Source: Flavobacterium acetivorans (GTDB lineage Bacteria; Bacteroidota; Bacteroidia; Flavobacteriales; Flavobacteriaceae). Taken from it: 64,000 nucleotides of DNA. The notes below the pieces were generated by a model that worked only from the letters and a program-made list of their open reading frames with translations, did no database searches and was not told the origin of the DNA. A program made the translations under genes and the position numbers. Shown one piece after another: positions 1-64,000 of the stretch. Within the stretch, counting starts at the first letter, position 1. Each line of letters opens with the position of its first letter. Location: NCBI RefSeq assembly GCF_020911885.1, contig NZ_CP087132.1:1612001-1676000 (forward strand), read 5' to 3'.

Positions 1-258
1 ATACTCATCTTGTCTTCCTTCATCATCCGATGCGCCCATGAGGAATTCACCTGAAGGGATTTGAACCATTCCGTCATAGGAAACCGTTTTTGACTCGCTG
101 ATCGTATCGGTTTTATTTGATGCCGAAAAACGGGATGGGAGAGAAGATTCACAACTCATGGTTTCTTTATTACCCATTTTAGCCACATTTCCCTCTTTTT
201 TACCACAGGCATACATTGAAAATAGTAGTAGTCCAAGAGTAACCGTCTGATGTTTCAT
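1..258 (-). CDS. Formylglycine-generating enzyme-like lipoprotein (N-terminal part)
   Basis: The first 86 codons of a gene that runs off the left edge. The product starts with a lipoprotein signal (MKHQTVTLGLLLFSMYAC, lipobox cysteine at residue 18), then a Ser/Lys-rich linker, then DGMVQIPSGEFLMGASDDEG, which is the usual opening of the FGE-sulfatase (SUMF1/formylglycine-generating) fold. It lies 85 bases downstream of a cysteine-type sulfatase on the same strand, so it probably converts that enzyme's active-site cysteine to formylglycine in the envelope. FGE-fold lipoproteins also include the gliding proteins GldJ and GldK. The sulfatase neighbour argues for a maturation role, but the catalytic cysteines are outside the window. 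Confidence 0.8.
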   Translation of the reverse strand, partial: MKHQTVTLGLLLFSMYACGKKEGNVAKMGNKETMSCESSLPSRFSASNKTDTISESKTVSYDGMVQIPSGEFLMGASDDEGRQDEY

Positions 259-343
259 TTGTTATTTATTTAATCCTGTTTTAAAGCTAAAAATAGTTTT
301 AATGAGCAGTTTATTCTTTATTTTTAAGAAAAATAATTTATTC

Positions 344-1852
344 TTATTTTTTTTGTTCTTTTATTTTTTGCAATAAGCTTGCCAATTCATTTGTAACCTC
401 GGGCTTTTGATTTGCAAGATTTTCTTTTTCTCCAATGTCATTATTCAAATCGTACAATTGTGGTTGCGGATTATTTCCTAATTCTGTATTGGTTAATAAA
501 TCCATCGCCTGTCTGTTGTTGGGTTCGATATATTTCCAATTATCTCTCAGGATTGCTAAGGAAGAGGTCCCTTGCTCAATCAGGATAGTTCTCCCTTTGG
601 TCGTTTTTCCTAACATGGCATCGAGCATATCCTCGCTATCAGTTGCTTCGCTGTCTTCCTTTTTGATGTTGAGTAGTTTTGAAAACGAGGCCATAAAATC
701 AATTTGTGATAGTAAGGCTTGTGATACAGTCGGTTTTGTTTTTGATGGCCAACTTATAAGCATTGGCACCCTTGTTCCTGCTTCAAAAGTACTGTATTTT
801 CCTCCGCGTAAAACACCTGCGGGAGTATGACCGTTTAATTTTGAAACCGCTTCGTCTTGATATCCGTCATCGAGCACGGGACCATTGTCGCTGCTAAAAA
901 CGATTAAAGTATTTTTGGCTATGCCTAAATTCGCCAGTTGTTTCATTATTTCGCCCACTGCCCAATCCATTTGTAAAATGGCATCACCCCGATACCCCAG
1001 ATTACTTTTTCCTTTAAACAGAGTTGAAGGCATTCGGGGTACATGCGGTTCAGTTAGGGAGTAATATAGAAAGAAGGGATTGTTTTTATTGGTGTCGATA
1101 AATTCTTTGGCTTTCGCCAAAAAAGTTAAAGGCATTTCTTCATCAGTCCATCGAGCTTTTTTGCCGCCACTCATGTAACCGATACGACCAATGCCGTTTA
1201 CGATCGTATTGTTGTGACCATGATTGGGTGAAGATGGCATTTTTAACAGTTCAGGATGCTCAGCAGCTGTCGGGTCATTTCCTACTTTTTTCTTATAATC
1301 AACTTCGATGGGATCGTTACGGTCTAGGGCAACCACATGACGATTTTCTATAAACACGCTAGGAACTCTATCGGCAGTTGCCGGAAAAATAAAGGAATAG
1401 TCAAAACCAACTTCGTTTGGTCCGGGTTTTATTTCCCCGTTCCACTCTTTTTCGAGTTTGTCCCCTAATCCCAGATGCCATTTTCCTACTATGCCGGTTT
1501 GATATCCTGCTTTTTGGAATAAGGAAGGCAAGGTTGTTTTGTCCGTTGGGATGATTAAAGCTGCATCTCCAGGTAAAATACTGGTTCCAGCTTTACGCCA
1601 AGGATAAATTCCGGTCATCAATGCATAGCGGGAAGGGGTGCAAGTGGCCGAGGTGGAATGCGCATTGGTAAACCGAACGCCTTGTTTGGCCAGTTTGTCA
1701 ATATTTGGCGTACTGATTTTGGTGGCGCCATAACAGCTTAGGTCACCATAACCTAAATCATCTACGTAGATGAAAACAACATTAGGTTTTTGTTGGGCAA
1801 AGAGTAAACTTGTCATCAAGCATAGAAAAAAAGTATTTCTTACTCTGGTCAT
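344..1852 (-). CDS. Secreted arylsulfatase-type sulfatase (cysteine type)
   Basis: A family S1 sulfatase of 502 residues that hydrolyses sulfate esters, probably on a sulfated glycan, in the periplasm or outside the cell. The start MTRVRNTFFLC is preferred because a typical signal peptide ending at about FAQ follows it; the reading frame extends 14 codons further upstream to position 1894. The metal-binding YVDDLGYGD lies near residues 29-37. The signature C-T-P-S-R at residues 71-75 supplies the cysteine that becomes formylglycine, and SSDNGP follows later. Length and motif order match arylsulfatase A-like enzymes. The FGE-like gene directly downstream fits co-expression of enzyme and activator. 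The natural substrate cannot be told from the sequence. Confidence 0.93.
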   Translation of the reverse strand: MTRVRNTFFLCLMTSLLFAQQKPNVVFIYVDDLGYGDLSCYGATKISTPNIDKLAKQGVRFTNAHSTSATCTPSRYALMTGIYPWRKAGTSILPGDAALIIPTDKTTLPSLFQKAGYQTGIVGKWHLGLGDKLEKEWNGEIKPGPNEVGFDYSFIFPATADRVPSVFIENRHVVALDRNDPIEVDYKKKVGNDPTAAEHPELLKMPSSPNHGHNNTIVNGIGRIGYMSGGKKARWTDEEMPLTFLAKAKEFIDTNKNNPFFLYYSLTEPHVPRMPSTLFKGKSNLGYRGDAILQMDWAVGEIMKQLANLGIAKNTLIVFSSDNGPVLDDGYQDEAVSKLNGHTPAGVLRGGKYSTFEAGTRVPMLISWPSKTKPTVSQALLSQIDFMASFSKLLNIKKEDSEATDSEDMLDAMLGKTTKGRTILIEQGTSSLAILRDNWKYIEPNNRQAMDLLTNTELGNNPQPQLYDLNNDIGEKENLANQKPEVTNELASLLQKIKEQKK

Positions 1853-2072
1853 ATTTTTAGTTTTTAAAGTTAGTTTGTCAGCTAGTGGGTACAAAATTAT
1901 TTTTTGGAGGTTCTAATTTTTTTTAATGCAGGTTTAATTCCAAAAATAGAATAGTTTTTTAAAAAAAATATACTAGTGCCTACCAGTTTGTTTTGGCTTA
2001 AAGCGAAACGGGTTCTTTTTTATTAGTCAGATTTAGTTTTAAAACAGCTTATTTTTTACTCAATTTTCAAAT

Positions 2073-2106
2073 AAATAAGGCTGTCTAAAATTAGACAGCC
2101 TTATTT
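2073..2106 (-). terminator. Intrinsic terminator of the TPM/LemA cluster
   Basis: A perfect 16-base inverted repeat (core AAGGCTGTCTAA / TTAGACAGCCTT) with a minimal loop lies just past the stop codon of the glycine-rich TPM protein. T-rich flanks on both sides suggest it could work in both directions. Confidence 0.75.
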
Positions 2107-2122
2107 ATAATCTTTTGTTTTT

Positions 2123-2935
2123 TTACCAGCTTCCGCCAGATCCACCACCTGAGAATCCTCCGCCACCAAATCCTCCGCCACCAAATCCTCCGCCGAAGCC
2201 ACCTCCAGATGAACCTCCAAAACCGCTTCCGCCTCCTCCGCGACCCAGACTGCTCAATATGATGACGTCTAGTAGACTTGGGCCATGGTGTCCTCCGTTG
2301 TTATTGCCAGAGTTTCCGCCTCCACCGCCTTTGTTTCTCGAAATAAGAATAACAATAAATACGATAATAACGATAAACGGGAGAATAGGAAAGTCCTTCC
2401 CTTTGGTTTGTTTTTTTCTTTCCCCTTTGTATTTGCCTTTAAAAACATCAATCAGGGCGTCCGTACCTTTATCAAGTCCTTTGTAATAGCTTCCGGCTTT
2501 AAATTCGGGAATGATAATGTTTCGGGTGATTTCCCCTCCAATCCCTGCTGTCAATCGGTCTTCGAGTCCGTAACCAGGAGAGATCCATATTTTTCTTTCG
2601 GCTTTAGCCAATAAAATAAGAACGCCATTGTCGTCTTTTTCTGTCCCTCCAATTCCCCATGTTTGTCCCCATTTTGGAGTTAGAATTCCAATATCTTCAC
2701 CTTTCAGGCTTTCAATTGTAATTACTACGATTTGGGTTGTGGTAGAATCAGAATATTTGATGAGTTTTTCTTCTAATTGTGCTTTTTCATTTGCGCTTAG
2801 TACCTTGGCATAGTCGTACACAGAAGTCTGAAAACTCGGTTTTTCAGGGATTGTAAATTGAGCAAAACCAATTTGAGTGATAAATAAACAAACGAACAGT
2901 TTTAGGGAAAAAGAAATAGTTTTTTTTGTTTTCAT
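2123..2935 (-). CDS. TPM-domain membrane protein with glycine-rich tail (YgcG-like)
   Basis: 270 residues: a signal peptide (to about residue 25), a TPM domain (about 35-170), one membrane helix (about 187-203) and a tail of some 65 residues made almost wholly of Gly, Ser and Phe. This is the common YgcG/TPM architecture. Its biochemical role is uncertain; TPM domains have been linked to phosphatase activity and, in plants, to photosystem II repair. The gene overlaps the preceding short TPM gene by one base and follows lemA, a neighbourhood widely seen in Bacteroidota. An envelope role is inferred. Confidence 0.9.
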   Translation of the reverse strand: MKTKKTISFSLKLFVCLFITQIGFAQFTIPEKPSFQTSVYDYAKVLSANEKAQLEEKLIKYSDSTTTQIVVITIESLKGEDIGILTPKWGQTWGIGGTEKDDNGVLILLAKAERKIWISPGYGLEDRLTAGIGGEITRNIIIPEFKAGSYYKGLDKGTDALIDVFKGKYKGERKKQTKGKDFPILPFIVIIVFIVILISRNKGGGGGNSGNNNGGHHGPSLLDVIILSSLGRGGGGSGFGGSSGGGFGGGFGGGGFGGGGFSGGGSGGSW

Positions 2936-3372
2936 TATCCTTTTGATATTTCGTTTGATAATTCATTAACGTCCCCTTCTTGGTAAGGGAAATGTTTTTT
3001 TAATTGTTCTCCAGCTCTGTCAATTCCGTCAATAAGTCCTTGTTTGAAATTGCTGTTTTTAAAATGGGCTACCATAATATCTTTGGTACAATCCCAGAAA
3101 TCATGACCAACAATATCATTAATTCCTTGATCTCCACAAATTACAAAGGTTCTGTCTTCTATGGCTACGTAAATTAACACACCGTTTTTGAGTTGGGTCT
3201 CGTCCATTTTTAGGTCATGAAAAACTTCCAATGCACGATCATAGGGATCTAGTTCTGTTGTTTTTTCTAGATGAACTCGAATCTCTCCAGAAGTATTTTT
3301 TTCGGCCAAACGAATGGCTTCCACAATTTCTTGTTCTTCTTTTTGGGTTAAAAAATCTTCTACTTTTGACAT
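2935..3372 (-). CDS. Short TPM-domain protein
   Basis: 145 residues, essentially a single TPM domain (for example NTSGEIRVHLEK, GVLIYVAIEDRTFVICGDQGI) without a signal peptide or membrane segment, so probably facing the cytoplasm. Its last base is the first base of the next TPM gene, which suggests translational coupling. The lemA-TPM-TPM order is conserved in Flavobacteriia as I know it, but no precise function is established. Confidence 0.88.
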   Translation of the reverse strand: MSKVEDFLTQKEEQEIVEAIRLAEKNTSGEIRVHLEKTTELDPYDRALEVFHDLKMDETQLKNGVLIYVAIEDRTFVICGDQGINDIVGHDFWDCTKDIMVAHFKNSNFKQGLIDGIDRAGEQLKKHFPYQEGDVNELSNEISKG

Positions 3373-3392
3373 GGGAAAAATTTTTGAATGAA

Positions 3393-3447
3393 GATTAACG
3401 ATTTTTGATTTTAGAAGTATTTATTCTGTGATCAAAAATCGTTAATC
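3393..3447. repeat. 17-bp perfect inverted repeat between lemA and the TPM genes
   Basis: GATTAACGATTTTTGAT at 3393-3409 is exactly complementary to 3431-3447, with a 21-base loop. It sits within the presumed cluster transcript, has no T-tract, and is followed by further TCGAAAATCTGAAATCG-like sequence. It looks like a dispersed intergenic repeat or an RNA-processing hairpin rather than a terminator. Confidence 0.6.
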
Positions 3448-3466
3448 GAAAATCTGAAATCGTTTT

Positions 3467-4054
3467 TTAGAATTTTACTTCCACAGGTTTCTCAGCTCCT
3501 TCCACAGCGTTAAAATAAGCTTTTTCTTTAAAACCAAACATGCCTGCAAATAATGAATTTGGGAAAGTTTTAATATGAGTATTGTATGGTTTTACTGCTT
3601 CGTTAAAACGAGTTCTAGCTGTTAATATTTGATTTTCGGTGCTTGCCAGTTCATCTTGTAATTTCAAGAAATTTTGGTTGGCTTTCAAATCAGGATATTT
3701 TTCAACTGTAACTAATAAGCGAGATAATGAGCTACTAACACCGCTTTGAGCTTTGTTAAATGCGGCCAATTGTTCAGGAGTAATATTTGTAGGGTCTACG
3801 GTTGTTTGTGTTGCCTTTGCACGGGCTTCAATAACAGCAGTCAAAGTGCTTTTTTCAAAATCAGCAGCTCCTTTTACGGTGTTGACTAAGTTTCCAATTA
3901 GGTCATTTCGTCTTTGGTAAGCAGTTTGTACGTCTCCCCATGATTGTTCAACGGTTTGATTTAAAGTTACGGCTGTATTGTTAATTCCTTTAACCCAGCT
4001 GTAAATCCCAAAAATAATAACGGCTCCAATAATCCAAGGCAAAAATCTTTTCAT
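3467..4054 (-). CDS. LemA family protein
   Basis: 195 residues with one N-terminal membrane helix (about residues 5-20) followed by the all-helical LemA domain, including the conserved VEQSWGDVQTAYQRRNDLIGNLVNTVKG and the late NSLFAGMFGFKEKAYF. LemA proteins are anchored in the inner membrane with the helical bundle outside; their function remains poorly defined. It lies between a MerR regulator gene and two TPM-domain genes, the usual partners. Confidence 0.93.
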   Translation of the reverse strand: MKRFLPWIIGAVIIFGIYSWVKGINNTAVTLNQTVEQSWGDVQTAYQRRNDLIGNLVNTVKGAADFEKSTLTAVIEARAKATQTTVDPTNITPEQLAAFNKAQSGVSSSLSRLLVTVEKYPDLKANQNFLKLQDELASTENQILTARTRFNEAVKPYNTHIKTFPNSLFAGMFGFKEKAYFNAVEGAEKPVEVKF

Positions 4055-4113
4055 GTTTGTTTAATTTAAAGTTTAATATTAAGGTTTTTATTTTGTATTC
4101 ATCAATCCAAAAA

Positions 4114-4458
4114 TTATAATTGATTTTTTATATTAGTTAATTGTGTTCTGATACCTTCCAGTTTTCGAATAATTTCAAACTTATCCAAAGTTTTCTTTTG
4201 ACCTTCTTTCAAATGGATTTTGGCTCCTTCAAGGGTAAAACCTCTTTCTTTTACCAAATGGTAAATTAGCTGTAGGTTTTTGATATCCTCGGGCGTAAAC
4301 ATTCTGTTGCCTTTCGCGTTTTTCTTTGGTTTAAGAATGTCGAACTCACTATCCCAAAAACGGATAAGAGATGCATTTACATCAAAAGCCTTGGCAACCT
4401 CGCCAATGCTGTAATATCTTTTATCAGCAGATAGTTCTATATGCATTTTTTGTTTCAA
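4114..4458 (-). CDS. MerR family transcriptional regulator
   Basis: 114 residues. A winged-helix MerR DNA-binding domain fills residues 11-80 (YYSIGEVAKAFDVNASLIRFWDSEF, then GNRMFTPEDIKNLQLIYHLVKERG), followed by a short coiled dimerisation helix. There is no C-terminal effector domain and there are no metal-binding cysteines, so the signal is unknown. The gene lies between an M23 peptidase gene and lemA on the same strand, a position this small regulator commonly has in Flavobacteriia. A 14-base direct repeat (GTTTCAAGTTTAAT) is found just upstream of its start, at about 4450-4479. Confidence 0.9.
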   Translation of the reverse strand: MKQKMHIELSADKRYYSIGEVAKAFDVNASLIRFWDSEFDILKPKKNAKGNRMFTPEDIKNLQLIYHLVKERGFTLEGAKIHLKEGQKKTLDKFEIIRKLEGIRTQLTNIKNQL

Positions 4459-4515
4459 GTTTAATGTTTCAAGTTTAAAGCAAAATACTTTGCTAACAAG
4501 CTCTTATATTATAAA

Positions 4516-5493
4516 TTAATCCAGCGATTGATTTTCTTGGTTCGCCAGTTTTGAAATAGCAACATATTCGACAGCCGAAATATTGCCGTAATAAAAATTA
4601 AGCGGATTGACCACTTTACCGTCTTTGTGGACTTCATAATGCAAATGAGGCCCTTCGGATCTTCCTGTGCTGCCTACATAACCAATAATGTCACCTCGCT
4701 TTACTCTTTGTCCGGCTCGACAGTTGTATTTGCTCAAATGGGCGTATAAAGTTTCGTATCCATAACCATGCCTAATTACTACGTGATTCCCAAAACCGGA
4801 AGCTTTATTGTCAGCTTGACTTACTACTCCGTCTCCGGTGGCAAAAACCGGAGTGCCTGTTTTTGCTGTAAAGTCCATTCCTTCATGCATTTTCTTAGCT
4901 TTTGTAAATGGATCTGTCCGGTAGCCAAAACCTGAAGCCATTCGTTTTAAATTTTCATTTCTCACAGGTTGAATGGCAGGAATGGCAGACAATAATTTGT
5001 CTTTCTCTTTGGCCAGTTTTAAGATGTGGTCTAGCGATTTTGATTGTATTGCTAATTGTTTGCTAAGAACATCTATTCTTTTTGTCGTGTTTAGGACTAA
5101 CTGGGTGTTGTCATAACCTTCTAAAGCGGTGTATCTATTGATGTCTTTATAGCCTGATTTTCTTTCCTCTTCTGGAATGGGAGCGGTATTAAAATAGGTG
5201 CGGTATAAATTGTTGTCTCGGTCTTCAATGGCTTCAATGACATCGTCTACCTGATCCATTTTTTTATTCAAAACCGCATAATTCAGTTTTAAATTTTCAA
5301 TTTCACGTATTAACAAACGATCTTTTGGTGTGTCGAAATAAGGAGTGTTCAGTAAAATGACAAAACTGATGAAACCAAATAATGCCGAAGCCACTAAAAA
5401 TAAGGCTGCGAAGCCAAATTTCCATCGTTTTTTTGTTTTAATTTTTCGATACGCCAGATTTTCGGAATCGTAATAATATTTTACTTTCGCCAT
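4516..5493 (-). CDS. M23 family metallopeptidase (cell-wall endopeptidase)
   Basis: 325 residues: a short basic cytoplasmic tail, one membrane helix (about 28-50), a coiled-coil-prone stretch (about 55-180) and a C-terminal LytM/M23 domain (about 185-300). The zinc ligands are visible as the H and D of MHEGMDF and the second H of GPHLHYEV. All ligands look intact, so it may cleave peptidoglycan cross-links directly rather than only activating an amidase. It is the first gene of the minus-strand cluster with MerR, LemA and the TPM proteins, and is divergent from alaS. Confidence 0.92.
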   Translation of the reverse strand: MAKVKYYYDSENLAYRKIKTKKRWKFGFAALFLVASALFGFISFVILLNTPYFDTPKDRLLIREIENLKLNYAVLNKKMDQVDDVIEAIEDRDNNLYRTYFNTAPIPEEERKSGYKDINRYTALEGYDNTQLVLNTTKRIDVLSKQLAIQSKSLDHILKLAKEKDKLLSAIPAIQPVRNENLKRMASGFGYRTDPFTKAKKMHEGMDFTAKTGTPVFATGDGVVSQADNKASGFGNHVVIRHGYGYETLYAHLSKYNCRAGQRVKRGDIIGYVGSTGRSEGPHLHYEVHKDGKVVNPLNFYYGNISAVEYVAISKLANQENQSLD

Positions 5494-5507
5494 ATTTTAA
5501 AATACCC

Positions 5508-5515
5508 TATTTTTG
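5508..5515 (+). promoter_or_regulatory. Candidate -7 promoter element (TATTTTTG) upstream of alaS
   Basis: It matches the Bacteroidota TAnnTTTG consensus and lies just outside the divergent peptidase gene, about 200 bases before alaS. The intervening leader is A/T rich and I see no recognisable riboswitch in it. No clear -33 TTTG box was found. Confidence 0.4.
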
Positions 5516-5713
5516 CACCTTATAAAGTGTTAGTTGAACAAATTTAATAAATGTTTCATTTGTTCAATCTTTTTTAGGCAATAAATAAAATATAAAACGG
5601 ATTAAAAGATTTAAAAATTTAATGATTGAAAGATTATTGAATTTTTGATTTTGATAAAAAAATAAATTTAAAAACTTTGTGCCTTAGCGCCTTAGTGAAA
5701 AAAAAATAAATAA

Positions 5714-8377
5714 ATGAACTCACAAGAAGTACGTAGACAATTTCTGGATTTTTTTCAAAGTAAAGGGCATTTAATTGTTCCTTCGGCACCGATTGTTCTA
5801 AAAGATGATCCTACCCTGATGTTCAACAACTCAGGAATGGCACAGTTTAAAGAATATTTTTTAGGAAACGCCACACCAAAAAGCGCTAGAATTGCTGACA
5901 CACAAAAATGTCTTCGTGTTTCAGGAAAGCATAATGATTTAGAAGATGTAGGTTTTGATACCTATCACCACACGATGTTCGAAATGCTAGGAAATTGGTC
6001 TTTTGGAGATTATTTCAAAAAAGAAGCTTTACCTTGGGCTTGGGAATTTTTGACCGAAGTTTTAAAATTAGACAAAGACCGTTTGTATGTTTCTGTTTTT
6101 GAAGGAAACGAAGCTGAGAATGTGCCTTTTGACCAAGAAGCTTTTGATATTTGGAAACAATTTGTTTCGGAAGACCGCATTATTCTTGGAAACAAAAAAG
6201 ACAATTTCTGGGAAATGGGAGATCAGGGACCTTGCGGACCTTGTTCTGAAATTCATATTGATTTGCGTACCGATGAAGAAAGAGCTTCTGTTTCGGGTAG
6301 AAGTTTAGTCAATGCCGATCATCCGCAGGTAGTCGAAATCTGGAACAACGTATTTATGGAATTCAACCGTAAAGCCGATGGTTCTTTAGAAAAATTACCG
6401 GCGCAACACGTTGATACAGGAATGGGATTTGAGCGTTTGTGTATGGCGATGCAAAATGTAACGTCAAACTATGATACCGATGTTTTCACGCCGCTTATTG
6501 AAAAAGTGGAGCAAATTACAGGATTGAAATACACTTCAAACGAAGTGAAAAATGTTTCTGAAGAACAAAATAAAACCAATATTGCTATTCGTGTAATTGT
6601 AGATCACGTTCGTGCTGTAGCTTTCGCTATTGCCGACGGACAATTGCCATCGAATACGGGAGCGGGTTATGTAATTCGTCGTATTTTGCGTCGTGCTATT
6701 CGTTACGGATTTACATTTTTGGGTACAAAAGAGCCGTTTATCTATCAATTGGTGGCTGTTTTGGCAGATCAAATGGGAGAGTTTTTCCCAGAAATCAAAA
6801 AACAACAAACTTTGGTTACTAATGTAATCCGTGAGGAAGAAGCTTCTTTCTTGAGAACAATTGAAAATGGTCTTAGTAAAATTAATTTGCACATAGGATT
6901 AATTCAAGGCTTGAAAGAAGAAGGAGCTCATCCAGAAAAATTAATAAGTGGTAATCTTGCATTTGAACTTTACGACACTTATGGTTTCCCACTTGATTTA
7001 ACAGAATTAATTGCTAGAGAAAATAAATTTTCTGTTGATATTGAAGGATTTGAAAAGAACATGCAAGAACAAAAAACACGTTCTCGTGCGGCTTCGGAAG
7101 TTTCTACAGATGACTGGAAAATTCTGGTTGATGGAAATACGGAATCTTTTGTTGGTTACGATCAAACAGAAAACGAAGTAAAAATTACTCGCATTCGTAA
7201 AGTAGATTCTAAAAAAGATGGTGTTTTGTACCAAATTGTTTTAGATGCTACGCCATTTTATCCGGAAGGAGGAGGACAGGTGGGAGACAAAGGAACATTG
7301 GTTTCGGCAAATGAAAGCATTGAAATTATAGATACCAAGAAAGAAAATAATTTAATTCTGCATTTTGCTAAAAAATTACCGGAAAATCTAAACGCCTCTT
7401 TCGTAGCAAAAGTAAATACCAATTTAAGAGCAGATACGTCTAAAAATCACTCAGCGACGCACTTAATGCACCAGGCTTTGCGATCTATTTTAGGAACGCA
7501 TGTGGAGCAAAAAGGATCTTTGGTCAATCCAAATTATCTGCGTTTTGACTTTTCACATTTTGCAAAAGTAACCGATGAGGAATTACAGCAAGTTGAAGAC
7601 TTTGTTAATGCGAGAATTCAAGAGCAATTGCCCTTAATTGAAAGAAGAAGCATCCCAATCCAACAAGCCTTAGACGAAGGTGCGATGGCTTTGTTTGGGG
7701 AAAAATACGGAGATCATGTTCGTGCAATTAAATTTGGAGACAGCATGGAATTGTGTGGTGGAATCCATGTAAGCAATACAGCTGATATTTGGTCATTCAA
7801 AATTGTTTCTGAAGGAGCAGTTGCAGCTGGAATTCGCCGTATTGAAGCTATTACAGGCGATGGTGTAAGACAATTTTTTGCTTCGCAGGAAGAATTGTTG
7901 AGCGAAATCAAATCAGCATTGAAAAATCCACAGGATGCGGTAAAAGCTGTAGTTTCATTACAAGATGAAAATGCCAAATTGAAAAAACAGTTGGAAGCTT
8001 TGTTGAAAGAGAAAGCCAAAAACATGAAAGGTGATTTGATCAAAGAATTGCAAGAAATAAACGGTGTTCAGTTCTTAGCTAAACAAGTCGATTTGAATCC
8101 GGAAGGAGCTAAAGATTTGGCTTATGAATTAGGAAATTTAGGCACAAACTTATTTTTAGTTTTGGCTACATCCGAAGAAGGAAAACCAATGTTGAGCTGT
8201 TATATTTCTAAGGAATTGGTTGCCGATAAAAATCTGAATGCGGGTCAGGTAGTTCGCGAATTAGGAAAATTTATCCAAGGTGGAGGAGGAGGGCAGCCTT
8301 TCTTTGCAACTGCAGGAGGAAAAAATGCTGCCGGAATTCCGGAAGCTTTAGCAAAAGCAATTGATTTTGTAAAATAG
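5714..8377 (+). CDS. alaS: Alanyl-tRNA synthetase
   Basis: 887 residues, the normal size for Bacteroidota AlaRS. It charges tRNA-Ala in the cytoplasm. The class II catalytic domain opens with [18 protein letters not shown], with motif 2 around [28 protein letters not shown]. The editing domain carries the zinc-binding NHSATHLMH (HxxxH) and CGGIH motifs. The C-terminal DHHA1 domain ends in the glycine loop [16 protein letters not shown]. It is a single-gene unit with its own terminator. Confidence 0.98.
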
Positions 8378-8400
8378 TTTCGAATATTTTTTTAATATAG

Positions 8401-8439
8401 AAAAGACCTCTTCTAATTTGTTTGGAAGAGGTTTTTTTT
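8401..8439 (+). terminator. Intrinsic terminator after alaS
   Basis: The stem ACCTCTTC / GAAGAGGT is followed by seven T, 24 bases after the alaS stop codon; the A-rich 5' flank could extend the stem. Confidence 0.85.
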
Positions 8440-8696
8440 ATGAATTTCTTTTGATAAAGTTAGGGAATAATCTACTTTTTGTGATTATTTTAATGGTTAA
8501 GTGTCTGAAATAGAGTTCCTCGAAAAAAAAATAGTATTTTGTAAATGCCCAAGAATAGTTGTGTTAAAAAACACTGTTTGACGAGTTTTTTAGCTAATTA
8601 ACGTTCTTTTAAGGTGTTAGTGAATTAAGATTTTAACTTTAGCCAGTAAAATAGTTTGTGTTGAATTAGATTGAATTTATTCTAAAAATAGCTGGC
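8440..8696. other. Intergenic region with no recognised gene
   Basis: A/T-rich spacer. I see no RNA gene. The only structure of note is AGCCAG (8641-8646) complementary to CTGGCT (8692-8697), which closes a loop ending at the proposed TTG start of the next gene. A weak promoter-like TAACTTTA precedes it. Confidence 0.5.
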
Positions 8697-9467
8697 TTGG
8701 GAGAGGTAAATAAAATAGTAAGTCTTTTGATGGTTTCGATAGTAGTACTTTGTTCTTGTTCAGAAGATAAAGTAAGTACGGATAAACTCTTGAGAAAAAC
8801 AGTTAAAATTTCTGAAAATGGAACTTCGACCACTACTTTGTATAATTACAATGGCAATGAAATAGTAAGTGTTGACGGAGCAAAGAAATACATTAGCTAT
8901 ACTTATACGGATGGTCTCATTACTAAAATTATAACTAAAGACAAAGAGAGTCAATGGAGTGTCACATTAGATTATACCTATAATAAAGCACAATTAGTGC
9001 GCATGCATTCTTCAGAGGGTTATGTGATGAATTATAGTCATAAGGGAGATGGAACTGTTTCTTATGAGAAAGTAGTACTAGATTCTCAAAATCAGGAAAC
9101 AAAAGTATTTCATGGAATTTTATATTTTGAAAATTGGAATTTAGTTAAAGATGAACGGATTTTTGACGATTCGCCGCAAGGTGTGTTATCTAAACAAAAA
9201 GTAAGTTTTGAATACGATTCCAAGAATAATCCTTTTTATAACATCTTAGGATATGCTAAGTTGTTAAGTCATAATGAGGTGATTTCAATTAATAATAATA
9301 GGTTGGCTGTAGTGGAGCGAGTTGTTATCCAAGATGATCAATTGACTTCATCGGCAAATTTGTATCAAGGTGTTTTTAAATATGACACTGATGATTATCC
9401 TGTAGAACACGTTACTGAAGCCAGTATTGTAAACCCAAATTATGTGAAAACCCAGTTTTTCTATTAA
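8697..9467 (+). CDS. Hypothetical lipoprotein
   Basis: 256 residues, unrecognised. The N-terminus (MGEVNKIVSLLMVSIVVLCSC) is a lipoprotein signal with the lipobox cysteine at about residue 21. The rest consists of short alternating strands such as TTTLYNYNGNEIVSVDGAKKYISYTYTDGLITKII, resembling RHS/YD-like beta repeats seen in secreted Bacteroidota proteins (LRKTVKISENGT..YxYdgnxi). The chosen start is TTG because no ATG precedes the signal sequence in frame and the internal ATG would leave too short a signal. It is probably surface or periplasmic. Confidence 0.65.
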   Translation: MGEVNKIVSLLMVSIVVLCSCSEDKVSTDKLLRKTVKISENGTSTTTLYNYNGNEIVSVDGAKKYISYTYTDGLITKIITKDKESQWSVTLDYTYNKAQLVRMHSSEGYVMNYSHKGDGTVSYEKVVLDSQNQETKVFHGILYFENWNLVKDERIFDDSPQGVLSKQKVSFEYDSKNNPFYNILGYAKLLSHNEVISINNNRLAVVERVVIQDDQLTSSANLYQGVFKYDTDDYPVEHVTEASIVNPNYVKTQFFY

Positions 9468-9497
9468 TTAATACTTAATTTTGGGAAAAAATATAAA

Positions 9498-10448
9498 ATG
9501 CAATTCAGGACCCCAGTACCTATTTCTAAGAGTATTTCCCCAATCGATTACAACTCAAAGATTATCTCTTTGGGTTCTTGTTTTGCGGTTAATATGGCGG
9601 AGAAACTGAATTATTTTAAGTTCGAAAATTGGTGTAATCCGTTCGGGATTTTGTTTCATCCTTTGGCTATTGAGAAGCTAATTGAATTTGCAGTATCTGA
9701 AAAAGAGTTTACTAAGGCTGATTTGTTTTTTCATAATGAACAATGGCATTGTTTCGATGCTCATTCCGATTTAAGTAATCCTAATCCCGATAGCTTGTCA
9801 AGTGATTTGAATGATACGATTAAGACTATGCATCAACAAATACTAGAAGCTACTCATGTCGTGATTACCTATGGTACGGCTTGGGTGTATCGAAATATTG
9901 ACAATAATGAAATAGTTGCTAACTGCCATAAAGTTCCGCAAAAACAGTTTGAGAAAGAGTTGCTTTCGATTGAAACAATTAAAGAAAGTATGGAGAAAAC
10001 AATGGATTTAATTTATTGTGTAAATCCTAATTGCAATATCATTTTTACCGTTTCACCCGTGCGTCATATTAAAGATGGTGTTGTCGAAAATCAGCTAAGT
10101 AAAGCACATTTGATTTCGGGTATCCATCAGCTAATAAGCAATAAAGCTAAACCAATAAGCTATTTTCCAAGTTATGAAATCATGATGGACGAACTGCGTG
10201 ATTATCGTTTTTATGCCGAAGATATGTTGCATCCTAGCTCTGTAGCGATAGATTTTATTTGGAAACGCTTCAAAGAAACAAATATTTCTGAGCATTGTTT
10301 TTCAATTATGGATCAGGTAGAGACAATCCAAAAAAGTCTTTCACATAAACCTTTTAATCCTAACTCAGAAAGTCATCGTAAATTTGAAAGCAAACTGATG
10401 GATAAAATCAGTAAATTGGAATCTCAATATTCATTCATGAAATTTTAA
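9498..10448 (+). CDS. GSCFA domain-containing protein
   Basis: 316 residues. The family name motif G-S-C-F-A is at residues 26-30 (IISLGSCFAVNMAEKL), followed by the conserved NWCNPFGILFHP and, near the end, YRFYAEDMLHPSSVAIDFIW. GSCFA proteins are SGNH/GDSL-related putative hydrolases; the Ser of GSC and the D..H of DMLHP would be the catalytic residues. The substrate is unknown. No signal peptide is seen, so it is probably cytoplasmic. In Flavobacteriia it is often found beside alaS, as here, with only one small gene between. Confidence 0.9.
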   Translation: MQFRTPVPISKSISPIDYNSKIISLGSCFAVNMAEKLNYFKFENWCNPFGILFHPLAIEKLIEFAVSEKEFTKADLFFHNEQWHCFDAHSDLSNPNPDSLSSDLNDTIKTMHQQILEATHVVITYGTAWVYRNIDNNEIVANCHKVPQKQFEKELLSIETIKESMEKTMDLIYCVNPNCNIIFTVSPVRHIKDGVVENQLSKAHLISGIHQLISNKAKPISYFPSYEIMMDELRDYRFYAEDMLHPSSVAIDFIWKRFKETNISEHCFSIMDQVETIQKSLSHKPFNPNSESHRKFESKLMDKISKLESQYSFMKF

Positions 10449-10450
10449 AT

Positions 10451-11071
10451 ATGATTAGAAAAATAGGCATTGGAACAGGAATTATTGTCAGCATATTTTT
10501 ATTGTTCAAGTTTTGTGAATTTAAAAAAAACGATGCTGAAGATTTAAATTACAATACAAATCTCATTCAGCAACAAATAGTCAACGTAGGTAAACTTGTG
10601 GTGACAGAAGGGCATTTTTCTGAAGTGATTACATATAAAAACCAAGAGAAATATTTGTTAGATATGCTTTCTTTTGAGAAAAAAGCCTTAGTAATAGTGA
10701 ATGCTGATGTAACGGTTGCTTATGACTTGCATCAAATGAAATATAATATCGATGAAGAAAACAAAGTAATCACAATCATTAGTATTCCAAAAGAAGAAAT
10801 AAAAATAAGTCCGGACATCCAGTTTTATGATGTGGAGCAAAGCAAATTGAACCCATTTACTGCCGAAGATTACAATAAAATAAATAAATCAGTTAAAACA
10901 AATTTGGCTAAGAAAATTGAAAAATCATCCTTAAAAAAGAATGCCCAGAACCGTTTAATAAGTGAACTGTCTAAAATATTGATTCTTAGTAATTCTTTTG
11001 GATGGAAGTTGCAATATAAAGGGGAGCTGATTGAAAGTGAAAAAGACATGAATCAGAAAATTAAACTTTAG
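10451..11071 (+). CDS. DUF4230 domain-containing protein
   Basis: 206 residues with one N-terminal membrane helix (about 4-21) and a DUF4230 domain recognised from IVNVGKLVVTEGHFSEVITYK and the following beta-rich sequence (VNADVTVAYDLHQMKYNIDEENKVITI). It starts two bases after the GSCFA gene stops, so the two are almost certainly co-transcribed. The function is unknown; the topology suggests a periplasmic domain tethered to the inner membrane. Confidence 0.85.
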   Translation: MIRKIGIGTGIIVSIFLLFKFCEFKKNDAEDLNYNTNLIQQQIVNVGKLVVTEGHFSEVITYKNQEKYLLDMLSFEKKALVIVNADVTVAYDLHQMKYNIDEENKVITIISIPKEEIKISPDIQFYDVEQSKLNPFTAEDYNKINKSVKTNLAKKIEKSSLKKNAQNRLISELSKILILSNSFGWKLQYKGELIESEKDMNQKIKL

Positions 11072-11207
11072 AAACCTTAGGTTTCTATTAGTTTTAACAA
11101 TCACTTATGTTTAGTTTTTTTGGATACTTTCAACCGCAAATCCGGTAATTATTGCTATAGCTTAGAATTGTATAATTTACGAATTTGCGAATTTGCGGTT
11201 TGCTTTT

Positions 11208-12965
11208 TTAGGCTTTTTCTTTAGTAAAAATCAATTCTAAGCCAGCATCAATTAAATGGGCCGTTTCAGGTCTTTTGATTTTCATTTTTTCAAGATAATC
11301 AAGCACTTTTGTTAAGAGCTCGGAGTCTTTTTGGTTTGCCAAAAGTTCAGCAATTTCTATGGCTAAAAGCCAATCATGGGAATGATTTGTAGTCAGTTTA
11401 TTGAAGACAAAATTTAAGGCTGTTTGTGCGCCATTTGTTTCTCTGATGTCACGAACGGTTTTGTATAATTCTTCCAGTTCCTCTTTTTCTAAAGTGTGTT
11501 TTGCTTTGATGGTTTTGCTTGAAGGAATATGCGAAATCAAATCAAAACTGTTCACATCTGCGGGACCGGAAAATGCAGAAACTACTTTTTTGCCTACAGC
11601 CATGTCATAAACGCCCCATTCCGGTTGAAATAAGACAGTTTCACCATGAGTTACGGTGCAGTTATTCAATCGGATAAGTATGATTTCTCCTTGTAGGTTT
11701 CTGGAACCCGTAATTATTTCGCCTTCTACAGTAATATTGCCTTCAAATTCCAGTTTGACACTTTTGGATTCCAAGATATCGTAAGCATTCAAATCTTTTG
11801 GGCTCATATCTTCGATAGCAAGGTTAATTCCTTTTAGTTTACCAATTGGACTGCCAAATCCGTCTGGATGAGTCAAAGTCCCATGTCCTACCAGTTCTTT
11901 TTCGCGGTAAGCCAAGGCGGTTTTTCCGGTGGTTTGTATGTAAACGGGCTTGCCTTCGTCTTCAATTACATTGGTAAAAACACCCGAAATTTGTAGTCCG
12001 GTACTTAGTTCTATAGTTCCTAAAGCATTAGAAGTAATCAGCTTTTTTATACCGGATAATCCGCCAGTTCTTAAGGCCATTTTATTGGCAAAATCCTCTA
12101 AAACTAAATTCAGATAGGCAAAAGTTGGGGTGACATAAAGCTGTGGTTGCAGCTTAGTAATGTCAAAACTTTGATTGGCAGCCGATATATCGTAAGGGAT
12201 TTTTTTGACATTGTCAGTCATACACCAAGCACTTTCACCAATGGATGAAAGCAAGCCGGCACCATATATCTTTGGATTTTCTACAGTACCTATCAATCCG
12301 TATTCTACCGTCCACCAATGTAGGTTTCTAATTTGAGCCATTTCGGATAGTTCACCCATGTCATTCTGTAAATCTTCCACCGCTTTTTCGGCGGCATCAA
12401 TATCTGCTTGCGGAGTGTCTTCGGCTTCTTTCAAAATAGAAAGCAGTCGAATAGCTTCATACATTTCATAATCTTTAGATGAGGAAATGGCTTTGCAACC
12501 TATTTCTCCAAAACGACGTAAATATTCAGCATATTCAGGATTAGCAATAATAGGGGCGTGACCGGCACCTTCGTGAATAATATCCGGTGCTGGCGTGTAT
12601 TCTATATGTTCTAATTGACGAATATCTGATGCAATAACAAGGACATTATAAGCTTGAAATTCCATGAAAGCATTTGGCGGAATAAATCCGTCAACAGCTA
12701 CGGCTGCCCATCCTATTTCACTAAGGATTCGATTCATGCCATACATGCTGGGGATGTTGTCAATTTCTATTCCTGTTTTCTTCAAGCCATCTAAATAAGA
12801 ATGATGTGCCACTTTTGAAAGGTAATCTACGTTTTTGCGCATCACGTAGCGCCATACTGCCTGATTAATAGGGTTGTACTCGCTATAGTCTTGAGGCTTA
12901 ATAAATTGCTTTAAATGTTTTGGTAATCGCTCTAATAACGGATTAGTTTCAATAGTTGGATTCAT
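11208..12965 (-). CDS. Aromatic amino acid hydroxylase (phenylalanine-4-hydroxylase-like, long form)
   Basis: 585 residues from the start MNPTIETN; an in-frame extension of 12 codons is possible. The N-terminal half is the biopterin-dependent aromatic amino acid hydroxylase domain: the iron ligands are H131 and H136 of HEGAGH and probably E221 of WWTVEYG. The C-terminal half (about 300-585) is an extension found in Bacteroidota homologues and absent from short proteobacterial PhhA. It probably converts phenylalanine to tyrosine in the cytoplasm. No pterin carbinolamine dehydratase gene is next to it. Substrate choice between Phe and Trp cannot be settled by eye. Confidence 0.88.
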   Translation of the reverse strand: MNPTIETNPLLERLPKHLKQFIKPQDYSEYNPINQAVWRYVMRKNVDYLSKVAHHSYLDGLKKTGIEIDNIPSMYGMNRILSEIGWAAVAVDGFIPPNAFMEFQAYNVLVIASDIRQLEHIEYTPAPDIIHEGAGHAPIIANPEYAEYLRRFGEIGCKAISSSKDYEMYEAIRLLSILKEAEDTPQADIDAAEKAVEDLQNDMGELSEMAQIRNLHWWTVEYGLIGTVENPKIYGAGLLSSIGESAWCMTDNVKKIPYDISAANQSFDITKLQPQLYVTPTFAYLNLVLEDFANKMALRTGGLSGIKKLITSNALGTIELSTGLQISGVFTNVIEDEGKPVYIQTTGKTALAYREKELVGHGTLTHPDGFGSPIGKLKGINLAIEDMSPKDLNAYDILESKSVKLEFEGNITVEGEIITGSRNLQGEIILIRLNNCTVTHGETVLFQPEWGVYDMAVGKKVVSAFSGPADVNSFDLISHIPSSKTIKAKHTLEKEELEELYKTVRDIRETNGAQTALNFVFNKLTTNHSHDWLLAIEIAELLANQKDSELLTKVLDYLEKMKIKRPETAHLIDAGLELIFTKEKA

Positions 12966-13120
12966 TTCGAAAACGTTGTAGTTTAAGTCGTAAAAGTACA
13001 AATTTCAAGAGCTATTTACCGCTTTTCGTTGCAAGTTTTTTGTAGATTTTACTTTTTATAAGGGCTTATTGCTTTGATAGAATGAGAATTAACGGTAGCT
13101 TTTTAATATTTAAAAAAGTA

Positions 13121-13152
13121 TAAAAAAAATCCGCAACAGCCATGTTGCGGAT
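13121..13152 (-). terminator. Intrinsic terminator of the phytase-like lipoprotein gene
   Basis: The stem ATCCGCAAC / GTTGCGGAT with a six-base loop is followed, on the minus strand, by a run of T. It lies 25 bases beyond the stop codon. Confidence 0.85.
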
Positions 13153-13176
13153 TCTGAATGATTTTAAACTTTTGTT

Positions 13177-14307
13177 TTATTCTACTTCAAATAATAATAA
13201 TTGTGTTTTCTGTTTATCGGAGAAATTATTGTCCGATACAAAAATCAGCGATTGGTGTCCGTTTGCCAGTTTTGGCCCAAAAGTCAGTCCTTCAATATTG
13301 TCAGTAAAAATCCCCAAATCGTCCATGTTCAAGATTAATTTTTTTGAAGCGACTTCGATAGATTGGTTTTTTAAAGAAACAAGGTTTTTTACGTCAGTAG
13401 CTTTCTTCAAATGGCATAAATATACTTTTATCGTGCAGGCTAGGGTTCCGGTTGAATAGGAACGTTCCAGTACAAGTAATTGGTCTTTTTTGTAATATTG
13501 AATGGCTGCGACACCATTTACGCCAAAGGAGCCTTTAGGATTGGGTTCTTTGGCAATTGGATCCAATAGATATGCATATTGGGCCGTATTTTTTTTTGTT
13601 TTAACATTAAATTGATACAGTCTAATCAATGCGCCTTTATCTGTGCTGGCTTTTTCTCCGTCTTCAAAAAGAGGTTCTTCTATGCAGGTATAAATATTTT
13701 TGTAATTTTTATCAAATGTGATGCTTTCAAGGGTTCCATTATTTCGAGGTCCTTTCTCTTCTTTTTGCATTTCAAGATTAGAAGACAACTTAATGTAATC
13801 TTTAAAATTACCCTTCAAATCCATAAAAGTGATCGATGGATTTTGTAAAACGGTCTTGTCAGAAGTGAGGACGCGTGCGCCTTCGCTGCTCCAAATTAAA
13901 GAGTTGCTTTTGGGATTGTATCGAATGTCTTCGGGATCGGCAGAGGTTTCGGGAGTGCTTAACCAATTGCCAAAAAGTTTGCCCTCTTGATTTTTTAGGG
14001 TATGTGTATCTTGAAAATCGATGGCTTGTATCTGATTGTTATCCAGGTCGATTTTCGCTGTGTAAAATCGGGAAGAGTTAACTTGGGATCTTTCGTCACA
14101 GATCAGATAATAGGTATCTTGTTTTTTGTCGTAATCAATGCCGGAAAGTCCACCAATTTTGGTATTCTTGAAATCCTGATTGTAAGGAATTTCGATTGCG
14201 TTTACAAAATTTAAGCGGGGAGTTGAATTGGTTTGGCTTGCTTGTTTTAAATTCGAACAAGAAAGAAAAAAAGAGATGGAAAGGAATCCAAATAGAAGTT
14301 TACGCAT
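13177..14307 (-). CDS. Esterase-like/phytase-like family lipoprotein
   Basis: 376 residues with a lipoprotein signal (MRKLLFGFLSISFFLSC, cysteine 17) and a beta-propeller-like domain of the 'esterase-like activity of phytase' family. Family features seen are KIGGLSGIDYDKKQDTYYLICDERS near the N-terminus, ADPEDIRYNPKSNSLIWSSEG in the middle, and NIEGLTFGPKLANGHQSLIFVSDNNF near the end. It is probably anchored in the envelope. Family members have reported esterase or phosphatase-type activity, but the physiological substrate is not known. Confidence 0.88.
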   Translation of the reverse strand: MRKLLFGFLSISFFLSCSNLKQASQTNSTPRLNFVNAIEIPYNQDFKNTKIGGLSGIDYDKKQDTYYLICDERSQVNSSRFYTAKIDLDNNQIQAIDFQDTHTLKNQEGKLFGNWLSTPETSADPEDIRYNPKSNSLIWSSEGARVLTSDKTVLQNPSITFMDLKGNFKDYIKLSSNLEMQKEEKGPRNNGTLESITFDKNYKNIYTCIEEPLFEDGEKASTDKGALIRLYQFNVKTKKNTAQYAYLLDPIAKEPNPKGSFGVNGVAAIQYYKKDQLLVLERSYSTGTLACTIKVYLCHLKKATDVKNLVSLKNQSIEVASKKLILNMDDLGIFTDNIEGLTFGPKLANGHQSLIFVSDNNFSDKQKTQLLLFEVE

Positions 14308-14342
14308 GAGAATTGTCCGATGTTTATATTTAGAATGTATAA

Positions 14343-14741
14343 TTAGTTTTGTGAATTGTTTTTTGCTGCATTTCTAAAATAATCAATCTTATAATTGAAC
14401 ATTTCAGCCATGTTTTTGGCGCGTAATTTTGCTTCATCAGCAATTGGGCCAACAAATAATCCGTCTATTGTTTCGCTGAAAATTTCCATCCAACGCTCAA
14501 AATGTTCTTTGGCAACCGGCAATTGTTTGTGCGGAGGAAAAGGACTTCCGGAATAGCTGTGGACTTCCAAAAGGATAGTTTGCCAAAAACGGTACATCTT
14601 TTCCAGATGTTCTGGCCATTGGTTTCCAATTTTTTCGTTGAATATAGGGCCAATGAATTCGTCTTTCTGAACTTTAGAATAGAAGGTGTTTACCAGTAAT
14701 TTGATATCTTCTAAGGTTTTTATGTCTGTAAGGGTTGTCAT
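14343..14741 (-). CDS. Group III truncated haemoglobin
   Basis: 132 residues from MTTLTDIKTLEDIKLLV. Truncated-globin features include FYSKVQKDEFIGPIF, the haem-pocket W-P-E-H and FWQTILL segments, and AKEHFERWMEIF, where H80 is the likely proximal haem ligand. Group III globins bind oxygen or nitric oxide and are implicated in NO or oxygen handling. An upstream in-frame ATG at 14768 would start inside the terminator hairpin of ilvA, so the later start is preferred. It lies directly downstream of ilvA on the same strand, with that terminator between them. Confidence 0.92.
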   Translation of the reverse strand: MTTLTDIKTLEDIKLLVNTFYSKVQKDEFIGPIFNEKIGNQWPEHLEKMYRFWQTILLEVHSYSGSPFPPHKQLPVAKEHFERWMEIFSETIDGLFVGPIADEAKLRAKNMAEMFNYKIDYFRNAAKNNSQN

Positions 14742-14751
14742 AATTGGGTAT

Positions 14752-14777
14752 AAAAAAAGCCTACGCAAAGGTAGGCC
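14752..14777 (-). terminator. Intrinsic terminator after ilvA
   Basis: GCCTAC / GTAGGC with a short loop, followed on the minus strand by seven T. It separates the ilvN-ilvA transcript from the globin gene. Confidence 0.8.
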
Positions 14778-14801
14778 ATAAATTAGGAAAGGGAAATTGT
14801 T

Positions 14802-16046
14802 TTATCCAATTAATTGAGTGAAAAGATCTTGTTTTTCGTTGAGGTATTTAAATTCAAATCCTTTATGTGTCATTTTGTTTTTGATAGCCATAATGTCATT
14901 CTTGTTTTTTAATTCCAGTCCTACAACGGCTGGACCTACCTCTCGACTGTTTTTCTTGGTGAACTGAAAATAAGTAATGTCGTCATCCGGACCAAGGATG
15001 TCATTTACAAATTCCTTTAAGGCACCTGGACGTTGCGGAAATTGGATCATGAAATAATGCATGAGCCCTTCATACAATAAAGAACGTTCTTTTATTTCGG
15101 CAGTTCTCTCGATGTCGTTGTTGCTTCCGCTGACGATACAAACCACGTTTTTTCCTTTTATTTCGTCTTTATAAAAATCCAAAGCCGCAATAGTTAAGGC
15201 TCCCGCTGGTTCTACGACCATAGCTTCTTCGTTATACAAGCGCAAAATAGTAGTACATACTTTTCCTTCGGGAACCAGAATAATAGCGTCAAGGTTTTTT
15301 TGGCATATTTCAAAAGTCATGTTGCCTACCTGTTTTACCGCTGCGCCATCCACAAATTTATCGATGCTTTCTAATGGTGTGTTTACACCTGCGGCAATAG
15401 CAGTTTTCATCGAAGGGGCGCCCTCAGGTTCTACACCTATGATTTTAGTATTGGGACTCAATTCCTTGAATACCTCCGAAAGTCCTGCTGCCAATCCGCC
15501 ACCGCCAATAGGGACAAAGACATAGTCTATGGGCTCTTTGAAGGATTCTAAAATTTCTAAGCCTACGGTGCCCTGTCCTGCAATAACTTTTAAGTCATCA
15601 AAGGGGTGAACAAATGTTAGCTTGTTTTCTGTCGCATCTTGAGCTGCCTTTGCATAAGCATCGTCAAAAGTATCTCCTGTAAGTACAATTTCAACAAAGG
15701 ATTTTCCGAATAATTGTACCTGTTTTACTTTTTGTTTTGGGGTGGTTTTAGGCATATAAATCTTGCCCTTTATTTTTAGTAAATTGCAGGAATAGGCAAC
15801 CCCTTGTGCGTGATTTCCGGCACTGGCACATACAACCCCTTGGTTTTTTTCGTGTGATGTTAAGGTACTGATTTTGTTGTAAGCACCCCTTATTTTATAG
15901 GAACGTACAATTTGTAGATCCTCTCTTTTTAGTAATATATTCGATTCGAATTCTTCTGAAAGATTTAGGTTTTGGTTTAACGGTGTCGAAGAAATCACTC
16001 CGTTCAACTGACTCATTGCCGCTAACGCTTCTTTTAATATTTTCAT
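14802..16046 (-). CDS. ilvA: Threonine dehydratase (threonine ammonia-lyase)
   Basis: 414 residues. Fold-type II PLP enzyme converting threonine to 2-oxobutyrate, the committed step of isoleucine synthesis. The PLP lysine is K51 in VRSYKIRGAYNK; the phosphate-binding glycine loop is VPIGGGGLAAG, near residue 180. A single C-terminal ACT-like regulatory domain (about 330-414, FMIQFPQRPGALKEFVNDILGPDDDITYFQF) suggests feedback by isoleucine. It follows the ilvN-like gene by seven bases, so the two are one transcript behind the tandem isoleucine attenuators upstream. Confidence 0.96.
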   Translation of the reverse strand: MKILKEALAAMSQLNGVISSTPLNQNLNLSEEFESNILLKREDLQIVRSYKIRGAYNKISTLTSHEKNQGVVCASAGNHAQGVAYSCNLLKIKGKIYMPKTTPKQKVKQVQLFGKSFVEIVLTGDTFDDAYAKAAQDATENKLTFVHPFDDLKVIAGQGTVGLEILESFKEPIDYVFVPIGGGGLAAGLSEVFKELSPNTKIIGVEPEGAPSMKTAIAAGVNTPLESIDKFVDGAAVKQVGNMTFEICQKNLDAIILVPEGKVCTTILRLYNEEAMVVEPAGALTIAALDFYKDEIKGKNVVCIVSGSNNDIERTAEIKERSLLYEGLMHYFMIQFPQRPGALKEFVNDILGPDDDITYFQFTKKNSREVGPAVVGLELKNKNDIMAIKNKMTHKGFEFKYLNEKQDLFTQLIG

Positions 16047-16053
16047 AATCTAT

Positions 16054-16638
16054 TTATTTTGTTTCAAAAACCATGTTGCTATGATTTGAAAATGGGTTGT
16101 TGCTGTGTTTTTGTGTTGAGGTTTTCTCTATGTCCAAAATACCTATTGGTTTTTCATTCGATTTTGGAAGTGCAATTCTACAAGTTTTGACAAATTCAAT
16201 CAAATCATATTTCCGTAGTTCCTGAAGAAGATTATTGATTTCCTGTCCCTTTCCCTGGGCTTCAAATATGGCGTAATCTTCTTGAATCAGGACAGGCTTA
16301 GCTCCGTATTCCTTTAATAGTTGTTCCGCTTTTGCTTCTTTGAAGCTACTGGCTATTGGGACTTTGCATAATGCTGTTTCCTGTTCGATTATCTCCTCAG
16401 CGGTATTGGAATAAACTTCTAAAACACCCACTGTTTTTTCTATTTGAAGAATCAGATTTTTTACCACCGTATCAGTCTCGTTTAACACAATGGCAAATCT
16501 ATATTTTTTTTCTATTTCGTTAAGTGAAATGTTTAAGCTTTCTGTTCTAATTTTTCTTCTGGAAAGAATAAGGTCAATTTTATTGATAAGGTTGAGCTCA
16601 TTTTCGGTATAGATGCTTATGGTATATTCCTGTTTCAT
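16054..16638 (-). CDS. ilvN: IlvN-like acetolactate synthase regulatory subunit (divergent ACT domain)
   Basis: 194 residues. An N-terminal ACT domain (about 1-75, EYTISIYTENELNLINKIDLIL..TESLNIS) is followed by the IlvN C-terminal domain (about 80-165, ALCKVPI..LLKEYGAKPVLIQEDYAIFEAQG..LRKYDLIEFVKTCRIAL) and a 30-residue tail. It should bind and stimulate the catalytic acetolactate synthase subunit. Aligned by eye with E. coli IlvH, the valine-pocket glycine (G14) is N16 here and N29 is R31, so valine feedback may be lost. No ilvB lies nearby, which is unusual. A specialised role in isoleucine synthesis is inferred from ilvA and the leader. Confidence 0.85.
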   Translation of the reverse strand: MKQEYTISIYTENELNLINKIDLILSRRKIRTESLNISLNEIEKKYRFAIVLNETDTVVKNLILQIEKTVGVLEVYSNTAEEIIEQETALCKVPIASSFKEAKAEQLLKEYGAKPVLIQEDYAIFEAQGKGQEINNLLQELRKYDLIEFVKTCRIALPKSNEKPIGILDIEKTSTQKHSNNPFSNHSNMVFETK

Positions 16639-16685
16639 TGTTTATTTGTTTTTTTGAAAGTGTTTGCTTTTTTTGATTTTTAGAT

Positions 16686-16720
16686 AAAAAAAAAGCCTTT
16701 CTCATTTTGGTGAGAAAGGC
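16686..16720 (-). terminator. Attenuator terminator 2 of the ilvN-ilvA leader
   Basis: Perfect 10-bp stem GCCTTTCTCA / TGAGAAAGGC (16711-16720 with 16695-16704), loop of six, followed on the minus strand by nine T. It lies between leader peptide 2 and ilvN, so it must be bypassed for ilvN-ilvA expression. Confidence 0.9.
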
Positions 16721-16747
16721 AAATAGGGGCACTATTATTCTGACTCG

Positions 16748-16804
16748 TCAACTGAAACGAATAATGATAATAATGATAATTGCGATTATAGATAAATTTT
16801 TCAT
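16748..16804 (-). CDS. Isoleucine-rich leader peptide 2
   Basis: An 18-codon open reading frame, MKNLSIIAIIIIIIIRFS and stop, with nine isoleucine codons (ATA, ATC and ATT). It follows terminator 1 and precedes terminator 2. The run of Ile codons is what a ribosome-stalling isoleucine attenuator needs. In the RNA, the last two Ile codons plus C (16765-16759, AUUAUUC) can pair with GAAUAAU (16740-16734). Overlapping GUCAGAA (16744-16738) can pair at six of seven positions with UUCUCAC of the terminator stem. That gives mutually exclusive structures. The peptide itself need have no function. Confidence 0.88.
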   Translation of the reverse strand: MKNLSIIAIIIIIIIRFS

Positions 16805-16810
16805 TGGACT

Positions 16811-16840
16811 AAAAAAAAAACCTCCCGATGTGGGAGGTTT
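16811..16840 (-). terminator. Attenuator terminator 1 of the ilvN-ilvA leader
   Basis: 9-bp stem AAACCTCCC / GGGAGGTTT with a five-base loop, followed on the minus strand by about ten T. It sits between leader peptide 1 and leader peptide 2. Confidence 0.9.
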
Positions 16841-16882
16841 GATAAATATATTTGTTTTACTAATTTATATAACACTCCGCTA

Positions 16883-16939
16883 TTATTGTTGAATAATAAT
16901 AATGATAATAGCGATAATAATGTTACTTAAATTTTTCAT
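16883..16939 (-). CDS. Isoleucine-rich leader peptide 1
   Basis: An 18-codon open reading frame, MKNLSNIIIAIIIIIIQQ and stop, with nine isoleucine codons. It starts about 20 bases after a full promoter. In the RNA, CGCUAUUAU inside the Ile run (16913-16905) is perfectly complementary to AUAAUAGCG overlapping the stop codon (16886-16878). The next bases GGAGUGUU (16878-16871) can pair with AACCUCC (16839-16833) in the terminator stem, with one bulged U. A ribosome stalled at Ile codons would free the second segment and block termination. It shares MKNLS, length and Ile count with leader 2, so one probably arose by duplication. Confidence 0.9.
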   Translation of the reverse strand: MKNLSNIIIAIIIIIIQQ

Positions 16940-16957
16940 TGTTTTTTGTTTGTTGGG

Positions 16958-16987
16958 CAAATGTATCGATTATTTGATAAAATCAAA
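16958..16987 (-). promoter_or_regulatory. Promoter of the ilv leader and ilvN-ilvA
   Basis: On the minus strand TTTG (16987-16984), 18 bases, then TACATTTG (16965-16958): a full match to the Bacteroidota -33/-7 consensus. Transcription would begin about 12-15 bases before leader peptide 1, which makes the region an independent unit from the upstream lipoprotein gene. Confidence 0.8.
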
Positions 16988-16997
16988 TTAAAAAATA

Positions 16998-17537
16998 TTA
17001 TTTTTTTGAATTTGAAGGAGGGAACTGCGCTAAAATTTTTGAGACAAATTCATTAATTTGGCTTTCTTTTTTGGCGCGATTTTCAGTTAAATAACCATTG
17101 CCTTCACCTTCCCAAACTAATTCTTTTTTCTTGGCATCAATTAAATCAATATAAAGGGTTCCTTCTGTAGAAGAGCTTACATAAGTGCGTCCTCCCCAAA
17201 GGTAAGGATTCCATCCCCATCCCCAGCCATATCCCCAGCCGGCATTGTATTGATTTACATCTAAACGCTCTCTTTCTTTAGTAAGAATATTGATGAGTAA
17301 ATCTGGATTTTCGCTTTTGGTCATTCCTTTTTTGCTTAATTCGTTGTCAATTGCATGAAGAATTCTTTTCTTGTCTAATTCTGAAATATTAGCTCTGTCA
17401 ATACCTCTTTTATGGAAAGCATAGGTTTTGTATTGATTGAAATCAACATTGGTATCATAATCTGAATATACTCTGACGGAACTGCATGATGCAATAACGA
17501 AAAGTAAGAATACTGGAAGGAATTTAATTGCTTTCAT
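16998..17537 (-). CDS. DUF4136 domain-containing lipoprotein
   Basis: 179 residues with a lipoprotein signal (MKAIKFLPVFLLFVIASC, cysteine 18-19 region) and a DUF4136 domain: VRVYSDYDTNVDFNQYKTYAFHKRG at the start, a Gly/Trp-rich loop GWGYGWGWGWNPYLWGG, then TEGTLYIDLIDAKKKELVWEGEG. Such proteins are small envelope lipoproteins of unknown role. It lies between hutU and the ilv leader on the same strand but is separated from ilv by the ilv promoter. No link to amino-acid metabolism is evident. Confidence 0.9.
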   Translation of the reverse strand: MKAIKFLPVFLLFVIASCSSVRVYSDYDTNVDFNQYKTYAFHKRGIDRANISELDKKRILHAIDNELSKKGMTKSENPDLLINILTKERERLDVNQYNAGWGYGWGWGWNPYLWGGRTYVSSSTEGTLYIDLIDAKKKELVWEGEGNGYLTENRAKKESQINEFVSKILAQFPPSNSKK

Positions 17538-17586
17538 GTCTTAAATATTTGGTTACTATGTGTTTACTAAAGATACGCTCAAATTT

Positions 17587-19578
17587 TTAAAAATCCAATA
17601 GCTCGTCTGCCACTGTATTAGGAAGAGTGACCTTCAATAGAGGTTGTGTTGCCATTGCCCTTTTTATGGCAAAGACAGCTCCTTCATTTCTTGCCCAACT
17701 TCTTCTGGAAATCCCATTATTAACATCCCAAAAGAGCATGGATTGCAAACGTTTAGAGGCTTCTGTTGAACCATCAAGAACCATACCAAAACCACCGTTA
17801 ATAACCTCGCCCCAGCCAACTCCTCCTCCGTTATGGATTGATACCCAGGTGGCACCACGGAAGCTGTCTCCTATTACGTTTTGTATGGCCATATCGGCTG
17901 TAAAACGGGATCCATCATAAATATTGGATGTCTCTCTGTATGGAGAATCAGTTCCGGAAACATCGTGATGATCGCGACCTAAAACGACTGTTCCAATTTC
18001 TCCTTTGGCAATAGCCTGATTGAAAGCTTCGGCAATTTTTACACGACCTTCTGCATCGGCATATAAAATACGTGCTTGAGAACCTACGACTAATTTATTT
18101 TCTTGAGCTCCTTTTATCCACTGAATGTTATCAGCCATTTGTTGCTGGATTTCTTCAGGTGAGTTTTTCATCATTTCCTCAAGAACCGCACATGCAATAG
18201 CGTCTGTTTTTGCCAAATCTTCTGTTTTGTTAGAGGCGCAAACCCAACGGAATGGGCCAAACCCATAATCGAAGCACATAGGTCCCATGATATCTTGTAC
18301 ATAACTTGGGTATTTGAATTCTCTTCCTAGAGTAGGATTTTCGGCCATTACATTTGCTCCGGCGCGGGATGCTTCCAGTAAAAAGGCATTTCCATAGTCA
18401 AAGAAATAAGTTCCCTTGGCAGTATGTTTGTTAATAGCATCGGCATGACGGCGTAATGTTTTTTGGACCTCGACTTTAAATTGTTCCGGATTGTTGGCCA
18501 TCATTTCATTCGATTCTTCGAAACTAAAACCAGTAGGATAGTAGCCTCCAGCCCATGGATTGTGAAGTGAGGTTTGGTCAGAACCTAAATCGATATGTAT
18601 GTTTTCTTTGTCAAATTTTTCCCAAACATCAACCACATTTCCCAAATAGGCAATAGATACGATTTCTTGGTTGGCTTTGGCCAAAGCGACTCTTTTTACT
18701 AGTTCGTCAATGTCTTCTATAACTTCATTGATCCAACCTTGACTGTGGCGGATGTTGGTGATTTTAGCATTAACTTCGGCGCAAACGGTGATACAGCCGG
18801 CAATGTTTCCGGCTTTGGGTTGTGCCCCACTCATACCGCCTAATCCTGAGGTTACGAATAGTCCCCCTGATGGACTGCGTTTTATTTTTCTAAAACCATT
18901 TAAAACGGTAATAGTTGTACCGTGTACAATTCCTTGCGGACCAATGTACATATAGCTTCCGGCGGTCATTTGTCCGTATTGAGAAACGCCCAAAGCGTTC
19001 ATTTTTTCCCAATCATCCGGTTTAGAGTAATTAGGAATTACCATTCCGTTGGTCACCACTACTCTTGGTGCTTCTTTATGCGAAGGGAATAAGCCCATTG
19101 GGTGGCCAGAATAAATGGTCAGTGTTTGCTCATCGGTCATTTCCGATAAGTATTGCATGGTTAGGAGGTATTGTGCCCAGTTTTGGAAAACGGCTCCATT
19201 GCCTCCGTATGTAATTAACTCATGTGGATGTTGGGCTACGGCATAATCCAGATTGTTCTGGATCATTAGCATAATGGCTTTTGCCTGTTCGCTCTTTCCT
19301 GGATATTCTTGAATAGGTCTCGCACGCATTTCATAATCCGGGCGCAAACGGTACATGTAAATGCGACCGTAAGTTTCCAGTTCTTCTCGAAATTCAGGAA
19401 TTAATTCGGCATGATGTTTCGGCTCAAAATAGCGAAGCGCATTGCGAAGTGCCAGTTTTTTTTCTTCTGCCGATAGTATTTCTTTACGTTTAGGTGCGTG
19501 ATTGATGTTAGCCTCGTACGGTTTTGGTTGAGGTAATATAGCAGGGATTCCCTGTTGAATTTGTTCTTGAAAAGTCAT
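17587..19578 (-). CDS. hutU: Urocanate hydratase
   Basis: 663 residues, the long Bacteroidota form (proteobacterial HutU is about 555). It converts urocanate to imidazolone propionate in histidine breakdown, using tightly bound NAD+. Family signatures include YGGNGAVFQNWAQYLL, GGLFVTSGLGGMSGAQPKAG (NAD-binding), DQTSLHNPWAGGYYP and GSPIG-like late loops (HHDVSGTDSPYRETS). No hutH, hutI or hutG is near, so the other histidine-degradation genes must be elsewhere if present. It lies downstream of a small DUF5522 gene on the same strand. Confidence 0.95.
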   Translation of the reverse strand: MTFQEQIQQGIPAILPQPKPYEANINHAPKRKEILSAEEKKLALRNALRYFEPKHHAELIPEFREELETYGRIYMYRLRPDYEMRARPIQEYPGKSEQAKAIMLMIQNNLDYAVAQHPHELITYGGNGAVFQNWAQYLLTMQYLSEMTDEQTLTIYSGHPMGLFPSHKEAPRVVVTNGMVIPNYSKPDDWEKMNALGVSQYGQMTAGSYMYIGPQGIVHGTTITVLNGFRKIKRSPSGGLFVTSGLGGMSGAQPKAGNIAGCITVCAEVNAKITNIRHSQGWINEVIEDIDELVKRVALAKANQEIVSIAYLGNVVDVWEKFDKENIHIDLGSDQTSLHNPWAGGYYPTGFSFEESNEMMANNPEQFKVEVQKTLRRHADAINKHTAKGTYFFDYGNAFLLEASRAGANVMAENPTLGREFKYPSYVQDIMGPMCFDYGFGPFRWVCASNKTEDLAKTDAIACAVLEEMMKNSPEEIQQQMADNIQWIKGAQENKLVVGSQARILYADAEGRVKIAEAFNQAIAKGEIGTVVLGRDHHDVSGTDSPYRETSNIYDGSRFTADMAIQNVIGDSFRGATWVSIHNGGGVGWGEVINGGFGMVLDGSTEASKRLQSMLFWDVNNGISRRSWARNEGAVFAIKRAMATQPLLKVTLPNTVADELLDF

Positions 19579-19667
19579 TTTAGATAGATTCGTTAATTTA
19601 TTAAAAAGCCACTTTGAAACCTTGTCGGTTTTCGCGGATTGTCATTTGTAACGAAACAACTAGGGAT

Positions 19668-19732
19668 AACGAATATCCGATCGGTGGTAGGACTTGTGAA
19701 TCCTTATCCTGTATTTTTGCAAACGAATATCC
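19668..19732. promoter_or_regulatory. Direct repeat of AACGAATATCC upstream of hutU
   Basis: AACGAATATCC occurs at 19668-19678 and 19722-19732, 54 bases apart. The first copy extends to the small palindrome GGATAACGAATATCC. The spacing is near a whole number of helix turns. It is a possible operator for a hut regulator, but there is no independent support. Confidence 0.3.
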
Positions 19733-19770
19733 ATTTTGTTTTTAATTAAAGGCAGTTAGTTTTTATTTGA

Positions 19771-19986
<216 letters not shown>

Positions 19987-20236
19987 TTAAAAACAACTTT
20001 AATAATTGGATTTTATGTTAAAATACGCAATTCCAGATGTACAAATTTATAGATTTTATAGTGAATGATTGTTAATGCTACCGAATATTTAAATCCTAAG
20101 CTTTTTGAAGTTTGTTTGGACAAGTTATTTTGATTTTAAAAAAAAAAATAATTTCTTAAAAAGGGCTGTATTTTAAATTCCTAATTTTATAGAATTTCAT
20201 GATTGTTTTGTTTTAATTTTTTCAAAATCCTATTCA

Positions 20237-20566
20237 ATGATTTTTATTGTATCTAAATATTTGGTTCCAAAAGGATATCGCGGATTAACGGTGTTTCCTT
20301 TTGTTTTTTTGAAATGCTGTATTGATAAAGAGAGTGGTGTTCTTATAAATCACGAAAAAATTCATTTGCGCCAACAGATAGAACTGTTAGTACTTCCTTT
20401 TTTTATTTGGTATTTTTTGGAGTATTTGATTCGATTGCTTCAGTTTAGGAATAGCCATTTAGCGTATCGAAATATCAGTTTTGAGCGCGAGGCTTATGCT
20501 CATGAATCTGAATTAGGTTATTTGAAGAAACGGTCTTTTTTTAGATTTGTCAAATTTTTAAGGTAA
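20237..20566 (+). CDS. Small putative membrane-associated zincin-like protein
   Basis: 109 residues, unrecognised by name. A hydrophobic N-terminal part (YRGLTVFPFVFLKCC) is followed by NHEKIHLRQQIELL, a membrane-like stretch (VLPFFIWYFLEYLIRLLQ) and the acidic FEREAYAHESE. The HEKIH motif (HExxH) next to hydrophobic segments with a later E-A-Y-A-H-E resembles zinc-binding M48/M56-type peptidases, but the protein is far shorter. Whether it has catalytic activity cannot be judged. It stands alone between hutU and the desulfhydrase-like gene. Confidence 0.6.
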   Translation: MIFIVSKYLVPKGYRGLTVFPFVFLKCCIDKESGVLINHEKIHLRQQIELLVLPFFIWYFLEYLIRLLQFRNSHLAYRNISFEREAYAHESELGYLKKRSFFRFVKFLR

Positions 20567-20648
20567 AAGGAGAAGGCAAATACCTTAAACCGGAAGCTTA
20601 TAAAAAAAATGCAGTGGATGTAGATTGCCTTTTTTTATATATAAATTT

Positions 20649-20656
20649 TACCTTTG
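20649..20656 (+). promoter_or_regulatory. -7 promoter element (TACCTTTG) of the desulfhydrase-like gene
   Basis: A TAnnTTTG match 17 bases before the TTG start at 20674. Its position inside the longest open frame (which would begin with GTG at 20614) argues that translation starts at 20674. Confidence 0.6.
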
Positions 20657-20673
20657 CTGCAAAATCATCCAGT

Positions 20674-21570
20674 TTGAACCAAAAGTTAGTTATAGAATTT
20701 CCAAATTCGATTTCCGTGCATATTAAACGCGAGGATTTAATTCATCCTTTTGTTTCTGGAAATAAGTTTCGAAAGCTAAAATACAATTTGCTGCAAGCCA
20801 AAGAAGACAAGCAGAAAACGCTGCTTACCTTTGGTGGGGCTTATTCTAATCATATTGCCGCAGTTGCTTTTGCAGGAAAAGAACAAGGATTTAAGACTAT
20901 TGGAATTATTCGGGGAGATGAACTGCGAGATAAAATTTCAGAAAATCCAACCTTAAAATTTGCTGAAAGTTGCGGAATGCAATTCGAATTTGTCTCAAGA
21001 GAAACCTATCGGTCAAAGAATGACGACTCTTTTTTAGACGATTTAAAACGGAAATTTGGAAGTTTTTATCTTATTCCAGAAGGTGGAACAAATGAGTTGG
21101 CGGTAAAAGGTTGTCAGGAAATTTTGACCGATGAAGATGCGCAATTTGACTATGTGTGCTGTGCTGTGGGAACCGGCGGAACCATATCGGGAATTATCAA
21201 CGGTGCGTTGCCACATCAAAAAGTTTTGGGATTTCCTGCCTTAAAAGGGGATTTTTTAAAAGATGAAATTCGTATTTTTGCCCAAAATGAAAATTGGGAG
21301 CTAATAACGCAATATCATTTTGGTGGTTATGGGAAGGTGAATCAAGATTTAATTGCCTTTATTAACCAGTTTTATGCTGATCATCAGATTCCTTTAGATC
21401 CTATTTATACTGGAAAGATGGTTTTTGGCGTTATGGATTTAATACAAAAAGACTATTTTAGCCCTCATTCAAAGATTTTGTTAATTCATACCGGTGGAAT
21501 TCAAGGAATCCAAGGCATGAATTTGAAACTAAAAAACAAACAATTACCAACAATAGATATTTATGTTTAA
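20674..21570 (+). CDS. 1-aminocyclopropane-1-carboxylate deaminase/D-cysteine desulfhydrase family enzyme
   Basis: 298 residues from a TTG start (MNQKLVIEFPNSISVHIKRE). A fold-type II PLP enzyme; K31 in VSGNKFRKLKYNL is the likely PLP lysine, followed by the TFGGAYSNHIAAVAFAGKE substrate/phosphate segment and the GTGGTISGI glycine loop. Family members deaminate D-cysteine or related amino acids; ACC deaminase activity proper is rare and cannot be claimed. The open frame extends back to GTG 20614, but a promoter element falls within that extension. Its end overlaps the next gene by eight bases. Confidence 0.88.
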   Translation: MNQKLVIEFPNSISVHIKREDLIHPFVSGNKFRKLKYNLLQAKEDKQKTLLTFGGAYSNHIAAVAFAGKEQGFKTIGIIRGDELRDKISENPTLKFAESCGMQFEFVSRETYRSKNDDSFLDDLKRKFGSFYLIPEGGTNELAVKGCQEILTDEDAQFDYVCCAVGTGGTISGIINGALPHQKVLGFPALKGDFLKDEIRIFAQNENWELITQYHFGGYGKVNQDLIAFINQFYADHQIPLDPIYTGKMVFGVMDLIQKDYFSPHSKILLIHTGGIQGIQGMNLKLKNKQLPTIDIYV

Positions 21571-22438
21571 AAAAATACTGCTCCTACTTGTAATTCTGAC
21601 TATCGTAAGTTGTAATACCACAAAGCCGGCTATTGTGACCACAAAGCTGGTTCCCGGAAAAGTTAAAAAAACCGTATCTCATTCCACTAAAAATAAAGTC
21701 AAACCTACAGCTAAGGGAACAGACTCGCGCACCCCAAATAGAGGGGTAGCCGAAGTGATTGAGTCTAGCTCAAGAACAAGTGTTACCAATGATGTGATTG
21801 GGGATTATATTTTTGAATACAAAGATATTGCAATGGGCAACATGAAAAAATATGGTATTCCTGCAAGTATCATTTTGGCTCAAGGAATATTAGAATCAGG
21901 AGCAGGAAGAGGAACCTTGGCCATGAATGCCAATAATCATTTTGGGATTAAATGTCATACGGGTTGGGAGGGTGATAGTGTAAAGCATGATGATGATGCC
22001 AGTCAAGAATGTTTTAGAAAATACAGTAATCCGGCTGAATCTTTTGATGATCATGCCTTGTTTTTAACTGGAAGAAGCCGCTATGCAAGTTTGTTTTCTT
22101 TGCCTAAAGAAGATTATAAGGCATGGGCCATTGGATTAAGAAAAGCGGGTTATGCTACTGATCCAAAATATCCTGAAAAATTAATTTCCTATATTGAAAG
22201 ATACAATTTAGAGCAATATGATAATCAAGCCTTGGGAAGAAAATATGTCCCTTCAGAAAGACAAACGATTAAAATTGCCAGTGTAGATAATAGAAGTGGT
22301 TCTTTTTATGAAGTTCAAAAAGGAGATACTTTGTATTCTATATCGAAAAAGTTTAACCTAATGGTTGATCAGTTAAAACAGAATAATAATCTTAGTGATA
22401 ATACCCTTTCTATTGGGCAGAAGTTGAGGGTAAATTAA
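21563..22438 (+). CDS. Glucosaminidase-LysM lipoprotein (peptidoglycan hydrolase)
   Basis: 291 residues: a lipoprotein signal (MFKKILLLLVILTIVSC, cysteine 17), a basic low-complexity linker (18-70), an N-acetylglucosaminidase/FlgJ-type domain (about 75-215; GIPASIILAQGILESGAGRGTLAMNANNHFGIKC with the catalytic E of ILESG), and one C-terminal LysM (about 246-290; YEVQKGDTLYSISKKFNL). It probably cleaves septal or lateral peptidoglycan from the outer membrane. It overlaps the preceding gene and is followed by hemL. Confidence 0.93.
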   Translation: MFKKILLLLVILTIVSCNTTKPAIVTTKLVPGKVKKTVSHSTKNKVKPTAKGTDSRTPNRGVAEVIESSSRTSVTNDVIGDYIFEYKDIAMGNMKKYGIPASIILAQGILESGAGRGTLAMNANNHFGIKCHTGWEGDSVKHDDDASQECFRKYSNPAESFDDHALFLTGRSRYASLFSLPKEDYKAWAIGLRKAGYATDPKYPEKLISYIERYNLEQYDNQALGRKYVPSERQTIKIASVDNRSGSFYEVQKGDTLYSISKKFNLMVDQLKQNNNLSDNTLSIGQKLRVN

Positions 22439-22493
22439 AAACCTGAAGACAATTACATATCGGATATTTTAAATCCAAAATCATAATTTAAAG

Positions 22494-23780
22494 ATGATAT
22501 ATAAAAGAAGCAGTCAGCTTTTTGCTGAAGCAGAAAAAGTAATTCCGGGAGGAGTAAATTCACCGGTGAGAGCATTCAAAGCAGTAGGTGGAACACCCAT
22601 TTTTGTGAAAAGTGCCAAAGGAGCTTATTTGTATGATGAAGACGGAAATCGTTTAATAGATTACATCAATTCATGGGGGCCAATGATTTTAGGTCATGCC
22701 TATGAGCCGGTTGTTGAAGCCGTGATTGAAAAAGCGAAACTGGGAACTTCATTTGGTATGCCAACAGAATTAGAAACTCAAATTGCCGCTTTGGCAGTTT
22801 CGATGGTTCCTAATATCGACAAAATAAGATTCGTAAATTCCGGTACCGAGGCTTGTATGAGCGCCGTTCGTCTAGCACGAGGATTTACAAAAAGAGATAA
22901 AATAATAAAATTTGCCGGTTGTTATCACGGCCATTCAGATTCGTTTTTGATTCAGGCAGGTAGTGGTGCTATTACTTTTGGATCGCCTAATAGCCCGGGA
23001 GTAACTGAAGGTACAGCCAAAGATACTTTATTGGCAAGGTACAATGATTTAGAAAATGTTAGAACATTAATCGAAGCCAACACAAATGAGATTGCTGCCA
23101 TTATAGTAGAGCCTGTAGCAGGAAATATGGGTTGTATTCCTCCAAATAAGGGTTTCCTTGAAGGCTTGCGCCAACTTTGTACCGAGAATGGGATTCTATT
23201 AATCTTTGATGAGGTGATGACCGGTTTCCGTTTGGCAAGAGGTGGAGTCCAAGAATTATTTAACATCAATGCAGATATTGTTTGTTTCGGAAAAGTAATT
23301 GGCGGTGGTTTGCCTGTAGGTGCTTTTGCAGCGCGTGAGGAAATCATGAATTATTTAGCTCCGCTTGGGCCGGTTTATCAGGCTGGAACCTTATCAGGAA
23401 ATCCATTGGCTATGGCGGCTGGATTAGCGATGTTGCAAGCTTTGGATAAGGATCGCGCTATTTTTAAAAGACTTGAAGAGAAAACAGCTTATTTGCATGA
23501 AGGTATCGAAAGGGTTTTAAAAGCAAATAATATTGTTTTTACCATCAATAGAATTGGATCTATGATTTCAGTGCATTTTGATGCCAATCCTGTGGTTGAT
23601 TTTCAATCTGCGGCTAAAGGAGATAACGAAAGCTTTAAGAAATTCTTTCACGGATTGTTAGATGAGGGCGTTTATATCGCGCCATCGGCTTATGAAACTT
23701 GGTTTATCACTGATGCACTTTCTTACGATGATTTAGACTTTACAATACAAGCAATAGATAAAGTAGCAAAAACGTTATAG
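22494..23780 (+). CDS. hemL: Glutamate-1-semialdehyde 2,1-aminomutase
   Basis: 428 residues, class III aminotransferase fold. It makes 5-aminolevulinate from glutamate-1-semialdehyde in tetrapyrrole synthesis. Signatures: the opening [20 protein letters not shown] typical of Hem[40 protein letters not shown], and the PLP lysine in [16 protein letters not shown]. The length is normal. It ends at a strong bidirectional terminator. Confidence 0.97.
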
Positions 23781-23799
23781 ATTTGTTTTACTTAAAAAG

Positions 23800-23832
23800 A
23801 AAAGCTTCGGATGTTTTCCGAAGCTTTTTTTT
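23800..23832. terminator. Bidirectional terminator between hemL and the DUF4890 gene
   Basis: 12-bp stem AAAAGCTTCGGA / TCCGAAGCTTTT with a five-base loop and T-rich flanks on both sides, between convergent genes. Confidence 0.88.
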
Positions 23833-24277
23833 AATTTTCCATATCGTCTTGCATTTTGTCATGCATCCTTTCTTTCATTCGATTTCCGGCTCTTTCTTTC
23901 ATCTTTTCTTGGTTGCTTTTCCATTTCGCCAATTGTTCAGGAGTCAAAATAGCTTTCATTTTATTCTCCATAGTTTCTCTTTGCTTTTCCATTTTGTCTC
24001 GAGAAGCTTCACGTTGTTTTTTCATCTCTTCTCTGCTAGCCTCTCTTTTTTCCATCATAGCTTCTCTTTTGGTGGCTTGTTCCGCAAGAAGTTGCTTCAT
24101 TTGTTCCTGTTGTTTGGCGTTTAGACCTAATTCAGTCGTCATTCTCTGCAGTTGTTTTTCTTGACGTTGCTCCGGAGTCATTTTCTCCATTTGGGCTCTT
24201 TTAGGGCGTTCTTTTTTGTCTTGTGCAAATGTGGTCATTCCTACAACCAGTAATGCGGCGATAATTAATTTTTTCAT
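23831..24277 (-). CDS. DUF4890-like secreted Glu/Lys/Met-rich protein
   Basis: 148 residues. A signal peptide (MKKLIIAALLVVGMTTFAQ) precedes a fully helical, highly charged body full of Met, Glu, Lys and Gln with two LTPEQ-type motifs (KMTPEQRQEKQLQRM, ILTPEQLAKWKS). The two-motif pattern resembles Spy/CpxP-type periplasmic chaperones and the DUF4890 family in Bacteroidota. A periplasmic stress or metal-binding role is possible; methionine richness next to a copper-type locus is suggestive only. Confidence 0.8.
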   Translation of the reverse strand: MKKLIIAALLVVGMTTFAQDKKERPKRAQMEKMTPEQRQEKQLQRMTTELGLNAKQQEQMKQLLAEQATKREAMMEKREASREEMKKQREASRDKMEKQRETMENKMKAILTPEQLAKWKSNQEKMKERAGNRMKERMHDKMQDDMEN

Positions 24278-24393
24278 GGTATGTTGTTTTATAGTTTATA
24301 GTTAGTAAGACTGCTTTTTTTTAAAAGAGTTTAATCCTTAACATAAAAATGTGAAAACTGATTTATATCACATTTTATTATGAAAAGGAGCTT

Positions 24394-24401
24394 TATATTT
24401 G
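24394..24401 (+). promoter_or_regulatory. -7 promoter element (TATATTTG) of the MbnP/MbnH locus
   Basis: A perfect TAnnTTTG match only four bases before the GTG start at 24406. If used, the transcript would begin at or next to the start codon, so the first gene would be leaderless. No convincing -33 box was seen. Confidence 0.5.
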
Positions 24402-24405
24402 CATC

Positions 24406-24780
24406 GTGAAAAAAGGGGTGTTCATATTGGCTTTATTTATTCTTTTAAAACCGGTATTTCCGGTTCTGGAATATGTGGTCAATTATGACTATATTTCAAA
24501 AGTACTCTGTATAAACAAGGAAAAACCCAAGTTAGAGTGTAATGGAAAATGCCACTTGATGAAAGAATTGGCCAAAGCCTCAGATACAACTGATTCTTTA
24601 CCTTCAAATAAAAAAACAGTTACTCCTATGCAAGAAGTATTGTTTTTCTATGAAATCAATTCCTTGTCTTTTTTATCAGTGGGTTTTATCGAAAAAGACC
24701 AATTAAATAGTAGCTATTCAAATCTATATTCTTATTTGAATGGAAATGCTATATTTCACCCGCCCAATTTTATTTCTTAA
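24406..24780 (+). CDS. Small Cys-rich membrane protein of the MbnP/MbnH locus
   Basis: 124 residues with a GTG start. One N-terminal membrane helix or uncleaved signal (GVFILALFILLKPVFPVLEYVV) is followed by LCINKEKPKLECNGKCHLMKELAKA, giving three cysteines plus a histidine and methionine that could bind a metal. The rest is polar and ends FHPPNFIS. I do not recognise a named family. The gene is 108 bases before mbnP, and proteins with CNGKCHLMKEL occur beside MbnP-like genes in Bacteroidota as far as I recall. A copper-related role is inferred from context. Confidence 0.65.
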   Translation: MKKGVFILALFILLKPVFPVLEYVVNYDYISKVLCINKEKPKLECNGKCHLMKELAKASDTTDSLPSNKKTVTPMQEVLFFYEINSLSFLSVGFIEKDQLNSSYSNLYSYLNGNAIFHPPNFIS

Positions 24781-24888
24781 ATTTTTAGTTGAACGACTTT
24801 CGTGTGTGCTTTTCATTTGAATATTTTCATTTGAAGAACTTCTTTGCGCACTATTAATTTAAAATTGAGAATAAAATTATAGCATAAA

Positions 24889-25686
24889 ATGAAAAATTTA
24901 CTAAATAGAGCAATAGCTATTATTGCGTTAAGCGCTGTGTTTACAGCTTGTACTAATGATGAAACTACAATGTCAGGAACTGGAAATTTAGGTGTAGAAT
25001 TTGATAATTCCTTTGCGGGGAATGATTTGATTTTAAGCACGCAACCTAATATCACTTCTAATGATGAAGTTTTGAAAATCGAAAAAATTAAGTACATCAT
25101 CAGTAATATCGTTTTGACCACTGCCGAAGGAACCGTTTTTACGTATCCAAAAAATAAAAGCTATTTCATAATTGACGAATCAAATCCTACAAGTTTAATC
25201 GCAAAATTAGAAAATGTGCCAGCCGGAAATTATACCAAAATAAAATTTGGAATCGGAGTTGATAAAGCGCAATGGGAACTTGGAGCTACCGGACAGGGCA
25301 ATTTTCTCTTGGAGGCACAAGCTGCAGGAATGATGTGGAGCTGGTCTGCAGGGTATAAATTTATCGCTTTCGAAGGAATGTTTACTGCTCCAACGGTGAG
25401 CGATGAAACCTCTTTTATGATACACACCGGACAAACGGGAACGGACTATAATTATACCGAAGTTACTTTGGATTTACCTTCAAAAGCCATCGTCCGCAGT
25501 TCAATAAGTCCAATAATCCATGTTATTACTGATTTGTCTAAAGTAATTGACGGAACCAATAAAATCAAACTTTCTGATAATAATAAGGGAGGAATGGGAG
25601 CCATGATTATGGGAGGAGCTACTTTGCCTTTAATCACTCAAAATATTTCCAATATGTTTACGGTAGATCACGTTCATAACGATTAG
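24889..25686 (+). CDS. MbnP family copper-binding lipoprotein
   Basis: 265 residues: a lipoprotein signal (to about C21, VFTAC) and an MbnP domain beginning GNLGVEFDNSFAGNDLIL. Conserved features are LKIEKIKYIISNI, the Trp-rich AAGMMWSWSAGYKFIAFEG and a His-rich end (FTVDHVHND). In characterised MbnP proteins a tryptophan is oxidised to kynurenine by the di-heme partner MbnH, creating a copper site. The following di-heme gene fits that pairing. It probably sits in the outer membrane or periplasm. Confidence 0.88.
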   Translation: MKNLLNRAIAIIALSAVFTACTNDETTMSGTGNLGVEFDNSFAGNDLILSTQPNITSNDEVLKIEKIKYIISNIVLTTAEGTVFTYPKNKSYFIIDESNPTSLIAKLENVPAGNYTKIKFGIGVDKAQWELGATGQGNFLLEAQAAGMMWSWSAGYKFIAFEGMFTAPTVSDETSFMIHTGQTGTDYNYTEVTLDLPSKAIVRSSISPIIHVITDLSKVIDGTNKIKLSDNNKGGMGAMIMGGATLPLITQNISNMFTVDHVHND

Positions 25687-25731
25687 TTAGGTTTTAAGGA
25701 GCAGAAATTTTTATCATACAATACATTTTTG

Positions 25732-25807
25732 TCCCGCTTTCCCCTTTATCCGTTCTGTCTTGTTTTTTGTACAAGACAGAACGGGATATCGGCTCTATCG
25801 GGGCTAT
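25732..25807. repeat. REP-like palindromic element, copy A
   Basis: Between mbnP and the di-heme gene. A perfect 14-bp stem (CCGTTCTGTCTTGT with its complement at 25771-25784) is framed by TCCCGCT at the left and CTATCGGGGCT at the right. The same frame occurs at 49897-49972 (copy B). There is no T-tract after the stem, so it is not a standard terminator. Confidence 0.6.
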
Positions 25808-25947
25808 TGATCACTTCTTCGTTCCTTGATGATGGAATCCAAAAAAGAAAATTCACATCACATTAAATCCATTTGAGATTGGATGAACTGAGGTGAATTA
25901 TTCCCGACAGCGATTTGTATGTCGATATAACCCCATAAACATTAACT

Positions 25948-26988
25948 ATGAAAATGAACTATTTTCTTTGGCTCCTATTGCCATTGTTTTTTAGCTGTTC
26001 TGATAATGATGATGCAGCATATAATGATCAAACTTTAGATTTTAAAGTACCCGAAAATTTTCCGGAATTGGCTTATAATATCGATCTGAATCCGCCAACA
26101 GTTAAAGGATTTGAACTCGGAAAAAAATTGTTCTACGATGGACGCTTATCTTCGGACGGACTTGTTTCCTGCGGATTTTGTCATATTCAGGAAGATGCTT
26201 TCACGCACCATGGGCATGTTTTTAGTCATGGTGTAGCGGATAAAATTGGGACTAGGAATACGCCTTCGATTCAAAATTTAGCCTATCAAACTACATTCAT
26301 GTATGATGGTGCCACTAACCATTTGGATTTGCAACCTATTATTCCGCTGACCAATCCGGTGGAGATGGATGCTGATCTAACAGCGATTATCGCTATGATG
26401 AAAGCTGATCCCGTTTATAGGAAGTTGTACAAGCAAGCATTTGCTGACGGGCAAATTAATGCCGAAAACATGCTTAAAGCCCTTTCACAGTTTATGGTTA
26501 TGCTCACTTCGTCAAATTCAAAGTTTGATAAGTTTCGTCGCCATGAAACCGGAGGTGAGCTGTCTTCGGATGAATTGGCCGGTTATGCCCTTTTTAATGC
26601 AAATTGTGCTTCCTGTCATGCTACTGATTTAATGACTGATAATTCGTTTCGAAACAATGGTTTGGCAATTAATCCAGCGCTGAATGATGTTGGGCGATTT
26701 CGTGTAACCGAATTGGAAACGGATTATTATAAATTTAAAGTGCCTAGTTTGCGAAATGTAGAAAAGACCGCCCCTTATATGCATGATGGACGTTTTGGGA
26801 GCTTAGAAGCCGTTTTAAATCATTATAGTTTGGGTGTTCAAAAATCAGCTACGCTGGATCCCATTTTAAATAAAAACGGCGCGCTTGGAATTCCTCTTTC
26901 TACGATAGAGAAAAAACAATTAGTAGCCTTTTTAAAAACATTAACCGATAATCAATATCTAAACGATAAACGATTTTCAGAATATTAA
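25948..26988 (+). CDS. Di-heme cytochrome c peroxidase family enzyme (MbnH/MauG-like)
   Basis: 346 residues. Lipoprotein-type signal (cysteine 17 in FFSC) and two c-type haem motifs, C75GFC78H79 and C220ASC223H224. Family sequence such as GFELGKKLFYDGRLS, GTRNTPSIQNLAYQTTFMYDG and VPSLRNVEKTAPYMHDGRFGSLEAVLNHY is clear. It could be a peroxidase, but directly behind mbnP it is more likely the MbnH-type enzyme that oxidises an MbnP tryptophan. A 260-base gap with a REP-like hairpin separates the two genes. Confidence 0.93.
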   Translation: MKMNYFLWLLLPLFFSCSDNDDAAYNDQTLDFKVPENFPELAYNIDLNPPTVKGFELGKKLFYDGRLSSDGLVSCGFCHIQEDAFTHHGHVFSHGVADKIGTRNTPSIQNLAYQTTFMYDGATNHLDLQPIIPLTNPVEMDADLTAIIAMMKADPVYRKLYKQAFADGQINAENMLKALSQFMVMLTSSNSKFDKFRRHETGGELSSDELAGYALFNANCASCHATDLMTDNSFRNNGLAINPALNDVGRFRVTELETDYYKFKVPSLRNVEKTAPYMHDGRFGSLEAVLNHYSLGVQKSATLDPILNKNGALGIPLSTIEKKQLVAFLKTLTDNQYLNDKRFSEY

Positions 26989-26993
26989 ATACA

Positions 26994-27953
26994 ATGAAAA
27001 ATAAAATAATAATAGTATTTCTTTTTGCATTTCAGTTTGCTATTGCAAATGGGGAAGTGGATAGTGTTTCCAATTTTACATTTCAAAAAAGGGAACTTTT
27101 AACCGATTTTGATTGTGATGCCTGCGGTTGTTCAGCAAGTGGCGGAAGTATGGGCTATAGTTCTATGCTCAACAGCAATTTTGTAGGCTTGCGTTATTTC
27201 AAGCAAAGTTATACCAGCAGAGACGGAATTTTTGCTAATTCACCTTGGATAGACGAGAATTTCAATACACTCCAGATTTGGTCCAAAATACCCCTTGGTA
27301 AAAAAGTTCAGCTTTCGGCTTTGATTCCTTACCATTTTCACGATCGAGCACTAACGGCTGGAACGGAGAGTATCAAAGGATTGGGTGATGCATCCGTTAT
27401 TGCAAGTTATTCGATTTATAAAACTCAAAAGGAAGAGGCTCTTTTGGTCCATGATTTACAATTGGGTGGCGGAATAAAAATGCCAACAGGAAAGTTTGAG
27501 GAAGCAAATAATGCAGGAACTGTTAATCAAAGTTTTCAGTTGGGTACCGGCAGTTGGGATTATCTTTTGGTTGGTGAATACGTTGTGAAAAAGGAAAATC
27601 TGGGTTTGAATACAATGTTAAATTACAATTTTAAGACAAAGAATCAAAAGAATTATCAATTTGGGAATCAGTTCAATTATGGTAGTACCTTGTTTTATCT
27701 GTTGGATTATAATACTTTAAAAATTGTGCCGCAAATTGGCGTTGCCGGAGAAGTATTCGAGTCTAACAAACAATATGGTGAGAAATTAGCCAATACTTCG
27801 GGAGATGTTCTTTTTAGTAAATTTGGCCTTGAAGTGGGAAAAGAAAAACTTTCGATTGGTATTAATGCCATGCTTCCCATCAGTCAAAATTTATCAAATG
27901 GAAATATGGAAGCCAATTACCGCTGGAGTATTAATCTTAATTATGTGTTGTAA
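26994..27953 (+). CDS. Outer-membrane beta-barrel protein with an N-terminal Cys cluster
   Basis: 319 residues: a signal peptide (to about residue 19), a short Cys-rich segment DFDCDACGCSASGG (cysteines 41, 44, 46), then about twelve amphipathic beta strands ending in a C-terminal aromatic/leucine strand (WSINLNYVL), typical of an outer-membrane barrel. It starts five bases after the di-heme gene, so they are co-transcribed. The CxxCxC segment is a plausible metal site, and a role in metal transport with MbnP/MbnH is inferred. Confidence 0.75.
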   Translation: MKNKIIIVFLFAFQFAIANGEVDSVSNFTFQKRELLTDFDCDACGCSASGGSMGYSSMLNSNFVGLRYFKQSYTSRDGIFANSPWIDENFNTLQIWSKIPLGKKVQLSALIPYHFHDRALTAGTESIKGLGDASVIASYSIYKTQKEEALLVHDLQLGGGIKMPTGKFEEANNAGTVNQSFQLGTGSWDYLLVGEYVVKKENLGLNTMLNYNFKTKNQKNYQFGNQFNYGSTLFYLLDYNTLKIVPQIGVAGEVFESNKQYGEKLANTSGDVLFSKFGLEVGKEKLSIGINAMLPISQNLSNGNMEANYRWSINLNYVL

Positions 27954-28011
27954 AAAACAGGAATAACCGTTAGGAAAAAGCGGATAATAATTTTCCAAAG
28001 AGAATTGAGGT

Positions 28012-28075
28012 AAAAGCATGAATGATTAGGCGAGAACTATTTTTGCCTGATTTTCATGCTTTTCTTTTTTTTTTT
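28012..28075 (+). terminator. Terminator of the MbnP/MbnH locus
   Basis: AAAAGCATGAA (28012-28022) pairs with TTCATGCTTTT (28053-28063), with an inner AGGC/GCCT stem, followed by a long T run. Confidence 0.8.
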
Positions 28076-28163
28076 AAGTGATTAAAAGGCATGATAAATA
28101 TCAGGTTTTAAACGGTTTGCTTTATCGAAATTTGTAAACTATTCGAATAAAAAATAATTAACG

Positions 28164-29969
28164 ATGACAACAATTAAGCCATTGCATACTTTTCACATTC
28201 CTGTAATGGGATTGGCATACACTATTGACAGTCCCATTCGAGTGGCAAAGTATGGTATATCCTCTGTGATTTCTATCATAGATGACGATCTTATAGAAAA
28301 GATGAATGCTTTTTATAGCACTAAATTTAATCTGCCTTATCAGGAAATTACGCAAAAAATTCACGATTACCGTGCAGAACGCGTGACTTCTTATTTGAAT
28401 TTGGTAGATAAAATCGTAAAAGAGAAATTTGAGAATTTCAAGAATGAATTAGCCGAAAGCAAATTAGCATTGGAGAATTACATTGCGATGTTACCTAACA
28501 AGTCCGAAATTAAGCAAGGCTTGCAAAACCTGATGGAAGAAGGCAAGGAAGCTGTGATGAATTATTTGGATTCTAATTTGACTCCGGGTGAAATTGATGT
28601 GAATATCATGACCAAAGTTGATAAGGACAATTTCATTAAAGACAAGCAATTGCCTACTGAATTTAATGACGCACATGCTTCACTTCGTGGTTTTGCCAAT
28701 AGTACTTTGACTTCTTCGGTGGTGCTTTCGGCAGGAATGAATCCAAGATTGTACAGTTATTTCGAGAATTTTGATGTCTTTTTTCCAGATGAAAACAACC
28801 AACTGAATAAGAAAATTATTCTGAAAGTAAGCGATTTTAGATCGGCTATGATTCAAGGGAATTTCTTGGCTAAAAAAGGGCTTTGGGTTTCGGAATATCG
28901 CATTGAATCCGGTTTGAACTGTGGTGGACATGCTTTTGCTACCGAAGGCTTTTTGTTAGGACCAATTTTAGAGGAATTCAAAGAGAAAAAAGGGCAATTG
29001 ATAGCTTCTGCTCATGAATTGATGGTAAAAGCCTTAGCGCAAAAGGGAAAACACATTCCAGAAATGCCTTTGGAATTGAAAATTACTGTTCAGGGCGGCG
29101 TAGGAACTGCCGAAGAGCATGATTTTTTATTGAATCATTACGAAGTAGATTCTGTGGGCTGGGGTTCACCGTTTTTATTGGTTCCCGAAGCAACTTCTGT
29201 GGATGCGCATACTCGTGAATTATTGGCCAAAGCCAAAGAAGAAGATTTGTATCTGAGCCCTATTTCGCCTTTAGGAATTCCTTTTAATACCTTGAGAGGA
29301 ACGACCAATGAAAAGCTGAAGCAAAAGAGAATTCAGGAAAATAAGGCAGGAAGTTCCTGTCCTAAAAAGTTTTTGGCCCTGAGCAAAGAATTTGGAGCAC
29401 AAGGAATTTGTACCGCTTCTAAGAAATACCAGGATGTCAAACTGGAAGAACTGGAAGCAAATAAAGAGAATATGTCTGCTGCGATTTACCAAAACGCTAA
29501 AAATAAAATTACTGATAAATCTTGTCTTTGCGTAGGTTTAGCCAATGCTTCTTATTTAGAAAATGACATAAAAATTAAGGGACAGGCTCAAGGCGTTGTA
29601 ATATGTCCTGGACCTAATATGGCTTATTTTGACCAAGAAGTGTCTCTTTCTAAAATGGTGCAACATATTTATGGGAATGCATCCGTTTTGACTACCACAA
29701 ACCGCCCGAATATGTTTGTGAAGGAATTGTCGATGTATATTGATTATTTGAAAAATGAAATTGCAACGGTTTCTGCTGAGATAAATGCCGGGCAAATAAA
29801 AAAATGGAACGCATTTAAAAATAATTTGTTAGAAGGAATAAGCTATTATCAAAATTTATTCGTTTCAACCGGTACTTCTTTGGCAGATAATGCGAAGGTG
29901 CAATACTTGTTGCATTTTTATAAGGAGGAATTAATTGAGGTCAAGATTCCCGAATTGGAATTGGCTTAA
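28164..29969 (+). CDS. Conserved hypothetical protein, possible TIM-barrel enzyme
   Basis: 601 residues without signal peptide or membrane helix. The N-terminus HIPVMGLAYTIDSPIRVAKYGISSVISIIDDDLI resembles the start of FMN-dependent TIM-barrel enzymes. Other striking segments are SGLNCGGHAFATEG, VQGGVGTAEEHDFLLNHY and a C-terminal set of cysteines (SSCPKKF, GICTASK, SCLCVGLAN, VICPGP). It has the look of a redox or metal enzyme conserved in Bacteroidota, but I cannot assign a reaction. It forms a single-gene unit ended by a strong terminator. Confidence 0.7.
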   Translation: MTTIKPLHTFHIPVMGLAYTIDSPIRVAKYGISSVISIIDDDLIEKMNAFYSTKFNLPYQEITQKIHDYRAERVTSYLNLVDKIVKEKFENFKNELAESKLALENYIAMLPNKSEIKQGLQNLMEEGKEAVMNYLDSNLTPGEIDVNIMTKVDKDNFIKDKQLPTEFNDAHASLRGFANSTLTSSVVLSAGMNPRLYSYFENFDVFFPDENNQLNKKIILKVSDFRSAMIQGNFLAKKGLWVSEYRIESGLNCGGHAFATEGFLLGPILEEFKEKKGQLIASAHELMVKALAQKGKHIPEMPLELKITVQGGVGTAEEHDFLLNHYEVDSVGWGSPFLLVPEATSVDAHTRELLAKAKEEDLYLSPISPLGIPFNTLRGTTNEKLKQKRIQENKAGSSCPKKFLALSKEFGAQGICTASKKYQDVKLEELEANKENMSAAIYQNAKNKITDKSCLCVGLANASYLENDIKIKGQAQGVVICPGPNMAYFDQEVSLSKMVQHIYGNASVLTTTNRPNMFVKELSMYIDYLKNEIATVSAEINAGQIKKWNAFKNNLLEGISYYQNLFVSTGTSLADNAKVQYLLHFYKEELIEVKIPELELA

Positions 29970-29975
29970 ATAAAT

Positions 29976-30003
29976 AAACGGCTTGAGTAATTCAAGCCGT
30001 TTT
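29976..30003. terminator. Terminator after the 601-residue hypothetical gene
   Basis: 11-bp stem AAACGGCTTGA / TCAAGCCGTTT with a five-base loop. The A-rich left and T-rich right flanks allow use from either side. Confidence 0.8.
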
Positions 30004-30035
30004 AACTATTTTGTTAACTTGTTGTTTGCTTAAGA

Positions 30036-30067
30036 TAAAAAAGGAACTCCATAACGAAGTTCCTTTT
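30036..30067 (-). terminator. Terminator of lysS
   Basis: 10-bp stem AAAAGGAACT / AGTTCCTTTT, followed on the minus strand by T, 30 bases beyond the lysS stop. Confidence 0.82.
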
Positions 30068-30096
30068 ATAAAATATATTTTAAAGATAAAAAAGTC

Positions 30097-31800
30097 TTAA
30101 TCCACCAATTCTACCATTTTGGTATCACCGGCAACAACTACTTTTGTTAATCCGTGTTTAGCTAAATTTTTCATCGAAACATCCCATTTTTTTCCGCTTA
30201 AAGCTGCTTTCTCTTTCAAAATAGGCAATTCTACTTGGTTATTGCTGGCTTTCAATAAATCGATGATTAGTTTTTCTTCTTCGGTCAATTCAATTTGAAC
30301 TAGTTTTTTCTCCGGACGCATTTGCGGGAAGAATAAAACTTCTTGAATAGAAGCATTATTGGTTAGGTACATAATCAAACGGTCCATTCCAATTCCCATT
30401 CCGGATGTTGGAGGCATACCATATTCAAGTGCTCTCAAGAAATCTTCATCAATTACGCCATTTGCTTCGTCATCCCCTTTTTCAGCCAAACGCATTTGGT
30501 CTTCAAAACGTTCACGTTGATCAATAGGGTCGTTCAATTCAGAATAAGCATTAGCGATTTCTTTTCCGCAAACCATTAATTCAAAACGCTCTGTCAACTC
30601 TGGATTGTCGCGGTGCTCTTTACATAAAGGCGACATCTCCTTTGGATAATCGGTAATGAAAGTAGGCTGAATGTAATTTCCTTCGCATTTTGCTCCAAAA
30701 ATCTCATCGATCAATTTTCCTTTACCCATGGTTTCATCAACGTCGATTCCCATTGATTTTGCAGCATCAAACAATTCTACTTCGCTTTTTCCGGAAATAT
30801 CAAAACCAGTAAAATGTTTGATAGAATCGGTCATGGTTACGCGAGCATAAGGTGCTTTAAAGTTGATTTTATGTTCACCAAAAGTCACTTCGCTAGTTCC
30901 GTTTACAGCAATAGCACAATGTTCTAATAAACCTTCGGCAAATTCCATCATCCAGTTGTAGTCTTTGTAGGCTACATATATTTCCATAGCGGTAAATTCA
31001 GGATTATGCGTTCTGTCCATACCTTCATTTCTAAAGTTTTTCGAGAATTCATAAACACCTTCAAAACCACCAACAATTAATCTTTTTAAGTACAATTCGT
31101 TAGCAATACGCATATAAAGCGGAATGTCTAAGGAGTTGTGGTGTGTGATAAACGGACGTGCTGCTGCACCACCTGGAATAGACTGTAAAACAGGGGTCTC
31201 TACTTCAAGATATCCGGCATCATTAAAATAGCCACGCATAGCGGTGTACAACTTCGTACGTTTGATGAAATTTTCTTTAACATGTTGATTCACTGTTAAA
31301 TCTACGTAACGCATTCTGTAACGCAATTCAGGATCGTTAAAAGCATCGTGTACGTTTCCGTCTTCATCCACTTTAGGTAATGGTAGCGGACGTAAGGTTT
31401 TGCTCAAAAAAGTAAATCCGTCAACACGAATACATTGCGCACCCACTTTAGTAGTAAATAATTCACCTTCAATGCCGATAAAATCACCTAAATCAGTTAA
31501 TTTTTTAAACACTTGGTTGTACAACGTTTTATCATCTCCTTCACATAAAACATCACGATTAACGTACAATTGTATACGTCCTTCGCTATCTTGCAATTCA
31601 GCAAAACAAGCTTTGCCCTGATCTCTTACACTCATCAAACGTCCGGCAACGATCACCTTTTTACCTTCTTCAAAAGACTCCTTTATTTGCTTGGAAGTAT
31701 GATTTACAGGAAAAAGATTAGCAGGATAAGGATTGATTCCTAGGTTGCGTAAGTTTTGAAGTTTCTCTCTTCGGATGATTTCTTGTTCGGATAATGCCAT
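30097..31800 (-). CDS. lysS: Lysyl-tRNA synthetase (class II)
   Basis: 567 residues; it charges tRNA-Lys. An N-terminal OB-fold anticodon-binding domain (VAGRLMSVRDQGKACFAELQD) is followed by the class II core: motif 1 near ETPVLQSIPGGAAARPF, motif 2 FRNEGMDRTHNPEFTAMEIY, and motif 3 GMPPTSGMGIGMDRLIM. A C-terminal extension of about 70 residues after the catalytic core is longer than in E. coli LysS but usual in Bacteroidota. Confidence 0.97.
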   Translation of the reverse strand: MALSEQEIIRREKLQNLRNLGINPYPANLFPVNHTSKQIKESFEEGKKVIVAGRLMSVRDQGKACFAELQDSEGRIQLYVNRDVLCEGDDKTLYNQVFKKLTDLGDFIGIEGELFTTKVGAQCIRVDGFTFLSKTLRPLPLPKVDEDGNVHDAFNDPELRYRMRYVDLTVNQHVKENFIKRTKLYTAMRGYFNDAGYLEVETPVLQSIPGGAAARPFITHHNSLDIPLYMRIANELYLKRLIVGGFEGVYEFSKNFRNEGMDRTHNPEFTAMEIYVAYKDYNWMMEFAEGLLEHCAIAVNGTSEVTFGEHKINFKAPYARVTMTDSIKHFTGFDISGKSEVELFDAAKSMGIDVDETMGKGKLIDEIFGAKCEGNYIQPTFITDYPKEMSPLCKEHRDNPELTERFELMVCGKEIANAYSELNDPIDQRERFEDQMRLAEKGDDEANGVIDEDFLRALEYGMPPTSGMGIGMDRLIMYLTNNASIQEVLFFPQMRPEKKLVQIELTEEEKLIIDLLKASNNQVELPILKEKAALSGKKWDVSMKNLAKHGLTKVVVAGDTKMVELVD

Positions 31801-31821
31801 TTTATGCTGTTTTTAAGTCTG

Positions 31822-31829
31822 CAAAGATA
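31822..31829 (-). promoter_or_regulatory. -7 promoter element (TATCTTTG) of lysS
   Basis: TAnnTTTG on the minus strand, 21 bases before the lysS start codon, the usual distance in Flavobacterium. Confidence 0.55.
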
Positions 31830-32009
31830 AAGTTTTTGTTTTTAAATTTTAAGTTTAAAAGTAAAGGTTTTTGGACGATAAATTTATTGCAAAATAGAGC
31901 CAGATGAGCCTGGTTTTTTATATAAATTTTGTAATTCCAATACTGGTTTTATGACCTAAAACATTTTCTTAATACTGATAGGACGACTTTACATCTAGTG
32001 GTATTTAAT

Positions 32010-33017
32010 TTACCTTTGCTCAACGATTGCGGATTGATTCAGTTTGATAATTCGTATTTTTTTATTGGTATTATCAGCCAAGAATAGGCGATCGTCCAGT
32101 TGTGCGGTACTCACAATAGTGCCAAAAGGATTTTCTCCCAGGACATCAGAAGCATTTATTCTAGGATTATAGGTTTTAGTCATAAATTCTTCTTTCGGGT
32201 ATAGGCATAGGTAATTTAAGCCTCCCTTATATTCTGATGTGACTGCCCAATCGGTACTAAAAGAAACCGCTAGAGGTTTTGTGTCAGCAAATGGAACTAC
32301 TGTTGGATTGATTGGAGTCGTGAGCGAATTTGTGGCATTGGCACGAATATCTGTAAGTTTATAATACAGATACCCTTTTGTATTTCTTCCGGCAATCACT
32401 AAGTTTCCGGTGTCAATATCCATAGAATAGATTTCGTCAAAACCTTGTAAGGTGTTTAACTTAGCGATAGGAGCGATGTTCCAATTGCTTGTTTCGGTAA
32501 TTTGTGATGTTTCGAAAACTTTAATGGTGGTGCTTTTTTCTTTGACAAATACGAGTCCGTCTTTTACCGCAACTCCAAAAACGTGTACAAAAGTATTCCA
32601 CCATTGTCCGTTTCCGACTATGCTGATACCGAGATTTGTGTTTTCATCAATCACAAAAAGTCTAGAATCTACACTTCCTAGGTAGATGCGTCCGTTGTCA
32701 ATAGAAATGGATGAAAGTTTAGTAAATGGAACGCTCGTTGTTCCTTTGGAATAAGTCGAAATTGTTTTTAAGAATGTTAAAGTTTTAGCATTGAAAACTT
32801 CGAGTACATCACCATTGCAGATGTATAATTTATCGTTAGCAATAGCGATTCCCTTTGGGTCCAGTTTTCCTGTTCCGTCTCCAATTTGACTTGCGGTGAT
32901 TTCAGCTTCATTAGTAGGATAGTAATAGCTATAGCTAGATTTAGTTGCATCGTAAGAATCTTTGCTGCAATTAGTAAAGGAAAAAAGTAATAATAGAAAG
33001 AAAGCTATTTTGTTCAT
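32010..33017 (-). CDS. Hypothetical beta-propeller lipoprotein
   Basis: 335 residues from MNKIAFFLLLLFSFTNC (lipobox cysteine 17). The longer frame beginning at 33041 would overlap the upstream gene and hide the signal peptide. The body consists of short strand repeats such as KGIAIANDKLYICNGDVLEVFNAKTL, LSSISIDNGRIYLGSVDSRLFVID and LDDRLFLADNTNKKIRIIKL, as expected for a six- or seven-bladed propeller. The molecular function is unknown. It is the last gene of a cluster with a metzincin-like lipoprotein and probably a beta-barrel protein. Confidence 0.72.
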   Translation of the reverse strand: MNKIAFFLLLLFSFTNCSKDSYDATKSSYSYYYPTNEAEITASQIGDGTGKLDPKGIAIANDKLYICNGDVLEVFNAKTLTFLKTISTYSKGTTSVPFTKLSSISIDNGRIYLGSVDSRLFVIDENTNLGISIVGNGQWWNTFVHVFGVAVKDGLVFVKEKSTTIKVFETSQITETSNWNIAPIAKLNTLQGFDEIYSMDIDTGNLVIAGRNTKGYLYYKLTDIRANATNSLTTPINPTVVPFADTKPLAVSFSTDWAVTSEYKGGLNYLCLYPKEEFMTKTYNPRINASDVLGENPFGTIVSTAQLDDRLFLADNTNKKIRIIKLNQSAIVEQR

Positions 33018-33031
33018 GTTGATTTGAGGTT

Positions 33032-34264
33032 TTAATTCCATTTTCCAGCTCCTTTATATTTTAATAAAAATGTGTTTTTAGGGCTGATAGTGAAAACAGG
33101 TTTTTTGTAAGTTCCGGTCAAGTACTCGGTTTTAGTCCACCCTTTCAATATATCCGGATCGGTAAATGGAAGATCGTTTAGGTAAATTAGATATTTGTAA
33201 AAATGGGTTAGCATTTCTTGCTGACCGCCACCTTCGCCGCTATTGGCTAGATTACTGCTGTGTCCAAAGCCTGTATGATGCGAATATTCATGGGACCAAA
33301 TTGACATTTCACCTATCCAATGTCCGGTTACATATCCTGATTCCCATTGAGAAGCTAAAGGACCACCTCCTAATGCAGCAGCTCCTCCTACCCTTGCTAT
33401 ATAAAGAGTTCTGCTATCGAGGTAGCTCCAGTATATCTTTTCTATTTCTGCCTTACTGATGTAATCGTAAACTCCATTAACATCATCTGCATTTCCATGC
33501 CAATCATTTGCACCATTTATCGCAGTTCCAGCTAGAGCAGCTTGTTCTTGCTTATATTTGTTAAAATTAGTAAAAGTCTCGTAGTAAATAGGATGACTCA
33601 AAGCATAAGAGTAATTAAGAATCATTGTTATGGCTTCTTTAGCCAAAACTGGATTCATTGGTAAAAATTTACCATATTCATTGATGTGGTAACCATCGTG
33701 AAATTGTACCAATCTTGAAGATTTTATTTTTTTGAATTTGGCAAATAACGGATCGCTGGATTCTACTGAAAATTCAATTGCACCAGAAGAAAAGCCTTCA
33801 ATTTTGTCAATGGTGACAGTCTTGCCATTTTCCAGTAAATAATCATTTTTTCCCGCTACCAATGGAATCTGGTGGGAAGAACGATGAAAAGCCGGGATTG
33901 TTGTAAAATGATAAATCAAAAATCGCTTGTCATAATTAGGAAGTTTGGCATAAACTTTTACATCGCTAAGTTCAACTGGAGAATAAAGAGATACTTGTAC
34001 TGAATCTTTTCCTTGTTGTATTACTTGTAACGGTTGATTTACTCGAAACCAACGGTCTTTTTTGTCATACATTTTTGAAGGATTTTCATTGTCTTCAAAC
34101 AGAGTCATTGGCCTGTTTTCTAGCGGTAAATTTGTTGCATCAATACTTGGTAAGTAATTAGCATTGTAACTTGAAAATTTGGATTCGTTGTCGCAGCTTG
34201 TGACGATCGTAAAATGGGCAAATAGCAGGTTGAGAATGAGCCATTTTTTAGTGTTTGGGTTCAT
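33032..34264 (-). CDS. Metzincin-like zinc metallopeptidase lipoprotein
   Basis: 410 residues. Lipoprotein signal (cysteine 24 in IVTSC). The N-terminal 200 residues are beta-rich (NQPLQVIQQGKDSVQVSLYSPVEL). In the C-terminal half, WSHEYSHHTGFGHSSN contains the full metzincin zinc motif HExxHxxGxxH, and the Gly-rich GGAAALGGGPLASQWESGYVTGHW precedes it. A surface-anchored protease is likely. I do not recognise a named family. It lies 14 bases upstream of the propeller lipoprotein gene, so the two are co-transcribed. Confidence 0.75.
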   Translation of the reverse strand: MNPNTKKWLILNLLFAHFTIVTSCDNESKFSSYNANYLPSIDATNLPLENRPMTLFEDNENPSKMYDKKDRWFRVNQPLQVIQQGKDSVQVSLYSPVELSDVKVYAKLPNYDKRFLIYHFTTIPAFHRSSHQIPLVAGKNDYLLENGKTVTIDKIEGFSSGAIEFSVESSDPLFAKFKKIKSSRLVQFHDGYHINEYGKFLPMNPVLAKEAITMILNYSYALSHPIYYETFTNFNKYKQEQAALAGTAINGANDWHGNADDVNGVYDYISKAEIEKIYWSYLDSRTLYIARVGGAAALGGGPLASQWESGYVTGHWIGEMSIWSHEYSHHTGFGHSSNLANSGEGGGQQEMLTHFYKYLIYLNDLPFTDPDILKGWTKTEYLTGTYKKPVFTISPKNTFLLKYKGAGKWN

Positions 34265-34493
34265 TTAGTGGGTTTGATAATTTGTTAAAGATTTTAGGGT
34301 ATTGTATTTTTTTTATTTTAAAACCGTAAAATTCCGCACTTCTTTTTTAAATAAAAAATTGTTTTTTGTTTTTATAATGGTTGAGTTTAGTAAGAGAAGT
34401 ATTATTGTGTTGGTCGTCTTTTTTGAGTTCTATTTTTGGTGATTTTTTTTTTGGATTGAATAGGATTTTTCTAGTGATTTTTTTTGAACGCAA

Positions 34494-35243
34494 TTAAAAG
34501 AATAGGAAGAAGCCAATTTCGACACCATTATTATAGTATTTTTTCGACCCAATGGCAACGCTTGGATGGATATAAACGTTAAAACTGGGAGTTAGTTTTC
34601 GGCCATATTCTACAGCGATTGAGTTTTGCCAGCCTTGTAGTTCAAAATTATAGCGGATGATAGCAGTGGTTCCAACCCAATTTTTTTGGAATGAATAATA
34701 AATATCATTCTCAAAAATAGTTGTATTTACAGGGGTTCTTGTTTTTTTTCCAGCGAAGCTAAACTGCTGTTCCAGACTGGTGATGGAGAACCACTGTTTT
34801 TGTGTGTCCCAATAATGACCTAAAAAAGCGGTCGAGATAAAAACCCATTTTCCAGTGCCAAATGCGTTTTCGGTTGCAGTTGGGATGTTGATTTTACCTC
34901 TAAATGCAATACCGGTTTTCTCATTCATTTGTGGTATGTAAGCAATAGAGAGATCAATATCGCCTAGGCCGGTTTGGCCAGTGAAGTCTGGACTGTTTGT
35001 GGTGATAATTGGTAAATCAAATCTAAAATTCAAAGCTTTATTGCCAAGTGGATAAAGTATTCGAAGGTTTGTGGTGTTGTATGAACCATCGTTAGTGTTT
35101 AAATATTCGTTATAAATAAGTATTGTTTTTTTGAAAAAATTAAATCGGGGTTCAGTCAAAAAACTTCGTGAAACGGTTTCTTGAGCATTCATAGGAATTA
35201 CCCAAATGAGAAATGTTAAGATTTGAAAAATGGTGGTTTTCAT
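34494..35243 (-). CDS. Hypothetical outer-membrane beta-barrel protein
   Basis: 249 residues from MKTTIFQILTFLIWVIPMNAQ (signal peptide). The rest alternates short amphipathic strands (LNFRFDLPIITT, GLGDIDLSIAYIPQ, TGIAFRGKINIPTA) and ends in the aromatic VEIGFFLFF, typical of an outer-membrane barrel. The transported or bound substrate is unknown. It lies upstream of the metzincin lipoprotein gene on the same strand, with a 229-base gap that contains nothing I recognise. Confidence 0.65.
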   Translation of the reverse strand: MKTTIFQILTFLIWVIPMNAQETVSRSFLTEPRFNFFKKTILIYNEYLNTNDGSYNTTNLRILYPLGNKALNFRFDLPIITTNSPDFTGQTGLGDIDLSIAYIPQMNEKTGIAFRGKINIPTATENAFGTGKWVFISTAFLGHYWDTQKQWFSITSLEQQFSFAGKKTRTPVNTTIFENDIYYSFQKNWVGTTAIIRYNFELQGWQNSIAVEYGRKLTPSFNVYIHPSVAIGSKKYYNNGVEIGFFLFF

Positions 35244-35423
35244 GAGTTCCCATATTGATGTCACGTATTAAAAAAAACTTGGTTTTGAAAAGTCTTATAA
35301 AGTTAGTTAAAATACTGTAAAATAAGACTTTATGATTTATTTTTGTTTCGTTAATAGAATTTTTTAATGGTGAATCAATTGTTGTGGTAAAATTAGTAAC
35401 GGTAATTATTGTCAGATTTTAAT

Positions 35424-35431
35424 TATATTTG
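35424..35431 (+). promoter_or_regulatory. -7 promoter element (TATATTTG)
   Basis: TAnnTTTG match 17 bases before the start codon of the lipoprotein gene at 35448. Confidence 0.5.
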
Positions 35432-35447
35432 GTAAAAATTAAATAGA

Positions 35448-36197
35448 ATGATATTTAAGACTATAAAGGGGAGTTTTCTTTTGTTTTTAATTACACTTAC
35501 AGTAAGCTGCGAGATTAGAGAGACAATTGCTATCAATCAAGATGGTAGCGGAACCATTGAAGTTGTAAAGCATAGAGAAGAACATAGTTATATGCAGTTG
35601 GTAGGAGAGAATTATTCGAAAGAGACAATCTTTAGGGATACTACTTATGTATTTGAAGATTATATAAAAAAGTATAATGAAAATTTTGTTAGATACACCG
35701 AGCCTGAGCAAAAGTTTCTAAGTGAATATAGTAAGGTAAAGGTTCATAGTAAGCAAAGTGCTTTTGAGAAGGAATTTAGAACCGTAATTTCGCAATCTTT
35801 TGCTAATGTAGAAGAGGTACCTGATTTATATAAAACAGATAATTATGCAAGTGATATAAAATTCAATTATGCCCTAACTGCCGAAGAACATGATTATAGG
35901 GTTAGTTACACTTTTGATGGGAATACCTTTAAAAGAACAGTGAAGATAATTGATGCTGTTTTGTTGAAAAAGAATTTTGATGAAATTGAGAGTTTAAAAA
36001 AACGATTTTCAAAGTTTCAATTGGTTCAAACGTATACGTTAGATTATCGTTTTCCTCGAAAAATAAAGTCAGTTTCTAATGCGGGTGCTAAAATTAGTGA
36101 AGACCGTAAATCAGTTAAATTATACTTTTTATTATCGGATTGTTTGCAAAACCCAGAGAGTACAAATCTAGAGGTGGTTTTGGAGGAGGATATCTAG
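35448..36197 (+). CDS. Hypothetical lipoprotein
   Basis: 249 residues with a lipoprotein signal (MIFKTIKGSFLLFLITLTVSC, cysteine 21). The mature start EIRETIAINQDGSGTIEVV is a pattern shared by many Bacteroidota lipoproteins of unknown role (CxxxExIxINxDGSG). No catalytic motif or membrane segment follows. It is a stand-alone gene before lipB. Confidence 0.75.
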   Translation: MIFKTIKGSFLLFLITLTVSCEIRETIAINQDGSGTIEVVKHREEHSYMQLVGENYSKETIFRDTTYVFEDYIKKYNENFVRYTEPEQKFLSEYSKVKVHSKQSAFEKEFRTVISQSFANVEEVPDLYKTDNYASDIKFNYALTAEEHDYRVSYTFDGNTFKRTVKIIDAVLLKKNFDEIESLKKRFSKFQLVQTYTLDYRFPRKIKSVSNAGAKISEDRKSVKLYFLLSDCLQNPESTNLEVVLEEDI

Positions 36198-36241
36198 GCT
36201 CAATTTTTGGTAATATCACTTTAAGTCAGTAAAAACCTTTG

Positions 36242-36249
36242 TAACTTTG
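36242..36249 (+). promoter_or_regulatory. -7 promoter element (TAACTTTG) of lipB
   Basis: TAnnTTTG, 17 bases before the lipB start codon. Confidence 0.55.
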
Positions 36250-36266
36250 CGTCTCAAAGAAATAAA

Positions 36267-36968
36267 ATGAACAAAATAATTCAGCTTCAAGATTTAGGAA
36301 ATAAAGACTATAATACCACTTGGGAATATCAAGAGGAATTGTTCAAAGAAATTATTGATTTAAAAATCAAAAATAGGAGAGAAGAAACCAATTTAGAAAC
36401 TCCAAATTATTTTTTGTTTGTAGAACATCCTCATGTGTATACTTTAGGGAAAAGCGGGGATTTAAGTAATTTGCTTTTATCTGAAAAACAACTGGAAGAT
36501 AAAGGGGCTACTTTTTATAAAATCAATCGTGGCGGTGATATAACCTATCATGGACCTGGGCAAATTGTTGGGTATCCTATCTTGGACTTGGAAAATTTCT
36601 TTACTGATATTCATAAATATTTGCGTTTACTCGAAGAATCTATTATTCTTACTTTACAGGATTATGGTGTAGAATGCGGACGAAGCGAAGGTGAAACCGG
36701 AGTTTGGCTTGGTGCTGGAACTCCATTTGCCAGAAAAATTTGTGCTATGGGGGTTCGCGCTTCACGCTGGGTTACCATGCACGGATTTGCTTTAAATGTA
36801 AATGCCGATTTGGGTTATTTTGACAATATCATTCCCTGTGGAATTCGCGGCAAAGCGGTAACTTCCTTAAACGTGGAACTGGGTGTTGAAAAAGTCGATG
36901 AAGAGGAAGTAAAGGAAAAAATCTTAAAACATTTCTCAGAATTATTCGAATGTTCGTTTATTCGATAA
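36267..36968 (+). CDS. lipB: Octanoyltransferase (lipoate biosynthesis)
   Basis: 233 residues. Transfers octanoyl groups from acyl carrier protein to lipoyl domains, the first step of lipoate synthesis. LipB signatures are FLFVEHPHVYTLGKSG, KINRGGDITYHGPGQIVGYPI, and NIIPCGIRGKAVTSL, which carries the catalytic Cys and Lys. Length is normal and the start is supported by the promoter just upstream. Confidence 0.96.
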   Translation: MNKIIQLQDLGNKDYNTTWEYQEELFKEIIDLKIKNRREETNLETPNYFLFVEHPHVYTLGKSGDLSNLLLSEKQLEDKGATFYKINRGGDITYHGPGQIVGYPILDLENFFTDIHKYLRLLEESIILTLQDYGVECGRSEGETGVWLGAGTPFARKICAMGVRASRWVTMHGFALNVNADLGYFDNIIPCGIRGKAVTSLNVELGVEKVDEEEVKEKILKHFSELFECSFIR

Positions 36969-36995
36969 ATTTGAAAAATCTAAGAATCCAAAAAT

Positions 36996-37655
36996 CTATA
37001 TATCCAATTTCAATTGTTCGGGCAATAGTCGAAAACTCATTCGGTGGTATTTTGTTACGCCATATTTCCTAATCGCTTCCCGATGTTCTTTGGTTGGGTA
37101 GCCTTTGTTTTTTTTCCAATTGTACATCGGGTATTCTTCATGTATCCGATTCATATATTCGTCTCGGTAGGTTTTTGCTAAGACGGATGCTGCGGCGATA
37201 CTCATAAATTTAGAATCTCCTTTTACGATACTGCTACTAGGGATAGAAGCGAGGATTTCTATTTCGGCTGGGGAGAAGATTTTTCCGCTATTGTTTTTAA
37301 TGCCTTTTTTTCTAATAAAAGGAGCGTTTCCATCTATTATAATATATTCCGGTTGCGGTTCGAGTTTTAAAACACATTCCTGCATGGCTTTAATAGAGGC
37401 ATTTAATATGTTGATATCGTCAATTTCCATTGGTTCCAGATGAGTTACCGCATATGTAATGGCTTGTTGTTCTATTAGAGGGCGTAGTTTTTCTCTGGTT
37501 TTTTCAGACAGTTGCTTGCTGTCATTCAAAATTTCATTCTCAAAGTCTGGGGGAAGAATAATTGCAGCTGCAGTAACAGGTCCGGCAAGACAGCCGCGAC
37601 CGGCTTCATCGGTTCCGGATTCCAGTATTTTGTTTGAAAAAGTAATTTTAAGCAC
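36996..37655 (-). CDS. rnhB: Ribonuclease HII
   Basis: 219 residues. Cleaves RNA in RNA-DNA hybrids and at single ribonucleotides in DNA. The acidic active-site start is [22 protein letters not shown], followed by [19 protein letters not shown] and [24 protein letters not shown], with all acidic positions present. It is convergent with lipB. Confidence 0.96.
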
Positions 37656-38041
37656 TAGTGATATTTTGATGTTGCAAAGATTGTAAAATTTTATTCTAAA
37701 TAAATGTTTTATTTGATGCTAGGATTTATAGATTGGGATTTTGATTTTAGAATATTGAAAAAGTTAAAATAAAAGATAGGTAACGACGATATTTAACTTA
37801 ATGTTAATATTGAAATTTGTTAATGCTTGGTTTTATTGGTGTTTTTAGGATTTTCTTTTTAAATTTTATTTATCGATTTTTTATGTAAAATGTTAATATT
37901 TATATTTTTTATCTATTTTTTAGCACTTGTATTGAGTAATACTTTGTCTAAAGTTAAACTTTGATTTTAGAAGGAGTGGGCTATGTGAAGTTTAGGAAAT
38001 AATTAAGATTTTTGTGGGATAACTAATTCAAATAAATTAAT
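37656..38041. other. A/T-rich leader region of the first susC
   Basis: 386 bases without a gene. The last 35 bases (38007-38041, GATTTTTGTGGGATAACTAA and on) match the region before the second susC (43109-43143) with one difference, so this is a conserved 5' untranslated region. Upstream of it I see only A/T-rich sequence. Confidence 0.55.
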
Positions 38042-41000
38042 ATGAGATTAAAATTCAAATGGATTTTTACGCTATTGGTAGCGTTATCTATGCAGTTTTC
38101 TTTTGCTCAAGAAAAAACTGTTAGTGGAGTTGTTTCAGATGCAACAGGGCCAATTCCTGGTGCGAACGTAATTGTTAAAGGAACTAAAACAGGTGTTCAA
38201 ACAGATTTTGATGGTAAGTATTCGGTTAGAGCAAAAGTTGGAGATGTTTTAGTGTTTTCATTCATTGGAATGAATAATTCTTCTGTTACTGTTGGTGCTG
38301 CATCTAATGTGAATGTGAAGTTGACTGCTGCCTCGCAAGCTCTAGAGGAAGTAGTAGTTGTAGGTTACCGAACAGTTTCAACGCAATCTTTTACTGGATC
38401 AGCAAAACAAGTTAAGTCTGAAAATATTGAGAAAAAAAGTGTTTCAAATATTTCTCAGGCATTAGCAGGTGAGGTTGCAGGTGTTAGGGTAATTAATACT
38501 TCTGGACAACCGGGATCTGCGGCTACTATACGTATTCGTGGTATAGGTTCTGTTAATGGTAATAGAGCTCCTCTTTATGTGGTTGATGGAATTCCTTTTA
38601 ATGGGACGTTGAGTGCTATTAATCCAAGCGATATTGAGTCAACGACTGTTTTGAAAGATGCTGAGGCGACAGCGATTTATGGTTCGCGTGGAGCTAATGG
38701 TGTGATTCTTGTATCTACTAAAAAAGGTAAATCAAATACTAGTTTTATTGAGGTAGATTCGAAAATTGGTTTAAATTATTCTTTATTGCCTCGTTATAAA
38801 ACAATTAAATCTCCTGATGAGTATATTGGTTATGCGTGGGAGTCATTGTTGAATCAGGGTAAGTATTATGAAGGTTTGTCAGGAACTGCTGCTACAGATT
38901 ACGCTAATTCATCTTTGTTTAATCCGAATAATGCGGGTATCGATCCTACTTATAATATGTGGAATGTTGCTAATGGTGCTGATTTAATTGATCCTGCAAC
39001 AGGAAAGGTTAAGGCTGGGGTAACTAGGAGATATACACCGGAAAAATGGGAGGATTTTGGTTTTCAAAAAGCGGTACGTCAAGAGATTAATTTAACTTTA
39101 GGTGGTGGAGAAGGTAAGACAAAATACTTCTCTTCTTTGGGTTATTTAAATGATAAGGGGTATATTGTGAATTCTAATTTTGAGCGTATCTCAACGCGTT
39201 TAAATGTTACTCATGAAGTGAAGCCTTGGTTATCAGGTAGCGCTAATTTTGGATATACTAATTCAACAACAAATAGTAATGGGCAATCTTCAGATTCAGG
39301 AAGTGTTTTTTGGTTTGTAGATAATATTCCTTCAATTTATCCATTGTTTCAGCGTGATGCCTCTGGGGCGATTATTAACGATCCAATATACGGTGGAGGT
39401 TTGTATGATTATGGATTGACAAGAGGTTTTGGTGGTTTAACAAATTCAATTTCTGATGCTGTTCGTAGTGTGAATGTTACGAAACGTAATGAGTTGAATT
39501 TGAATACTTCATTAGATTTTAAAATAGCAAGCTTTTTGACATTTGAGACTCGTTTTGGAGCTCAGTATTTCAATAGTGCCTATACTAATAAGGAGAATCC
39601 TTTTTATGGTCCTTCAGCTTCTCAAGGGGGGTCGATTTTTAAAAGAAATACAGAATTATTGAATTATAATTTTCAAAAATTACTGCGTTTCAAAAAGTCA
39701 TTTGGCGATCATCGTATAGACGGTCTTTTAGCTCATGAGAATACCAACTATGAGAATAGAGTGTTGACAGCTTCTAAGTATAATTTATTAGATCCTGAAG
39801 GAACAGAATTAGGTAATGCTGTAGTAAGTAATCCTTCTGACTCTTTTGCTGATAGGTTTTCATTAGAGAGTGTTTTTGGTCAGGTTTCTTATAATTTTAA
39901 AGATACTTATTATTTTTCTGGTACGGTGAGAAGAGATGGTTCTTCAAGATTTTTAAATAATAAATGGGGAACTTTTGGGGCAGTAGGTGCCGGTTGGGTA
40001 GTTTCGAATGAATCATTTATGAGTGATGTAAGTTGGTTGAAATTTTTGAAATTAAAAGCAAGTTACGGGGTTATTGGAGATCAAGGAGGTGCTTCTTTGT
40101 ATTCAGGATATGATATTTATAATACATCTAACTTGAATGACGAGTTTTCAATTGCTTTCGCTACGAAAGGGAATCCAAATTTGACATGGGAAAAATCTAA
40201 TATGTTTCAGACGGGTGTTGAATTTAGATTAGGGAAATTTTTAGACGTTACTGTTGAGTACTATAACAAAAAAACGGATAATTTATTTTTTAATAGACGT
40301 GTAGGTCCATCTGTTGGGTATGCTTCAATTTTTGTTAATGATGGCGCATTGGTTAATAATGGGGTGGAGTTTGATTTAACTGCACATGTGTTAAAAGGGA
40401 ATGATTATTTCTTAGATTTGTCGTTTAATGGTGAGTTGATTAATAATAAGCTTACACGTATGCCTATTGATCCTGCAACAGGAGAGCAAAAAGTAATTGA
40501 TATTGATGGTATATACGGAAGATCTGTTGGTAATTCTATATATGATTTTTACATGAGAGAGTTTGCTGGAGTTGATCCTGCTGATGGTCGTTCTCAATGG
40601 AATGCATATTATTTTGATGCTAATGCAAATGGAGCGAAAGATAGTAATGAAGATTTTATTACTTCAATGGAAGAGTATGTTAGAGCTAATCCTAATAATG
40701 TAAGCGGTATTGTTGAAACAACTACTAAAACTTACAGCCAAGCTGCTACGAAATATGTTGGAAAAACAGCAGTTCCAAAAATACGTGGTGCTTTTAATGT
40801 GAATACCGGATTTAAAGGTTTTGACTTGTCAATGCAATTTTTGTATGGTATTGGAGGTTATTCATATGATGGAGCTTATGCAGGTTTAATGGGCTCAGGT
40901 CAAGCTGGTTCAAATAATTGGCATGTTGATATTCAAGATCGTTGGCAAAAACCTGGGGATGTAACAAATGTTCCTAGATTATCTAATGGTAAAGATCCGA

Positions 41001-41263
41001 ATGTGAATTCTTCATCAACTCGTTTCCTTACAAAGTCTGATTACATTTCTTTGAACAACGTTAGAATTGGATATACGCTTCCAAAGCAATTTGTTACAAA
41101 AATCGGATTGTCTAGTTTGAACTTCTTTGTTTCTGGTGATAATTTATGGTTGAGTTCTAAAAGGACTGGTTTTAATCCATCTACTAGTGAAGCAGGTTCT
41201 TCGGATACTTATCGTTATTCTCCATTGTCTACCATTTCTTATGGAGTTCGTGTTAAATTTTAA
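38042..41263 (+). CDS. SusC/RagA family TonB-dependent transporter 1
   Basis: 1073 residues. A signal peptide (MRLKFKWIFTLLVALSMQFSFAQ), a carboxypeptidase-like regulatory domain (about 24-100; VSGVVSDATGPIPGANVIVKGTK), the TonB box region LEEVVVVGYRT, a plug domain with IRIRGIGSVNGNRAPLYVVDGIP, and a long 22-strand barrel ending GVRVKF. It takes up a nutrient, probably a glycan or peptide, across the outer membrane with the SusD partner 12 bases downstream. No glycoside hydrolase is adjacent, so the substrate is unknown. Residues 1-105 are nearly identical to the second SusC. Confidence 0.95.
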   Translation: MRLKFKWIFTLLVALSMQFSFAQEKTVSGVVSDATGPIPGANVIVKGTKTGVQTDFDGKYSVRAKVGDVLVFSFIGMNNSSVTVGAASNVNVKLTAASQALEEVVVVGYRTVSTQSFTGSAKQVKSENIEKKSVSNISQALAGEVAGVRVINTSGQPGSAATIRIRGIGSVNGNRAPLYVVDGIPFNGTLSAINPSDIESTTVLKDAEATAIYGSRGANGVILVSTKKGKSNTSFIEVDSKIGLNYSLLPRYKTIKSPDEYIGYAWESLLNQGKYYEGLSGTAATDYANSSLFNPNNAGIDPTYNMWNVANGADLIDPATGKVKAGVTRRYTPEKWEDFGFQKAVRQEINLTLGGGEGKTKYFSSLGYLNDKGYIVNSNFERISTRLNVTHEVKPWLSGSANFGYTNSTTNSNGQSSDSGSVFWFVDNIPSIYPLFQRDASGAIINDPIYGGGLYDYGLTRGFGGLTNSISDAVRSVNVTKRNELNLNTSLDFKIASFLTFETRFGAQYFNSAYTNKENPFYGPSASQGGSIFKRNTELLNYNFQKLLRFKKSFGDHRIDGLLAHENTNYENRVLTASKYNLLDPEGTELGNAVVSNPSDSFADRFSLESVFGQVSYNFKDTYYFSGTVRRDGSSRFLNNKWGTFGAVGAGWVVSNESFMSDVSWLKFLKLKASYGVIGDQGGASLYSGYDIYNTSNLNDEFSIAFATKGNPNLTWEKSNMFQTGVEFRLGKFLDVTVEYYNKKTDNLFFNRRVGPSVGYASIFVNDGALVNNGVEFDLTAHVLKGNDYFLDLSFNGELINNKLTRMPIDPATGEQKVIDIDGIYGRSVGNSIYDFYMREFAGVDPADGRSQWNAYYFDANANGAKDSNEDFITSMEEYVRANPNNVSGIVETTTKTYSQAATKYVGKTAVPKIRGAFNVNTGFKGFDLSMQFLYGIGGYSYDGAYAGLMGSGQAGSNNWHVDIQDRWQKPGDVTNVPRLSNGKDPNVNSSSTRFLTKSDYISLNNVRIGYTLPKQFVTKIGLSSLNFFVSGDNLWLSSKRTGFNPSTSEAGSSDTYRYSPLSTISYGVRVKF

Positions 41264-41274
41264 TATATATAATT

Positions 41275-42771
41275 ATGAAAAAAATACTAATATTTAGTTT
41301 AGCTATTTCAGTTTTTTTGATTTCTTGTGAATCAGATTACTTGGATGCGCGCCCTGACGGAGGAACCACTACGGATTCTCAGCTAGATGAAATTGCAAAA
41401 GTGAATCCAAAAGTTTTAAACGGTTTGTTGCTAGGGGTGTATTCAACTATGTATACTGTAGGTGCTGGTGGAACAGATGATCATTCTGACTTTGGTCAAA
41501 AAGGAGTTGATATTACCTTAGATTTATTGAGTTCTGATATGGCTTATACAGCTAATAATTATGGTTGGTATAATGCACTTACGCAATTGACGGCTACTCC
41601 TAATTTTGCAAATAATGAAAATTACAAGCCTTGGAGATATTATTATAAGATCATCTTGGGAGCTAATTCTGTAATTGATGCTTTAGGAGGTACTGATGCT
41701 GTTCTTGTAGATCAAGAGGCAAAAAACGTTATGGGGCAAGCAAAAGGTTTACGTGCTTATGCTTATTTTTATTTGTCTCAGATGTATCAAATATCTTATA
41801 AAGCGGATGAATTAATATTGCCAATTTATAAAGATGCGAAGTCTAATAATCAGCCGAAGAGTAAAGCTTCAGAAGTTTATGATTTGATGATTTCTGATTT
41901 GACTCAGTCTATAGCTTATTTAGATGGTTATACACGTTCTGCAAAATTTAATTTAGACAAGAATGTTGCTAAAGGTTTGTTAGCGTATGTTTATGCTGCT
42001 CGTGGTACTACAGACGATTTAACAAAAATTGTGTCTTTAACGAACGATATTTTAGCTGCTTATCCGTTAACAACTAAAAGTCAATCTACTGCTGTTTTAG
42101 CTAATGGTGTTTTAACTAATAGTGATTCTGGCTTTAATAATGTTAACACTCCAAGTTGGATGTGGGGTGTTGATTTGACAAATGCGATCAATCTTGATCT
42201 TATATCTTGGTGGGGTCAGATGGATTATTATACATACAGCTATTCATGGGCTGGAGATCCAAAAGGTATTGATCGTGATTTGTTGCTTTCTATACCTACT
42301 ACGGACATAAGAAGAGCTCAGTTTTCAAGTGGTTCTTTTAGGCCTTTAGGTAAGTTTTTCGATCCAAAGCGTGTAGTTGGAGGTCAAAGAGTAATTGAAA
42401 CTGATTATATTTATATGAGATCTGATGAGTTTTTACTTTTAAATGCTGAAGCAAATGCTAAGTTAAATAATGAAGGTGCTGCTATTGATAGCCTTAAGAA
42501 GTTATTAGCTATTCGATTTGCTTCTGCTCTAGACTATGCTTATGTTGATGCTTTGGGGGGTGATGCATTAAAAGACGAGATCTATAAACAAATGCGTGTT
42601 GAGTTATGGGGTGAAGGTAAAATTTATTTAGCTATGAAGAGAAATAAAAGATCCAGTACAAGAGCTTCTAATCATCTTAATTTGAAAGGTCAGACATTCA
42701 CATATGATGATCCTCGTTTATCATTTTTGATTCCGCAACAAGAAGTTTTAAATAATCCATTTATAGATTAA
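41275..42771 (+). CDS. SusD/RagB family nutrient-binding lipoprotein 1
   Basis: 498 residues, lipoprotein signal (MKKILIFSLAISVFLISC, cysteine 18). TPR-rich SusD fold with QAKGLRAYAYFYLSQMYQI in the middle, and LLLNAEANAKLNN.AAIDSLKKLLAIR plus WGEGKIYLAMKR near the end. It caps the preceding SusC and binds the ligand at the cell surface. It is followed by an intrinsic terminator, so the pair is one operon. Confidence 0.94.
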   Translation: MKKILIFSLAISVFLISCESDYLDARPDGGTTTDSQLDEIAKVNPKVLNGLLLGVYSTMYTVGAGGTDDHSDFGQKGVDITLDLLSSDMAYTANNYGWYNALTQLTATPNFANNENYKPWRYYYKIILGANSVIDALGGTDAVLVDQEAKNVMGQAKGLRAYAYFYLSQMYQISYKADELILPIYKDAKSNNQPKSKASEVYDLMISDLTQSIAYLDGYTRSAKFNLDKNVAKGLLAYVYAARGTTDDLTKIVSLTNDILAAYPLTTKSQSTAVLANGVLTNSDSGFNNVNTPSWMWGVDLTNAINLDLISWWGQMDYYTYSYSWAGDPKGIDRDLLLSIPTTDIRRAQFSSGSFRPLGKFFDPKRVVGGQRVIETDYIYMRSDEFLLLNAEANAKLNNEGAAIDSLKKLLAIRFASALDYAYVDALGGDALKDEIYKQMRVELWGEGKIYLAMKRNKRSSTRASNHLNLKGQTFTYDDPRLSFLIPQQEVLNNPFID

Positions 42772-42788
42772 TGAATTTTGTTAAATTT

Positions 42789-42817
42789 AAAAACCCGCTT
42801 TAAAAGCGGGTTTTTTT
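42789..42817 (+). terminator. Terminator of the first SusCD pair
   Basis: 10-bp stem AAACCCGCTT / AAGCGGGTTT with a short loop and seven T. Confidence 0.9.
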
Positions 42818-42819
42818 GT

Positions 42820-43060
42820 TAGAATTAGTAGTTTAAGATTCTGTTGTTTTGTTTTTAGATGGAATTTTGGTTGTTTTTAGTCTATTGTGGTGTGTTTGGC
42901 TCTGTGTTTATTAAGCTTTTTTTTGGTTTTTATTAGTGTTGTTTTTTTGCTTGTTTTTAAGTTAGTGTTTTTATCTCTGGATTTTAGTTGTTTTTATTTA
43001 GTTTTAGTTGTTAATTTTGATTATTTATTGCTTTTTATTTAGTTAAATATGTGTAATAAG
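42820..43060. other. T/G-rich, C-poor intergenic tract
   Basis: About 240 bases in which I count roughly nine C on the plus strand, with long runs of T broken by G (GTTTTTAG, TTGTTTTT, TTTTTGGTTTTT). No open frame of note, no hairpin. It lies between the terminator of the first SusCD pair and the conserved leader of the second. Confidence 0.5.
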
Positions 43061-43143
43061 TTAAATTATTAAATTCCAAGAATATTTGGTTTTTTAAGAA
43101 ATTATTATGATTTTTGTCGGATAACTAATTCAAATAAATTAAT

Positions 43144-46100
43144 ATGAGATTAAAATTCAAATGGATCTTTACGCTATTGATAGCGTTGTCTGTGCAGTTT
43201 TCTTTTGCTCAAGAGAAAACCGTTAGTGGAGTTGTTTCAGATGCTTCAGGTCCGATACCTGGTGCAAACGTAATTGTTAAAGGAACCAAAATAGGTGTTC
43301 AAACAGATTTTGATGGTAAGTATTCCGTTAGAGCCAAAGTGGGAGATGTTTTAGTATTCTCTTTTATAGGGATGGATAATTCATCTGTAACAGTTGGTGT
43401 TTCTAATACTGTAAATGTAAAATTGACATCAGGTTCACAAGCTCTAGAAGAGGTGGTAGTTGTGGGGTATGGAACTCAAAAAAAGAGTGAAATAACGGGT
43501 TCGATTTCTCAAATTAAAGGTGGAGAGATTAAAGGTCTTGTTACTCAGAGTTTTGATCAACAATTAGCTGGAAGAGCTGCTGGTGTGCAAATAACTCAAA
43601 ACTCTGGTTTAATAGGGGCAGCGCCAAGAATTAGAATTAGAGGTATTAATTCAATAAATTCTAGCACTTATCCTTTAATTGTTGTGGATGGTTTGCCAAT
43701 TTCTACTGGAGATTTAGGTGGTTATGCTGCTAATAATGCTTTAGCTGATATTAATCCTAATGATATAGAATCTTTTGAAATATTGAAAGATGGTGCAGCA
43801 TCTGCTGTTTATGGGTCAAGAGCTTCTAATGGGGTTATTTTGATTACGACCAAAAAGGGTAAAGAAGGAAAAACAAATTTCAGTTATAATACCTACACGG
43901 GCTTTGCTGAAGTTGCTGAATATGCAGATTTGCTAAAGACGGATGATTTTATTCAAATTTCTAACGAAAAAAGAGCTAATAGAGGTCTTGGTGTTTGGGC
44001 TGTTGGCAATACTGTTGATACTGACTGGCAAAAAGCAATTCTAAGAAGTGCTTTACAATTAGAACACAATCTAAATTTCTCTGGAGGATTAGGGAGTGGT
44101 ACATATTATGCTTCTGTAGGATATGCGAAGCAAGAAGGTATAATTTTGTCTAATGATTTGGAACGTTATAATGCTAAGTTTAATGTTGATCAAAAAATTA
44201 CTAAAAACTTCAAAATTGGTTCAAATGTAGCTTTATCAAGAACATTGACAAATGGTTTGAATACAGGTAATAATTCTCTTTCGGGAGCAATGTTTAATGT
44301 AATCCGTCAATTACCAAATACTGAAGTTTATGATGTGAATGGTCCTAGAGGTTATAATATTGCAACTGTGGGAGCAAATACAATTGTAGGAAGAGGTCAA
44401 AATACTGCTTATATTGCAAATAATCTTCCAAATATCAGATTTGTTTTGGATAAAAATATTCAGCGAACTACGACAAATCGAGTTCTGGCAAGTGTGTTTG
44501 GAGAATATGCTATTAAGCCTTGGTTGAACTTTAGAACTCAAGTAAGTTTAGATCAGTCGAATGCAACAGGTTTAAGATTTTGGCATCCTTTTCATGGTGA
44601 TGGGGTGAGTTCAAAAGGAAGAATCGAGAATAGTACGGATATTTCACAAACCTATAACTGGCAAAATATTCTTTCTTTTAATAAAGATTTTAATCAGCAT
44701 AGTTTATCTCTATCTGCTGTTAATGAGTATCAAAAAAACGAAGTTAATGGTTATATAGGGGGAGGAACGGATTTAGCAGATGAGTTCTTTTCTCAAAACG
44801 TTATAACGGGATCTTACGGAACTCCTTTTTCAAGTGGGTATAAATCTGCAAATGCAATAGTTTCTTATTTAGGTAAAGCAGGATATAATTTTGATAAGAG
44901 ATATTATGTTCAAGCTTCCTTGCGTAAAGATTTAATGTCAAAATTTGCACCTGATTTGAGGTCAGAGGTTTTTCCTGGAGTATCGGTAGGTTGGACTGCA
45001 TCAAATGAAAAGTTCTTTGAGAAAATTAACAATTATGTTAATGATTTTAAAGTTAGAGCTTCGTGGGGTAAAACAGGTAACTTTAGTGTATTGGGAGGTG
45101 ATTTTCCTTATATGGGAACTTATAGACCTAGGAAATATGGAGATTATAATGGTGTAGCGTTTACAAACATGGAAAACTTGAAATTGACATGGGAAGTTAT
45201 CGAAAAACGTAATATCGGTGTTGATTTTGGATTATTAGGGAATAAAATTAAATTTGTTGTCGATTACTATAGTAATGATGCGGATAAATTAGTTGAAAGA
45301 TTTCAAACACCTATGTCGTTAGGGGTGCCAAACAATCAGTATACTGCGAATGTTGGAAATATTAACAATAGCGGTTGGGAATTTGGTGTTGATTTTAATG
45401 TAATAAACAAAGAGAAGTTTACTTTTGATGTGAATGCAAATTTATCATTCAACAAGAATAAAGTAGTTTCATTGTCAAAAGGAATTGATCAAATTTCTAC
45501 GTATAATATTATTAAAGAAGGATTGCCTTTGAATTCACTTTATGGAGTTAAATATTGGGGTGTTAATGCCAGTAATGGTAATCCTGTATACTACAAAAAT
45601 GACGGCAGTTTAGTTCAAGGAAATTTGGCTACTAATAATTATAGGGTTTTTGATCCGGCAAACCCAACAGATATTTCTAAAACTGCTACATCTCCAGATT
45701 TAATGGTTTTAGGAAATACTTTACCTAAGTATTTTGGGGCTGTTGATTTAAAATTGAAGTATCATAATTTTGATTTTGGTACATTAGTGAGATTCAGCGG
45801 TGGAAATAAAATAATGAATGTTACTAGATATGAGATGTTAAGTCAAAACTTTAATAATAACTCTACTGAGATTTTAGGAAGATGGCAAAGTGTTGATAAT
45901 CCTGGAGACGGATGGACACCTAAGTTATGGTCAAGTGCAGATCCTATAGTAAACGGGCCTATTACATCAAATTCTAGGTTTGTTGAGAAAGGTGATTTTA
46001 TCAAATTTGACAATATATCTTTAGGATATAACTTGCCTTCTAGTATTACTGAGAAATTAAATATTAAGAATTTTAGACTTTATATTTTAGCTCAAAATGC

Positions 46101-46215
46101 TATTATTATTACAAAATATTCAGGTTCTGATCCAGAGATGGAAATTGGAGGAGTTGACTACAATGTGGTACCTCGTTCAAGAGTGTTTTCTGTTGGATTA
46201 AATGTTGGACTATAA
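43144..46215 (+). CDS. SusC/RagA family TonB-dependent transporter 2
   Basis: 1023 residues with the same order: signal peptide, regulatory domain (VSGVVSDASGPIPGANVIVKG), LEEVVVVGYGTQKKSEITGS, plug (IRIRGINSINSSTYPLIVVDGLP) and barrel (ending FSVGLNVGL). It shares about the first 105 residues and the 35-base leader with SusC 1 almost unchanged but diverges afterwards, so substrate specificity should differ. Partner SusD follows after 12 bases. Confidence 0.95.
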   Translation: MRLKFKWIFTLLIALSVQFSFAQEKTVSGVVSDASGPIPGANVIVKGTKIGVQTDFDGKYSVRAKVGDVLVFSFIGMDNSSVTVGVSNTVNVKLTSGSQALEEVVVVGYGTQKKSEITGSISQIKGGEIKGLVTQSFDQQLAGRAAGVQITQNSGLIGAAPRIRIRGINSINSSTYPLIVVDGLPISTGDLGGYAANNALADINPNDIESFEILKDGAASAVYGSRASNGVILITTKKGKEGKTNFSYNTYTGFAEVAEYADLLKTDDFIQISNEKRANRGLGVWAVGNTVDTDWQKAILRSALQLEHNLNFSGGLGSGTYYASVGYAKQEGIILSNDLERYNAKFNVDQKITKNFKIGSNVALSRTLTNGLNTGNNSLSGAMFNVIRQLPNTEVYDVNGPRGYNIATVGANTIVGRGQNTAYIANNLPNIRFVLDKNIQRTTTNRVLASVFGEYAIKPWLNFRTQVSLDQSNATGLRFWHPFHGDGVSSKGRIENSTDISQTYNWQNILSFNKDFNQHSLSLSAVNEYQKNEVNGYIGGGTDLADEFFSQNVITGSYGTPFSSGYKSANAIVSYLGKAGYNFDKRYYVQASLRKDLMSKFAPDLRSEVFPGVSVGWTASNEKFFEKINNYVNDFKVRASWGKTGNFSVLGGDFPYMGTYRPRKYGDYNGVAFTNMENLKLTWEVIEKRNIGVDFGLLGNKIKFVVDYYSNDADKLVERFQTPMSLGVPNNQYTANVGNINNSGWEFGVDFNVINKEKFTFDVNANLSFNKNKVVSLSKGIDQISTYNIIKEGLPLNSLYGVKYWGVNASNGNPVYYKNDGSLVQGNLATNNYRVFDPANPTDISKTATSPDLMVLGNTLPKYFGAVDLKLKYHNFDFGTLVRFSGGNKIMNVTRYEMLSQNFNNNSTEILGRWQSVDNPGDGWTPKLWSSADPIVNGPITSNSRFVEKGDFIKFDNISLGYNLPSSITEKLNIKNFRLYILAQNAIIITKYSGSDPEMEIGGVDYNVVPRSRVFSVGLNVGL

Positions 46216-46227
46216 TTAAAATATGAT

Positions 46228-47781
46228 ATGAAAAATAAAAATAAATTTTTAGTAACCTTAGCGATTTTTTCAATTTTTTTATTGAATTCCTGTTCAGAAG
46301 AAATCGTTGAAATTGATCCGTCTGGAACAGTTAAGTCTGAAACAGCATTTTCAAGTCCTACGCTAATTCAAGCAGCAGTAAACGGAGTTTATAATGCTGC
46401 TCAGATGGGAGTATTCAATGGTACTGAAGGTAGCCCTGCTTCTAGAGGATATGTTTTTGGAGCAGCTTATTTTCAACAAAACGAAGCTAGAGGAGAGGAT
46501 GTTGTAAATACGGAAGCTTTCTATCAATTGACTTATGAAGCCAATTACGATGCGACTTCAGCTAATAATGTTTATTACTGGTCAGATGCCTATCTTTTGA
46601 TTAATAAAGCAAATGTTGTGCTTAAAGGATTAGACGGAGCTGTTGCTAATGGTACAATCACTGAAGCTATTGCTAATGGTTACAGGGCTGAGATACGCTA
46701 TTTCAGAGCATTAACTCATTTGGAATTACTGAAGCATTTTGCAATGCCTTATACTTATACTTCTGATGCTTCGCACCTTGGTGTGCCATACAGGACTGCT
46801 GCTATTGTTACTCCTGAAGATGTTGATGCAAATCTGTCTAAAGCTAGGAATACCGTAGCTGAATGTTATACTTTGGCTTTAGATGATTTGAATTTTGCGG
46901 AATTAAATGCTCCAACAAAAGCACAAAGAGCCGGGATTGATAAGATAGTTAAGGTGAATAAAGGGGCAGCTATATCAACCAAAATAGTTGCTTACCAAAA
47001 CATGAGAAATTGGCCAGCTGTATTGATCGAATTTGCTAAATTGGAAGGTCAGTATGCCTTAGAAGCCAATCCTATGGGAGTATTTGCTAATAATTATGGC
47101 AATAATGAATCTATTTTCTCAATGTATAATACAGCAAATACAAATCCAGGGGTTAATGGTGCTTTAGCTTCGCAATTTAACAGACGAAATCTTATTGCTA
47201 TTTCTCCTTTGATTTGGAGAGATAGCCAATGGTTAGTGGATGATAAAAGGAGAGCCGATACTGAGGTGGTATCTAATGCCGTGTTTACACGAAAATACAA
47301 AGATGTAACTAATTACTCAGATGGATCACCATTGATTAGATATGCTGAAATGGTTTTAGCTGCAGCTGAAGCTAATGCTAGATTAGGAAATAGTACAGAT
47401 GCTTTAGTTTTGCTTAATAAAGTTAGAGATAGAGCTTTGGCAAATCCAACTACTCAAGCATATACTGCAATTTCTTTTGCAACAGATGCTGATTTAGTAA
47501 AAGCAATTCTTAAAGAGAGAAGAATTGAATTTATTTGTGAAGGGAAGAGATGGGGTGATATTCATAGACTTTTGAATGATGACATTGCTCCGACTACAGG
47601 GATTCCAAGTAAAGTTCCTAATGGTTATCCAGCAGCATCTGCTTATGCTTTGGGGACGCCTTATAGTGGTAGTTTGACAGCAGCTATTCCGTCTACAGAT
47701 AGAAGATTTTTATGGCCTATACCACTTCAAGAAACTAATAATAACCCAACTTTGAAAGCTCAGCAAAACCCTGGTTGGTAG
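46228..47781 (+). CDS. SusD/RagB family nutrient-binding lipoprotein 2
   Basis: 517 residues, lipoprotein signal (cysteine 22 in LLNSC). SusD features: AVNGVYNAAQMG, GYRAEIRYFRALTHLELLKHFAMPY, RYAEMVLAAAEANARLGN, ERRIEFICEGKRWGDIHRL and the terminal FLWPIPLQETNNNP. Pairs with the SusC directly upstream. It is clearly different from SusD 1, so the two loci are not a recent duplication. Confidence 0.95.
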   Translation: MKNKNKFLVTLAIFSIFLLNSCSEEIVEIDPSGTVKSETAFSSPTLIQAAVNGVYNAAQMGVFNGTEGSPASRGYVFGAAYFQQNEARGEDVVNTEAFYQLTYEANYDATSANNVYYWSDAYLLINKANVVLKGLDGAVANGTITEAIANGYRAEIRYFRALTHLELLKHFAMPYTYTSDASHLGVPYRTAAIVTPEDVDANLSKARNTVAECYTLALDDLNFAELNAPTKAQRAGIDKIVKVNKGAAISTKIVAYQNMRNWPAVLIEFAKLEGQYALEANPMGVFANNYGNNESIFSMYNTANTNPGVNGALASQFNRRNLIAISPLIWRDSQWLVDDKRRADTEVVSNAVFTRKYKDVTNYSDGSPLIRYAEMVLAAAEANARLGNSTDALVLLNKVRDRALANPTTQAYTAISFATDADLVKAILKERRIEFICEGKRWGDIHRLLNDDIAPTTGIPSKVPNGYPAASAYALGTPYSGSLTAAIPSTDRRFLWPIPLQETNNNPTLKAQQNPGW

Positions 47782-47806
47782 TTGAGATATGATTGTATTG
47801 TAGTTG

Positions 47807-47838
47807 AAACCGTCTAAATTTATTTTAGGCGGTTTTTT
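47807..47838 (+). terminator. Terminator of the second SusCD pair
   Basis: 12-bp stem AAACCGTCTAAA / TTTAGGCGGTTT (one G-U pair), five-base loop, then T. Confidence 0.82.
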
Positions 47839-47877
47839 CATATCAAATGTTTTTTATTTTTAAAAACTTTTTTAATT

Positions 47878-47885
47878 TACCTTTG
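47878..47885 (+). promoter_or_regulatory. -7 promoter element (TACCTTTG) of the porin gene
   Basis: TAnnTTTG match about 47 bases before the porin start codon. Confidence 0.5.
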
Positions 47886-47931
47886 CCACTATAAAATTAT
47901 ACTTGTAATAGTCTTAATAAGATCCTTCCAA

Positions 47932-49881
47932 ATGAGAATTCTCTTCTTTTTATATTTTTTAATAGTGCCAACAGTGTTGTTCTCTCAAATAAGATCTGCG
48001 GAGAATACGAACAAAATAAAATCCTTGAGGGGAGATTCAGAATCCATTAAAGAACAGAAAGCCAAAGAACAGGCTAGTATAGACCAATACCGTTTTATTA
48101 CCTTAGAACGCGATACAACCTATATTGATACTTCACTTACAATACAAAAAGAATACAGTCACAACTATTTACGCAAGGATAATTTTGGGCTTTTGGCTTT
48201 TCCTAATGAAGGACAAACCTACAATACGCTACAATATAGTTTAACGAAGTTTTCTCCTTACCCGGAATTTGGTTTTAAGGCCAAACACTTCAATTTCTTG
48301 GAAGCAAACCAAATTAGATACAGCTCTGTGGCTACGCCGGTAACCGAATTGTATTTTAAGTCCGTGATGGAAAAAGGACAATCTCTAGATGCTTTTTTTA
48401 CTTTGAATATTACGCCAAGGCTTAATTTTTCTATTGCTTACAAAGGCTTGCGTTCCAGTGGAAAATACATTAACCAACTAGCAAGTACGGGAAACTTTAG
48501 ATTTACCACCAGTTATAATACGTCAAACGAACGTTATTTTGCGAATGCTCATTATACCTATCAAGATATTTTAAATGAAGAAAATGGCGGAATCACGACC
48601 ATTTCGGATTTCGAGAATGAAGACCCTAAATACGATAACCGACAAAGGTTAGAGGTCTATTTGACCGATGCCAAGTCTTTTCTAAAGGGGAAAAGAATAT
48701 TTTTAGACCATTTTTTTAGAATCAATACTACAAAAGGAGCCAACAATTTATATGTGGCACATCAGTTCAATTATGAGAATAAGTTTTTCGAGTACAATCA
48801 GGTAACGGTTCCTTCAACTGTAGGTGCTACAACAGTATTTCGTTTTGGGGATTCTTATGTGACAAGCGGAATCAACGATCAAACCCGTTACAATAAAATG
48901 TACAATAAGGCGGGATTGACTTATGAGAATATGACTCTGGGAAAATTTCATTTTTTTGTAGATGACTTCAGAAGCAATTACTATTACAACCAAATTTTAA
49001 TTCGAGATGACAAGACCATACCTGCCTCATTGAGTAGAAATATTAATAGCGCCGGCGGACAATACGAATATCAAAAAAACAATTGGAAAGGGAATTTTTT
49101 ATATTCCAGATCAATTACAAATCAGTCTTTGTCTAATTTGGATGCCAATTTACAATATGATTTAAATGAGGATTATCAATTTTCGTTTAAATATCAAAAC
49201 TTAAATAAGCTCCCAAATGATAATTACAATTTGTATCAAAGCAGTTATATTGGGTATAATTGGTACAATGATTTTAGAAATGAGAAAATAAATACTATCG
49301 TGGCCAATGCCAGTACGCCTTGGATCGAAGCTTCGGTTCAATTGATGACGCTAAGGGATCATTTGTATTTTGAAAATACAGCCATTTATAATGAAGAACA
49401 AGTTATCACTCCAAATCAGTACGGAAAAACGATAAATTACGTTTCGGTAAAAGTTGCTAAGGAATTTAAATTTGGGAATTTTGCCTTAAACAATACGCTT
49501 TTGTATCAAAAAACGGATCAAATGGATGCCATTCTAAATGTTCCCGAGATTGTAACGCGAAATACCATTTACTATACTAATTATATGTTTAAAAAAGCCC
49601 TGTTTCTGCAAACCGGAGTGACTTTAAATTATTTTACAAAATACATGGCTAATGATTACAATCCTGTAATTGGAGAGTTTTTTATCCAAAATAAAAAGGA
49701 AATTGGGAATTATCCTAACCTGGATTTTTTCATTAACGCCAAAATTCAGAGAACCCGTATTTATCTAAAGGCGGAGCATTTTAATTCTTCATTTTCTGGA
49801 AATAACTTCTATTCCGCACCCAATATGCCTTATCGTGATTTCATGATCCGATTTGGTTTGATTTGGAACTTTTTCAATTAA
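47932..49881 (+). CDS. Putative porin (outer-membrane beta-barrel)
   Basis: 649 residues: signal peptide (to about FSQ, residue 19), a short Lys/Glu-rich stretch, then a long series of amphipathic strands rich in Tyr, Asn and Phe (GLLAFPNEGQTYNTLQYS, RLNFSIAYKGLRSSGKYINQ) ending in FMIRFGLIWNFFN. It matches the Bacteroidota 'putative porin' family, usually 600-700 residues. The transported solute is unknown. It has its own promoter and is not obviously part of the SusCD locus. Confidence 0.85.
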   Translation: MRILFFLYFLIVPTVLFSQIRSAENTNKIKSLRGDSESIKEQKAKEQASIDQYRFITLERDTTYIDTSLTIQKEYSHNYLRKDNFGLLAFPNEGQTYNTLQYSLTKFSPYPEFGFKAKHFNFLEANQIRYSSVATPVTELYFKSVMEKGQSLDAFFTLNITPRLNFSIAYKGLRSSGKYINQLASTGNFRFTTSYNTSNERYFANAHYTYQDILNEENGGITTISDFENEDPKYDNRQRLEVYLTDAKSFLKGKRIFLDHFFRINTTKGANNLYVAHQFNYENKFFEYNQVTVPSTVGATTVFRFGDSYVTSGINDQTRYNKMYNKAGLTYENMTLGKFHFFVDDFRSNYYYNQILIRDDKTIPASLSRNINSAGGQYEYQKNNWKGNFLYSRSITNQSLSNLDANLQYDLNEDYQFSFKYQNLNKLPNDNYNLYQSSYIGYNWYNDFRNEKINTIVANASTPWIEASVQLMTLRDHLYFENTAIYNEEQVITPNQYGKTINYVSVKVAKEFKFGNFALNNTLLYQKTDQMDAILNVPEIVTRNTIYYTNYMFKKALFLQTGVTLNYFTKYMANDYNPVIGEFFIQNKKEIGNYPNLDFFINAKIQRTRIYLKAEHFNSSFSGNNFYSAPNMPYRDFMIRFGLIWNFFN

Positions 49882-49896
49882 TTCTTGGGCGTTTCA

Positions 49897-49972
49897 TCAC
49901 GCTGTTCGCTATATCTTTAGCCGCTTAAAGAAAGCCGCTAAAGGATGCCGCTGCCATCGTGAACGCAAAAAC
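49897..49972. repeat. REP-like palindromic element, copy B
   Basis: TCACGCTGTTCGCTATATCTTTAG framed on the right by CGCTAAAGGATGCCGCTGCC and ATCGTGAAC. The inner stem is CTTTAGC / GCTAAAG. The arrangement (CGCT..TATCttt..aaaGGAT..CGCT..ATCG) matches copy A at 25732-25807. Confidence 0.6.
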
Positions 49973-50003
49973 AATCATCAGCTAATATTTTATAACAAAA
50001 TAC

Positions 50004-50011
50004 TATCTTTG
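50004..50011 (+). promoter_or_regulatory. -7 promoter element (TATCTTTG) of the CBS-type gene
   Basis: TAnnTTTG match 44 bases before the start codon. Confidence 0.55.
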
Positions 50012-50054
50012 CATAATTATTTATAACAATTTAGAATCTTAAACGTATCATTCA

Positions 50055-51416
50055 ATGCAATACGAAGAAAATATATTAGGTACAATTGGCAATACACCAT
50101 TGGTGAAACTCAATAAAGTGATCAAAGGAATAGACGCTTTGGTACTGGCCAAAGTGGAAACTTTTAACCCTGGGAATTCAGTCAAAGACAGAATGGCGGT
50201 AAAAATGATTGAAGACGCTGAGGCTGATGGAAGATTAAAACCAGGCGGAACCATCATCGAAGGAACTTCTGGAAATACTGGAATGGGATTGGCCTTAGTG
50301 GCAATCATAAAAGGATACAAATTAATCTGTGTGATATCAGATAAACAGTCTAAAGAAAAAATGGACATCCTTCGTGCTGTTGGCGCTAAAGTAGTGGTTT
50401 GTCCTACTGATGTTGAACCTACTGATCCTAGATCGTATTATTCGGTTTCGAAAAGACTGGCCGAGGAAACACCAAATTCCTGGTATGTAAACCAATACGA
50501 TAATCCATCTAATGCATTAGCGCATTATGAACAAACAGGTCCTGAAATTTGGAAACAAACCGAAGGCAAAATCACCCATTTTGTTTCTGGTGTGGGAACC
50601 GGTGGAACCATTTCGGGAATTGGAAAATACTTGAAAGAGAAAAATCCAAATATCAAAATTTGGGGAATTGATACCTATGGATCGGTGTTTAAAAAGTACC
50701 ATGAAACCGGGATTTTTGATGAAAACGAAATTTACTCCTACATCACCGAAGGAATCGGAGAAGATATTTTACCTAAGAATGTTGATTTTTCGCTGATTGA
50801 TGGTTTTACAAAAGTCACTGATAAAGATGCTGCAGTATATACCCGTAAGATTGCTCTTGAGGAAGGAATTTTTGTTGGGAATTCAGCAGGAGCAGCGGTA
50901 AAAGGATTGTTACAGCTAAAAGAACATTTCAAACCAGAAGATGTAGTTGTGGTTTTATTCCATGATTCGGGAAGCCGTTATGTGGGTAAAATGTTCAATG
51001 ATGATTGGATGAGAGAGCGTGGTTTTCTTGATGAGAATATTACCAAAGCAGAGGACGTAATTCAAGATCACATCGAAAAACCTTTGATTGTAGCGCGCAC
51101 CGAAGAATTGGTTTCGCATGCGATAGAAAGAATGCGTAAATACAAAATTTCGCAAATTCCAGTGATTGATATTAACGGTTTTGTGGGTTCGCTTGATGAA
51201 TCAGATTTGTTTCAAAGTTATGTCAATGATAAAAATACTGCCGAAAGACCTATTCGTGAAGTGATGGGAAAACCCTATCCAATAGTGAAATTAGGAACTG
51301 CAATTGAAGAAGTTTCTAAACTGTTTACCAAAGAAAATCAAGCTGTATTGTTGGATTTAGGAAATGGTAGATATCATATTATTACAAAATATGATATTAT
51401 CGGTTCTATCAAATAA
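50055..51416 (+). CDS. Cystathionine beta-synthase-type PLP enzyme with CBS domain pair
   Basis: 453 residues. Fold-type II PLP domain (1-320): PLP lysine in NPGNSVKDRMAVKM, GTSGNTGMGLALVA, GVGTGGTISGIGKYL, and EGIFVGNSAGAAVKGLL. Two C-terminal CBS domains (about 335-453; LVSHAIERMRKYKISQIPVID) could sense adenosyl ligands. There is no N-terminal haem domain. It probably makes cystathionine, or cysteine, from serine-type substrates; the choice cannot be made from sequence alone. Confidence 0.92.
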   Translation: MQYEENILGTIGNTPLVKLNKVIKGIDALVLAKVETFNPGNSVKDRMAVKMIEDAEADGRLKPGGTIIEGTSGNTGMGLALVAIIKGYKLICVISDKQSKEKMDILRAVGAKVVVCPTDVEPTDPRSYYSVSKRLAEETPNSWYVNQYDNPSNALAHYEQTGPEIWKQTEGKITHFVSGVGTGGTISGIGKYLKEKNPNIKIWGIDTYGSVFKKYHETGIFDENEIYSYITEGIGEDILPKNVDFSLIDGFTKVTDKDAAVYTRKIALEEGIFVGNSAGAAVKGLLQLKEHFKPEDVVVVLFHDSGSRYVGKMFNDDWMRERGFLDENITKAEDVIQDHIEKPLIVARTEELVSHAIERMRKYKISQIPVIDINGFVGSLDESDLFQSYVNDKNTAERPIREVMGKPYPIVKLGTAIEEVSKLFTKENQAVLLDLGNGRYHIITKYDIIGSIK

Positions 51417-51430
51417 AACATTTTTTTTTT

Positions 51431-51496
51431 GCCACAAATTAGACTAAGAAACGCAAATTTATTTTGTGTCAATTATTGTAATTTGTGGCTTTTTTT
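51431..51496 (+). terminator. Terminator after the CBS-type gene
   Basis: 11-bp stem GCCACAAATTA / TAATTTGTGGC with a large 37-base loop, then seven T. Such GCCACAAATT hairpins are common in Bacteroidota intergenic regions as I recall. Confidence 0.75.
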
Positions 51497-51552
51497 AATT
51501 TATTAAATGAATTCTAATTTAAAGTTTCGACCTCTAACTACTAACCTCCAAT

Positions 51553-52035
51553 ATGACCTTCACTGCGATAGATTTTGAAACCGCGACAGCCTTCCATCCT
51601 TGTTCGGTGGGTATTGTAACCGTAGAAAACGGAGTTATTGTAGATGAGTTTGTCAGCCTAATCAAACCGCCCAATAATCTCTATTCTCCGTTTACCATTC
51701 AAGTGCATGGGATTTATCCTAGAGACACAGTCAATGCAAAATCATTTCTTCAGGTTTTTCCCGAAATTCAAAAACGGTTAAAAAATAGGCTTGTCGTGGC
51801 TCACAACGAAAGTTTTGACCGCAACGTTCTGGCTAAATCAATGGCGCTTTATGGCTTAGATTATGCCGATTTGAATATTGCTTCTCGCTGGGAATGCACG
51901 GTGAAAATTTATAAGGCCAAAGGATTGAGACCAACTAAGCTTAGCGACTGCTGCCGAGCAATGAAAATTCAACTCAATCACCATGAAGCTTTGTCAGATG
52001 CTCGGGCTTGTGCCAAATTATATTTATTGCGATAG
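51553..52035 (+). CDS. DnaQ-type 3'-5' exonuclease
   Basis: 160 residues, a single DEDDh exonuclease domain: TAIDFETA (Exo I), VAHNESFDRNVL (Exo II) and HHEALSDARACAKLY (Exo III, with His and Asp). It resembles stand-alone exonucleases related to the DNA polymerase III epsilon subunit, without a polymerase-binding tail. It probably acts in DNA or RNA end trimming in the cytoplasm. Confidence 0.9.
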   Translation: MTFTAIDFETATAFHPCSVGIVTVENGVIVDEFVSLIKPPNNLYSPFTIQVHGIYPRDTVNAKSFLQVFPEIQKRLKNRLVVAHNESFDRNVLAKSMALYGLDYADLNIASRWECTVKIYKAKGLRPTKLSDCCRAMKIQLNHHEALSDARACAKLYLLR

Positions 52036-52113
52036 TTAATTATAATAAGATTATCTGTTTGCGGTTCCAAAATAAAAATAGAACAAAGATTAAACGGATT
52101 TATTTATTTTTAC

Positions 52114-52165
52114 AGTGTATAGATAAAGCATGGATAGTGTATGGATAAAGCATGGATAGTGCATG
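52114..52165. repeat. Short tandem repeat with an 11-base period
   Basis: Five consecutive 11-base units: AGTGTATAGAT, AAAGCATGGAT, AGTGTATGGAT, AAAGCATGGAT and a partial AGTGCATGaaa. The 22-base double unit is present 2.3 times. It lies downstream of the exonuclease gene. Confidence 0.75.
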
Positions 52166-52180
52166 AAAACAAAACAGTAT

Positions 52181-52282
52181 ACTACAGTTAGATCAATCCC
52201 AAAAGTTGTGTGTAAATTGAAAAATAAGTATTGGCTTTTGCATAGAATAATACCATGATCTTGATCTATTTTAAGCTGTAGT
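52181..52282. repeat. 100-base element with imperfect terminal inverted repeats
   Basis: ACTACAG..TAGATCAA (52181-52196) is complementary to TTGATCTA..CTGTAGT (52261-52282), with unequal spacers. The inside is A/T rich with TCCCAAAAGTTGTGTGTAA. It could be a transposon relic or a large stem in the 3' region of the PNGase-like gene. Confidence 0.4.
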
Positions 52283-52319
52283 CAGTTTGGAGGAATAAAG
52301 GTAAATTAGCAATAATCAT

Positions 52320-53996
52320 TTATTCCATGATTATTATTCCCGATACATTCCATGAACTAAAACTAGAGCCTTCGGGTGCTCCTTGAGGAATTGTAACTTG
52401 GATGCTGTGTTTTCCGGCGGATAGTTTTCCTAGATCAATATAGACAGGAGGAGTAACAGTACCGGGACACCAGTTTGAACGGCTTAAATCAGACGATGAC
52501 AATCCATTGCTAAAATTCCCTGAAGCGGGGTTACTCAAGCGATACGAACCGCAATCAGTACGCCAGGGAGTGAAAGCAAAAATCTCTTTAGAATCGACTA
52601 ATATCGTATTCTTCTTTGGTATAAATTCATCGCCATTTCCCCATCCGCCGTGACCGGTGGTGATGTAGCGAAGTTTGTAATTTTTGTTGCCTTCCGGCAC
52701 TTCAAATGTTAGTTCGAGACCTTTCTCGCTATTGAACATGGTAGCATATTGTTGTCCGGCCATTTCCATGACATTATTGGTGTTGAAAAGAGGCAGCAAC
52801 CAACTGTTTTGCGTTTGACTGTCATCTCCTTGATGAATAGAAACATTCAGGCTCACTTTATGACCGCCTTTGTCATAATTTCCAATATTCATCCCTACCC
52901 ACACTTCTTGATCATCTAAGGCAGGAAGCAGTTCTGAAATTTCTTGGCGATAATACACGCTATCTTGCCAAACTTTATTTTTTAATTGAAGGTTATTGAA
53001 TTGCTTTACGCCAAAAGGAGTAAAGAAACGCATCAGTTCCAGCAGAGGAGCATAATTTTCTGTACGAACAACTCCTTGGTATTTTTCTCCATTTCCATTT
53101 TCATAAATAGGAAGTGTTTTGGCTCCGTTTTTTAAACCATCTAAGAACGAAATGCTTTTGTCAGTAGGAATTACAAATACAGATCCGGTTCTGTCGTAGG
53201 CATCACCGTTAGATTGTTCTGTAACATCTACAAAAACAGAACTTCCTTTTTTGATTTTAGGAAAACGTACTTTCTTGACAATGATAGTACCATTGGCAAA
53301 TCGTAAAATACTGTCATTAGATTGGGCTGCATCCGAAAAGTTGATGATTTCTTTTTCGAAAATTGGAATAGAAGTGAAACGGCTTTTCCAAAGCAGGTCT
53401 TTATACGTCAGCTGATCTACTATTTTGGGTTGGGGAATGGGAAGTTTTAGAAATGCAGGAACATTCTTTAATATTTCTATTTTGTTGGCGGTCACTTTGC
53501 TGTTTCCATTGCGAACCATTTCTAGGACCAAGCCCAGATCTTGTCCTAAAACTGTAGGTGCTCCTTTTAGATTCAACTCATCCGTGTACCATAATTCTAT
53601 CGTATTGGAATTGATTGAGGTTGTGGCTTTCTTGCAATTGTAGCCTAATATTTTTCTGGTTTCGGTACTAAATGTGAAATTTTGTTTGCCCAAAGCCAAA
53701 CTATCAATGCTTAAAATTGTGCTTTGATTTTTGAATTGAGCTAATTGCGAAATGGTTTTCAATTGAAAGTCAACAAAAACTTGTTCAATTGGAAAATCGG
53801 CTTTTTGAAGCCTGATTTTTTCGGTACTAACTAGGCTGGTTTTTTCAGAAGTAAAGAGTAGTATTGGATCTTGGTTTCCCAAAACTTTTCCGTTAGAACT
53901 TTTTAGATAACTTACTTTTATTGATTTTGGTTTTTTTTGTGCCTGAGTTGGTAAGATTACACAAAGCGCAAGGAGTAGGATGTAATAGTTTTTCAT
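52320..53996 (-). CDS. PNGase F-like protein with GLPGLI-like N-terminal domain
   Basis: 558 residues. Signal peptide (to about AQ20). Residues 21-190 resemble a GLPGLI domain (KILGYNCKKATTSI, IELWYTDELNLKGAP). Residues about 210-558 match the N- and C-terminal halves of peptide-N-glycosidase F, which removes N-glycans from glycoproteins. By eye alignment with Elizabethkingia PNGase F, catalytic D60 is D268 (AYDRTG) and E206 is E457 (GDEFIP), but E118 aligns with N370. It is longer than the classical 354-residue enzyme. Secreted or surface located; activity is uncertain because of the altered residue. Confidence 0.78.
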   Translation of the reverse strand: MKNYYILLLALCVILPTQAQKKPKSIKVSYLKSSNGKVLGNQDPILLFTSEKTSLVSTEKIRLQKADFPIEQVFVDFQLKTISQLAQFKNQSTILSIDSLALGKQNFTFSTETRKILGYNCKKATTSINSNTIELWYTDELNLKGAPTVLGQDLGLVLEMVRNGNSKVTANKIEILKNVPAFLKLPIPQPKIVDQLTYKDLLWKSRFTSIPIFEKEIINFSDAAQSNDSILRFANGTIIVKKVRFPKIKKGSSVFVDVTEQSNGDAYDRTGSVFVIPTDKSISFLDGLKNGAKTLPIYENGNGEKYQGVVRTENYAPLLELMRFFTPFGVKQFNNLQLKNKVWQDSVYYRQEISELLPALDDQEVWVGMNIGNYDKGGHKVSLNVSIHQGDDSQTQNSWLLPLFNTNNVMEMAGQQYATMFNSEKGLELTFEVPEGNKNYKLRYITTGHGGWGNGDEFIPKKNTILVDSKEIFAFTPWRTDCGSYRLSNPASGNFSNGLSSSDLSRSNWCPGTVTPPVYIDLGKLSAGKHSIQVTIPQGAPEGSSFSSWNVSGIIIME

Positions 53997-54150
53997 TGAA
54001 ATAGTTGTTGAAATACAAATATAAATAAAGTGTGATGAAATTTTTGTATGTTTCTAAAACTTGAATCGAAATAAATAATTGTAATGAAAATTCATTATTA
54101 TTTTATACTTTAGGTAATTCATTTTGAGGTGTTTATTTAAAAATGATACG

Positions 54151-55422
54151 ATGAAAGAAGATTTTCTCCATTACCTGTGGAAATTTAAGAAATTTGACAC
54201 TTTAAATTTAAAAACATCAGCTGGTGAGGAGATTTCTATTGTTAATGCGGGGCAATATCTCGAATTAGCAGGGCCTGATTTTTTTAATGCCCAAATAATC
54301 ATTGGTAATCAAAAATGGGCCGGGAATGTTGAAATTCATCTTAAATCTTCAGATTGGTATGTGCATCATCACGAGAATGATCGGGCTTATGAAAATGTAA
54401 TTCTACATGTAGTTTGGGAACATGACACTGCTGTTTTTAGGAAAAATAATTCAGAGATTCCTGTTTTGGAGCTTAAGAATTATGTTGATTCAAGAGTTTT
54501 GTCAAATTACGAGTCGCTTGTGTCGCCTAAATCCTGGATTTTTTGCGAAAAACAAATAAAAGAAATTGAGGGATTTACTTTTAAAAATTGGCAAGAGCGC
54601 TTGTTTTTTGAACGTTTAGAAAGAAAATCAAAACCGGTGTTTGAGTTGTTGGAAACCACTAATAATGATTGGGAAACAGTTTTGTTTTGTCTGTTGGCAA
54701 AAAATTTTGGATTGAATACCAATGGAGAATCTTTTTTGAGAATAGCCCAATCGATTCCTTTTTCGATTGTCAGAAAAGAAAGTATCGAAGTCGAAAATCT
54801 GGAAGCACTTTTTTTGGGTTATGCAGGTTTATTAGACTCAGAAAAGGAAGATAATTATTTTACAGATTTAAAAAGCAGGTTCGCGTATTTGTCGCATAAA
54901 TATCAATTAGATAAAAACAGCCGGGTGTATGTTCAGTTTTTTAAACACCGACCTGATAATTTCCCCACAATCCGACTTTCTCAATTGGCTAATTTGTATC
55001 ATAGTCATCACAATCTTTTTTCGAAAGTACAAAATCCAGGTACGGTCACGGATATTTATCAACTTTTTCAAATCGCTAGCTCGACATATTGGGAAAATCA
55101 TTATCAGTTTGATAAAGTAAGTCCAAAGAAGAAGAAAAAGCTTTCTAAGGCTTTTGTTGATTTAATCATCATAAATACAATAGTCCCAATTCAGTTTGCT
55201 TATGCTAAAAGTCAAGGTTCGGAAATTTCGGAAGACTTAATAAAATTATTAAACGGAGTTGTTCCGGAGAAGAATGCGGTGATGGATAAATTTATTTTTT
55301 TTGGAATAAAACCCAAAAATGCTTTTGAAACTCAATCTCTTTTACAACTTAAAAATGAGTATTGCACTAAGAATAAATGTCTAGAATGCGCCGTTGGGAT
55401 CGATTTATTAAGAAGTAATTAA
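54151..55422 (+). CDS. DUF2851 family protein
   Basis: 423 residues from MKEDFLHYLWKFKKFD, the normal DUF2851 start; an upstream TTG frame is unlikely. Conserved features are LAGPDFFNAQI, WAGNVEIHLKSSDWYVHHHE, YENVILHVVWEHD, IRLSQLANLYH and the late CLECAVG. No function is known; the N-terminal part has hints of a nuclease-like fold in a His-rich stretch, but this is speculative. Soluble. Confidence 0.9.
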   Translation: MKEDFLHYLWKFKKFDTLNLKTSAGEEISIVNAGQYLELAGPDFFNAQIIIGNQKWAGNVEIHLKSSDWYVHHHENDRAYENVILHVVWEHDTAVFRKNNSEIPVLELKNYVDSRVLSNYESLVSPKSWIFCEKQIKEIEGFTFKNWQERLFFERLERKSKPVFELLETTNNDWETVLFCLLAKNFGLNTNGESFLRIAQSIPFSIVRKESIEVENLEALFLGYAGLLDSEKEDNYFTDLKSRFAYLSHKYQLDKNSRVYVQFFKHRPDNFPTIRLSQLANLYHSHHNLFSKVQNPGTVTDIYQLFQIASSTYWENHYQFDKVSPKKKKKLSKAFVDLIIINTIVPIQFAYAKSQGSEISEDLIKLLNGVVPEKNAVMDKFIFFGIKPKNAFETQSLLQLKNEYCTKNKCLECAVGIDLLRSN

Positions 55423-55438
55423 AAGGGTAAAATTGCTT

Positions 55439-55454
55439 TATTTTTGTAATTTTG
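55439..55454 (+). promoter_or_regulatory. Two consecutive -7 elements (TATTTTTG, TAATTTTG) before the PspC gene
   Basis: Both match TAnnTTTG and lie 23-39 bases before the start codon of the PspC-like gene. Confidence 0.5.
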
Positions 55455-55477
55455 CCTTTAAATTTAAATAATTTAAA

Positions 55478-55705
55478 ATGTCACTAGTAATTAAACTAAA
55501 GTTCTTTTTTGAAAAATATGGTTTTCATGTATCTTCTAGGTTGGCCGATAAATTAGGAATGCGGGTGACTAGTGTGAGGCTTTTTTTTATTTACATTTCT
55601 TTTGTTACTGCAGGATTGGGATTTGGTGTGTATTTGACTTTGGCTTTTTGGATTCGTTTAAAAGATCTGATTCGTGCCAAAAGAACATCAGTTTTTGATT
55701 TATAG
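55478..55705 (+). CDS. PspC domain-containing small membrane protein
   Basis: 75 residues. KYGFHVSSRLADKLGMRVTSVRLFFIYISFVTAGLGFGVYLTLAFWIRL is the PspC pattern: a short amphipathic start, then one or two membrane helices. PspC proteins belong to envelope-stress systems; here there is no psp operon around it, so its role is unclear. Confidence 0.85.
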   Translation: MSLVIKLKFFFEKYGFHVSSRLADKLGMRVTSVRLFFIYISFVTAGLGFGVYLTLAFWIRLKDLIRAKRTSVFDL

Positions 55706-55720
55706 AAAATAGTTAGCATA

Positions 55721-55763
55721 AAAAAAGGGCTATAAAGTATCAGATACTTTATAGCCTTTTTTA
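55721..55763. terminator. Bidirectional terminator between the PspC and permease genes
   Basis: 14-bp stem GGCTATAAAGTATC / GATACTTTATAGCC flanked by A and T runs, between convergent genes. Confidence 0.85.
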
Positions 55764-55776
55764 TTTCAGTAATAAA

Positions 55777-57228
55777 TTATTTGTCAGGATTGTTTAATTT
55801 ACTGTTTTTCTTTCCGTATACAAAATAGAAAAGAACCCCTAAAGCCATCCATAAAACTAATCGAATCCAGCTTTCATAAGGTAGAGAGTACATTAAATAT
55901 ACACAAACTAAAATCCCTGCAATAGGAACAAAAGGAACGAAAGGAGTTCTGAAAGATCTTGGTGCATCTGGCATTTTTTTACGCATTACCAAAACACCAA
56001 AACAAACTAAAGTAAAAGCCAATAAGGTTCCAATACTCACCATATGACCTAAATCACTTACAGGTACGAAACCGGCAAACAAACTAACAAAAAACATAAA
56101 GAATAAATTTGTTTTCCAAGGAGTGCGGAATTTTTTATGAATTTCTCCAAAAAATGGAGGTAATAGACCGTCTTTACTCATGGTGTAAAAGACACGACTT
56201 TGTCCCATTAACATCACTAGCATTACTGAGGTGTATCCTGCCAAAATAGCTACAATTAGTCCTGTTTGAAGGAAGTTGTATCCGGTTACAGCAAATGCAG
56301 TTGCAGCAGGTTTTGCATCACCAGCAAATTGATAATAAGGTATAAGACCAGTCATCACATGAGCAAACAGTACATATAGAATAGTACAAATAATTAGAGA
56401 ACCTAAAATACCGATTGGCATTCCTTTTTGAGGGTTCTTTGCTTCTTGAGCTGCAGTTGAAACAGCATCAAAGCCAATGAAAGCGAAGAAAACTGTTCCA
56501 GCTCCGGCTGCAATTCCGGTCCATCCAAATTGACCTTTTACACCTGTGTTTTCAGGAATATATGGAGAATAGTTAGCTGGGTCTATATAGTGCCATCCTA
56601 AAACGATAAACAATATTACTACGATAACTTTTAATACTACTAAAAAGTTATTGATGTTTGCTGATTCTTTGGTTCCTCTAATTAATAATAAAGACAATAA
56701 AGAAACGATTAAAATAGCAGGAAGGTTGATGTAGCCACCCTCGACTACGGTTCCATCTCCCAAGGTTAGAGTTTCCCAGGGCGAACAGATAAATTTTGGA
56801 TTGAGATGTACGCCATATTTGTTTAGCAGTTCGAGTAAGTACCGTGACCAGCTTACTCCAACGGTTGCGGCCCCTAAAGCATATTCTAAAACCAAATCCC
56901 AACCAATAATCCAAGCCATAAATTCTCCCATTGTAGCATAAGAGTAGGTGTAAGCGCTACCAGCAACAGGTATCATAGATGCAAATTCAGCATAACAAAG
57001 ACCTGCAAAGGCACATCCTATAGCTGCTAAAACAAAAGAGAGGGTTACAGCAGGTCCCGCATGTTCGGCTGCCGCAATTCCTGTTAATGAAAATAATCCG
57101 GCACCAATTATTGCACCAACTCCCAGGGCTACAAGTGATCGAGAAGATAAAGTTCTTTTTAATCCTTTCTCATCTTCTGACGCTTCGTTTAGTAAAACCG
57201 ATAGAGGTTTTGTTTTCCAAATTGACAT
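55777..57228 (-). CDS. APC family amino acid permease
   Basis: 483 residues, about twelve membrane helices. The signature GVGAIIGAGLFSLTG is at residues 37-51, with FAFIGFDAVSTAAQEAKNPQKGMP in the middle. It matches the cationic or broad-specificity amino acid transporter group (YfnA-like). An inner-membrane importer. The substrate is not predictable from sequence. A 299-base gap upstream contains no recognisable feature. Confidence 0.9.
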   Translation of the reverse strand: MSIWKTKPLSVLLNEASEDEKGLKRTLSSRSLVALGVGAIIGAGLFSLTGIAAAEHAGPAVTLSFVLAAIGCAFAGLCYAEFASMIPVAGSAYTYSYATMGEFMAWIIGWDLVLEYALGAATVGVSWSRYLLELLNKYGVHLNPKFICSPWETLTLGDGTVVEGGYINLPAILIVSLLSLLLIRGTKESANINNFLVVLKVIVVILFIVLGWHYIDPANYSPYIPENTGVKGQFGWTGIAAGAGTVFFAFIGFDAVSTAAQEAKNPQKGMPIGILGSLIICTILYVLFAHVMTGLIPYYQFAGDAKPAATAFAVTGYNFLQTGLIVAILAGYTSVMLVMLMGQSRVFYTMSKDGLLPPFFGEIHKKFRTPWKTNLFFMFFVSLFAGFVPVSDLGHMVSIGTLLAFTLVCFGVLVMRKKMPDAPRSFRTPFVPFVPIAGILVCVYLMYSLPYESWIRLVLWMALGVLFYFVYGKKNSKLNNPDK

Positions 57229-57527
57229 ATATTTATGGGTTTTATTGTTTTAAGTTTTCAAATGTATTCTTTTTTGTAAAATATTAAAACAATTATCTAG
57301 TTTTATAGGTAAATATTGTTGTTTTTGATTTGCAATTTGCTGCTTTATTCTGAAATAAGTATATTTCTTCTGTTAATCTTGTGAAAAACTCAACGTTATC
57401 TCATTGGTTATTGAACAATTGTCTTTAAGTTGTTGATTTTGTGTTATTTTTAATAAATTTAATATTTGTTAATTACTGTCGTTAGGCAGGTTATAATATA
57501 AGTTAAGTAATCATAATTTTATCATAA

Positions 57528-58415
57528 ATGGATTTAAAAAAAGCGAATACTTATTTTAAATTTTCGAAATCACAAAGTGCAGGGATTTTCTCATTATTTA
57601 TAATTATTATAATCTTGCAGTCAATTTATTTTTTTATTGGTTTTGATCCAGCTGTGCAAAGCGCTCCCGAAAAACAAAAGTGGCTTTCTGTTCAGTCCGA
57701 AATTGATTCGATGAAAGAAGCGAATTCGAAACGTGATTTTAAAATTTATCTTTTCAATCCCAATTTTATTACAGATTACAAAGGGTATAAACTTGGAATG
57801 TCAATTGAAGAAATCGATAGGCTTCTTTTGTATAGAAAAATGGGGAAGTTTGTTAATTCAGCAAAAGAATTTCAAAATGTCACTAAAGTTTCTGATTCTC
57901 TTTTGAATGTAATGTCGCCTTATTTTAAATTCCCGGATTGGGTGAATAAGCAAAAAGAATCTAAAAAGTACATAGATTATAAGGATAAGACTTTTTCAAA
58001 AAAGGAAAAGCTTGTTTTGATAGACATCAATACAGCTACTAAGGAAGATTTGATGAAAGTTTATGGGATAGGCGAGGTGATTTCTGTTCGTATCTTAAAG
58101 TTGAAGGAAAGTCTTGGTGGATTTGTTTCAATGAATCAGATGGAGGATGTTTGGGGTTTGTCCCCTGAAGTAATTGAAAAGCTTAATGCTCGTTTCAAGA
58201 TTTCGGCTTTGCCGGATATCAAAAAAATAGATATAAATAATGCTTCGTTAAAGGAAATTGCTCAGTTTCCATATTTTAAATATGCGTTAGCAAAGGAAAT
58301 TGTAATGTATAGAAGTATGAATGGGGATCTTAAAGGTGTTGAGGATTTAACAAAAATTAAAGGTTTCCCAATAGAAAAAGCGAATATAATTGGTTTATAT
58401 TTGGCATTTAATTAG
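57528..58415 (+). CDS. Helix-hairpin-helix domain protein (ComEA-like)
   Basis: 295 residues. One N-terminal membrane helix (about 18-36), a linker, then three HhH repeats: LYRKMGKFVNSAKEFQNV, IDINTATKEDLMKVYGIGEVISVRILKLKE..GGFVSMNQMEDVWGL, and IDINNASLKEIAQFPYFKYALAKEIVMYR..GDLKGVEDLTKIKGF. DNA binding in the periplasm, as in ComEA DNA uptake, is plausible, but this larger Bacteroidota form has not been characterised to my knowledge. Confidence 0.88.
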   Translation: MDLKKANTYFKFSKSQSAGIFSLFIIIIILQSIYFFIGFDPAVQSAPEKQKWLSVQSEIDSMKEANSKRDFKIYLFNPNFITDYKGYKLGMSIEEIDRLLLYRKMGKFVNSAKEFQNVTKVSDSLLNVMSPYFKFPDWVNKQKESKKYIDYKDKTFSKKEKLVLIDINTATKEDLMKVYGIGEVISVRILKLKESLGGFVSMNQMEDVWGLSPEVIEKLNARFKISALPDIKKIDINNASLKEIAQFPYFKYALAKEIVMYRSMNGDLKGVEDLTKIKGFPIEKANIIGLYLAFN

Positions 58416-58615
58416 ATGTGTGTATTAAAGGGTTTGAGCTTTTCTTAATTGGATACAAAATATTCTTTTGTTACTTGTTTTGATTTCGGGAAGTTGTAAC
58501 TCTGTTATCTAGCTTAACATTAGCTTAAATCTGAGGTATAAAGTCCTTGCTTTTTGTTTTTGTTAAAAAAGTTTCTGCCACATCAATTTGTCAAAACAAT
58601 AAAATTATTAATTAT

Positions 58616-59785
58616 ATGGATTCAGTTTATTTCACGGAAGAACATCAATTATTTAGAGAGAGTTTAAAAGATTTTTTGCATAAAGAAGTTGTACCTCATA
58701 TTGAAAAATGGGAAAAAACAGGTACAATAGAGCGTTTTATATGGAAAAAGTTTGGTGAAATGGGTTTTTTAGGAATACGCTATCCTGAGGTTTATGGTGG
58801 GTTGAATTTGGATTTATTCTATACGGTTATTTTTCTAGAAGAGCTTCAAAAAATAAAATCTGCTGGTTTTGCTGCTGCTATGTGGGCGCATTCTTATTTA
58901 GCGATGACGCATTTAAATGCTGAAGGTGACGAGCGAATTAAGCAAGACTATTTAGCGCCAAGTATAGCTGGTGATAAAATAGGAGCTTTGTGTATTACAG
59001 AGCCTTTTGGTGGTAGTGATGTTGCAGGGATGAGAACAACGGCTGTTAAAAAAGGAGATAAATATGTTATTAACGGCTCTAAAACTTTTATTACAAATGG
59101 TGTTTATGGAGATTATTATGTAGTTGCTGCAAAAACAAGTCCAGAGCTGGGAAATAAAGGGATAAGTATGTTTTTGATGGATAGTAATCTCAAAGGGATT
59201 TCAGCTACCAAATTAGATAAATTAGGTTGGAGAGCTTCGGATACAGCCGAAATCGCATTTGATAATGTAGAAATACCTCTAGAGAATTTAATGGGAGAAG
59301 AAGGAAAGGGTTTTCCTTATATTATGCAGCATTTTGCTTTAGAGCGCTTGATTATGGCTATAAATGCCCATGCAAGAGCGGAGTATGCTATTGATTATAC
59401 AATAGGATATATGTCGCAACGCGAAGCATTTGGTAAAACAATAGATAAGTTTCAGGCATTAAGGCATACATTAGTAGAGCACGCAACGGATGTTGAGCAT
59501 TGCAAGGTGTTTAATTATGCCGCTGTAGCGCGATTGGATAAAGGGGAGTATGTGGTTAAGGAGGCTACCATGGCTAAATTGAAGTCTACAAAAGTGGCCG
59601 ATGAAACCATTTATAGTTGTCTGCAAATGTTGGGTGGTTATGGTTATATGGAAGAATATCCTTTAGCACGTTTGTTTAGAGATAGTCGTTTGGGGCCAAT
59701 TGGCGGAGGAACTTCGGAAATTCTTAAAGAGATTCTTTCGAAAATGATTATTGATAAACAAAATTATAAGCCAGCCGTGAAATAA
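58616..59785 (+). CDS. Acyl-CoA dehydrogenase family protein
   Basis: 389 residues from MDSVYFTEEHQLFRESL (the open frame continues 23 codons upstream). FAD-dependent oxidation of acyl-CoA thioesters. Family signatures are ALCITEPFGGSDVAGMRTTA, GWRASDTAEIAFDNVEIP, FGKTIDKFQALRH and GGYGYMEEYPLARLFRDSRLGPIGGGTSEI, the latter with the usual catalytic glutamate region. Chain-length preference is unknown. It precedes rpsU, a conserved neighbour in Flavobacteriia. Confidence 0.93.
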   Translation: MDSVYFTEEHQLFRESLKDFLHKEVVPHIEKWEKTGTIERFIWKKFGEMGFLGIRYPEVYGGLNLDLFYTVIFLEELQKIKSAGFAAAMWAHSYLAMTHLNAEGDERIKQDYLAPSIAGDKIGALCITEPFGGSDVAGMRTTAVKKGDKYVINGSKTFITNGVYGDYYVVAAKTSPELGNKGISMFLMDSNLKGISATKLDKLGWRASDTAEIAFDNVEIPLENLMGEEGKGFPYIMQHFALERLIMAINAHARAEYAIDYTIGYMSQREAFGKTIDKFQALRHTLVEHATDVEHCKVFNYAAVARLDKGEYVVKEATMAKLKSTKVADETIYSCLQMLGGYGYMEEYPLARLFRDSRLGPIGGGTSEILKEILSKMIIDKQNYKPAVK

Positions 59786-59931
59786 TGGCGAATTCTAATT
59801 GATTAAAAAAGGTTTTTTTGTTTATTTCTGTTTTGTTAATTAGAAAATGAGGAAAAATGAATTTTGTTTGTTGAGATTTATTTCTTTTAAAATAATCCGA
59901 AATTTATAACTCATAACTCATAAATAATATA

Positions 59932-59958
59932 TACTTTTGCACACTTAACGAAAGGGGG
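59932..59958 (+). promoter_or_regulatory. Promoter -7 element and strong Shine-Dalgarno sequence of rpsU
   Basis: TACTTTTG at 59932-59939 matches TAnnTTTG. AAAGGGGGTG (59951-59960), ending eight bases before the ATG at 59969, is a strong Shine-Dalgarno sequence, rare among the other genes here. In Flavobacterium johnsoniae rpsU is known to be autoregulated through such a sequence and bS21. Confidence 0.8.
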
Positions 59959-59968
59959 TGTCAATATT

Positions 59969-60163
59969 ATGTTAATTATACCAATTAAAGACGGAGAAAA
60001 TATCGATAGAGCATTAAAGCGCTATAAAAGAAAATTTGATAAAACAGGAACTGTTCGTCAGTTAAGAGCACGTACTGCTTTTATTAAGCCTTCTGTGAAA
60101 AATAGAATTAAGATCCAGAAAGCAGCTTATATTCAAAACATGAAAGATAACTTAGAGAACTAG
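59969..60163 (+). CDS. rpsU: 30S ribosomal protein bS21
   Basis: 64 residues, IPIKDGENIDRALKRYKRKFDKTGTVRQLRARTAFIKPSVKNRIK. Binds near the anti-Shine-Dalgarno end of 16S rRNA, which in Bacteroidota it helps to sequester. The strong Shine-Dalgarno sequence before the gene fits autoregulation. A terminator follows before xerC. Confidence 0.97.
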   Translation: MLIIPIKDGENIDRALKRYKRKFDKTGTVRQLRARTAFIKPSVKNRIKIQKAAYIQNMKDNLEN

Positions 60164-60186
60164 TTAATATCTTTTTAAATTAAATG

Positions 60187-60233
60187 CCGTTAGTCATTAA
60201 AGTTTTATAACTTTGATACTAACGGTTTTTTTA
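60187..60233 (+). terminator. Terminator of rpsU
   Basis: Outer stem CCGTTAGT / ACTAACGG with an inner AAAGTT / AACTTT hairpin, followed by nine T. It makes the longer upstream reading of xerC (from 60213) unlikely. Confidence 0.82.
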
Positions 60234-60239
60234 TTTTAT

Positions 60240-61133
60240 ATGAGTTCCATTTTAATTGCATTCAGGGATTATTTAGAGAAGGAGAAGAAATATTCTCAGC
60301 ACACTGTGAATGCGTATTTGAATGATTTGGCAAGTTTTCAGTCTTTTAATGAGATTTGTTTTGGTCAGGATGATTTAGAAAAAGTGGTGTATTCTCAAAT
60401 TAGGAGTTGGATAGTTTCATTGGTTGATAATGGAATGTCGAATGCCTCTATTAATAGAAAAATAGCATCTTTAAAAGCTTTTTATAAGTTTCTATTAAAA
60501 ATCAAGCGGATAGAGGTTAGTCCGCTACTTAAGCACAAAGCATTAAAAACGGCAAAAAAACTGCAGATACCTTTTTCAGAGAAAGAAGTGGATGCGGTCT
60601 TGGCTGGAGCTTCGGTTTTAGTTGGTTTTGAAGAGGTGAGGAATAAGTTGATAATTGACTTGTTTTATACTACGGGTATACGAAGGACGGAATTGATTCA
60701 TTTAGGGGTTAATGCAGTTGATTTTTCGAATAACACAATAAAGGTTCTTGGTAAGAGAAATAAAGAAAGGTTGCTTCCTGTTTTGTCTGTTGTGATGGAT
60801 CAGTTTTTGTTATATGTTAAGGAGAAGGCTCTGTTGGGAATTAGTGAGGATTGTGGTTATTTTTTTACAACAAAAAAAGGATTAAAATTGAGTGATTCTT
60901 TTGTGTATCGGTTAATAAATTCTTACTTTAGTACTGTCTCGGAAAAGGTAAAAAAAAGTCCGCATATTTTAAGACATACGTTTGCGACTCATTTATTAAA
61001 TAACGGGGCAGATTTGAATTCGGTAAAAGAATTATTAGGTCATTCTAGTTTGGCTTCAACGCAAATTTATACGCACAGTAGTTTGTCTGAGTTGAAAAAG
61101 ATTTATGAAGAGGCGCATCCAAGGAATAGATAA
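60240..61133 (+). CDS. xerC: Tyrosine recombinase XerC/XerD family
   Basis: 297 residues from [19 protein letters not shown]. An N-terminal SAM-like core-binding domain (to about 95) is followed by a catalytic domain with R of [13 protein letters not shown] in [14 protein letters not shown], HxxR of [12 protein letters not shown], and H..Y of [14 protein letters not shown]. Resolves chromosome dimers at dif. The gene order rpsU-xerC-hpf is typical of the group, so this is a housekeeping recombinase, not a mobile-element integrase. Confidence 0.92.
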
Positions 61134-61173
61134 TGATTCTGTAAAAAAGTTTAACTATTAAAAAAAAGTAATT

Positions 61174-61476
61174 ATGAAGGTAAATGTTCATGCGGTTAAC
61201 TTTACTGTTGACGGGAAATTAGTGGATTATGTTCAAGAGAGAATGGATAAGCTGGAAAAGTATTATGATAAGGTGGTCTCGTCAGATGTCTATTTGAAGG
61301 TGGAAAAGACGAGTGATAAAGAGAATAAGCTTGTTGAGGTAAAGGTTAATGTTCCGGGGGATGATTTTCTGGTAAAAAAACAATGTAAAACTTTTGAGGA
61401 GGCAATCGAATTGTCGGCAGAATCCTTGGAGAGATTGCTGGTAAAAAGAAAAGAAAAAATAAGAACACATATATAA
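61174..61476 (+). CDS. hpf: Ribosome hibernation-promoting factor (short form)
   Basis: 100 residues: VNVHAVNFTVDGKLVDYVQERMDKLEKYYDKV and the late KQCKTFEEAIELSAESLERLLVKRKEK are the HPF/YfiA core. It lacks the long C-terminal domain, so it is the short type. It binds the small subunit in stationary phase. It lies 40 bases after xerC and is probably co-transcribed with it. Confidence 0.94.
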   Translation: MKVNVHAVNFTVDGKLVDYVQERMDKLEKYYDKVVSSDVYLKVEKTSDKENKLVEVKVNVPGDDFLVKKQCKTFEEAIELSAESLERLLVKRKEKIRTHI

Positions 61477-61499
61477 TGCAAATTTTTTTAAAAAAATGT

Positions 61500-61557
61500 T
61501 TTGATTCATGGATAAAATCTCTACATTTGCAGTCCGTTAGAAATAGCGGACTTTTTT
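61500..61557 (+). promoter_or_regulatory. Promoter and promoter-proximal hairpin of the tRNA-tuf operon
   Basis: TTTG (61500-61503), 18 bases, TACATTTG (61522-61529): a full promoter. Right after it AGTCCGTTA / TAGCGGACT (one G-U) and seven T form a terminator-like hairpin at about 61531-61557, only ten bases before tRNA-Thr. It may end the hpf transcript or act on new transcripts. Confidence 0.65.
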
Positions 61558-61567
61558 TATTGAAATC

Positions 61568-61641
61568 GCCAGCGTAGCTCAGTTGGCTAGAGCAGCTGAT
61601 TTGTAATCAGCAGGTCGTGGGTTCGAGTCCCTCCGCCGGCT
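61568..61641 (+). tRNA. tRNA-Thr (anticodon TGT)
   Basis: 74 bases. Acceptor GCCAGCG with CGCCGGC (one A-C mismatch), D arm GCTC..GAGC, anticodon stem CTGAT-TTGTAAT-ATCAG with anticodon TGT, and TΨC arm GTGGGTTCGAGTCCCTC. The CCA end is not encoded. Confidence 0.95.
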
Positions 61642-61692
61642 CTTTTTTCCAATGCGATTGGAACCAGTTCATGCAATTATTGATAAAAAAAA

Positions 61693-61773
61693 GGGGAGAT
61701 ACTCAAGCGGCCAACGAGGGCAGACTGTAAATCTGCTGTGAGAACTTCGCAGGTTCGAATCCTGCTCTCCCCA
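61693..61773 (+). tRNA. tRNA-Tyr (anticodon GTA)
   Basis: 81 bases with a long variable arm (class II). Acceptor GGGGAGA / TCTCCCC, anticodon stem CAGA-CTGTAAA-TCTG with anticodon GTA, and T loop GGTTCGAATC. Confidence 0.95.
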
Positions 61774-61858
61774 CAAGAATGGAATTTAGGTTGCTTATTT
61801 TTGAAAATAGATTTAAGGTCTGGATTTTGAAAATAAAAGCTTTTAAATCAAGGGTTCT

Positions 61859-61930
61859 GCCGACTTAGCTCAGAGGTAGAGTGCTTCCTTGGTAAGGAAG
61901 AGGTCACGGGTTCAATTCCCGTAGTTGGCT
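61859..61930 (+). tRNA. tRNA-Thr (anticodon GGT)
   Basis: 72 bases. Acceptor GCCGACT / AGTTGGC, anticodon stem CTTCC-TTGGTAA-GGAAG with anticodon GGT, and T arm CGGGTTCAATTCCCG. No tRNA-Gly lies between Tyr and Thr, unlike in E. coli. Confidence 0.95.
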
Positions 61931-61984
61931 CAAGTAAGTAGGAAATTGAAATAAATATATAACTAAGATTAAAAATTAAGTAAA

Positions 61985-63172
61985 ATGGCAAAAGAAACCT
62001 TTAACCGTTCGAAACCACACTTAAATATTGGTACGATCGGACACGTAGATCATGGAAAAACTACATTAACTGCTGCGATAACTAAAGTGTTATCTGATGC
62101 AGGTTACTGTCAAGCAAAATCATTTGATCAAATTGATAATGCTCCTGAAGAAAAAGAAAGAGGTATTACAATTAATACATCACACGTTGAGTATGAAACT
62201 GCTAACCGTCACTATGCGCACGTTGACTGTCCTGGTCACGCGGATTACGTAAAGAACATGGTTACTGGAGCTGCTCAAATGGATGGGGCTATTCTTGTTG
62301 TAGCTGCTACTGACGGACCAATGCCACAAACACGTGAGCATATCCTTTTAGGTCGTCAAGTAGGTATTCCTAGAATTGTTGTATTCATGAATAAAGTGGA
62401 TATGGTTGATGATGAGGAATTGTTAGAGCTTGTTGAAATGGAAATCAGAGACTTATTGTCTTTCTATGAATATGATGGGGATAATTGTCCTGTAATTCAA
62501 GGTTCTGCTTTAGGAGGATTGAATAATGATCCAGCTTGGGTACCAAAAATTCTTGAATTGATGGATGCTGTTGATGCTTGGATTGAAGAGCCTGTTAGAG
62601 ATGTTGCGAAACCTTTCTTGATGCCGGTTGAGGATGTATTTACAATTACAGGTCGTGGAACTGTTGCTACAGGTCGTATCGAAACTGGTGTTGCTAATAC
62701 AGGTGATGCGGTTGAAATTATTGGTATGGGGGCTGAGAAATTGACTTCTACTATTACTGGAGTTGAGATGTTCCGTAAAATCCTTGATAGAGGTGAAGCT
62801 GGAGATAACGTAGGTTTGTTGTTGAGAGGTATTGATAAAGAATCTATCAAAAGAGGAATGGTTATCATTAAGCCAGGATCTGTGAAGCCACACGCTACTT
62901 TTAAAGCTGAGGTTTATATCTTGAAAAAAGAAGAAGGTGGACGTCATACTCCATTCCATAATAACTACCGTCCACAGTTCTACGTACGTACAACTGACGT
63001 AACTGGAGTTATTACTTTGCCAGAAGGTGTAGAGATGGTTATGCCAGGAGATAACTTAACTATTAATGTAGCTTTGTTAAGCCCGATTGCAATGAATGTA
63101 GGTTTACGTTTTGCTATCCGTGAAGGTGGTAGAACTGTAGGTGCAGGTCAGGTAACTGAGATTGTAGCATAA
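61985..63172 (+). CDS. tuf: Elongation factor Tu
   Basis: 395 residues. Delivers aminoacyl-tRNA to the ribosome. GTPase motifs are GHVDHGKT (P loop), [17 protein letters not shown] and NKVD; domains II and III are complete and end [11 protein letters not shown]. It follows three tRNA genes and precedes tRNA-Trp, secE and nusG, the standard order. Confidence 0.99.
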
Positions 63173-63190
63173 TTATAAAATAAATTTATA

Positions 63191-63220
63191 ACCAGCAATA
63201 TCTTTATTGGTATTGCTGGT
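63191..63220 (+). terminator. Hairpin after tuf
   Basis: 10-bp stem ACCAGCAATA / TATTGCTGGT, ten-base loop. Few T follow, so it could be a weak terminator or an RNase processing site before tRNA-Trp. Confidence 0.55.
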
Positions 63221-63227
63221 TAATTCT

Positions 63228-63298
63228 ACGGGCGTAGTTCAAGGGTAGAATAGCGGTCTCCAAAACCGTTGATGGGGGTTCGAATCCCTCCGCCCGTG
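63228..63298 (+). tRNA. tRNA-Trp (anticodon CCA)
   Basis: 71 bases. Acceptor ACGGGCG / CGCCCGT, anticodon loop CTCCAAA with anticodon CCA, and T arm GGGGGTTCGAATCCCTC. It lies between tuf and secE, as usual in Bacteroidota. Confidence 0.95.
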
Positions 63299-63314
63299 CA
63301 AAAAAATATATATC

Positions 63315-63512
63315 ATGGCAAAAATTGTTAATTACATATCAGAGGCATTTGAAGAATTGAAATCAAATGTGACTTGGCCTGTTTGGGCAGAAGTTCAAAA
63401 ACTTACGATTGTTGTTGCTGTTTTTTCGGTATTATTCGCTTTGGCAACATGGGGAGTGGATGAGTTTTTTACAAAAGCATTAGCTGGATTTTTTAACTGG
63501 ATAAAAGCTTAA
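63315..63512 (+). CDS. secE: Protein translocase subunit SecE
   Basis: 65 residues with a single membrane helix: YISEAFEELKSNVTWPVWAEVQKLTIVVAVFSVLFALATWGVDEFF. The amphipathic start and ending helix are typical of short SecE. It joins SecY and SecG in the translocon. Confidence 0.96.
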   Translation: MAKIVNYISEAFEELKSNVTWPVWAEVQKLTIVVAVFSVLFALATWGVDEFFTKALAGFFNWIKA

Positions 63513-63520
63513 TTTTTGTG

Positions 63521-64000
63521 ATGACAGATAGTAGTATAAAAAAGTGGTATGTCGTTCGAGCGGTAAGTGGTCAGGAAAATAAGGTAAAAGCTTATATTGA
63601 AACAGAAATCTCTAGATTAGGGATGGAAGATTTTGTTTCTCAAGTTTTGGTTCCTACTGAGAAAGTAGTTACTGTAAAAGAGGGAAAGAAGATTGTTAAG
63701 GATAAAGTTTATTTTCCGGGTTATGTTATGATTGAGGCTAACCTTATTGGAGAAATTCCACATATTATTAAGTCTATAACAAGTGTTATTGGTTTTTTAG
63801 GTGAAACTAAAGGTGGTGAGCCTGTTCCGTTAAGGATTTCCGAAGTAAATAGAATGTTAGGAAAAGTAGATGAGTTAGCTGTGAATACTGATACTCGTTC
63901 AATTCCTTTCAATGTTGGTGAAACGGTTAAGGTTATTGATGGTCCTTTTAATGGTTTCAATGGAACTGTTGAGAAAATCAATGAAGAAAAGCGTAAACTG
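63521..64000 (+). CDS. nusG: Transcription termination/antitermination factor NusG (N-terminal part)
   Basis: The first 160 codons; the gene runs off the window. The NGN domain is clear (KKWYVVRAVSGQENKVKAYIE, VLVPTEKVVTVKEGKK, YFPGYVMIEANL). The start of the KOW domain (GETVKVIDGPFNGFNGTVEKI) is present. Binds RNA polymerase and links to Rho or the ribosome. It lies eight bases after secE. Confidence 0.97.
   Translation, partial: MTDSSIKKWYVVRAVSGQENKVKAYIETEISRLGMEDFVSQVLVPTEKVVTVKEGKKIVKDKVYFPGYVMIEANLIGEIPHIIKSITSVIGFLGETKGGEPVPLRISEVNRMLGKVDELAVNTDTRSIPFNVGETVKVIDGPFNGFNGTVEKINEEKRKL

Follow-up and report, generated by a model that had tools for sequence, protein, structure and literature searches.

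The ilvN2-ilvA leader and its surroundings

The window analysed here, a stretch of 64,000 nt from Flavobacterium acetivorans (contig NZ_CP087132.1, positions 1,612,001 to 1,676,000), carries two genes of isoleucine synthesis on its minus strand, ilvN2 (16054..16638) for an acetolactate synthase small subunit and ilvA (14802..16046) for threonine ammonia-lyase. The ilvA product scored above the cut-offs of TIGR02079 and NF006390. The ilvN2 product scored above the cut-off of TIGR00119; in Pfam it matched ALS_ss_C only, and no ACT model was matched. The gene, called ilvN in the earlier note, is a divergent second copy beside a canonical ilvDBNC cluster. That cluster, in the same genome, has the order leuA-leuB-ilvD-ilvB-ilvN-ilvC (gene names by reading), with a leader between leuB and ilvD. 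The leader, MKLFVIIPSIINVIVIITWAEGMV (L154, minus strand, 11047), is single, with mixed Ile and Val codons and a CCTCCC terminator.

Upstream of ilvN2, and on the same strand, one promoter is followed by two leader units. The promoter, of the Bacteroidota type TTTG-N18-TACATTTG, was read directly at 16958..16987, with TTTG at 16987-16984 and TACATTTG at 16965-16958. Leader frame 1, MKNLSNIIIAIIIIIIQQ (16939-16883), and leader frame 2, MKNLSIIAIIIIIIIRFS (16804-16748), both run to a stop codon, have 18 codons of which nine encode Ile, and begin with MKNLS; they were read directly and recur in relatives. The coordinates given for frames and terminator ends in the earlier note were exact to the base, and the intrinsic terminator it had assigned to each frame was found from sequence, fold and detector. 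Terminator 1, AAACCTCCC-ACATC-GGGAGGTTT with its U-run, occupies 16811..16840 (minus strand; hairpin 16840-16818, U-run to 16811), and terminator 2, GCCTTTCTCA-CCAAAA-TGAGAAAGGC with its U-run, occupies 16686..16720 (minus strand; hairpin 16720-16695, U-run to 16686). As read from the sequence, each of the two units behind the single promoter holds a complete sensor and a terminator. An Ile-rich frame, a terminator after each frame and downstream genes of Ile synthesis (the ilvN small subunit and ilvA) were all found, as expected of an attenuator. Elsewhere in the window two Flavo-1 RNA motifs of unknown function lie on the minus strand (25726-25809 and 49891-49971), and four tRNA genes lie at 61568-63298.

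The two-leader observation is not due to chance. Our unit detector called an ATG frame of 10-34 codons in which one residue occurred at least 4 times and made up at least 27%, with a hairpin terminator 5-95 nt past the stop codon. Over the whole window it returned the two Ile units, the only other hit being an unrelated Leu-type frame (23692, plus strand). With both settings used, 12 shuffled windows (1,536,000 strand-bases) yielded no Ile unit. Seven consecutive Ile codons (ATH x7) were present at 4 places in the whole genome, leader 2 among them. The folds of both leaders were more stable than all 200 shuffles (z -6.0 and -5.2). No Rfam model, leader-peptide families included, reached its gathering score over the leader; the best match below threshold was Phe_leader (31.5 against the 55 bits needed), followed by RprA and MicF. 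T-box and riboswitch models gave no match to the leader either at the gathering score or at E up to 1. A search of the same genome for four His codons listed 39 places, and among the 12 inspected no His leader was found; the sole His-run frame there was an out-of-phase frame within a protein gene and was rejected. No leader was recognised by eye upstream of leuA in this genome.

Conservation and order of the leader units

The double Ile leader, which the earlier note had suggested looking for in other genomes, was recovered in relatives by two routes. When the window's IlvN was searched against 150 genomes of the genus, 79 gave matches and the best 30 loci were read. All 14 stand-alone ilvN loci of the window's type (its own included) had two Ile leaders, one near -305 and one near -170; their terminators were of the same two types, and the ATG-to-ATG distance was 135-140; among the best 30 loci, none of the 16 other ilvN loci had an Ile leader within 700 nt. 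A covariance model (R1) built on the second unit had matches at E up to 0.01 in 93 of the 398 genus genomes and in 53 of the 397 family genomes. We inspected 90 places, namely 72 of the 74 genus-search places with E up to 1e-4 plus one at 1.3e-4 (G015, known from the protein search, and G094 were left out), and 17 of the 20 further family-search genomes, with E up to 1.1e-4. With the strict caller, 69 of these had two units, 4 had three, 14 had a single one and 3 lacked any. Series of two or three were thus present at 73 of the 90 places, and they extended to 12 genera of the family besides the window's own (L135-L141, L143, L145, L146, L150, L151). Because the units are related by descent, family-wide counts are not independent of each other.

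By eye, several single or double calls were one unit longer than the strict caller gave, the first leader there having a TTG start or falling just short of a threshold. A relaxed caller gained first leaders at L102, L112, L113, L116, L128 and L132; it was set aside for its doubtful gains (L095, L123) and a double count (L150), and the strict counts were kept. The single calls L049- and L124- were antisense artefacts. A codon-substitution test was dropped, as frames of equal length were out of register and synonymous counts uninformative.

The units followed a near-fixed order, with a CCTCC-type (A) unit first and a CCTTTCTC-type (B) unit next, B being sometimes repeated. By the terminator rule the 73 arrays comprised 61 A-B, 4 A-B-B, 6 B-B and 2 A-A, and one more A-type leader was seen by eye upstream of several B-B arrays. 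Since the A and B types keep their order across arrays, the window's two units, as judged from their sequences, are not recent copies of each other. Where a triple array repeats the B unit, the copies look like recent duplications. At L114 the first leader is set apart from the second and third by a gene of roughly 0.8 kb (minus strand, about 930-1820). In 63 of the 73 arrays the promoter motif TAnnTTTG occurred upstream of the first leader at a distance of no more than 120 nt, in 28 of the 73 with TTG at 17-24 nt; the motif lay inside the array in 3 of the 73.

We also examined ilvD operons, which were chosen independently of the leader model. For this, 148 genomes of the order were searched for IlvD and the upstream regions of 29 matches were read. 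The canonical ilvD cluster of the window's own genus had one leader in 5 of 8 cases and none called in 3, and the ilvD upstream regions of eight other genera of the family had one unit in 5 and none in 3. Of 11 cases from another family of the order (f5), 4 had two units, all of them in one genus, and 7 had one unit; at one locus of this family (L189) the gene preceding ilvD was ilvE. Two further families showed one unit and none, respectively. From these counts by genus and family it follows that the unit series is common but patchy across the order, and that a single gate is frequent at ilvD operons.

The arrangement therefore appears, from these sequence comparisons, to be a conserved family of two- or three-unit arrays and is not private to this genome. 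The earlier description of it as unusual does not hold within this lineage; in the literature searched, no other series for one amino acid was found.

Alternative pairing in the window and across the family

For unit 1, the minimum-energy fold places a 1:2 protector hairpin at 16862..16933 (minus strand) over the Ile codons, the stop codon and the antiterminator arm. When the transcript was folded with a ribosome stalled on the Ile codons, an antiterminator formed at 16833..16878 (minus strand), in which 16878-16863 pairs with 16847-16833. The predicted masking of the terminator arm was 0.78 in the stalled state, 0.00 with the ribosome at the stop codon and 0.02 without a ribosome, and the stalled value was matched by none of 40 shuffles. 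In these predictions the unit 1 antiterminator is clear, and the unit behaves as the attenuation model asks.

For unit 2 the minimum-energy fold gives a 1:2 protector hairpin at 16730..16775 (minus strand), and stalled-ribosome folds give a weak antiterminator at 16712..16746 (minus strand), composed of GAG/CUC, AG/CU and AAUAG/CUAUU with internal loops between them. Masking was predicted at 0.49 stalled, 0.11 at the stop codon and 0.21 without a ribosome; 6 of 40 shuffles (15%) were equally good in the stalled state, and the pairing energy of -4.4 kcal/mol was no better than that of shuffles. The window's nearest relative, L110, had a likewise weak unit 2 (0.40), while the unit 2 antiterminator was stronger in relatives than in the window. 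Because of this weak pairing, the second gate would be less certain in the window than in its relatives. Past arm 2, the stretch 16731-16742, which reads GGATTCTATTG in relatives, is conserved yet mostly unpaired in both states. We take it to fit the G-10 / T-1 / G+1 polymerase pause consensus, at about 12 nt past the 1:2 hairpin.

Across 152 units of the family, arm 2 paired with its own terminator arm 3 at a mean of -10.4 kcal/mol, compared with -7.1 for other-class arms and -6.1 for shuffled arms. Own-class pairing was the lowest (the matrix diagonal) in 5 of 6 class rows; taken one by one, many units do not stand out, as 47 of the 152 did better than 95% of other-class arms and 82 better than 95% of shuffles. 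In folding, the average masking of the terminator arm was 0.73 with the ribosome stalled mid-run and 0.14 with it at the stop codon, a contrast that is partly trivial as less RNA is free when the ribosome sits at the stop. With shuffled spacers the stalled value was 0.45; 149 of the 152 units exceeded their own shuffle mean and 85 were individually significant at 5%. Predicted masking was at least 0.5 when stalled mid-run in 147 of 152 units, and below 0.5 at the stop in 147 of 152. The arm was predicted to be free without a ribosome in only 74 of 152 units, which we counted against the model. That arm 2 is masked at the stop and freed on stalling is thus a prediction of folding.

For the B-type antiterminator, compared over 41 of 89 units, 71.8% of cells were paired, against 37-46% when it was slid; the B-type terminator had 98.0% of cells paired (41 sequences). 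None of 500 shuffles was as good in covariation, and one column changed in all three arms in 5 of the 41 units. Two of the five measures in this comparison were not above shuffles (327/500 for pairs changed on both sides, 144/500 for further pair types). With these exceptions, the shuffled spacers and the B-type comparison, as two separate controls, agree with the preference for the own arm. Between genera, terminator and arm were found as CCTCCC with GGGAUG, CCTTTCTC with GAG-UC-AGG, CTGTATC with GATACAG and CCATCC with GGATG. The antiterminator arm is thus seen to change along with the terminator across genera, and a mutually exclusive antiterminator, conserved or co-varying, is indicated for unit 1 and for the family.

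Probable attenuation in series and the operon behind it

We consider it highly probable that the leader consists of two ribosome-mediated transcription attenuators in series, both sensing charged tRNA-Ile. This proposal of the earlier note gives the best fit to the anatomy and draws strong support from the relatives. When Ile is plentiful, the ribosome would reach the stop codon and cover the antiterminator arm, which lets the terminator form; if no ribosome is present, it would be the 1:2 hairpin that covers this arm. Under Ile shortage the ribosome would stall on the Ile run, leaving the arm past the stop codon free to pair with the terminator's 5' half, and polymerase would pass. On one transcript polymerase would have to clear terminator 1 and then terminator 2, so the read-through fractions would multiply: if each gate passes a fraction p, two in series would pass p squared, with a lower basal leak and a response slope to Ile doubled on a log scale. 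Sequence and comparison show the frames, the terminators, the fixed order of the units, their conservation and the alternative pairing with arms that change together; from these we infer that the frames are translated, that ribosomes stall in them, that read-through multiplies and that the response to Ile is steeper. For the sharper response the nearest support is by analogy, the triple c-di-GMP riboswitch being reported to respond in a more stringent and digital way than the double or single form (PMC4759541).

A different reading, which we regard as unlikely, is that only unit 1 is a working Ile sensor here and that decay has left unit 2 as a leaky or constitutive terminator, which does no more than lower output. 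The shuffle-like pairing of unit 2 and the same weakness in L110, the nearest in sequence, speak for decay. However, unit 2 is intact in its Ile run, frame length, position and terminator, its arm 2 retains GACGAGTCAG, its stalled and stop values still differ in the right direction, and a strong unrelieved terminator would silence ilvA, yet ilvA looks intact. It is very improbable that there is at most one attenuator, with terminator 1 merely ending the transcript of the upstream DUF4136 gene or the frames being untranslated and Ile-rich by AT bias. Terminator 1 does lie about 160 nt past the stop of that gene, in an AT-rich region; but the promoter sits between gene and leader, shuffled windows yielded no units, the leader pair is retained where the upstream gene differs, and antiterminator and terminator arms change together.

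The series might instead form a two-input gate, the first unit sensing Ile and Val, as a general branched-chain shortage, and the second Ile alone, which we hold to be quite unlikely. Val codons were present in 19 of 25 first units before ilvE/ilvD operons (mean 1.5) and in 15 of 47 before ilvN2 (mean 0.4); triple arrays have Val in the first leader and mostly Ile only in later ones, and in several relatives the single leader of the genus's canonical ilvDBNC cluster has about equal Ile and Val. Val is, however, also found in last units (16 of 25 before ilvE/ilvD, 24 of 47 before ilvN2), and the window's leaders have nine Ile and zero Val in both. Such a role is possible for arrays before ilvE/ilvD, but not for this window.

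Two attenuators in series for Ile remain the preferred reading, and their use may be tied to the nature of ilvN2. IlvB had one strong match in the genome, the second being remote (23% identity, E 2.5e-4), so the two small subunits would share one catalytic subunit. In seven loci read for this point (L095, L097, L099, L102, L103, L107, L108), a lone small-subunit ilvN2 stands behind the array, adjoined by neither ilvB nor ilvA. Sixteen loci have urocanase and/or DUF4136 genes ahead of the array, namely the window (16998-19578) and L060, L061, L065, L100, L101, L105, L110, L111, L117-L120, L127, L129 and L130; behind these arrays lies ilvN2-ilvA, ilvB-ilvN2-ilvA or an ilvD operon, as if the array had stayed while the operon behind it eroded. 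In Escherichia coli IlvH, residues N11 and N29 (PMC11893703) and G14 (PMC13158618) bind valine or set inhibition. The G14 position was changed in 26 of 51 distinct array-linked proteins compared with 0 of 13 ilvB-linked ones (two groups combined by hand), and the window's ilvN2 has N at the G14 position and R at the N29 position. A D at IlvH position 11 was given no weight, as it is native in C. glutamicum. These residues suggest that ilvN2 may be a valine-tolerant alternative small subunit. Tentatively, the modular array (A, B and sometimes B again, two ancient types) could be a starvation filter that has outlived its operon and that makes the one catalytic subunit valine-tolerant only once Ile starvation is deep. 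If so, the operon would have shrunk to ilvN-ilvA in the window's lineage and to a lone small-subunit gene in many relatives, and the subunit swap would come when valine feedback would otherwise block Ile synthesis.

Leader-peptide attenuation is a textbook mechanism, nearly always with one gate, and the textbook attenuators of amino-acid operons (trp, his, ilv and thr type) have one unit. The leaders described here share with them runs of regulatory codons in a short frame, a stop codon bordering arm 2, alternative 1:2 / 2:3 / 3:4 pairing, an intrinsic terminator and cognate biosynthetic genes downstream; they differ in that two or three such units, each complete, follow one another for a single amino acid. 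In the text available for Salmonella mgtCBR (PMC3641672), two leader frames also lie within one leader RNA, but they sense ATP and proline and act additively, whereas both frames here are for Ile and have their own terminators; mgtCBR was the only tandem leader-peptide case for one operon in the open-licence literature searched. Tandem TPP, glycine and c-di-GMP riboswitches likewise repeat complete sensors for one signal, judging from the accessible parts of the reports (PMC9481103, PMC4759541), the sensor being an RNA aptamer (PMC9481103) where here it is a translating ribosome. In the same genus, leader-peptide attenuation before amino-acid operons has already been proposed for Flavobacterium psychrophilum (PMC9723704); the section of that paper on 5' cis-regulatory RNAs describes no tandem arrangement, and its main text, as available, mentions neither ilv nor isoleucine. 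The available text of Naville and Gautheret 2010 (PMC2965389) contains no mention of Bacteroid or Flavobacter and gives tandem terminators for rimP only. Open-licence literature on tandem or flavobacterial leader attenuation yielded no tandem leader-peptide attenuators for one amino acid. Within the literature searched, a conserved attenuator series for one amino acid is new, while the single-unit mechanism is known.

Two or three conserved gates in series for one amino acid, with a fixed order and differing terminator sequences, would mean that bacteria stack gates read by ribosomes for steepness or lower leak, as with riboswitches, and species with one, two and three units, comparable by one reporter, would offer a natural test bed. 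The finding would extend well-supported leader-peptide attenuation to the Bacteroidota, which as a rule lack Shine-Dalgarno sequences, and it points to a regulated exchange of acetolactate synthase subunits.
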